Shown here: positions 1 through 32,308 of the stretch, in pieces | Layout: the number at the start of each line of letters is the position of its first letter | Numbering within the stretch: the first letter of the stretch is position 1 | Assembly (NCBI GenBank): GCA_013297765.1 | Contig: JAAFID010000020.1 | Coordinates: 1 to 32,308, forward strand | Length of the DNA: 32,308 nt | Origin: Cytophagales bacterium | GTDB taxonomy: Bacteria > Bacteroidota > Bacteroidia > Cytophagales > Cytophagaceae | Direction: 5' to 3' | Made by a program: the position numbers and the translations under genes | The notes under the pieces: model-generated | Told to the model about the DNA's origin: nothing | Seen by the model: only the letters and a program-made list of their open reading frames with translations | The model's database searches: none

Positions 1-480
1 AGCGTCTTCTAGCAGTTCCCTTACACGTTTAGCAAATGTAGGCGATTTGCCATTGGTAGATATAGCGATTTTTAGTTCTCCCTTTTTTACCACTGAACCT
101 AAATAAAAGTCACAACTTTCAGGCGTATCGGCAACGTTGATGAGTATTTTTTTTACTTTGGCATCGGTGCGAACTTGTTGGTTTAGTTCGGCAATACAAG
201 TTGCAGCCACCACCAAATCCATACCATCCAAATCCTTGCTGTCATAAGGCTTATAGACCAATCTTAACTTTGGAAATTGTCCAGACAGCGCTACTATTTC
301 TGGTCTTATTTCAGGAGCCACAATAGTTACTTGAGCATTGGTACTATTTTTAAAAATGGCAGTAGTTTTCTCTAGCCCTACCAAACCACCACCTACCACC
401 AGCATCTGCAATTTGTCAAGCCTAAAAAAGACAGGAAACAATTGGTTACCATCGGTGGAGGTAGGTAGTGGTTCGGTCAT
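1..480 (-). CDS. Precorrin-2 dehydrogenase / sirohydrochlorin ferrochelatase, N-terminal part (cut by the window edge)
   Basis: Siroheme synthase NAD-binding domain (Met8p/CysG N-terminal type), which oxidises precorrin-2 to sirohydrochlorin and may also insert iron, in the cytoplasm. The reading frame is open from an ATG at 480 to base 1, giving 160 codons without a stop. Visible are LFPVFFRLDKLQMLVVGGG (a Rossmann strand with a GGG loop, residues ~14-32), then VAATCIAEL, then INVADTPESCDFYLGS (~119-134), the family signature that carries the dinucleotide and active-site region, and ISTNGKSPTFAKRVRE near the cut. The C-terminal end lies outside the window, so a fused methyltransferase domain cannot be excluded, though a stand-alone protein is usual in Bacteroidota. 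A 206-bp gap separates it from the upstream gene, so it probably has its own promoter. Confidence 0.9.
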   Translation of the reverse strand, partial: MTEPLPTSTDGNQLFPVFFRLDKLQMLVVGGGLVGLEKTTAIFKNSTNAQVTIVAPEIRPEIVALSGQFPKLRLVYKPYDSKDLDGMDLVVAATCIAELNQQVRTDAKVKKILINVADTPESCDFYLGSVVKKGELKIAISTNGKSPTFAKRVRELLEDA

Positions 481-686
481 GGGAGTTTTTTTAGTTTAAT
501 GATGGTATGATTTGGTAGTATATCAAGAGGAAAGAACGAGGTTATGCTTAGGCTAAACTAATGCAACATTTTATTTTGAAAATTAAGAACAGGCGAAGCT
601 GGCTTAATTTCATTTTTTTAGCTTCGACAAGATGAGACTAAATTTGTTGTTAATATTGGGTTTGAATTTATGCAATTGATGTAAAA
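481..686. other. Intergenic gap with a 7-bp inverted repeat
   Basis: This gap lies between the secreted hypothetical gene and the siroheme synthase gene, both on the minus strand. It contains CGAAGCT (594-600) and its complement AGCTTCG (620-626) around a 19-nt loop, possibly a weak terminator for the upstream gene, although no clean T-tract follows on the minus strand. I see no exact TAnnTTTG promoter box on the minus strand and no small gene. Confidence 0.4.
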
Positions 687-2270
687 TTATTTTAGAATTA
701 CTTTTATCATTACATCTTCACCACCTTTCTTGTATGCTTCAAATACAAATTCCTTTGCAGAAACATCTTGAATTCTATGCATGTGAAACTGGTGTAAATC
801 TAATTTCCTAAAACTAGCAATCGAGATTTTTTCTACATTTCCTGTGGCATCATTTACTTTGTAAGCTGTTAAGTAACCATTATTACCATTCTCATGTACA
901 TCTGGCATTTCGTCAAAGGGTAACTTTAAGTTGTTGATGTTGTCCATAAAAAGAAAATAATGTGATTGCCCATCATGCTTATAATTGAAAGAAATGTCTC
1001 CAATGTTTTCTCCACTTGTTTGACTCTTGGGCAACCGACGCATCCAAGCAAGACTGCCGTCGGCATTGATTTTACAGGCAAGTATATCATCATATTTCCT
1101 ACCTGATACGCTACTTAAATTTCCTCCTTTTGCTTTACTATACACCTCTCCATATAGCAATTGTTGTTCTCCTGTAAGGATGTAGCTGCCATCTTCTTGA
1201 TGAAATAATTGTCTAAGAGTAAGGTTTTTCATTTCTGCTTTATCTTTATTTTCCTTTGCTACATTTTTATTCCTATTTCGTTTGGATTCAAATTGGTTGA
1301 GTATTTCCAATGGAATTTCGTAGCTTGTCATATTAGTGATTGCGTTATTTTTCTCTACATTAAATAAAATTATTCCATCGGCATTGAATCCATTTTTGTC
1401 GTTATTATAAAATCCTGCACAAACCATTTTATTTTTATCAAATTCATAAAGCCACAATTGATTTATAAACTTACCTTTTAAAGCTACAGGTATGGTCTCA
1501 AATTCGTTGGTGTTAGGTTTTACCTTCATTAATTCTAAAAAATATTCTTCTTCATTGTTATCATTAAATCTGCTGACACCGTATTTCAGATTTACCATAT
1601 AGGTATTCCCGTCGCTATCTACTGAATAATCCAAAATATCTATTTTAGGAATAGGTTGTGTCATCTTTATTTCTGATTTAGAAATAGACTTTAATTGGTC
1701 GTCAAATACATTAAGTCCTATCACATAGTAGCTGTTCATGCTCATATCTGCTGGTTTTAATGTGTATGTAATGAGCAGCTTTGATTCGTCAAAGGAAGTA
1801 TAAAATGAATATTTGGTCTTGTGTTCTTTAGAATAAAAGTTGTGCCCTACATATAGTGGCTTTTTATTTTCAAGCACCAATGTTTCTTTTGATATGCGCT
1901 CCAAGTCATTAAAGTTTATTTTGAGTGCATAAAGTTGCTCATACTGATTTGTAGGATTAACTAAAGAGTAAAAAACATATAAATTGTCGTTTAATAGATT
2001 AACCGATTCCAAATTATAACCATTAGGAAATATTTTATAAATGAATCTATTAGATAATTCTAATGTTTTATTGGTTATTGTAGAAATCCGTAGCGTATTC
2101 CCTTTTATGATTACTGAAATTACATCATCTTCTCTTGCAAAATAATATTTATGTCGAGCATCAGTTACCTGATAAGGTTTGCCCACAATTACTTCTGCCA
2201 CCTGTGCTATCGAGGTTTGGAATAATAATAGAGAAATAAACAGTAATGTTGAATGCAAAATATCTTTCAT
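687..2270 (-). CDS. Secreted hypothetical protein (paralogue of the 12576-14141 product)
   Basis: Function unknown. The chosen start at 2270 gives MKDILHSTLLFISLLLF followed by QTSIAQ, a clear signal peptide with a likely cut after the Ala of IAQ. An in-frame ATG at 2318 would put 16 extra residues before that signal and is less likely. The mature part (about 505 residues) has no cysteine cluster, membrane span or catalytic motif I recognise. It reads like a beta-rich propeller-type protein, with repeated blocks of the kind 'DSDGNTYMVN' and 'ADGSLAWMRRLPKSQ'. A middle block (FYTSFDESKLLITYTL, then VFDDQLKSISKSE) matches the layout of the gene at 12576-14141 (FSPDKKLFAAYIF, then FSNNLDKLNEGN), so I take them as distant paralogues. 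It lies 52 nt after the M1 peptidase gene and is probably cotranscribed with it. Confidence 0.75.
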   Translation of the reverse strand: MKDILHSTLLFISLLLFQTSIAQVAEVIVGKPYQVTDARHKYYFAREDDVISVIIKGNTLRISTITNKTLELSNRFIYKIFPNGYNLESVNLLNDNLYVFYSLVNPTNQYEQLYALKINFNDLERISKETLVLENKKPLYVGHNFYSKEHKTKYSFYTSFDESKLLITYTLKPADMSMNSYYVIGLNVFDDQLKSISKSEIKMTQPIPKIDILDYSVDSDGNTYMVNLKYGVSRFNDNNEEEYFLELMKVKPNTNEFETIPVALKGKFINQLWLYEFDKNKMVCAGFYNNDKNGFNADGIILFNVEKNNAITNMTSYEIPLEILNQFESKRNRNKNVAKENKDKAEMKNLTLRQLFHQEDGSYILTGEQQLLYGEVYSKAKGGNLSSVSGRKYDDILACKINADGSLAWMRRLPKSQTSGENIGDISFNYKHDGQSHYFLFMDNINNLKLPFDEMPDVHENGNNGYLTAYKVNDATGNVEKISIASFRKLDLHQFHMHRIQDVSAKEFVFEAYKKGGEDVMIKVILK

Positions 2271-2322
2271 CGATATATAAAATTTAAAGTGAAACAATTT
2301 GAGGGAAATAGAGTTCATTTTC

Positions 2323-5300
2323 CTAAAACGCCCTATTCACACCCACCACATAACGAAATTGAAAGTAATCCTCAGTAGCAGGTGGGGTATTTAAAAACAA
2401 AGGCATATCAAAACGAAGTACTAGTGGCTTGATATCTAATGGTGAAAAACGAATGGTGAGCGATGTGCCTAGCCCAGCATTCATACGCAATGGAGAAAGG
2501 TAATTCTTTTCAAGATGGGTGTACGCCAATGCCCCAATATCTCCAAATACATAAGTATCTACTTTCAAATTTTTAGTAATTCCTTTTGCTGGAATTTTGA
2601 TGTACCGGTCAAAGTCTATTTCTATATTATAACTAGCGCCGCCTCTTCCTACATAATTATTTAGGATGTCGCTTGCCTGCTGCTGTAAAGCCAAATAACC
2701 TGAATAGCCACGTAAATTGAGCCCACCCCCTGCATGAAAATGATTGGTTGCAATGCCATAGCCCAACCACTGGTCAGGTACAAAACCTTTCGCTCTGGTG
2801 TATTTATTTTCTATTAGTGCCTCTGTATTTGCACCTGCTAGATACAAGGCTGACTCTTGTGGAATATCATTTCCAAAAATCCATTGCCCGTAAACCCTAG
2901 ATTTTATTTCCAGTTTTTTCCAATTAATTCTATTTAGCGAATGCAACTGTAGCCACGAATAATTGTAGTCTGAAAGTACCGAAGGCATTCTAGCTGCAAG
3001 TGTAAACTCGCCAGTTCCTGCTTTGTACACGTAGTATTTGGTATAGCCTAGGTTCATACTACCATTGACATAACTAGCTTGGTCTAGCCTAGCTGTAGGC
3101 CTTCCCCAGGCATTGGGGTATAATAAATAGTCTTGAATATTGTTGCCATTGATTAAATATTTTACCTCGGCAAACAGTTTCGAATATCTAGGGTTGCGGT
3201 TGTCTTGGGTGCGAAATATCTTTTCAAATCCTATGGCAGACTTAGCTACACCAGCATTGTAAAAACCATGTTGATACAACATAGAGTTGTGCCATAGTTT
3301 ATTGGTGGCATTTTTATGGTATAGTTCCACCGCAAAAGGTTGGTTGTTGTTGCTTTTGTCTCCGTAAATATTATTCTGCAATAGCCTAGAATTGTACCAT
3401 GAAGAAATTGAATAGCTATTTCTATTCATATAGCTACCCTCGGCATGTAGCCCTAGTTGCAAGCCATCGTAGCTATTGTACCACACATCTGGCCGCCAAA
3501 AGTTTTTTGATTTTGTCCAGCTAGGCATGGCAGGTATGCGGTGGTCAAATTCGTAAGTACATATACCATCGTCGCCTACTTTATTGTTTCTCAAATCAGC
3601 ATCGGCAAGGTATTTTTCAGGGTCTATTTCTACTGATTTTATCTTATTTGGTATTTGTACTTGTGCGGTATAGTTGGGCTGTAGCAAGTCCCAGCCATAC
3701 CATTTTGGCAATATGGTTGCGGTGGTTTTTTTTGTAAACCATGTATTGGGAATGTGAAAATTGTAGGTATTATTTTTCTCGTCAGTTACCGTAAAATCAA
3801 TCGGCATCTGCATTCTGCCTTTTCTGGAAAATGAAATTTCGTACGTATTTTCTTCCTTAGTTTTCTTTACTTTGGTTATTGCATAGTCAATGTTTTTGGT
3901 AGTTTCCAGCCATTGGTCAAAAAACCAGTTGAGATCTACTTGGGTATATTCTATTACAGCTTGTCTAAAATCTTCGGGGTAGGGGTGCATGAATTTCCAT
4001 TTTTCGACATAGTATTTCATGGCTTTTAGAAATAGCTCGTCGCCTAGCACGTAGCGTAGATTGTAGAGCATCACACCAGTTTTATAATACACTAATCCGT
4101 AATTCCCTCCATGACGAATGGCACCATTAAATGCTGATGAATGTGTATTTAGTGGCTCATCAAAACCTTCTGTTACATGTGTTAAATATGGGTAGTAGAG
4201 GTTTTCATAGCGGGTATCGGAACTGTCAAGGTGTTTTTCTATGTATTTATTTTTATGAAGCCTTGCACGCTTTTCGCCCACTATTCTATCCATCGACCAC
4301 ACCGTAAGAAACTGTGTAAAGCCCTCGTCAAGCGAGGCACGGTAGGTTTCGTTGCTGCCTAGCATACCGTAAAACCACATGTGCCCTACCTCATGTGCCA
4401 ATAGACTTTGGTGCTGTGGATAGGTCCCTCCATCGAGCGTAAGCATGGGGTATTCCATGCCGTCTTTGGCATCGGCGACTATTATTTTGGGCCATGCATA
4501 CATCCCAAAATCCATGGAATAAACTTTAATCACATTCATGGTAAACCATGCCGACTGCTGCCAGCCAGCGGCGTGGTTTTCTTGTGCGAGGGCTATTACT
4601 TTGATACCATTCCATTCTAGTTCGCCAATACGATAGAGGGGGTCGGCAGTAAAGGCAAAGTTGTGTACATTTTTTGCGTGAAAATACCAAGTTTTGGTTT
4701 TTCCTTTTTCTCTAGGCACTATCACACTTGGCGTGTCGCTAGGTTTTACTTTTGTAAAATTAGCTAAGTCATATTTTTTTCTTAGCGAATCGGGCATTAC
4801 TTGTTCTTTGTTTTGCAACACACCTGTAGCCTCTACCACATATTCTTGTGGGAAGTTTAGCTTTACATCAAACGAACCAAAATTGCCATAATATTCCTTA
4901 TCCAAATCTTGATCGGTATTCCAGCCAAATTTTTTGTCGTACACCGCAATGGCAGGGTACCACTGCACGCCATCGTAGTGTTTGGTATTGAAACTGTTAA
5001 ATTTTTTCATGCGCCTACGCATAGAACCTGTGTCGAAATAGGTTTTAAACTTCATGGTGACCACCAAAGAATCGCCTGGGAAAAGCATTTTTTGCAAGGC
5101 AATTTTCATAATGGTATTGTCCAGCTCAGTGATTACGGGCTGTCCATTGATACGAATGCTATCGCAAACTGTGCCTAGCCCTTGCTGTTCATACTTTCCA
5201 TATTTTATAGGGATTCGGTTGTTTTGGTTCAAATTTTCATAATGCGACTTCGGTTGAAACGCATTTTGATGCAAATGAAAATAAAGTTCCTTGAGTGGAA

Positions 5301-5562
5301 ATGGCGAATTGTTCCAATATACCAATTGATAGTTGCCACTAATGATGTCGGTTTCGTCATCAACCACCGCATCTATGGTATAGGCTACATCTTGCTGCCA
5401 GTAGCCTGGGTCACGCATTTTGTTTTGCCAATATTGTGGATTTTCTTTGCTACGAAAAGGAACGTCGGGCAGTAGGTATTTGCTGGTTTGAGCGAGTGAA
5501 AAGTTGGTGAATTTTAATAAAACCCAAAGGATAAAAAGTATTTGCTTTTTCATTTTATTCAT
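2323..5562 (-). CDS. M1-family zinc metallopeptidase fused to an Omp85-like outer-membrane beta-barrel
   Basis: 1079 residues from the ATG at 5562; a GTG at 5589 would only add 9 residues before the signal peptide. A signal peptide (residues ~1-25, ending SLAQ) is followed by an M1 aminopeptidase: GMEYP (~368-372) stands where GAMEN usually is, HEVGH (390-394) with the third zinc ligand Glu413 exactly 18 residues on, and YYKTG (~492) provides the catalytic tyrosine. After the M1 C-terminal beta-sandwich (~560-660), residues ~691-1079 are rich in alternating aromatic/polar strands, contain NLRGYSG (~949-955, like the RGF/RGY of Omp85 loop 6) and end in phenylalanine, as outer-membrane barrels do. 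I infer an outer-membrane protein with a peptidase head. The gene starts 26 nt after the LptF/G-type gene and is probably in the tgt operon. The peptidase call is firm; the barrel call is good but untested. Confidence 0.9.
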   Translation of the reverse strand: MNKMKKQILFILWVLLKFTNFSLAQTSKYLLPDVPFRSKENPQYWQNKMRDPGYWQQDVAYTIDAVVDDETDIISGNYQLVYWNNSPFPLKELYFHLHQNAFQPKSHYENLNQNNRIPIKYGKYEQQGLGTVCDSIRINGQPVITELDNTIMKIALQKMLFPGDSLVVTMKFKTYFDTGSMRRRMKKFNSFNTKHYDGVQWYPAIAVYDKKFGWNTDQDLDKEYYGNFGSFDVKLNFPQEYVVEATGVLQNKEQVMPDSLRKKYDLANFTKVKPSDTPSVIVPREKGKTKTWYFHAKNVHNFAFTADPLYRIGELEWNGIKVIALAQENHAAGWQQSAWFTMNVIKVYSMDFGMYAWPKIIVADAKDGMEYPMLTLDGGTYPQHQSLLAHEVGHMWFYGMLGSNETYRASLDEGFTQFLTVWSMDRIVGEKRARLHKNKYIEKHLDSSDTRYENLYYPYLTHVTEGFDEPLNTHSSAFNGAIRHGGNYGLVYYKTGVMLYNLRYVLGDELFLKAMKYYVEKWKFMHPYPEDFRQAVIEYTQVDLNWFFDQWLETTKNIDYAITKVKKTKEENTYEISFSRKGRMQMPIDFTVTDEKNNTYNFHIPNTWFTKKTTATILPKWYGWDLLQPNYTAQVQIPNKIKSVEIDPEKYLADADLRNNKVGDDGICTYEFDHRIPAMPSWTKSKNFWRPDVWYNSYDGLQLGLHAEGSYMNRNSYSISSWYNSRLLQNNIYGDKSNNNQPFAVELYHKNATNKLWHNSMLYQHGFYNAGVAKSAIGFEKIFRTQDNRNPRYSKLFAEVKYLINGNNIQDYLLYPNAWGRPTARLDQASYVNGSMNLGYTKYYVYKAGTGEFTLAARMPSVLSDYNYSWLQLHSLNRINWKKLEIKSRVYGQWIFGNDIPQESALYLAGANTEALIENKYTRAKGFVPDQWLGYGIATNHFHAGGGLNLRGYSGYLALQQQASDILNNYVGRGGASYNIEIDFDRYIKIPAKGITKNLKVDTYVFGDIGALAYTHLEKNYLSPLRMNAGLGTSLTIRFSPLDIKPLVLRFDMPLFLNTPPATEDYFQFRYVVGVNRAF

Positions 5563-5588
5563 GTTGTTAATATAATTTTTCAATACCA

Positions 5589-6668
5589 CTACCTAGGCAT
5601 AAACCTGTACATCACTAACCCTATTATTGCAAATAAAATATTCGGAATCCAAGCAGCCATCATAGCATTGATAGCCCCAGAAGTGGCGAAACTACGGCTC
5701 ATCACTAAAAATATCAGGTAAACGAAGGCAAGTATAAAACCAATGGCAATCTGAAATCCGGTGCCGCCTCTAGCCTTTCTGGCGGCAACGATTACACCGA
5801 AAATGGTGAGAATAATTACTGCAAATGGATATGCATATCTTTCGTATTTTTCTATTTCGTAAACTTCAATATTCTCGGCTCCTCTGTCTTTTAATTCAGC
5901 AATATAAGCATTCAATTCGTTGAAATTAAGTGTTTCGTGATGAAGGTATTTACTTTCAAAATCTGAAGGTTTAAGGTTTATGGTAGTATCCATGTAGCTG
6001 CCCCGTATGATTTGCTGCTTTCCCATTCCACTAAAATTCCTAATTTGATAATCCTCCAAGGTCCACTTGTTTTTATCTTTGTTCCATAGTATTCTTGAGG
6101 CTTTCAGCTTGCTTTGTAGTTTGTTGTTTTCAATATCTTCTAGTGTAAACTGATAGCCAGTATTTATCTGATTGTTATAACTTTCTAGATATACATAGTT
6201 GGTAGGCGATATTTTAATATGCACATCTCTACCATCGAAGTAAAATTTGTCTTTGATGTATTTATTTTCAAAAAGAACCATGGCCTTGTTTGACCTAGGA
6301 ATAATCCAGCCAATCATAAAAAATGTAGCGACCGCAACGATGGAAGAACCCAATACAAATGGCCATAAAAATCTTTTAAAACTAACACCACTGTTTAGTA
6401 TGGCAATGATTTCGGTATGCGATGCCATGCGAGAGGTAACAAAAACAGCAGCTATAAATATGATGAGCGGGCTAATCATATTGGCGATGTAGGGAATGTA
6501 GTACAAATAAAATTCCAACAAAATTTGTGAAAAACTGACGCCACTTTTTATAAAATCTTCATTTTTTTCAGTGATATCTATCATGACTACAATAGCCATT
6601 AATACCACTACTACAAAGAAGAATGAGGTGAGAAATCTTTTGAGAATGTATTTGTCTAATATTTTCAT
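5589..6668 (-). CDS. LptF/LptG-family permease (YjgP/YjgQ)
   Basis: Inner-membrane subunit of the lipopolysaccharide export ABC transporter (LptB2FG), which lifts LPS from the inner membrane to the periplasmic bridge. The start at 6668 gives MKILDKYILKRFLTSF, the typical beginning of this family; the ATG at 6683 adds only 5 residues. There are two membrane segments near the N-terminus (~10-30 and ~55-80), one around residue 100-120, a soluble periplasmic beta-jellyroll region (~125-270) and three C-terminal spans (~275-295, ~305-325, ~330-355). Length (359 aa) matches the family. The F and G paralogues cannot be told apart by eye, so no symbol is given. It follows tgt by 36 nt; a tgt-permease pair is a common Bacteroidota arrangement. 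Confidence 0.9.
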   Translation of the reverse strand: MKILDKYILKRFLTSFFFVVVVLMAIVVMIDITEKNEDFIKSGVSFSQILLEFYLYYIPYIANMISPLIIFIAAVFVTSRMASHTEIIAILNSGVSFKRFLWPFVLGSSIVAVATFFMIGWIIPRSNKAMVLFENKYIKDKFYFDGRDVHIKISPTNYVYLESYNNQINTGYQFTLEDIENNKLQSKLKASRILWNKDKNKWTLEDYQIRNFSGMGKQQIIRGSYMDTTINLKPSDFESKYLHHETLNFNELNAYIAELKDRGAENIEVYEIEKYERYAYPFAVIILTIFGVIVAARKARGGTGFQIAIGFILAFVYLIFLVMSRSFATSGAINAMMAAWIPNILFAIIGLVMYRFMPR

Positions 6669-6704
6669 TTTAAAAATCATCAATAATATATGCTCTGTAT
6701 CTAG

Positions 6705-7835
6705 TTATAATTTTTGCATCAACTTTACTACCATTTCATTTTTCCATTTTAGAAATGTGCCATCAATGATGCGTTCTCTTGCCTGGCCTACTAGCCATAG
6801 GTAGAACGATAGATTTTGTAACGTAGCGATTTGCGACCCCAATATTTCTTTCGAAACTATCAAATGCCGCACGTAGCTTTTGGTATATGTTTGGTTGATA
6901 TACCCCCCCAGCGTTTCATCTATTGGCGAGAAATCTTCTTCCCATTTTTGATTGCGAATGTTTACGATGCCTTGTGTGGTAAACAGCATGCCATTGCGGG
7001 CATTGCGGGTGGGCATTACGCAGTCAAACATATCTATTCCTAAAGCTATACTTTCTAGAATATTCGCAGGTGTACCTACGCCCATCAAATATCTAGGCTT
7101 ATCCCAAGGTAAAATATTGCAGACCACATCGGTCATGGCATACATCTCTTCGGCTGGCTCGCCTACAGATAAGCCACCTATTGCATTGCCCTCACGCTCG
7201 AAAGAAGCAATTTTCTCTGCTGATATTTTTCGCAAATCGGCAAAGGTACTGCCTTGCACAATGGGGAAAAATGATTGTTTGTAATTATGTACAGATGGAG
7301 TATTGTCAAAATGTTCGCAACACCGTTTCAGCCAGCGATGCGTCATCTCCATTGAGTTTTTGGCATACTTGTACTCGCAAGGGTAGGGGGTACACTCGTC
7401 AAATGCCATGATGATATCTGCACCTATTGATTTCTGCACATCTATAGCTTTTTCAGGGCTAAAGAAATGCAAAGCACCATCTAGGTGTGATTTGAAAGTA
7501 GCTCCTTCTTCTTTGATGTTTCTAATGTCAGACATAGAATACACCTGATACCCGCCACTATCGGTCAGGATTGGTTTGTGCCAACCATTAAATTTGTGTA
7601 ATCCGCCCGCCTTTTCTATCACTTCAATAGTAGGTCGCAAATATAAATGATAGGTGTTGCCCAGTATTATTTGTGCTTTTATATCGTGTTCAAGTTCCCT
7701 TTGGTGTACGGCCTTCACAGTGCCAGCCGTGCCCACAGGCATAAAAATGGGTGTCTGTATAGAACCATGTGCAGTATTGATAACCCCTGCACGGGCTTTA
7801 CTTTCTTTGTCGGTGTGTTGTATTGTAAAAAACAT
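6705..7835 (-). CDS. tgt: tRNA-guanine transglycosylase (queuosine biosynthesis)
   Basis: Exchanges guanine at position 34 of tRNAs with GUN anticodons for the queuosine precursor base; a cytoplasmic enzyme. 376 residues with LTDSGGYQV (Asp92, the general acid/base), GNAIGGLSVGEP (~217-227), YLMGVGTP (~249-256) and DCVMPTRNARNG (Asp271, the nucleophile). The C-terminal part that usually carries the CxCxxC...H zinc site reads SPIDETLGGYINQTYTKSYVRHL (split as SPIDETLGGY then INQTYTKSYVRHL) and holds no cysteines, only the histidine. From memory, other Bacteroidota Tgt sequences look the same, so this is probably a lineage form and not a broken gene. It is the first gene of a run of minus-strand genes, and its promoter lies unusually close to the start codon. 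Confidence 0.95.
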   Translation of the reverse strand: MFFTIQHTDKESKARAGVINTAHGSIQTPIFMPVGTAGTVKAVHQRELEHDIKAQIILGNTYHLYLRPTIEVIEKAGGLHKFNGWHKPILTDSGGYQVYSMSDIRNIKEEGATFKSHLDGALHFFSPEKAIDVQKSIGADIIMAFDECTPYPCEYKYAKNSMEMTHRWLKRCCEHFDNTPSVHNYKQSFFPIVQGSTFADLRKISAEKIASFEREGNAIGGLSVGEPAEEMYAMTDVVCNILPWDKPRYLMGVGTPANILESIALGIDMFDCVMPTRNARNGMLFTTQGIVNIRNQKWEEDFSPIDETLGGYINQTYTKSYVRHLIVSKEILGSQIATLQNLSFYLWLVGQARERIIDGTFLKWKNEMVVKLMQKL

Positions 7836-7840
7836 AGTTA

Positions 7841-7873
7841 CAAAAATAAGGTATTAATCTTAACTTAGGTCAA
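7841..7873 (-). promoter_or_regulatory. Bacteroidota-type promoter for tgt (TTG - 19 nt - TATTTTTG)
   Basis: Read on the minus strand, TTGACC (7873-7868) is followed after exactly 19 nt by TATTTTTG (7848-7841), a full match to the TAnnTTTG -7 element at the expected spacing from a TTG -33 element. Only 5 nt separate the final G from the tgt ATG, so transcription would begin about two or three bases before the start codon. Basis: sequence match to the known Bacteroidota promoter pattern. Confidence 0.65.
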
Positions 7874-7962
7874 TGAAAAGGGTAGATTGGTAAGTGTGAT
7901 TTTTAGCATCTATTATTCCAATCTCAATATTATAGAGGAAACCAGAACATATTTTACACCTA

Positions 7963-9075
7963 TTGACGCTCATTTTGGAACAAATTATTCTAATATTAAT
8001 TCTGCTTTCCGTTTGTATTCAATGCTATTTTTTTATTTTTATTTTTTTTAAATTAACAATTTATAAAAATACCGTTGTAGCCCACTCTTCGCCCAGCCCA
8101 ATATCAATAGTAGTTTGTGCTCATAACGAGTTGGTAAATTTGCAAAAATTACTTCCCCTTTTAACTTCACAAATTCATCCAGATTTTGAAATAATATTGG
8201 TAGATGATCGCTCTACCGATGGCAGTGCGGCATGGCTGTCTTCGCTAGATATAAAAAATTTAAAAGTCATTACAATTAAAGCAACTCCACTTGGCTGGAC
8301 AGGTAAAAAATATGCACTACAACTAGGGGTTCAAGCCGCTACAAACCCCATCATTCTGCTTACAGATGCCGATTGTATGCCTGCTACTAATCATTGGGCG
8401 AGAGAAATGACCAGTGCTTTTACACTAGAAATAGATGCCTGCATTGGCTATGCCCCATATCAAAAAGAGCCAACATTCTTAAATAAATTAATAAGATTTG
8501 AAACACTTCACACAGCTATGCAATATCTGTCGCTCACATTAGCTGGTATGCCCTACATGGGGGTAGGTCGCAATATGGCCTACAGTAAAAAGATATTTGA
8601 AAAGCAAAACGGACTTACCTCTATAAGCCATATACTGGGCGGCGACGATGATTTATTTGCAAATCTCGCCTTTAAAAAGAATCGTGTTCAAATACAGATT
8701 GCAGAAGATAGTTTTGTTCATTCAATTCCCAAAAAAACCTACAATGAATGGTTTATTCAAAAAACTAGACACCTAGCTGTAGGTAAGTATTACAAGCTAT
8801 TTTCACGATTTGTGTTGGGTTTACTTATGTGTTCACAAGCGGTATTTTATATTTCTGTTTTTACACTATTTTTCATTCAAACTTACATTGCTATTTCATT
8901 AATCGGCATATTGTTTAGAACTTTGGTATTAATTTATATTTTTGTAAGATTAAATATTAAATTAAAGGAAGATTTTAAATGGTATTGGTTTCCTCTGCTC
9001 GATATTATTTTCACCTTCAATTATATTTACGTAGGGCTTAACGCTTATTTTTTTAACAGAAACAAATGGAAGTAA
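7963..9075 (+). CDS. Membrane-anchored family 2 glycosyltransferase
   Basis: GT2 glycosyltransferase of the inner membrane with its catalytic domain in the cytoplasm; sugar and acceptor are unknown. An N-terminal span (~7-32) is followed by ISIVVCAHNE (~47-56), VDDRSTDGS (nucleotide-binding Asp), TDADCMP (DxD metal site, ~133-139), GGDDDLF (the acidic catalytic motif) and QKTRHLAVGK (a QxxRW-like element). Two or three spans follow near the C-terminus (~275-295, ~300-330, ~340-362). No ATG is available near the start: the frame opens at a TTG (7963), with another TTG at 7975 and an ATT at 7951 closer to the AGAGGAA at 7934-7940, so the exact N-terminus is open. Its last 10 bases overlap the sigma-factor gene. 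A role in cell-surface glycan or glycolipid synthesis is inference. Confidence 0.85.
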   Translation: MTLILEQIILILILLSVCIQCYFFIFIFFKLTIYKNTVVAHSSPSPISIVVCAHNELVNLQKLLPLLTSQIHPDFEIILVDDRSTDGSAAWLSSLDIKNLKVITIKATPLGWTGKKYALQLGVQAATNPIILLTDADCMPATNHWAREMTSAFTLEIDACIGYAPYQKEPTFLNKLIRFETLHTAMQYLSLTLAGMPYMGVGRNMAYSKKIFEKQNGLTSISHILGGDDDLFANLAFKKNRVQIQIAEDSFVHSIPKKTYNEWFIQKTRHLAVGKYYKLFSRFVLGLLMCSQAVFYISVFTLFFIQTYIAISLIGILFRTLVLIYIFVRLNIKLKEDFKWYWFPLLDIIFTFNYIYVGLNAYFFNRNKWK

Positions 9076-9674
9076 TCAAAGAATTTTCAGAAAAGGCAAA
9101 AAAAGATTTTCAACTGATAGAATTGGCCAAAGAAAAAGGCGATGAGAAAGCCTATGCCGAGTTGATGCAACGCTATAAAAAGCCCGTTTACCACATGATT
9201 TTGAAAATGGTAAGAAATGTAGATGATGCAGAAGACTTGACCATCGAGGCATTTGCAAAAGCCTTTAGAAATTTGAAAAAATTCAATCCAGAATTTACTT
9301 TTAGTACGTGGCTGTTTCGTATTGCAACCAATAATTGTATAGATTTTATTAGAAAGAAAAAATTAGATACTTTCAGTATTAATACCTCTTTTAAAGACGA
9401 CAATGGCGATTCGATGGATATCGACATTAAAGATTTTAACCTCAATCCTCAAGAAGAAACTATTAAAAGCGAGAAAATAAATATTATACAAGCCATAGTA
9501 ACTAAGTTGCCGCCCAAATACCAAGTGCTGGTAAGGCTGCGGTATTTTCAAGAACTTTCTTACGAAGAAATTGCTACAGAAATAGATGCCCCGCTAGGCA
9601 CTGTAAAGGCACAGTTGCACAGGGCTAGAGAGTTACTATATGACCTAGTAAAAAATCGTAAAGACGCTATTTAA
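9066..9674 (+). CDS. ECF-type RNA polymerase sigma factor
   Basis: 202 residues. Sigma region 2 spans about residues 24-95 (YAELMQRYKKPVYHMILKMV, then DAEDLTIEAFAKAFRNL and FSTWLFRIATNNCIDFIRKK, the -10 recognition part). A charged linker with DDNGDSMDIDIKDF follows, then region 4 (~140-195: LPPKYQVLVRLRYFQELSYEEIA and GTVKAQLHRARELL, the helix-turn-helix). The ATG lies inside the end of the glycosyltransferase gene (10-nt overlap), so the two are probably translated together. No anti-sigma factor gene is next to it, which suggests a constitutive or housekeeping ECF of the kind common in Bacteroidota; the target regulon cannot be read from the sequence. A good terminator follows. Confidence 0.92.
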   Translation: MEVIKEFSEKAKKDFQLIELAKEKGDEKAYAELMQRYKKPVYHMILKMVRNVDDAEDLTIEAFAKAFRNLKKFNPEFTFSTWLFRIATNNCIDFIRKKKLDTFSINTSFKDDNGDSMDIDIKDFNLNPQEETIKSEKINIIQAIVTKLPPKYQVLVRLRYFQELSYEEIATEIDAPLGTVKAQLHRARELLYDLVKNRKDAI

Positions 9675-9677
9675 CAC

Positions 9678-9708
9678 CAAAGCCTTCCTAATAGAGGGCT
9701 TTGTTTTT
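9678..9708 (+). terminator. Intrinsic terminator after the sigma-factor gene
   Basis: CAAAGCC (9678-9684) and GGCTTTG (9697-9703) form a perfect 7-bp stem with a 12-nt loop, followed directly by TTTTT. It sits 4 nt after the stop codon and separates the glycosyltransferase/sigma pair from rsmG. Confidence 0.8.
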
Positions 9709-9725
9709 ATATACCACCCAACCCC

Positions 9726-10358
9726 ATGCAAGGAGTAGAATTAATAAAAAAATATTTTCCCAGCCTTAGTGCAGAACAGCATCGACAGTTTGCTATGCTG
9801 GCTAATCTGTATCAAGAATGGAATGAAAAAATCAACGTCATTTCTCGAAAAGACATTGATGAATTATATGAACGCCACGTATTGCATGCCCTAGGAATAG
9901 CCAAAGTAGTTTCATTTGCCGACCAAACTAGGGTGCTAGATGTGGGTACTGGTGGCGGATTTCCTGGCATTCCTTTAGCCATATTATTTCCCCAATGTCA
10001 TTTCCATTTGGTAGATTCTATAGGCAAAAAAATACAAGTGGTAAAAGCAGTAGCAGAGGGTATAGGATTGACAAACGTCACTGCACAGCATACCCGTGCC
10101 GAAGAGGTAGCCCAGCAATTTGATTTTGTGGTGAGTCGTGCGGTAACGCAAATCACTCCATTCTATAATTGGGTACATGGCAAATTTTTGAAGACAAATA
10201 AAAATGCTATTCCCAATGGAATCCTCTATTTAAAGGGCGGCGATATCACTGAAGAATTTGCTACATTGAATAGAAAATATATTGTTTATTCCCTACCAGA
10301 TTATTTTGAGGAACTATTTTTTGAAACCAAAAAAGTTTTGTTTATTCCTATCAAATAA
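9726..10358 (+). CDS. rsmG: 16S rRNA (guanine-527-N7)-methyltransferase RsmG
   Basis: Methylates N7 of G527 in the 530 loop of 16S rRNA, using S-adenosylmethionine. 210 residues, the normal length. The N-terminal helix block contains YQEWNEKINVISRKDIDELYERHVLH (split as YQEWNEKINVIS and ERHVLH), characteristic of RsmG. The SAM site VLDVGTGGGFPGIPLAI lies at ~69-85, followed by LVDSIGKKIQVV (~97-108) and VVSRAVTQI (~135-143), the family's active-site region. The ATG at 9726 directly precedes the conserved beginning MQGVELIKKYFPSL. It has 17 nt between the preceding terminator and its start, so either readthrough or a promoter overlapping the terminator must serve it. Confidence 0.95.
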   Translation: MQGVELIKKYFPSLSAEQHRQFAMLANLYQEWNEKINVISRKDIDELYERHVLHALGIAKVVSFADQTRVLDVGTGGGFPGIPLAILFPQCHFHLVDSIGKKIQVVKAVAEGIGLTNVTAQHTRAEEVAQQFDFVVSRAVTQITPFYNWVHGKFLKTNKNAIPNGILYLKGGDITEEFATLNRKYIVYSLPDYFEELFFETKKVLFIPIK

Positions 10359-10380
10359 ACTACAAACCTCAAGCTGAAAT

Positions 10381-10396
10381 AACCGTAAAAACGGTT
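10381..10396. repeat. Perfect inverted repeat AACCGT-AAAA-ACGGTT before the dehydrogenase gene
   Basis: A 6-bp perfect stem around four A residues lies 22 nt after the rsmG stop and 20 nt before the dehydrogenase ATG. There is no T-tract after it, so it does not look like a terminator. It could be an operator or a hairpin in the mRNA leader; its function is not known. Confidence 0.5.
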
Positions 10397-10416
10397 CAAA
10401 TTAAAATATAAACCAC

Positions 10417-11694
10417 ATGCCATACAAAGAACCTGCACCAATCAAAGATAAAGACAACCCACTAGAATCAATGATGTCACGCTTTGACGAGGCAGCTAGA
10501 AAACTAGGGCTGGACAACGAAACATATACTGTATTAAAAAATCCTGTAAAACAGGTTGTTGTTTCATTGCCTATTACTATGGACAATGGAAAGATTAAAG
10601 TTTTCGAGGGTTACAGAGTGATACACTCCACCATTTTAGGACCCAGCAAAGGCGGCATTAGGTACGATATGGGTGTAAACATAAACGAAGTAAAAGCACT
10701 CGCTGCTTGGATGACATGGAAATGTGCCGTAGTAGATATTCCCTATGGTGGTGCTAAAGGCGGCATTACTTGCAACCCGAGAGAAATGTCAAAAGGCGAA
10801 ATTGAACGATTGACTAGGGCATATACGCTTGCCATGAGCGACATCTTTGGTCCAGACAAAGACATTCCTGCCCCAGATATGGGCACAGGGCCTCAAGAGA
10901 TGGCATGGCTGATGGATGAATATTCTAAAACTAAAGGAATGACGGTGAATGCTGTCGTTACAGGCAAGCCATTAGTATTGGGCGGTTCGCTAGGCAGACC
11001 AGAGGCTACAGGCAGGGGCGTTACCGTAATAGCCCTTGCAGCTATGGAAAAATTGAAAATGCTACCCAGTAAAACAAGTGCGGCGGTACAAGGATTTGGC
11101 AATGTAGGGGCAAACACCGCACAGTTCTTGAGCGAGCGAGGCATTACCATTAAATCTATCAGCGATTTGTCGGGAGCGTATTGGAACGATAAAGGAATAG
11201 ACATAAAAGATGCTATTGCCTATAGAGATGCTAATCGTGGTAGCTTAGAGGGATATACAGAGGCAGAGAAGATGGGCGATGCAAATGGTATAATTACCTG
11301 TGCTGTAGATTTGCTAGTGCCTGCTGCAACCGAAGACGTAATTCATAGCCACAATGCACCACACATACAAGCCAAACTGATTGTGGAAGGGGCTAATGGC
11401 CCTACCAATGCTAGCGCAGATGATATTTTAAGTTCACGACATATCACCGTAGTACCAGACATATTGGCCAATGCTGGCGGTGTTACCGTATCGTATTTTG
11501 AATGGGTGCAAAATAGGCTAGGCTTACGTTGGCCGCTTGACAGGGTCAATAGAAGAAGCGACAAAATCATGGTTGATGCATTTGAAAAAGTGTATGCTAC
11601 CGCCAAGCAATATAAAGTAACTTTGCGTACTGCTGCATACATTGTAGCCATAGACAAAGTAGCAAGCTGCTATAAATTTAGAGGAGGTTTTTAA
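10417..11694 (+). CDS. Glu/Leu/Phe/Val-type dehydrogenase (probable glutamate dehydrogenase)
   Basis: Oxidative deamination of an amino acid, most likely interconversion of glutamate with 2-oxoglutarate and ammonia, in the cytoplasm. 425 residues. Catalytic domain: GPSKGGIRYD (substrate-binding Lys), MTWKCAVVDIPYGGAKGG (~99-116, holding the catalytic Lys in GGAKGG) and PAPDMGTGPQEM (~151-162). NAD(P) domain: AAVQGFGNVGANTAQFL (~223-239). The C-terminal part contains VEGANGPT and ILANAGGVTVSYFEW, both typical. Length and motifs fit GdhA of the 'Glu/Leu/Phe/Val' group; the exact substrate and cofactor cannot be read by eye, so no symbol is given. It appears to be transcribed alone, with an inverted repeat before it and a weak hairpin after it. 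Confidence 0.9.
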   Translation: MPYKEPAPIKDKDNPLESMMSRFDEAARKLGLDNETYTVLKNPVKQVVVSLPITMDNGKIKVFEGYRVIHSTILGPSKGGIRYDMGVNINEVKALAAWMTWKCAVVDIPYGGAKGGITCNPREMSKGEIERLTRAYTLAMSDIFGPDKDIPAPDMGTGPQEMAWLMDEYSKTKGMTVNAVVTGKPLVLGGSLGRPEATGRGVTVIALAAMEKLKMLPSKTSAAVQGFGNVGANTAQFLSERGITIKSISDLSGAYWNDKGIDIKDAIAYRDANRGSLEGYTEAEKMGDANGIITCAVDLLVPAATEDVIHSHNAPHIQAKLIVEGANGPTNASADDILSSRHITVVPDILANAGGVTVSYFEWVQNRLGLRWPLDRVNRRSDKIMVDAFEKVYATAKQYKVTLRTAAYIVAIDKVASCYKFRGGF

Positions 11695-11731
11695 TATACT
11701 CATGATACCAAAGAATAATATTTATCTTTAC

Positions 11732-11763
11732 GCCCTTAAAAAATCATACTGTTAGGGCATTTT
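11732..11763 (+). terminator. Possible weak terminator after the dehydrogenase gene
   Basis: GCCCT (11732-11736) can pair with AGGGC (11754-11758), with a 17-nt loop and ATTTTAATT after it. The stem is short and the T-run broken, so this is only a candidate. Confidence 0.3.
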
Positions 11764-11766
11764 AAT

Positions 11767-11774
11767 TATCTTTG
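11767..11774 (+). promoter_or_regulatory. TAnnTTTG-type -7 element before psd
   Basis: TATCTTTG matches the Bacteroidota -7 consensus exactly and lies 25 nt before the psd ATG, giving a leader of about 20 nt. No clear TTG element is seen at the matching upstream distance, so only half of the promoter is supported. Confidence 0.45.
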
Positions 11775-11799
11775 CCCTTTACATTTATTTACAATTTCC

Positions 11800-12456
11800 A
11801 TGACAATTCATAAAGAAGGTTACAAAATCTTAACTGGCCTACTGTTTATTCTTAGTGCCATTAATATTGGTTTGCAGTATTATTTTCCCCAACACAGTAC
11901 CTTGTTGAGTGTAGTATTGGGTATATCTGTATTGATATATTTGCTCATTTTGCAATTTTTTAGAAGCCCCAAAAGAGTAATTGAAATAAATGATGGACAC
12001 GTAATCGCCCCAGCAGATGGCAAAGTAGTAGTGATAGAAGAGGTGGTAGAAACAGAGTATTTGAAAGATAAAAGAAGACAAGTTTCTATCTTTATGTCGC
12101 CCATAAATGTACATATCAATCGTAGCCCCGTAACAGGTGTTGTCGATTATTTTAAATACCATGCAGGTAAATATTTGGTAGCTTGGCACCCCAAAAGTAG
12201 CACTGAAAACGAACGTACCACATTGGTTGTTACTACCTCTGATGGCAAATCTATATTGATGCGTCAGATAGCCGGTGCCCTTGCAAAACGTATTGTATGG
12301 TACTGTAAAGAAGGCATGAGTATCAAACAAGGTGAAGAATTTGGCTTTATCAAATTTGGTTCAAGAGTAGATTTATACCTTCCCTTAGATGCAAAGGTAT
12401 TGGTGCAAATAGGTCAAAAGACCAAAGGTGGTAAAACAGTAATCGCAGAATTGTAG
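11800..12456 (+). CDS. psd: Phosphatidylserine decarboxylase (short pyruvoyl type)
   Basis: Converts phosphatidylserine to phosphatidylethanolamine, at the inner membrane. 218 residues, matching the short form. One or two hydrophobic segments lie at ~8-28 and ~32-50. APADGKVVVIEEV (~67-79) and VSIFMSPINVHINRSPVTG (~93-111) form the core. The self-cleavage site is FGSRVD near the C-terminus: Gly187-Ser188, where Ser188 would become the pyruvoyl group of a roughly 31-residue alpha chain. The enzyme that makes phosphatidylserine (PssA) is not next to it, although it often is in Bacteroidota. Archaetidylserine decarboxylase-type labels are sometimes given to this subfamily; substrate choice is not visible. 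A TATCTTTG box precedes it and a strong terminator follows. Confidence 0.92.
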   Translation: MTIHKEGYKILTGLLFILSAINIGLQYYFPQHSTLLSVVLGISVLIYLLILQFFRSPKRVIEINDGHVIAPADGKVVVIEEVVETEYLKDKRRQVSIFMSPINVHINRSPVTGVVDYFKYHAGKYLVAWHPKSSTENERTTLVVTTSDGKSILMRQIAGALAKRIVWYCKEGMSIKQGEEFGFIKFGSRVDLYLPLDAKVLVQIGQKTKGGKTVIAEL

Positions 12457-12477
12457 TAAGGCAAAAATATATAAATC

Positions 12478-12522
12478 AAAAATCCCTTGAAATGGTTTTC
12501 ATCCATTGCAAGGGATTTTTTT
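12478..12522. terminator. Strong two-way terminator between psd and the convergent gene
   Basis: AAAAATCCCTTG (12478-12489) pairs with CAAGGGATTTTT (12509-12520), and inside it AATGG (12491-12495) pairs with CCATT (12503-12507), leaving a 7-nt loop. A T-run ends it on the plus strand and another (TTTTTGATTT) on the minus strand, so it can serve both converging genes. Confidence 0.88.
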
Positions 12523-12575
12523 ATGGTAAATGATTTGCCAATACTGCAATTCAATAATCTATTGCTATAGCAAAC

Positions 12576-14141
12576 TTATTCGAGTCTATATGAGCATAAA
12601 AAACTTTTTTTGCCTAGCAAACCTTTACGCCCTACTAGCATTAAGTGATGTTCGTTCCAAAGTGTGTAGCTTCGCACCAAGCCTAGCGATTCTTCATTGG
12701 GTAGCGGTAATTCTTTTATTTTTTTACCACTGCTTTTGTCCCATTCTATATAGTTTATAGTATTAAATATGCCACTGGCATTGTCGGATGTACTGTAAAC
12801 CATACGCAGCTTGCTTTGGTGCTGGCAGTCCATTACATAAGATGCGGTATTGATTCCTGTATTAATGTCCGAAACTTGATATTTGGCATACGCATTTTCC
12901 CATTGCAACTCGTCTTTGCTGTTGAAACTAAACAAAAACATGCCTCCAGTATATACATGTCCCGTACACTCAATCCATTTTTGAATATCTACAGTATTCG
13001 ATTGGTCATAAGGATAGGCTGTAGTCTGTATTTCTCGTTTTTCTAGAGCTATGGTAATCTCTTCATTATTGTTTACAAAAAAGTCGGATACTTCATAATT
13101 TGTCCAATTGTCTTCTTTTGCTTGTTTTACATACTCCCAAGAATGTTGCATGGTTTGCTTTATGGCATCAGATAGGTCGTGAAAATTTGCCCGTTCTACT
13201 AGGCTAGTTTTGAAATTAAATTTAGAATACATGACTCCAATCAACTTGTTTTGCCCTATAATTACGTTGGCTATATACACTATATCATCATCAAATAGCT
13301 TAATGATAAGGCTTTCTCGCTTAGCACTAGCATTCTGAATGTCGAGGTATTTGTATTGGCGTGTGGCTAGTTGGTATTGAATTACAGCTATGCGGCCTAT
13401 TTTGTCTCCATTTACAATGTATATTTCCCCTCTGTTATTAGGCTGTATGGCATAATTTGTAAAATTGTTATCTACATGTATATTTCCTTCGTTCAATTTG
13501 TCTAGGTTATTGCTAAAAATATAACACTTTCCATTTAGATTTTTCTGGCTATAATCGAAAATGTAAGCAGCAAAAAGCTTTTTATCAGGCGAGAATCGTA
13601 TCTCGAATCTATAGGGTGGCGAGGCAGTATAATTGCGACCTATAGCAGCACATACCATATCGGGAAATGACTGTTTAATAGCACCACGAGATTTGTCGGT
13701 TAGCCAAGGTTTTACTTTTATCTCTGCCAATATTTTTTGGTCTTTTTTTGCTCCTAAAGCAATATCGTAAGTAGTGGCTTTTAGGCGGCAATTTCCCATA
13801 GATTCTTCGTGCAATACTGAAAGTACGGTAACGGTATTTTCATTTACATACATTTCCTCTAGTTCTTCACTGCTCTCGACACTAATAGGCGTACGAAAAA
13901 TATTGGTTAAATCGGTATTGTATTTTTCCAACACATATTCTGATGGGCCGCCTACGTTGCCCTTGACTTTGCTCAATACTACAAAAGTTTTATCGTCAAT
14001 AGTCACACACTCTCTTCTGCCATCGGGTTCTTGGAAAGGAGTGCCCGAAGAGAAAGGAACAGATTTTTCCAATATCTGTGCACCACTATATACAATAGGG
14101 AACAATACATTGAAAAAAGTAAGTAGATAAATAAATTTCAT
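12576..14141 (-). CDS. Secreted hypothetical protein (paralogue of the 687-2270 product)
   Basis: Function unknown. The start at 14141 gives MKFIYLLTFFNVLFPIVYSG followed by AQ, a clear signal peptide; the earlier ATG at 14192 would place 17 extra residues before it. The mature protein (about 500 residues) has no membrane span or recognised catalytic motif and looks beta-rich. FEIRFSPDKKLFAAYIF, then FSNNLDKLNEGN, then NNRGEIYIVN follow in the same order and spacing as a block in the gene at 687-2270, which supports a shared family. The sequences have drifted far apart. The gene starts 57 nt after bioA ends, with no visible terminator between, so it may be carried on the biotin transcript, though no link to biotin is suggested by the protein. 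Confidence 0.75.
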   Translation of the reverse strand: MKFIYLLTFFNVLFPIVYSGAQILEKSVPFSSGTPFQEPDGRRECVTIDDKTFVVLSKVKGNVGGPSEYVLEKYNTDLTNIFRTPISVESSEELEEMYVNENTVTVLSVLHEESMGNCRLKATTYDIALGAKKDQKILAEIKVKPWLTDKSRGAIKQSFPDMVCAAIGRNYTASPPYRFEIRFSPDKKLFAAYIFDYSQKNLNGKCYIFSNNLDKLNEGNIHVDNNFTNYAIQPNNRGEIYIVNGDKIGRIAVIQYQLATRQYKYLDIQNASAKRESLIIKLFDDDIVYIANVIIGQNKLIGVMYSKFNFKTSLVERANFHDLSDAIKQTMQHSWEYVKQAKEDNWTNYEVSDFFVNNNEEITIALEKREIQTTAYPYDQSNTVDIQKWIECTGHVYTGGMFLFSFNSKDELQWENAYAKYQVSDINTGINTASYVMDCQHQSKLRMVYSTSDNASGIFNTINYIEWDKSSGKKIKELPLPNEESLGLVRSYTLWNEHHLMLVGRKGLLGKKSFLCSYRLE

Positions 14142-14198
14142 GTGTTTATGGTATAAAGGCGAGCCTGCAATTATTGTTTTTGGCAGTTTCAAAGATAC

Positions 14199-15467
14199 TC
14201 AGAGTGTCGCTAAGAGTTCAGCAATTGCAGTGTAAATTTTATTCAATTGCACTTCATTTATTACATACGGCGGTAGTATATAGATTACATTTCCTAATGG
14301 TCTTAGCAGAATGTCACGGTCAAGAAAGAACTGGTACAAGTAATTTCTATTCTTGCTAAAATAGGATGTGCCACTTTCAGAAAATAGCTCAATAGACAAT
14401 ATAGTGCCTAGAGCTTGTATCTTCACTATTTTAGAATGTCCCCTTATTTGTTCTAAAAAAAATTGATGTGCTTTGGCAATTAACTGAATCTGCTGCTGGC
14501 ATTCTTTTGTCAAAAGCAAATTCATGCTGGCGTTTGCAGCAGCACAACTAAGTGGATTGGCTGTATATGAGTGACCATGGTAAAATCTCTTTTCTTTTTC
14601 TGTAGATTGAAACTGAACGGATATTTTCTCATTGATGACAGTAACACCTAATGGCAAAAAACCTCCAGTAATGCCTTTCGACAGACACATCATATCTGGT
14701 GCTATGCTCATATATTCCGAAGCAAATAGCTTGCCTGTGCGTCCAAAGCCTGTCATGACCTCGTCGGCAATACAAATTATATTGTATTTTTGGGCTACTT
14801 CAAGCAAAGATTGCAATAAGTCAGGTTCATATATCACCATTCCCGCAGCTCCCTGTATCAATGGCTCGTAAATAAATGCTGCAACATCGCCTTGGCAGGC
14901 AATGGTTTCAAAATGTGCCACGCATTCTTTAGCACTAGCACTATGCAACGGAAGCACTGCTACATCGAACAAATATTTTTGAAATGGTTTTGAGAAAACG
15001 CTTCGCTCGCCTACAGCCATAGCCCCAAAGGTATCGCCATGATAGGCTGCCTCTAATGCTACAATTTTACTTTTTTTGATGCCTTGGTTGTACCAATACT
15101 GCATGGCTAGTTTCAACGCCACCTCTACCGAGGTACTTCCGTTATCAGAATAAAAAATTTGGTCAAATGAAAATGGTAATATTTTCAAAAGAGATTGTGC
15201 AAGTGTTACTGCTGGTGCATGGCTGAAACCTGCAAAAATAACTTGTTCTATTTTTTGTGCTTGATTATATATTGCCTTGGCAATGTCAGGCTGTGCATGT
15301 CCATGAATATTTACCCACCAAGAAGATATGGCATCTAAAATTTGACGACCATCGGTGGTGTAAAGATTCACTCCCTCGCCACGCTCAATCATGATATTTT
15401 CTGCATGCAATATATCAAAAGGATGCCATATATGCTGTTTGTCTATTTGTTGTAGTGTATTATTCAT
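14199..15467 (-). CDS. bioA: Adenosylmethionine-8-amino-7-oxononanoate aminotransferase
   Basis: Third-from-last step of biotin synthesis: transfers an amino group from S-adenosylmethionine to 8-amino-7-oxononanoate, giving 7,8-diaminononanoate; PLP enzyme of the cytoplasm. 422 residues from the ATG at 15467, which overlaps the bioD stop by 8 nt; a start at 15512 would add a non-conserved tail. IWHPF (~13-17) and ISSWWVNIHGH (substrate tryptophans) are BioA hallmarks. GDTFGAMAVGERSVF, DEVMTGFGRTG (Asp235 holds the PLP ring nitrogen) and LSKGITGG (Lys264, the Schiff-base lysine) complete the active site. Third gene of bioF-bioD-bioA. Confidence 0.96.
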   Translation of the reverse strand: MNNTLQQIDKQHIWHPFDILHAENIMIERGEGVNLYTTDGRQILDAISSWWVNIHGHAQPDIAKAIYNQAQKIEQVIFAGFSHAPAVTLAQSLLKILPFSFDQIFYSDNGSTSVEVALKLAMQYWYNQGIKKSKIVALEAAYHGDTFGAMAVGERSVFSKPFQKYLFDVAVLPLHSASAKECVAHFETIACQGDVAAFIYEPLIQGAAGMVIYEPDLLQSLLEVAQKYNIICIADEVMTGFGRTGKLFASEYMSIAPDMMCLSKGITGGFLPLGVTVINEKISVQFQSTEKEKRFYHGHSYTANPLSCAAANASMNLLLTKECQQQIQLIAKAHQFFLEQIRGHSKIVKIQALGTILSIELFSESGTSYFSKNRNYLYQFFLDRDILLRPLGNVIYILPPYVINEVQLNKIYTAIAELLATL

Positions 15468-16092
15468 CCCAGTTTTCAAAAAGTTTGATGGCATTGGCTT
15501 GTATATATTCACTATCGACAGTTGTTGCAGGTCTTAGTTTTAACAAACATTTATAACCAGAATAATTTAAAATGTAATTTTCTGTCTCTATGTTTTCCTC
15601 TCCATTAAATACAATTCCTTTTACTTTAAGTCCTCTACGCTTGATTTCATTGATGGTAAGTAGGGAATGATTGATGCTTCCTAAATAAATATTGCAAACC
15701 AATACAATTGGTGCATCAAATTGTGCTGCGATATCAATCACAAAATCTTGGTCATTGAGTGGTACCATTGCACCGCCAGCACCTTCTATAATTAGGCAAT
15801 TAGACTCTGTATAGGGCAATTTTATTTCTGCTAATTTTATAGCTACACCAGCCAATTTTGCCGCGGCGTGTGGCGACATAGGGTGTGGTAGCAAGTATGC
15901 TTCTGGGTGAATCACACAGTGCATGTTGTTAATTAATTTGGCAACGGTGTTGCTATCGGTAGGTGTACCGCACTGTACAGGTTTCCAATAATCGGCTTGC
16001 AATGCCTGGGTCAATATGGCACTGACTACTGTTTTACCACTATCGGTGCCTATAGCGGTAACAAAATATTTTTCAAAGTAGGATAGTGTCAT
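15460..16092 (-). CDS. bioD: Dethiobiotin synthetase
   Basis: ATP-dependent closure of the ureido ring: 7,8-diaminononanoate plus CO2 to dethiobiotin. 210 residues, near the family length. GTDSGKT (15-21) is the P-loop; it is two residues tighter than the GTDTxxGKT of the enterobacterial enzyme. PVQCG (~38) gives the substrate-side lysine region (YWKPVQCG), and IIEGAGGAMVPLN (~99-111) is the conserved acidic/GAGG segment. The ATG at 16092 lies inside the end of bioF (20-nt overlap) and its stop overlaps bioA, which indicates translational coupling of all three. Confidence 0.95.
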   Translation of the reverse strand: MTLSYFEKYFVTAIGTDSGKTVVSAILTQALQADYWKPVQCGTPTDSNTVAKLINNMHCVIHPEAYLLPHPMSPHAAAKLAGVAIKLAEIKLPYTESNCLIIEGAGGAMVPLNDQDFVIDIAAQFDAPIVLVCNIYLGSINHSLLTINEIKRRGLKVKGIVFNGEENIETENYILNYSGYKCLLKLRPATTVDSEYIQANAIKLFENWDE

Positions 16093-17245
16093 TATGTTTT
16101 AGTAGTTCGCTCAAGGTACAAGTTAAATCGTCTATTTCCTTTTTGGTATTGTAGGCGTGCAAGCATATTCTCAATCGCTCTTCGCCAGCCTTTACTGTTG
16201 GCGAAAGTATGGCACGTACTTCAAATTTTTTGTTTCTCAATTGTGCTGCAACTCTTTTAGCACGTTCATTGCCGCTAGTAGTTATTACCTGAATAGCACT
16301 ATTGCTAGGCTGTAGTAGGGATAAGTAGGAACTGTTATATTTCGCAAACAATTTTTTAAATAAATCTATATTGGCAAATAATGCTTGTCGTTCATGGGTA
16401 TTTGATTGAAGGTAGTCAAAAGCACTAGCTATTGCTACGTAGCTATGAAGCGGCATGGCTGTGGTGTATATAAAAGGTCTTGCAAAATTAATCAAATAAT
16501 CTTTTAGCAATTGGCTGCCGCAAATACATGCTCCATGCACACCCATTCCCTTGCCGAAGGTATAAATTCGAGCAAAAATTTTGTCGTGAAGATTTTTTTC
16601 GCATAGTATTCCATTGCCATTATTGCCCCACAAGCCTGTGCTATGGGCCTCGTCTAATATAATGTGTGCATGGTATTTTTCGCAGACCTCAATCAATGAT
16701 TCCAAGGGGCACATGTCGCCATCCATAGAATAGATTGATTCTACCACTACAAATTTTTCACCCTCAGCATGTATTAGTTTTTTTTCTAAATCTTCCAAAT
16801 CGTTGTGTCGAAATGACAAACGTTTAGCAAAGCTAAGCCTAGCACCGTCTATCAAACTAGCATGAATTAACTCATCGCAAATGATGGTATCTGATTTTTG
16901 TGGTACACAAGATAGTATCGAAAGATTTGCATTATAGCCCGAATTGAAAATTAAAGCTGCTTCAGCTTTAAAAATAGCTGCTAATTTTTGTTCTACGTAT
17001 TCGGCATATTTATGATTTCCAGAAAGTAGTCTTGACCCTGTTGAGCCATTGATTTTATTGGATTCTTGTAAATTTAGAAATGAAGCATCAATTGATATTT
17101 TCAAATCTTTACTACGTGCTAGACCTAGGTAATCGTTGGATAAAAAGTCTATTCTATCTTCATCAATGCTCATCGCCCGCAGATTGCCTAATAATTTTCT
17201 TTCATTAAGTTTTTTTTCCAGTATATGTATTTCTCTGAAAAGCAT
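16073..17245 (-). CDS. bioF: 8-amino-7-oxononanoate synthase
   Basis: PLP enzyme that joins pimeloyl-thioester and alanine to 8-amino-7-oxononanoate, the first step of biotin ring assembly. 390 residues. FLSNDYLGLA (~34-43), GSTGSRLLSGNH (~67-78), LDEAHSTGLWG (~197-207) and YTFGKGMGVHGA (Lys232, the Schiff-base lysine) are visible in order. It is the first gene of the biotin run and overlaps bioD by 20 nt. A related enzyme, 2-amino-3-ketobutyrate CoA ligase, has the same fold, but the bioD and bioA neighbours settle the call. A 12-bp perfect inverted repeat lies 22 nt before the start codon. Confidence 0.95.
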   Translation of the reverse strand: MLFREIHILEKKLNERKLLGNLRAMSIDEDRIDFLSNDYLGLARSKDLKISIDASFLNLQESNKINGSTGSRLLSGNHKYAEYVEQKLAAIFKAEAALIFNSGYNANLSILSCVPQKSDTIICDELIHASLIDGARLSFAKRLSFRHNDLEDLEKKLIHAEGEKFVVVESIYSMDGDMCPLESLIEVCEKYHAHIILDEAHSTGLWGNNGNGILCEKNLHDKIFARIYTFGKGMGVHGACICGSQLLKDYLINFARPFIYTTAMPLHSYVAIASAFDYLQSNTHERQALFANIDLFKKLFAKYNSSYLSLLQPSNSAIQVITTSGNERAKRVAAQLRNKKFEVRAILSPTVKAGEERLRICLHAYNTKKEIDDLTCTLSELLKHNDTILL

Positions 17246-17266
17246 AGTTTATTGGGCGATAATAAT

Positions 17267-17300
17267 AATTGCCAGCAACCATATCTGTTTGCTGGCAATT
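17267..17300. repeat. 12-bp perfect inverted repeat before bioF (operator or terminator)
   Basis: AATTGCCAGCAA (17267-17278) and TTGCTGGCAATT (17289-17300) are exact complements around a 10-nt loop. On the minus strand the stem is followed by ATTATTATTAT, not a solid T-tract, so it may be the terminator of the TerB-like gene or a control site for the biotin genes. It does not match the TTGTAAAC...GTTTACAA pattern known for BirA operators. Confidence 0.7.
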
Positions 17301-17347
17301 TATAGGTAGTTTGTTTAACGACTGATAAAAAACAAAATTCAGAACGA

Positions 17348-17782
17348 TTAAAATTTAAGGAAATTAGATACATCGGCTTTGATGCTCTCTCTATTCAATC
17401 CATTAGCAATATTCATAGATATTTTTCTTACCAAAACACCTACAATGGCTTTTTTAAAGCCCAGTCTTTCGGCCATATTCATACAAAAATCTATTTCGCT
17501 TTCATGAATAATACCATCCACCAACATTAAATGAACCAAATCAAACAAATCATCGAAACGCTCAGAATCGTTAAGCGGTATATGTGCTTCTGAGGTACTT
17601 GTTTCTTCTATGATATCTTCTACCAACTCTTCTGATAAACCATTTCGCTCACCAATTTTATATATCAATTCCCTTTCAGTTTTTGCTATAAAATTATCAA
17701 CTTTAGAAAGGGCTACAAGATTTTTTAGATGTGCTTTAACTAGTCGAACATCTTTATTTGAAAACAAATCCATTAGGGACAT
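17348..17782 (-). CDS. TerB-like all-helical protein
   Basis: 144 residues, no signal peptide, presumably cytoplasmic. The layout is two repeats of paired helices with acidic turns: AHLKNLVALSKVDNFIAKTE (~17-36), then FDLVHLMLVDGIIHESEIDF (~79-98). Both carry the 'D-G/N-x-I-x-x-x-E' type turn characteristic of the tellurite-resistance TerB fold, in which acidic residues may bind a metal. No other ter gene is near, so tellurite resistance is not implied; stand-alone TerB-like proteins usually have unknown roles. It lies 97 nt downstream of cdsA. A 13-bp direct repeat sits just before its start. Confidence 0.65.
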   Translation of the reverse strand: MSLMDLFSNKDVRLVKAHLKNLVALSKVDNFIAKTERELIYKIGERNGLSEELVEDIIEETSTSEAHIPLNDSERFDDLFDLVHLMLVDGIIHESEIDFCMNMAERLGFKKAIVGVLVRKISMNIANGLNRESIKADVSNFLKF

Positions 17783-17797
17783 AAAAGAGAAAATTAT

Positions 17798-17833
17798 AAT
17801 TTAACAAAAAGATTTTTTTGAATTTAACAAAAA
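17798..17833. repeat. 13-bp direct repeat before the TerB-like gene
   Basis: AATTTAACAAAAA occurs at 17798-17810 and again at 17821-17833, a period of 23 bp. The copies lie 16 to 51 bp upstream of the TerB-like start codon on the minus strand, where a promoter or paired binding sites would be expected. The bases are simple and A-rich, so chance is possible. Confidence 0.45.
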
Positions 17834-17879
17834 CATTACAATATAGTTGTAGTTATATCTTGAAACCCTTACATGCCTC

Positions 17880-18716
17880 TTACACCAATAATTTCAAAAA
17901 TGCAGCCACAAAGGGCGAGGCCAATAACAAGCCGTCAAAACGGTCAAGAAACCCGCCGTGGCCAGGTATAGACTGTGCAGAATCTTTAAGGGCCAAACTT
18001 CTTTTCAACATTGACTCTACTAGGTCGCCATAACTACCTGCAACAACAATAATGATTGATAACCCAAGCCAATGCAGGGTGTCGAGGGTAGTAGAAAACC
18101 AATAGTGAAGCAACATGGAAAATGCACAGGTAAATAATGCACCACCAATAGCTCCTTCCCAAGTTTTTTTGGGAGATACCCTAGGAAAAAGTGGATGTTT
18201 GCCAAGATATTTTCCAAAGAAATACCCTCCAACATCGTTTGCCCATAGCAATAGCAATATGCCTAGTACTATTCTAAAATTGTAATCACCACTTATGAAA
18301 GCTGAAACATTCATCAATGCAAAAGGTACGGCAATGTAGATGTTGCCTAAAAAAGCGAATGCAATATTTACAAATGGTTTTTCATTGTTTTTGAATAATT
18401 CGATTAAAAAAAGTAGAAAAAGAAATGGGAAAAGTAGATAATAATAATTGAACGTGAGCACTTTTTTCTCTAGCAAAAAAAGTAATGTAAAAATCATCAT
18501 ACCAGAAGTGATACCAAATAGTTTGTTGGGTTTGATGCCTGCTTGCTGTATGAGATTGTAAAATTCCCTAAGGGCAAAAAAACAAATACTAAAGAATAGA
18601 AAAAAATAGGTCCATTCGCTGAAACAAATAAGAAAAACAATCAATGCAGCACCAGGTAGCCCAATAGCAAAGCGTTGCTGAAGGTTAGTTAGTTTATTGA
18701 GAAATGAAAATGCCAT
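17880..18716 (-). CDS. cdsA: Phosphatidate cytidylyltransferase
   Basis: Makes CDP-diacylglycerol from phosphatidic acid and CTP, the entry point to all phospholipids; inner-membrane enzyme. 278 residues with about eight membrane spans. The family signature sits near the C-terminus: SMLKRSLALKDSAQSIPGHG followed by GFLDRFDGL, carrying the metal-binding KDS and GHGGxLDRxD elements. A conserved WEGAIGG (~184-190) and NDVGGYFFGK (~158-167) precede it. It starts 9 nt after the CPBP protease gene ends, so the two are surely cotranscribed. Confidence 0.95.
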   Translation of the reverse strand: MAFSFLNKLTNLQQRFAIGLPGAALIVFLICFSEWTYFFLFFSICFFALREFYNLIQQAGIKPNKLFGITSGMMIFTLLFLLEKKVLTFNYYYLLFPFLFLLFLIELFKNNEKPFVNIAFAFLGNIYIAVPFALMNVSAFISGDYNFRIVLGILLLLWANDVGGYFFGKYLGKHPLFPRVSPKKTWEGAIGGALFTCAFSMLLHYWFSTTLDTLHWLGLSIIIVVAGSYGDLVESMLKRSLALKDSAQSIPGHGGFLDRFDGLLLASPFVAAFLKLLV

Positions 18717-18725
18717 GAGATAAAT

Positions 18726-19679
18726 TCAAATATTAGTATGTGTTTTTGGTAGTCTATCTATTCCTTTACATTTGATTACAAAAAGCCAAACTAACCAAAC
18801 TAGAATAGAACTACAAATAATAACTACACCTATTGGGGCTTGTTGTTCGGTGTCTAATGCATCGACTACGCCTTGCTGCCTTTGCCAATTGACCACGAGT
18901 AGTGTAGTAGCATTGTTTACAAAGTGCATCAATATGGGCAACCACAAATTGCCTGACAAATGATAAATATAGCCAAAGAGTATGCCTAAAAACATTCGAG
19001 GAATAAATCCAAAAAATTGAAAATGAATGAAACTAAATAAAAATCCAGTAAGCCAAATGGCAAGATGAGTGTGATGAAAAATAGTTTTTAACCGATTTTG
19101 AATAATGCCCCGAAAAAGAAACTCTTCGCCTACAGCAGGTAGTATAGCTATTACTAGTAGTGCTAATAGAGATTGGGTAGGGCTTTGAAAATAAACCATC
19201 AATTCGGTCAATTGCTTTGCCTCTGCCTCAGATTTCTGCATCCACAAAAGCAGTTGGCTCATGCCTGGAAGGTGATACAGTATTTGCTTGTTCAGTTCGG
19301 CCAAAAATCCTATAGCAGGAAAAGCAAACAGCCCTATAGCAACGGCAAGTGTCATTAATAAAGGTTGAGCGGTAATCGTAAAGTGAATGCTGTAAAATAA
19401 ATCCTTTAAAAAATATTTGACATACAAATAAGGAAGAAAAATAAATGAAGTAAGTGCAGTAAGCATTTGTGCTATTAGTAGATAACTATTGTTGCCAGCA
19501 TTCGATTTTAAAATTTCAAAAAGAGAAGCAGTTGTTGCAAAAGATTTGCCCATCATCAATTGCAACGATTGCATAAAAACGACTGAACCCAATATGACAA
19601 AACCAAACAAAACCATAAGCAATGATAGTAGTTGTAAGGCTTTATCCAATGGTGTTTCAGCACTTAGGTTATTGTGCAT
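18726..19679 (-). CDS. CPBP-family intramembrane metalloprotease
   Basis: Membrane protein of the CPBP (Abi / Rce1-like) family, 317 residues with about eight spans. The three family motifs are visible: GEEFLFRG (EExxxR motif, ~183-190), FSFIHFQFFG (the FxxxH motif, ~213-222) and LMHFVNNA (HxxxN/B-type motif, ~253-260). The Glu and His residues bind the catalytic metal. Substrate unknown; such proteins process prenylated or membrane proteins or, in some bacteria, protect against peptide toxins. Cotranscribed with cdsA. It diverges from dusB across a 138-bp gap. Confidence 0.88.
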   Translation of the reverse strand: MHNNLSAETPLDKALQLLSLLMVLFGFVILGSVVFMQSLQLMMGKSFATTASLFEILKSNAGNNSYLLIAQMLTALTSFIFLPYLYVKYFLKDLFYSIHFTITAQPLLMTLAVAIGLFAFPAIGFLAELNKQILYHLPGMSQLLLWMQKSEAEAKQLTELMVYFQSPTQSLLALLVIAILPAVGEEFLFRGIIQNRLKTIFHHTHLAIWLTGFLFSFIHFQFFGFIPRMFLGILFGYIYHLSGNLWLPILMHFVNNATTLLVVNWQRQQGVVDALDTEQQAPIGVVIICSSILVWLVWLFVIKCKGIDRLPKTHTNI

Positions 19680-19817
19680 AAAAAAGGTAAATTTGAATTA
19701 AAATAAATGCTGTTGTTGCGATTACAATATTATATCACCATCAACATGCTGCTACAGCTAAATTACTAAATATCGTTGTAGATAAAACCATAACCGTACA
19801 CATAATCTTTTCGCCTT

Positions 19818-20816
19818 ATGGCAAAAATTGGAACTATAGAACTTGGCGACTGTCCCCTATTGCTTGCACCCATGGAAGATGTGAGCGACCCTCCATTTCG
19901 TGCTGTATGTAAAGAGTACGGTGCAGACCTCATGTACACCGAATTCATATCTTCAGAAGGGCTAATTCGCAATGCGGATAAAAGCATGCATAAACTTGAT
20001 ATATTCGATTATGAAAGGCCTGTGGGAATTCAAATATTTGGTGATAATATAGAGTCGATGCGCATCGCTACTGAAATTGCTGAAAATGCACAACCCGACT
20101 TGATAGACATCAATTATGGTTGCCCAGTAAAAAAGGTAGTTTGCAAAGGAGCCGGTGCTGCCATATTGCTAGACTTGCCCAAGATGCAGAAAATGACTGC
20201 CGAGATAGTAAAGGCCACAAAACTGCCCGTAACTGTAAAAACCCGCCTTGGCTGGGATGAACACAATATTAAAATACTAGAAGTAGCCCAACGATTGCAA
20301 GATGTAGGAGTGCAGGCACTTACTATACATGCAAGAACTAGACACCAATTGTACAAAGGCAAAGCGGACTGGTCTTACATAGCTCAGGTAAAAGAGGCTG
20401 CCAACATTCATATTCCTATTTTTGGAAATGGCGATGTAGATTCGCCCGAGGTAGCACTAGAGTACAGAAATAAATATGGTGCAGATGGCTTGATGATAGG
20501 CCGAGCAGCCATTGGGTATCCTTGGATATTTAACGAAATAAAACATTATTTTGCTACAGGCCAAAGACTAGACAAGCCAACGATAGCCGAGAGAGTAAAG
20601 GTTTGCAGTTCTCATTTGAAAAAGTCTATCGAATGGAAAGGGGACAAGATTGGTATTTTTGAAATGCGACCACATTACACCAATTATTTTCGAGGAATCA
20701 CTAATTTCAAACCATTTAGGGCAAGGTTGGTAGAGGGCAAATGCGAAGAAGAAGTAATTTCAATACTAGAAGAAATTATAGACCATCAAGATGAATTAGT
20801 TGCGGTAGAGTGTTAA
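19818..20816 (+). CDS. dusB: tRNA-dihydrouridine synthase (DusB type)
   Basis: FMN enzyme that reduces uridine in the D-loop of tRNA. 332 residues, the normal length. APMEDVSDPPFR (~16-27) begins the TIM barrel, DINYGCPVKKV (Cys102 is the catalytic acid), VKTRLGWDE (~136-144), LTIHARTR (~169-176), FGNGDV (~206-211) and MIGRAAIGYPWIF (~230-242) hold the FMN and tRNA-binding parts. The Bacteroidota protein is usually called DusB; which D positions it modifies is not readable. It converges with the GDP-fucose synthase gene with only 32 nt between, where no clear terminator is seen. Confidence 0.93.
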   Translation: MAKIGTIELGDCPLLLAPMEDVSDPPFRAVCKEYGADLMYTEFISSEGLIRNADKSMHKLDIFDYERPVGIQIFGDNIESMRIATEIAENAQPDLIDINYGCPVKKVVCKGAGAAILLDLPKMQKMTAEIVKATKLPVTVKTRLGWDEHNIKILEVAQRLQDVGVQALTIHARTRHQLYKGKADWSYIAQVKEAANIHIPIFGNGDVDSPEVALEYRNKYGADGLMIGRAAIGYPWIFNEIKHYFATGQRLDKPTIAERVKVCSSHLKKSIEWKGDKIGIFEMRPHYTNYFRGITNFKPFRARLVEGKCEEEVISILEEIIDHQDELVAVEC

Positions 20817-20848
20817 AGATTTTCACATTTTCAAATCAATTATTGATG

Positions 20849-21784
20849 CTAAACAGTTACAAACTTTTCCTTCACCTCTTCATATACCTTCTGAATACCT
20901 TGTTTTAGCGATATACTGTGTTTCCAACCTAGGCTTTGCAGCTTGGCTACATCCATTAATTTTCTAGGCGTGCCATCAGGCTTGCTTGCATTAAAAATCA
21001 ATTGACCATCATATCCTACAATATCTTTGATGAGTAAAGCAAGGTCTTTGATAGAAATATCTTCGCCTGTTCCAATGTTTAAGAAAGCCTCGTCGCTATA
21101 TGTTTCCATAAGGAAATAACAGGCATCTGCTAAATCATCTACATATAAGAATTCTCTTTTGGGCGTACCCGAACCCCAAATCTCTACTTGTGGGTTATTG
21201 TTTGATTTTGCCTCATGAAATTTACGAATCAATGCTGGCAGAACGTGCGAATTGTTTAAATCATAATTATCGTTGGGGCCATACAAATTGGTGGGCATTA
21301 CTGATATAAAATTACACCCGTATTGGCTACGATAGGCTTCACACATTTTGATGCCTGTAATTTTTGCTATAGCATAAGGCTCATTGGTATGCTCCAATAC
21401 CCCAGTCAATAGGCTGTTTTCGGCCATTGGTTGAGCAGCAAATTTGGGATAGATACACGACGAACCTAGAAACATCAACTTTGTAACCCCATGCAAATAA
21501 GCAGCATGAATAATGTTGGTTTGAATCATCAAATTGTCATAAATAAACTCAGCACGAAATGTATTGTTGGCATGAATACCGCCTACTTTGGCTGCTGCCA
21601 GAAAAATATATTCAGGTTTTTCGCTTTCAAAAAAATCATTTACCTGCTGCTGATTTCGCAAATCTAATGTTGCCGACCTGCGTGTGACGATGTTGGTGTA
21701 CCCTTCTTTTTCAAGTTTTCTAACTATTGCCGAACCCACCATGCCATGATGGCCACATACGTATATTTTTGAATCTTTTTTCAT
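20849..21784 (-). CDS. fcl: GDP-L-fucose synthase
   Basis: NADPH-dependent epimerase-reductase that converts GDP-4-keto-6-deoxymannose to GDP-L-fucose for surface polysaccharides. 311 residues, an extended short-chain dehydrogenase. The nucleotide loop is [15 protein letters not shown] (GxxGxxG, ~11-25), with [14 protein letters not shown] (~60-73), [10 protein letters not shown] (Ser of the catalytic set, ~105-114) and PYAIAKITG (YxxxK, ~136-144). The partner Gmd (GDP-mannose dehydratase) is not in the window. A TAAATTTG box on the minus strand (21836-21829) could be its promoter. It appears to be transcribed alone. Confidence 0.94.
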
Positions 21785-21828
21785 ACAAATTTGCTATTTC
21801 TTAGACAATGTTAAGTCTTTCTCAACTT

Positions 21829-21836
21829 CAAATTTA
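21829..21836 (-). promoter_or_regulatory. TAnnTTTG-type -7 element before fcl
   Basis: Read on the minus strand the bases are TAAATTTG, an exact consensus match 44 nt before the fcl start codon. No TTG element is found at the expected upstream distance, so support is partial. Confidence 0.35.
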
Positions 21837-22003
21837 AGATGTTTCTGCTAAATATAGGAATGTTGATGGCGATAAGTTTTTCAAAACCCATATTTCCCTT
21901 TTGGCATACAAATGCTTATCTTTCGAGATGGTATAAGGTGTTGCCAAAACATTATTTTAATTCTTAGGCTCATCAATTTCTTTGCATTCAAAATATAATT
22001 CCA

Positions 22004-23704
22004 ATGAATTATTCTTTATCTCGATTAGTAATATTTTTTATATGTGTCACACTCGCAAATGTTGTAGCACTTTGCAAAGATGATTTTGAGACACAGTTCA
22101 ATCAAGGAAAGCAACTCTATATTCAATCAAAATATACCGAAGCTATGGCTACATTAATGCCCTTGACCAAAGAGACGAAGGGCAACAACTACGTTCAGGC
22201 GTCGCAATATTACTATGCTTTGGCAGCATTTAAAGATAAAAAGATGCAAGAGGCTTACTACATGTTGTTGCAACTAACACAAAAATATGGGAAATGGAAA
22301 GACATAGAAGAGGCTTATTATTTAGTGGCTGTAGTATCGTTTGAACTAAAAAAAAATAGATATGCTCTTAATTTTTTGAAAGACCGAACCGCCACATTGC
22401 AAAACGATATAGAAGATTTGAAAGTGTATTACCTTTCAAAACTTCAGCCTTTAGACACACTTATCGCATTGCAAAATGCCTATTCTAAAGACCTAGTAAT
22501 GGCAAAAGTACTTGCGAGTAGGCTACAACAGCTAAAGCCTATCAATGAAAAGCAAAATATGTTGTTGCAATATTTGGTTCAAGAATATAAACTAAAATTG
22601 AATACAGCCCCTGCCAATACTAAAGAGATAAAGACCGTTTACAATGTAGCAACATTATTTCCGTTTATGGTTGCTACCAATGATTTTGAGGGCTACACCA
22701 AAAACAATTCTTACGTTGCCGACTTATATTTAGGCATGAAGGAAGCATTAGATACTTTGAAAACAGAAGGTATCAACATTAATTTATATGCCTACGATAC
22801 AGAAAAAGACAACGGCAAGTTAGCCTCCTTGCTTCAAAGTGTAGAGCTGAAAAATGCTGACTTGCTGGTAGGACCTTTATTACCCAGTCAAGCTGTGGCA
22901 GTTGGTCAATATGCTAGGCAGAACGTTGTTTCTACAGTAAATCCTATATCTAACAATTCTAAACTGTTTGATCAAAATGATTTTGTTTATTTGTTTCAGC
23001 CTAGCCTAGAAATACAGGCTGGACAAGTAGCACAGTTGGTGAAAAAGCAATGGTTTAACAAAGAAAAAACCAAAGCAGCCATTTACTTTGGCGAATCGCC
23101 TCGTGATTCTTTGCTAGCCAAATATTACCGAGATTCGTTGCTTGCTCAAAAAATTCAAGTACCCATATTTGAAAAATTAAAAAAAGATAAGTTATTCAAA
23201 CTTTCTAGCAACCTTAGCGATTCAACCAAACTAAAGGGCTACACCCATGTATTTGTTGCTAGCAATGAAGAAATCATAGCAGCAACAGTGATTAGTGCTT
23301 TAGAAAAATCAATGAATCCTATTCCAGTAATTACTAGGGCAGAATGGCTGCAATTGACCACGCTAAATCTAGAGCAACTACAGAAGAGAAACGTTCATTT
23401 CATGTATCCAGAGTTTATTGACTATTCCAGTATTTTGGTAAAAAAATTTAAAGAAAACTTTGCCGCCAAATACAATGTACTGCCTTCGCAGTATGTATAT
23501 ATGGGTTATGATTTGATGTATTATTTTGCACATGTGATGAAAGAAAATGGTACTAATCTCAAAGCTGCGTTTACCAAACCCTCAGCAAAGAGAGCCATAT
23601 TCTTGTCTGCAATCAATTTTACCAATTCCAATTCCAATACCTACCTACCCATAGTAAAATTTGAAGAGATGAAACTTAAGGTGGTGAACCCAATGGAATA
23701 CTGA
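22004..23704 (+). CDS. Exported protein with N-terminal TPR-like helices and a C-terminal periplasmic-binding fold (LpoA-like layout)
   Basis: 566 residues. A signal peptide covers ~1-24 (RLVIFFICVTLANVVA); the cysteine that follows is not in a good lipobox. Residues ~25-200 are helical pairs of TPR type (QFNQGKQLYIQSKYTEAMAT and QYYYALAAFKDKKMQEAYYM are two repeats). Residues ~210-565 resemble type I periplasmic binding proteins: ATLFPFMVAT, then YLGMKEALDTLK, ADLLVGPLLPSQA and SQYVYMGYDLMYYF. This TPR-plus-binding-fold order is that of the E. coli lipoprotein LpoA, which activates a peptidoglycan synthase; amino-acid ABC transporter binding proteins lack the TPR part. Which role applies is inference. 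A TTTCTTTG box (21977-21984), one base off the -7 consensus, precedes it. Confidence 0.75.
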   Translation: MNYSLSRLVIFFICVTLANVVALCKDDFETQFNQGKQLYIQSKYTEAMATLMPLTKETKGNNYVQASQYYYALAAFKDKKMQEAYYMLLQLTQKYGKWKDIEEAYYLVAVVSFELKKNRYALNFLKDRTATLQNDIEDLKVYYLSKLQPLDTLIALQNAYSKDLVMAKVLASRLQQLKPINEKQNMLLQYLVQEYKLKLNTAPANTKEIKTVYNVATLFPFMVATNDFEGYTKNNSYVADLYLGMKEALDTLKTEGININLYAYDTEKDNGKLASLLQSVELKNADLLVGPLLPSQAVAVGQYARQNVVSTVNPISNNSKLFDQNDFVYLFQPSLEIQAGQVAQLVKKQWFNKEKTKAAIYFGESPRDSLLAKYYRDSLLAQKIQVPIFEKLKKDKLFKLSSNLSDSTKLKGYTHVFVASNEEIIAATVISALEKSMNPIPVITRAEWLQLTTLNLEQLQKRNVHFMYPEFIDYSSILVKKFKENFAAKYNVLPSQYVYMGYDLMYYFAHVMKENGTNLKAAFTKPSAKRAIFLSAINFTNSNSNTYLPIVKFEEMKLKVVNPMEY

Positions 23705-23803
23705 CAGCTAGAGGTATTTGGTTATGAAATTTAAGAATAAATTTGCTGGTGTTTTTTCATATTTGATAACAGTATTTGTTTGATTTTACTGTCTGTTTTA
23801 AGG

Positions 23804-24379
23804 TCAATTGTTGTTTCCCAAAATAGTAGCTTCTATAGTACTCGCAAAATGCAAATGCTCCAATGCTTGTACTTTTTTAGCTACCTCGTCAGCAGTGTCT
23901 GCAGGGGCTACATTGCAACTAGCTTGACATAGAATTTTGCCTTTGTCGTATTCGGTATTTACTAAATGAATGGTAATGCCACTTTCGGTTTCTTTATTTT
24001 CTACCACCGCCTCATGTACAAAATGTCCATACATTCCCTTGCCACCATATTTGGGCAATAGTGCTGGGTGAATGTTGATTATTTTGCAATCATAATAATC
24101 GACCAAATGTGGGGGAATGAGCCAAAGAAATCCAGCCAAAACCACCCAAGATATTTCATGTTTTTGCAGCGTTTTTAGTACCTCGCCATTTATAAATTCT
24201 GCTTTAGAGAATACATGATATGGAACGCCATAATTTTTTGCCCGCTCTATTGCAAAAGCTTTGGCAGTATTGGCGAGTAGTAGTGCTACTTCAATACTTG
24301 AATGGTGCTTAAAGTGTTCAAATATTTTTTCTGCATTGCTGCCAGAACCCGAACAAAAGATGGCAATTTTTATTTTCAT
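23804..24379 (-). CDS. purN: Phosphoribosylglycinamide formyltransferase
   Basis: Transfers a formyl group from 10-formyltetrahydrofolate to glycinamide ribonucleotide, the third step of purine synthesis. 191 residues, typical. FCSGSGSNAEKI (~8-19) binds the phosphate; INIHPALLPKYGG (~97-109) gives the catalytic Asn and His, and SGITIHLVNTEYDKGKIL (~129-146) the catalytic Asp. It starts 13 nt after the prenyltransferase gene ends, so the pair is cotranscribed. guaB, another purine gene, diverges from the same region. Confidence 0.95.
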   Translation of the reverse strand: MKIKIAIFCSGSGSNAEKIFEHFKHHSSIEVALLLANTAKAFAIERAKNYGVPYHVFSKAEFINGEVLKTLQKHEISWVVLAGFLWLIPPHLVDYYDCKIINIHPALLPKYGGKGMYGHFVHEAVVENKETESGITIHLVNTEYDKGKILCQASCNVAPADTADEVAKKVQALEHLHFASTIEATILGNNN

Positions 24380-24392
24380 TGATTAGTATTTT

Positions 24393-25250
24393 TTAATTGA
24401 ATATCATGCTCCCTAGCCCAGTAAACATGACTATTTTGCAATATTTGCTTAGTAGCGTATAGTCGCTTTTGGTTTTAGCAGCAATCAATCGAATGCCTAT
24501 AAAAAACAATGGCAGCAATACCAGCACACACAAATATATTAATTTATAATAGGAAGCAGAATAACCAAATTGTAGTAAGAAATAGGCTAGTAAACACAAC
24601 AAGAACCATATTACCAATTTTACTTTGGATATTCCTAATACAATAGGCATAGTAGTGCAGCCATATCTAGCATCGCCCTTTATATCTTCTATGTCTTTGA
24701 TTATTTCTCTTATTAATGAAATAAGAAAAGAGAAGAAAATATAAAAAAGAAATTTAGGTGAATAGAAGGTAAGCGAAGTTTCGTTAGCTACACAATATGC
24801 AATAAAAATTACAGTAGAACATAAATAACCAACAGCTAAATTTCCTATTAAAAATATTCTTTTAAACATAGGATAAAGTAGTAAACAAACAATATTGGGA
24901 ACACAACATATAAAAACTATTTCACCCAAATACCACAATGCTACTATGCCCATAATATTAAAAATAGTACATGAAACAAGTACTTGTTTTTTAGAGAAAA
25001 TATTAAGCAACAAAGGCATATTTTTTCTATTTATTTTATCTATTTCATAATCGAAAAAATCGTTGAGCCAATATCCACTTGAAGCAATACTTAAAACTGA
25101 AATTGACATTAAAGTCAATTTGTAAATTTTATCTACACTTAAAATTTTATCACTTATTTCAGACATAGAAAAATACACCATCACTAGTGTAAGCCACATC
25201 ACCAGTAGATTGGTTGGTCTACTATATTTCCATATTTTTATTAAAAACAT
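24393..25250 (-). CDS. UbiA-family membrane prenyltransferase
   Basis: 285 residues with about eight membrane spans. Two aspartate-rich motifs mark the UbiA fold: NDFFDYEIDKINR (~63-75) and DIEDIKGDARYG (~185-196), which bind magnesium and the prenyl diphosphate. The acceptor is unknown: quinone-type aromatic rings, or glycerol-phosphate ethers as in the digeranylgeranylglyceryl-phosphate synthase branch, to which Bacteroidota members are often assigned. The first gene of a two-gene unit with purN; no link between the products is evident. Base composition looks more A+T-rich than the neighbours, which is partly expected for a membrane protein. Confidence 0.85.
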   Translation of the reverse strand: MFLIKIWKYSRPTNLLVMWLTLVMVYFSMSEISDKILSVDKIYKLTLMSISVLSIASSGYWLNDFFDYEIDKINRKNMPLLLNIFSKKQVLVSCTIFNIMGIVALWYLGEIVFICCVPNIVCLLLYPMFKRIFLIGNLAVGYLCSTVIFIAYCVANETSLTFYSPKFLFYIFFSFLISLIREIIKDIEDIKGDARYGCTTMPIVLGISKVKLVIWFLLCLLAYFLLQFGYSASYYKLIYLCVLVLLPLFFIGIRLIAAKTKSDYTLLSKYCKIVMFTGLGSMIFN

Positions 25251-25328
25251 TTTTAAATATAATTCTTAAAATAGTTATCCTCACCAAAAAGAATGGTAGT
25301 TGAGCCTAGTTGCCGATAGATTTAATTG

Positions 25329-25353
25329 TCAAATCACTTATTTGATTTTTTTT
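25329..25353 (+). terminator. Terminator-like hairpin in the guaB leader region
   Basis: TCAAAT (25329-25334) and ATTTGA (25340-25345) form a 6-bp stem with a 5-nt loop followed by eight T residues. No plus-strand gene lies upstream, so if transcription of guaB starts before it this could act as an attenuator. The stem is almost all A-T and weak. Confidence 0.3.
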
Positions 25354-25407
25354 ACTGCTCAAAACAGCGTAATTTCAACCCGCAAATAAGACACTTAAAT
25401 ATTTGCC

Positions 25408-26874
25408 ATGTTCTTAGATTCATCTAAAATCGCTTTTGAAGCACTTACCTACGACGACGTACTGCTGCTACCCGCATATTCAGAGGTGTTGCCACGTGAA
25501 ACTTCTACCGTTACTCAACTTTCCAGAAACATAAAAATCAATATTCCACTCGTTTCCGCTGCGATGGATACGGTAACCGAATATCAAATGGCCATAGGCA
25601 TGGCACATTTGGGCGGGTTAGGCTTTATTCATAAAAACATGAGTATTGAAGAACAAGCTTCACAGGTACGAAAGGTAAAACGCTCAGAAAGCGGAATGAT
25701 TATGGATCCCATCACACTCGATGAGTCTGCTACACTTCAAGATGCACTCAACATCATGAAAGAATTTAAAGTAGGCGGTATTCCAGTTACCAATTCCAAT
25801 AGAAAACTAGTAGGCATCATTACCAACAGAGATTTGCGATTTCAAAAAGACGTGACCAAGCCAGTGATAGAGATTATGACCAAAGACAATCTTATCACGG
25901 CTTTTGAGGGCATCACACACTCGCAAGCCGAAGATATTCTGCAAGAATATAAAATCGAAAAACTACCTATCATAGATGCCGATAGAAAATTAATAGGCTT
26001 AATTACCTACAAAGACATTTTAAAACGTCGAGATAGGCCCGAAGCCTGCAAAGACCAATACGGTCGCTTGCGGGTAGGTGCAGCAGTAGGCGTTACGCAC
26101 GATATACTTTTGCGTGTAGAAGCTTTAAAAAATGCAGGTGTAGATATTATCAGTATTGATACTGCCCACGGGCATTCTAAAGGAGTGATTGATACTTTAA
26201 AACTGGTAAAAAAACATTTTCCTGATATGGAAATGGTAGTGGGCAATGTAGGCACAGGCGAAGGTGCCAAAGCCCTTGCCGATGCTGGTGCCGATGCTAT
26301 TAAAGTAGGCATAGGACCAGGTAGTATATGCACTACCCGTATTATTGCTGGTGTAGGTGTACCACAACTGTCTGCTGTTTATGAGGCCTGCAAGGCAGTA
26401 GGCGGCAGCGTTCCCATCATTGCAGACGGTGGCATTCGTTTCTCTGGAGATTTCGTAAAAGCCATAGCAGCAGGGGCTAGCAGCATTATGGTAGGGTCTA
26501 TGCTGGCAGGTACAGAAGAAGCACCAGGCGAAGTAATTATTTACGAAGGAAGAAAATTTAAGTCTTACAGAGGTATGGGTTCGCTAGAGGCAATGGAAGA
26601 TGGCTCTAAAGACCGTTACTTTCAAGATGCTGAAGATGACATTAAAAAATTAGTTCCAGAAGGAATAGTAGGTCGTGTGCCTTTCAAGGGCAAAGCTGAA
26701 GAAGTCGTTTACCAAATGGTAGGTGGGCTGAAGGCAGGTATGGGTTATTGTGGAGCGGCAAACATAGAAGTATTGAAACAAGCCAAATTTGTAAAAATAA
26801 CCACGGCAGGCGTTAAAGAAAGCCATCCGCACGATGTACAGATTACCCAAGAAGCACCCAATTACAGTAGATAG
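25408..26874 (+). CDS. guaB: IMP dehydrogenase
   Basis: NAD-dependent oxidation of IMP to XMP, the controlling step of guanine nucleotide synthesis. 488 residues, normal. The TIM barrel begins with [17 protein letters not shown] (~11-27), is interrupted by two CBS domains (~95-205: [20 protein letters not shown] and [19 protein letters not shown]), and resumes with [12 protein letters not shown] (Cys308 is the catalytic nucleophile), [11 protein letters not shown] (~345) and the mobile flap region with [10 protein letters not shown] (~390). The ATG at 25408 follows directly on a T-rich leader with no clear Shine-Dalgarno. A good terminator follows the stop. Confidence 0.97.
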
Positions 26875-26902
26875 CGTTACCAATGTTATCAACTCATTTA
26901 AA

Positions 26903-26934
26903 GAACATCTTTGTCTTCTAGCAAAGATGTTTTG
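26903..26934 (+). terminator. Intrinsic terminator after guaB
   Basis: AACATCTTTG (26904-26913) pairs perfectly with CAAAGATGTT (26922-26931) over an 8-nt loop, followed by a short T run (TTTT overlapping the end of the stem). It lies 29 nt after the guaB stop. Confidence 0.8.
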
Positions 26935-27052
26935 CTATCATCATCGTTTTTATTTTTCATTCAATGCTTGATTCATTCATAGCAAAGCATTTACTTTATA
27001 ATCGAGTTGCTTTAATACACATTTTACTAGATGCAATGTCTCATTACCAATC

Positions 27053-29089
27053 ATGAATAGTAAAATATTTTTTAGAATATATACCCTTACTGCCATTTTG
27101 TGCTGGCTATTGATATGTGGTATTGAATACTTAAAGTTTAATCTGCACTTTCAAGTAAGCGACACGGTTACACGCATTTTTCTCACCGTTTTTTATGTGC
27201 TTGTTTTTTTGATTTTTAAAATGCAGGTAGGAGGTAAAAAAATAGGTAATTTCAATGAATACCTTTGGCAGGTCTTTGTAGTAGGTGGCTCTACAATTTT
27301 AGTTTCTTTGCTTTTGAAATTAGGAGCTTACTTTCTAAATATCGACCAATTCGCCAATAGCTTGCTATGGGTGAATATCATTTATCACATCAACACGGCA
27401 TTGATGGTGGTATTTTTGGCCAATGGATTTTATGTTTGGAAAAAATTGATTTTATATCAGAAGCATAAACTCACACAATCAGCTTGGAGTGTCTTTGAAT
27501 TGTTGGTGTTGTTGAGTGCATTTACCAATTTTTTAAATTCAGAAATCTATTCTTTCAAATTTCTTATAGCCTCGCTACCCCTTACTTTCCTAGGGCTATT
27601 TCTTTCTTTCAATCTAAAGTGGGTTGCCTTTCTTAACTATAAGCAAAAGTGGCAAAGCATTGCGATTATTTTTTTAATCTTAGTTATTACCTTTACCTAT
27701 TTGCAGCAAGTTTTTGTGTATCGTCTTGATAACACTATTTTAGTAAACATGGCTAATAATACCTTTACCATCGCCAATTTTGCTTTTTTATTAATTAATT
27801 GTATCGCCTCCTTTTTAGTACTTTTATTTCACTTGCCAACATCTTCCGTATTTGAGCAAAAATTTGGTGAGGTGATGATTTTTCAGAAGCTAAGCCAAAC
27901 AATATCTATGGGCGATAGCGAAGATGAGGTGTATAAAATGCTTTTGGAAAGCAGTATTACCACCGTAATGGCAGATGCGGGCTGGCTAGAGATAGTGAAC
28001 GAGAAGGGAAATTATGAAGCATTTTTAAATAGAGAAATCAATGAGTTTGATATTTTTGAAATCAAGAAAGTATTAAGAAAAAATAGCATTAGCATAGACG
28101 CCGACCCTCATTATATTAAAGATGTAAAATCATATAGTCATGCCGACCGTATTCAGGCATTGCCCTACAAGTCAATTATTATGATACCGCTTACCAGCAA
28201 CAATCAGAAACTTGGTACATTGGTATTGCTCAAAAATGTGATTGATGGATTTGACAAAGAAATGGTAGATATCATTTTTAGTTTTGTAAGCCAAGCAAGT
28301 GTTGCCCTCAAAAATTTTAGACTAGTAAAAGAGGCCTTGGGCAACGAACGCTACAAAGAGGAAAGAAAGATAGCCAAAGAAGTGCAAAAAAGTCTTTTCC
28401 CTGAAAGTTTAATGCTCAATATCAATTTAGAAATTCATGCCTTTACCAAAGCAGCCGATGAGGTAGGAGGGGATTATTATGATATTTATAAATATTCTGA
28501 TACCAAATTAATCGTAGTCATTGGTGATGTCTCTGGCAATGGAACCAGTGCTGCATTTAACATGGCACAGATGAAGGGCATATTTCATAGCTTAGTACAA
28601 CTAGGGCTTCATGCCGATGAGTTTATGAATTATGCCAACAATGCGTTGAGTAAATGTCTTGAAAAAACTTCTTTTATTACCCTCAGTATTTTTTATATTG
28701 ATACAGAAAACCAAACCATTGAATATGCTAGGGCAGGCCATTGTCCAGCATTGTATTTTAGTAAACAAACACAGGAAAGTTCCTATATGCAGAGCAAGGG
28801 TTTAGGCCTAGGCATTATTCGCAGCAAAGAATATTTTAAGCACATTCAGCGTTGCGAGCTACACTACACAACGGGAGATATTTTGGTGTTGTACACCGAT
28901 GGAATTATTGAGGCACATAATAAAGAGGGCGAAGAATATGGCTACGATAGGTTAAAATCAGTGGTACACTTGAATCATGAAGCAAGTACAAAGCAGATGG
29001 GCGATGCTATAATCGCTGATGTATATCAATTTACAGAAACCAAATTCTTGGCAGATGATTACTCTTTCTTCATCATCAGATTTATTTAA
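27053..29089 (+). CDS. Membrane PP2C/SpoIIE-type serine phosphatase with GAF domain
   Basis: 678 residues. About eight membrane spans lie in residues ~5-262. A GAF-like sensor region follows (~275-420), then a PP2C-type phosphatase of the SpoIIE/RsbU class (~430-678): EVQKSLFPESL (~445), ADEVGGDYYDIY (metal-binding Asp), VVIGDVSGNGTSAAFNM (~483-499), VLYTDGIIEAHN (~621-632) and ADDYSFFIIRF at the end (~667-677). Such enzymes remove phosphate from a STAS-domain partner in a partner-switching circuit; the gene for a STAS protein follows 52 nt downstream. The signal sensed by the membrane or GAF part is unknown. The kinase that reverses the reaction is not in the window. Confidence 0.93.
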   Translation: MNSKIFFRIYTLTAILCWLLICGIEYLKFNLHFQVSDTVTRIFLTVFYVLVFLIFKMQVGGKKIGNFNEYLWQVFVVGGSTILVSLLLKLGAYFLNIDQFANSLLWVNIIYHINTALMVVFLANGFYVWKKLILYQKHKLTQSAWSVFELLVLLSAFTNFLNSEIYSFKFLIASLPLTFLGLFLSFNLKWVAFLNYKQKWQSIAIIFLILVITFTYLQQVFVYRLDNTILVNMANNTFTIANFAFLLINCIASFLVLLFHLPTSSVFEQKFGEVMIFQKLSQTISMGDSEDEVYKMLLESSITTVMADAGWLEIVNEKGNYEAFLNREINEFDIFEIKKVLRKNSISIDADPHYIKDVKSYSHADRIQALPYKSIIMIPLTSNNQKLGTLVLLKNVIDGFDKEMVDIIFSFVSQASVALKNFRLVKEALGNERYKEERKIAKEVQKSLFPESLMLNINLEIHAFTKAADEVGGDYYDIYKYSDTKLIVVIGDVSGNGTSAAFNMAQMKGIFHSLVQLGLHADEFMNYANNALSKCLEKTSFITLSIFYIDTENQTIEYARAGHCPALYFSKQTQESSYMQSKGLGLGIIRSKEYFKHIQRCELHYTTGDILVLYTDGIIEAHNKEGEEYGYDRLKSVVHLNHEASTKQMGDAIIADVYQFTETKFLADDYSFFIIRFI

Positions 29090-29141
29090 CGAATAATAAA
29101 ACATAACTTTTTCACTACCGTACAAAACCAAATTAAATATT

Positions 29142-29480
29142 ATGAATATCAATTCAGAAAAACACGACCAACATTACCTTATTCATCTTGATGGCGATTT
29201 AGATGCGAGTTCATGCCTATTGCTAGACCAAGCCATAGCCACAGGACTAGAAAAAGGAGAGAAAAAAATATTAATCAATTGCCAGTTGTTAAATTATATT
29301 TCTTCGGCGGGGCTTGGTGTTTTTATGAGCTACATTCAAGAATTTGAAAACACGAATACCGATATGGTGATTTATGGATTGAAAGACAAAGTAAATAACG
29401 TATTCCAGATATTAGGCTTAGATCAATTATTAAAAATTGTAAATACACAGGAAGAAGCAATACAAATTATTCGGCTATAA
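29142..29480 (+). CDS. STAS-domain anti-sigma factor antagonist
   Basis: 112 residues, a single STAS domain like RsbV/SpoIIAA. DGDLDASSCLLLDQAIA (~17-33) and ILINCQLLNYISSAGLGVFM (~43-62) are the hallmark segments; Ser54 or Ser55 in the ISSAGLG loop is the expected phosphorylation site. In its dephosphorylated form such a protein binds its partner kinase/anti-sigma factor. It lies directly after the membrane phosphatase, its likely activator, and is probably cotranscribed. Whether the output is a sigma factor or another effector cannot be decided here; Bacteroidota partner-switch modules often lack a sigma-B homologue. Confidence 0.93.
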   Translation: MNINSEKHDQHYLIHLDGDLDASSCLLLDQAIATGLEKGEKKILINCQLLNYISSAGLGVFMSYIQEFENTNTDMVIYGLKDKVNNVFQILGLDQLLKIVNTQEEAIQIIRL

Positions 29481-29484
29481 TTCA

Positions 29485-29515
29485 TTTATATAATCCTAGT
29501 TTTACTTTATATAAT
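29485..29515 (+). repeat. Paired TTTATATAAT repeats between the STAS and parvulin genes
   Basis: TTTATATAAT occurs at 29485-29494 and 29506-29515, 21 bp apart (two helical turns). The inner TTATATAA is its own complement, so the pair can also form an A-U-only hairpin. It could be a weak terminator or part of a promoter region for the next gene; simple A+T sequence makes chance plausible. Confidence 0.35.
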
Positions 29516-29640
29516 TACAAACCACAGTAAATTATATTCGTTCAATGAGAGAGATAATGATTCACAGATTCAAAATATCATGTACAAAAGATAGCCTTAA
29601 AGCCATCAGATGTTTCGTAACCTTTTTATTTTCTTATCAA

Positions 29641-31971
29641 ATGATTTCAATACGTTCTGTATTTACCTCTAGCTTAATGATAGCAGCGGTTATAGCTTGC
29701 AAAACCTCGCAAAAACCTACCACTACTCAAAGCAACACTGCCAACCCTATCATAGAAACAATTGCAGGAAAACCAGTATATGTTTCCGAATTCAACTATG
29801 TCTATAAAAAAAACAATGCAAGTGCTAAAGATGCCTACACTAGTGCTAGCATAAGCGAATACCTAGATTTGTTTACCAATTTTAAACTTAAAGTGAAAGA
29901 AGCCGAGGCACTAGGTCTCGACAGTGCTGAATCTTTCAAAAAAGAACTAGAAGGCTACAAAAAACAATTGGCACAGCCCTACCTTACTGAAAAAAGTGCT
30001 ACAGACATACTTGCTAAAGAAGCTTACGAGCGTATGAAAGAAGAGGTAAACGCCTCTCACATCCTCATCACGGTAGCACCAGAGGCCGATCCAGCCGACT
30101 CATTGAAGGCTTACAACAAAATATTAGAACTTAGAAACAAAGCCGTAGCTGGGGCAGATTTTGAAAAACTTGCTGCTGAAAATTCACAAGATCCATCAGC
30201 AAAAAGCAACAATGGAAATTTAGGCTATTTCTCTTCTTTGCAAATGGTGTATCCATTTGAGAATGCAGCTTTCAATACTAAAGTAGGTAGTATTTCCAAT
30301 ATTATTCGTACCCGTTTTGGTTACCATATATTAAAAGTAAATAATAGAAGAAAATCTCAAGGTCAAATACGTGCGGCACACATTATGATTCGTGCTACCG
30401 CAGGTATGCCAGCTGCGGACTCTATTGCTGCTAAACAAAAAATCGAAGAAATTTATGCTCGCTTGCAAAAAGGCGAAGATTGGAATCAACTTTCAGAGCA
30501 ATTTTCAGAAGATGTTAATTCTAAATCAAAAGGTGGTGAATTGCCATGGTTCAGCACAGGCCGCATGATTCCTAGTTTTGAAGACGCAGCTTATGCCCTT
30601 GTAAATAAAGGCGACTATGCTAAACCTGTACTTACCCCTTACGGTTGGCACATCATTAAATTGCTAGAGAAAAAAGAATTAGAGCCATATACAGAGTTAG
30701 AAGCTGGCATTAAAACCAAAGTTGCGAGAGACTCTAGATCAGAGCTAAACAAAACAATGTTGATTCAACGCTTGAAAAAAGACAATACATTTATAGAATA
30801 CCCAAAAGCAATGGATGCAGCTATAGCCATGGCTGATTCTACACTACTATTGGGCGTATGGACAAAAACAGTAGATGCAGCAAACAATGGCGTATTGTTT
30901 ACCATCAATGGGGAGAAATACACCACAAATGATTTTTTCAAAAACATTACTTCGTTCAATAGAAGAGCAAGAGAAGCCAAAAATACCTCGCCTGCACAAT
31001 ACATGAAAACCATTTACAAGCAATATGCAGAAGATAAACTCGTTGCCTACGAAGAGGCTCACCTAGAAACTAAATATGAAGATTACAGAATGCTGGTAAA
31101 AGAATATCGTGATGGTATTTTATTGTTCCAGTTGATGGATGAAAAAGTATGGTCTAAAGCGATTGAAGACACTACAGGATTGAAAGAATTTTTCAAAACT
31201 AATCAATCGAATTACAAATGGGATACTAGGGCACATGCTAGTATTTACAGCCTCGCCAACGAATCTTTGCTGGGGAATTTGAAACAAGAATTGAAAAAAG
31301 AAAAATACCCTGTTGCAAGTGTTATTTTCGCAAACTCATTTTTTAAATCGGGAAAAATGGAACTAGACGAAGCAGCTAAAAAAGCAGCTGATGAAGTGGT
31401 AGCAAAAATGAAAACCGACAAAAATTATTTACTTCAAATAACTGGTGCTGTAGATAGCAAAGAAGCATTATTGAAAATGCCTATTGCAATTGGTAGAGCT
31501 AATGTTGCACGTACTTATTTAATTTCAAAAGGTGTAGATTCTACAAGATTGATGGTTGCTACAGCACCATTGGTTGCTGCTAAAAAAGGAGAAAAAGCCA
31601 AAGATCAAGATAGAAATGTAGTCTATACCCTTTATTCTAAATCGACTAAAGCACTAGAAAATATTTTTAACGAGACTGCTCCGCTAAACCTACAAGTGAC
31701 CGAAGGGGTATTTCAAAAAGCCGACAACGAAACGTTGAAAGCATTAGATTGGAAAGTAGGCGAATTTACTACCAATAAAGATGGCAGAGTTTACTACACA
31801 GTAATTTCCAAAATTGATGCTGCCCGCATGAAAACATTTGAAGAAGCAAAAGGCTTAGCCATATCTGACTACCAAACTTATTTGGAAAAAGAATGGATTA
31901 AGTCTTTGAAACAAAAATACCCAGTAACCATCAACCAACCAGAGGTTGATAAATTGGTTCAGAAAAAATAA
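29641..31971 (+). CDS. Peptidyl-prolyl isomerase lipoprotein with two parvulin domains and an OmpA-like segment
   Basis: Envelope folding factor, 776 residues from the ATG at 29641. That start gives MISIRSVFTSSLMIAAVIAC, a lipoprotein signal with Cys20; the earlier ATG at 29545 would put 32 residues before it. Two parvulin rotamase domains follow: ~137-235 (NASHILITV, then GNLGYFSSLQMVYPFE and RFGYHILKV) and ~243-345 (RAAHIMIRA, GGELPWFSTGRMIPSFE, PYGWHIIKL). The part with EYRDGILLFQLMDEKVWSKA and the ending EKEWIKSLKQKYPVTIN are typical of large Bacteroidota parvulins. Between them, ~556-666, lies an OmpA-like stretch (FKSGKMELDEAAKK, ITGAVDS, GRANVARTYLISKGVDSTRL, DRNVVYTLY). A SurA-like gene follows 89 nt downstream. 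Confidence 0.9.
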   Translation: MISIRSVFTSSLMIAAVIACKTSQKPTTTQSNTANPIIETIAGKPVYVSEFNYVYKKNNASAKDAYTSASISEYLDLFTNFKLKVKEAEALGLDSAESFKKELEGYKKQLAQPYLTEKSATDILAKEAYERMKEEVNASHILITVAPEADPADSLKAYNKILELRNKAVAGADFEKLAAENSQDPSAKSNNGNLGYFSSLQMVYPFENAAFNTKVGSISNIIRTRFGYHILKVNNRRKSQGQIRAAHIMIRATAGMPAADSIAAKQKIEEIYARLQKGEDWNQLSEQFSEDVNSKSKGGELPWFSTGRMIPSFEDAAYALVNKGDYAKPVLTPYGWHIIKLLEKKELEPYTELEAGIKTKVARDSRSELNKTMLIQRLKKDNTFIEYPKAMDAAIAMADSTLLLGVWTKTVDAANNGVLFTINGEKYTTNDFFKNITSFNRRAREAKNTSPAQYMKTIYKQYAEDKLVAYEEAHLETKYEDYRMLVKEYRDGILLFQLMDEKVWSKAIEDTTGLKEFFKTNQSNYKWDTRAHASIYSLANESLLGNLKQELKKEKYPVASVIFANSFFKSGKMELDEAAKKAADEVVAKMKTDKNYLLQITGAVDSKEALLKMPIAIGRANVARTYLISKGVDSTRLMVATAPLVAAKKGEKAKDQDRNVVYTLYSKSTKALENIFNETAPLNLQVTEGVFQKADNETLKALDWKVGEFTTNKDGRVYYTVISKIDAARMKTFEEAKGLAISDYQTYLEKEWIKSLKQKYPVTINQPEVDKLVQKK

Positions 31972-31980
31972 TACTTTCTC

Positions 31981-32015
31981 GGTTTCTAGCAATAGAAACC
32001 AAGAATTGTTGGTTT
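31981..32015 (+). promoter_or_regulatory. Two mutually exclusive hairpins between the parvulin genes
   Basis: GGTTTCTA (31981-31988) and TAGAAACC (31993-32000) form a perfect 8-bp stem with a GCAA tetraloop. The right arm is shared with a second hairpin, AAACCAA (31996-32002) with TTGGTTT (32009-32015), which runs into further T residues (to 32017) like a terminator. Only one can form at a time, a layout seen in attenuators. Confidence 0.55.
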
Positions 32016-32030
32016 TTAAGTGAGTTTAAC

Positions 32031-32048
32031 GCTTGGTATTTGCCAAGC
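32031..32048 (+). repeat. Third hairpin just before the SurA-like start codon
   Basis: GCTTGG (32031-32036) and CCAAGC (32043-32048) form a perfect 6-bp stem with a 6-nt loop, 12 nt before the ATG at 32061, with AAAATTTTT after it. It could affect translation start or RNA stability. Confidence 0.45.
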
Positions 32049-32060
32049 AAAATTTTTAAA

Positions 32061-32308
32061 ATGTACCGTTTAGTTCATCAAATTTTTACGAAGCATACAG
32101 GTTGGGTAGTACTACTCAACCTGTTTTTGCTATCCAATGCCCAAGCTCAGTTGGTAGATAAAATCATCGCAAAAGTCGATGATCAAATAGTGCTAAAATC
32201 AGAATTGGAACTTACCTATCTTCAATTGCTATCTTCTGCACCAGGTGGCGATCCAGCAACACTACGTTGCAAAGTAATGGAATCGCTGGTGATGAATAAA
32301 CTGCTACT
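32061..32308 (+). CDS. SurA-like periplasmic chaperone/peptidyl-prolyl isomerase, N-terminal part (cut by the window edge)
   Basis: The frame is open from the ATG at 32061 to the right edge (82 codons). A signal peptide (TGWVVLLNLFLLSNAQAQ, cut after NAQA) precedes LVDKIIAKVDDQIVLKSELE, the usual start of the SurA N-terminal domain, followed by CKVMESLVMNKLL, where the family reads 'x-x-x-L-E-x-L-I-x-x-x-L-L'. This domain binds outer-membrane proteins in transit. The parvulin domains expected after it lie outside the window. It is the second parvulin-family gene in a row. Confidence 0.85.
   Translation, partial: MYRLVHQIFTKHTGWVVLLNLFLLSNAQAQLVDKIIAKVDDQIVLKSELELTYLQLLSSAPGGDPATLRCKVMESLVMNKLL

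Follow-up and report, generated by a model that had tools for sequence, protein, structure and literature searches.

A POTRA-less fusion of an M1 peptidase unit to a predicted Omp85-type β-barrel is widespread in Bacteroidota

One intact gene in the 32,308-nucleotide stretch of Cytophagales DNA analyzed here (the window) encodes a signal peptide, an M1 zinc peptidase and a predicted Omp85-type β-barrel in a single polypeptide; the product is probably a periplasm-side zinc aminopeptidase anchored in the outer membrane by a closed barrel. The gene occupies positions 2323..5562 on the minus strand, as do all of its features described below, with the ATG at 5562 and the stop codon at 2323-2325, and its reading frame and translation, a homologue alignment and an AlphaFold2 model delimit a protein of 1079 residues. 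Four M1 proteins are present in the same genome, of which only this one is approximately 1,080 residues long. As the full-length architecture is conserved in at least 95 proteins, chance and a gene-calling artefact can both be dismissed as explanations of the pairing of the M1 unit and the barrel. Conservation was read from an alignment of 95 full-length homologues, which also served as input for the AlphaFold2 full-length model; this model returned a mean pLDDT of 91.3 and a pTM of 0.87; the whole-protein pTM implies a defined predicted arrangement of the M1 unit relative to the barrel.

The N-terminal 24 residues (5491..5562) are a predicted Sec signal peptide ending ...FTNFSLA|QTS, which would leave Gln25 as the first residue of the mature protein, in keeping with the Q-rule of Bacteroidota. 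In 87 of the 95 homologues, a motif filter detected an A-x-A-like site followed by Gln; the same filter detected a lipobox in none of the 95. The Q-rule describes exported proteins with Gln directly after the signal peptide cleavage site; the resulting N-terminal pyroglutamate has been argued to shield these proteins from aminopeptidases, and strong periplasmic aminopeptidase activity has been proposed as the cause of the rule (PMC10653852). By our own reasoning, an M1 enzyme at the outer membrane would contribute to such aminopeptidase pressure, and the M1-barrel protein is a candidate for the envelope aminopeptidase activity thought to underlie the pyroglutamate rule in this phylum.

The M1 peptidase unit, delimited by Pfam, Foldseek and barrel-less relatives, spans residues ~53-660 (3583..5406) and comprises an N-terminal β domain, a catalytic domain and a short β-sandwich. 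The Pfam Peptidase_M1 profile (PF01433) matched residues 383-551 with an E value of 8e-13, above its cut-off; the closest folds to the full model in Foldseek were IRAP, ERAP1 and E. coli PepN, while a sequence search of the PDB returned weak M1 matches only. The full M1 active site read in an earlier note on this DNA is present in its entirety: the GMEYP motif at residues 368-372 (4447..4461), the HEVGH zinc-binding motif at residues 390-394 (4381..4395) and the third zinc ligand Glu413 (4324..4326). His390, Glu391, His394 and Glu413 are invariant among the 95 homologues, and the 18 residues between His394 and Glu413 reproduce the HExxH-(18)-E zinc site of family M1. Tyr492 (4087..4089), also invariant, is presumably the catalytic tyrosine, a role assigned by analogy with PepN/APN. 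GMEYP is the counterpart of the GxMEN exopeptidase motif, the Glu of which binds the substrate N-terminus; Gly368 and Glu370 are invariant and Met369 and Tyr371 at least 90% conserved, but the asparagine of GxMEN is replaced by tyrosine. The invariance of the catalytic residues makes an active zinc peptidase likely, whereas its specificity, and even exopeptidase action, we only infer, because GMEYP differs from the classical GAMEN motif. The protein thus shares with the M1 aminopeptidases (PepN/APN, ERAP1, IRAP, LTA4H) the zinc site, a GxMEN-like motif, and the catalytic domain followed by a β-sandwich; unlike them, it lacks the helical domain IV, in the place of which it carries the membrane barrel. 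Many relatives of 615-670 residues stop at the same point as the M1 unit, demonstrating that the unit is complete by itself, and the ~100 residues preceding the barrel are therefore the β-sandwich of the M1 enzyme itself and not a POTRA domain.

Between the two parts lies a linker of 24 residues (661-684; 3511..3582), identified from the model and from its low conservation (1.5 bits). It is too short to hold a POTRA domain, and a Pfam search of the protein returned no POTRA profile match at E values up to 1; the absence of a POTRA domain between the parts, as the earlier note had remarked, is thereby borne out. The remainder of the protein, residues 685-1079 (2326..3510), terminates in Phe and is assigned to a 16-stranded Omp85-type β-barrel by AlphaFold2, Foldseek and profile-profile comparison. 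The earlier note had suspected such a barrel and had suggested checking it by structure prediction and by profile searches against Omp85 families. Structure prediction agreed with the suspicion: the models place 16 strands between residues 685 and 1075, the barrel modelled alone reached a pLDDT of 90.4 and a pTM of 0.87, and in Foldseek BamA or TamA accounted for all 50 PDB matches listed, with a best E value of 1.2e-10 and TM-scores of ~0.4-0.54. Profile searches gave a divided answer. Pfam and NCBIfam offered nothing usable for the C-terminal part, and the Pfam Omp85 profile (PF01103) matched 0 of the 73 barrels scanned; a single M1-barrel relative, present in two extracts, matched NCBIfam NF047779 (Omp85_fam) at E values of 6e-6 and 1e-5, below the curated cut-off. 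Profile-profile comparison, on the other hand, matched the barrel to a mixed Omp85 alignment with a probability of 89% (89-94% over such comparisons), as compared to 1.2% for TonB-dependent receptors and at most 0.2% for FhuA, LptD and FadL. Omp85 profiles built from BamA or TamL alone proved too narrow; the mixed profile and the structure search exposed the relationship, which is faint at the sequence level. By its modelled structure, the C-terminal part is an Omp85-type barrel of the BamA/TamA fold.

The M1-Omp85 fusion is widespread in Bacteroidota. Full-length homologues were found in all searched genomes of the family to which the window belongs, where two are fragments at the ends of contigs, and in several further families of the same order; many Cytophagales, Flavobacteriales, Chitinophagales and related metagenome-assembled genomes carry them as well; in one metagenome assembly the gene is present in two frames (L057:5920-9150), by assembly error or because the gene is broken. 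A sample of the phylum added more distant M1-barrel proteins of 990-1180 residues, the barrels of which match that of the window by profile comparison (A2 vs B, E 1e-34). Still other genomes encode a free-standing M1 unit or a free-standing barrel, the latter a protein of 400-470 residues. When the M1 tree is rooted on classical M1 proteins, fused proteins populate all deep branches and barrel-less proteins fall into three separate nested groups; the tree implies four state changes, with four the least that could be forced and a bootstrap range of 4-5. Given that the barrels are homologous, this pattern is most simply read as one old fusion followed by at least three losses of the barrel. A barrel-less member nested among fused proteins and bearing a short lysine-rich tail (L031:1405-3456) is a clear instance of recent loss.

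Two further groups were observed. Divergent long M1 proteins of ~950-1040 residues from other Bacteroidota families (L210-L215, L217, L218 and L229) carry ~400-450 barrel-like C-terminal residues followed by a short extra segment; profile comparison with the barrel gave probabilities of 92-97% for the region of the junction and of 77% for the final strands, which indicates that these tails are likely barrels, possibly of the Omp85 type. Stand-alone barrel relatives of 400-470 residues (L174-L196, e.g. L174:1486-2760 and L180:1486-2694) occur in one or two copies per genome, and none of the five scanned matched Pfam; in two of the inspected genomes the gene lies just downstream of a NUDIX-like gene. 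In one family, the two parts are encoded by separate genes that are not linked. Such split partners were considered, and rejected, as proof of a link between the M1 unit and the barrel; the barrel persists where no close stand-alone M1 protein appears among the matches listed, so that the two do not strictly occur together. Relatives that have lost the barrel, or carry the barrel alone, furnish a natural test of the purpose of the barrel.

The RGY motif which the earlier note had placed about 125 residues before the C-terminal Phe lies at residues 951-953, 126 residues before Phe1079, in a loop of 58 residues that connects strands 11 and 12. By the strand order of the model, this loop (residues 900-957, with LRGY at 950-953; 2692..2865) holds the loop 6 position of Omp85 proteins. 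Its mean conservation is 2.75 bits, as compared to ~1.2 bits in the other long external loops, and Gly946, Gly947 and Arg951 are invariant among the 95 homologues. That loop 6 is the best conserved of the long external segments would be expected of a segment folded into the lumen, and we take it to fill the lumen as a plug, keeping the barrel closed. The same conservation, unusual for so long a loop, could also be read as the mark of a moving gate: were loop 6 to move, the barrel would admit oligopeptides, which would be trimmed upon arrival by the M1 domain sitting at the inner mouth. We regard such coupled uptake as unlikely. The well-defined predicted arrangement of the two parts fits it, and peptides are what M1 enzymes digest; but the known Omp85 barrels are, to our knowledge, not nutrient channels, no conserved transporter partner sits beside the gene in the loci examined, and the barrel has disappeared from relatives on at least three occasions, with the enzyme retained. 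A gated port of this kind, in which loop 6 opens and oligopeptides reach the attached M1 active site in the periplasm, is improbable in our estimation; if real, it would be the first Omp85 protein to serve the uptake and digestion of nutrients instead of the assembly of proteins.

The side of the outer membrane on which the M1 domain resides was addressed through the predicted topology. In Omp85 barrels the first strand begins, and the last strand ends, at the periplasmic side. With the N-terminus set in the periplasm, the predicted external loops measure 3, 18, 2, 26, 6, 58, 9 and 14 residues and the predicted periplasmic turns 3, 7, 8, 2, 2, 15 and 9 residues, the usual long-outside, short-inside pattern. 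Because the odd-numbered turns are long (136 residues in sum) and the even-numbered turns short (46 residues), the N-terminus and both ends of the barrel are predicted to be periplasmic. By other routes, large domains do reach the outside of the cell in some outer-membrane proteins of Bacteroidota. Four lines of evidence nevertheless make a periplasm-facing M1 domain most likely, rather than one exposed outside: i) the predicted topology, ii) the plug-like loop 6, iii) the barrel-less relatives, which stop directly behind the M1 unit, bear Q-rule signal peptides and resemble ordinary exports to the periplasm, so that the M1 unit is normally an exported soluble enzyme, and iv) the precedent of PlpD, the enzyme domain of which resides exclusively in the periplasm, surface secretion having been refuted for this protein (PMC11116518).

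These observations weigh against an autotransporter-like layout of the former type Vd, in which the barrel would deliver the peptidase to the cell surface, there to act as an ectopeptidase or to be released, and which we consider improbable. The succession of an enzyme and an Omp85 barrel does resemble the early view of PlpD (PMC4104836), and it was on this older view that the earlier idea of secretion was based; the passage of the peptidase through the outer membrane contemplated in the earlier note is disfavored by the predicted periplasmic N-terminus and by the plug-like conservation of loop 6, consistent with a filled lumen, and PlpD itself turned out to be periplasmic (PMC11116518). In the model, moreover, the 24-residue linker leads straight into strand 1 without a helical segment through the lumen. 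The type IX secretion C-terminal signal domain is likewise absent from the protein, the C-terminus of which is that of the barrel, ending in Phe.

In the periplasmic anchored-enzyme model that we favor, the protein would be exported by Sec and lose its signal peptide ahead of Gln25, and the 16-stranded barrel at its C-terminus would be embedded in the outer membrane. The peptidase domain would stay in the periplasm, packed onto the barrel at its inner mouth, with the barrel standing where classical M1 enzymes have the helical domain IV as a cover over their active site. In this position the enzyme would trim peptides or protein N-termini having a free amino group. The barrel, closed by loop 6, would mainly be an anchor, and perhaps also a regulator or a docking site. 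A role in outer-membrane biogenesis or quality control, with the barrel inserting or translocating clients and the M1 domain trimming or degrading faulty ones, appears doubtful to us. All characterized Omp85 proteins except PlpD do assemble or translocate proteins (PMC11116518), and the presence of dedicated BamA and TamL proteins in the same genome may be counted on that side; but the POTRA domain, the usual platform for clients and partners, is missing, M1 enzymes are peptide exopeptidases and not typical quality-control proteases, and the barrel is dispensable in several lineages. That gene calling or assembly has joined two unrelated genes, a reading to which the separate M1 and barrel genes of related families could lend some color, was rejected as practically negligible in view of single full-length frames of 1040-1130 residues in ~95 independent assemblies, including complete chromosomes.

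Among known systems, PlpD and the patatin-like Omp85 proteins (formerly type Vd) likewise join an N-terminal hydrolytic enzyme to a C-terminal 16-stranded Omp85 barrel. They possess a patatin lipase and one POTRA domain where the present protein has an M1 zinc peptidase and no POTRA, and no patatin domain was detected in it by Pfam; the departure from the type Vd layout which the earlier note anticipated is thus apparent. PlpD-type proteins are scattered, whereas the M1-barrel proteins belong to Bacteroidota and are apparently old and vertically inherited. The sole Pfam domain found in the M1-barrel protein is PF01433, and PF00149, which we take to denote the calcineurin-like metallophosphoesterases (Pfam), is absent ahead of the barrel. 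It is PF00149 that is carried by the 'Metallo' subfamily, one of ten Omp85 subfamilies defined by Heinz and Lithgow in 2014, who called it a metalloprotease; none of the ten has an M1 domain (PMC4104836). POTRA domains, usual in Omp85 proteins, are absent from the noNterm and Metallo subfamilies. The Metallo proteins thus resemble the M1-barrel proteins in having a hydrolase-like domain before a POTRA-less Omp85 barrel, but differ in the identity of that domain (PF00149 vs PF01433). The noNterm proteins share the POTRA-less Omp85 barrel, and the stand-alone relatives of the M1-linked barrel (~400-470 residues) in other Bacteroidota families are alike in this respect; the noNterm proteins carry no enzyme, and profile similarity to those of the same genome is weak. 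That genome encodes three short proteins matching Omp85 profiles (L118, L119 and L120; 368-479 residues) besides BamA and two TamL-like proteins.

The pairing of M1 with an Omp85 barrel is absent from Pfam, NCBIfam and the ten published Omp85 subfamilies, and the M1-Omp85 proteins are a POTRA-less subfamily of enzyme-Omp85 fusions absent from the classifications searched. No description of them was found in open-access papers; subscription journals and preprints lay outside this search, and an earlier mention is possible. They add to the Omp85 superfamily a phylum-wide enzyme-barrel subfamily that current profile libraries miss, and suggest that an Omp85 barrel can serve as an enzyme platform without POTRA domains.

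In the window, the M1-barrel gene comes after tgt and lptF/G, which share its strand, at a distance of 26 bases, and is followed 4 bases downstream by the gene for a secreted protein of 543 residues. The lptF/G neighbor is kept in the same genus (L006), but among the loci examined neither tgt, lptFG nor the downstream reading frame lies beside the gene outside the genus, and the recurrent neighbors in other lineages look like housekeeping genes. As the context is not conserved in other loci, it says little about function, and the neighborhood was rejected as a functional clue. The 543-residue protein had no Pfam match, and among the related loci examined no homologue of it adjoined the M1-barrel gene; it is encoded at positions 687-2318 on the minus strand and is itself an exported protein, with a signal peptide ending ...SIAQ.
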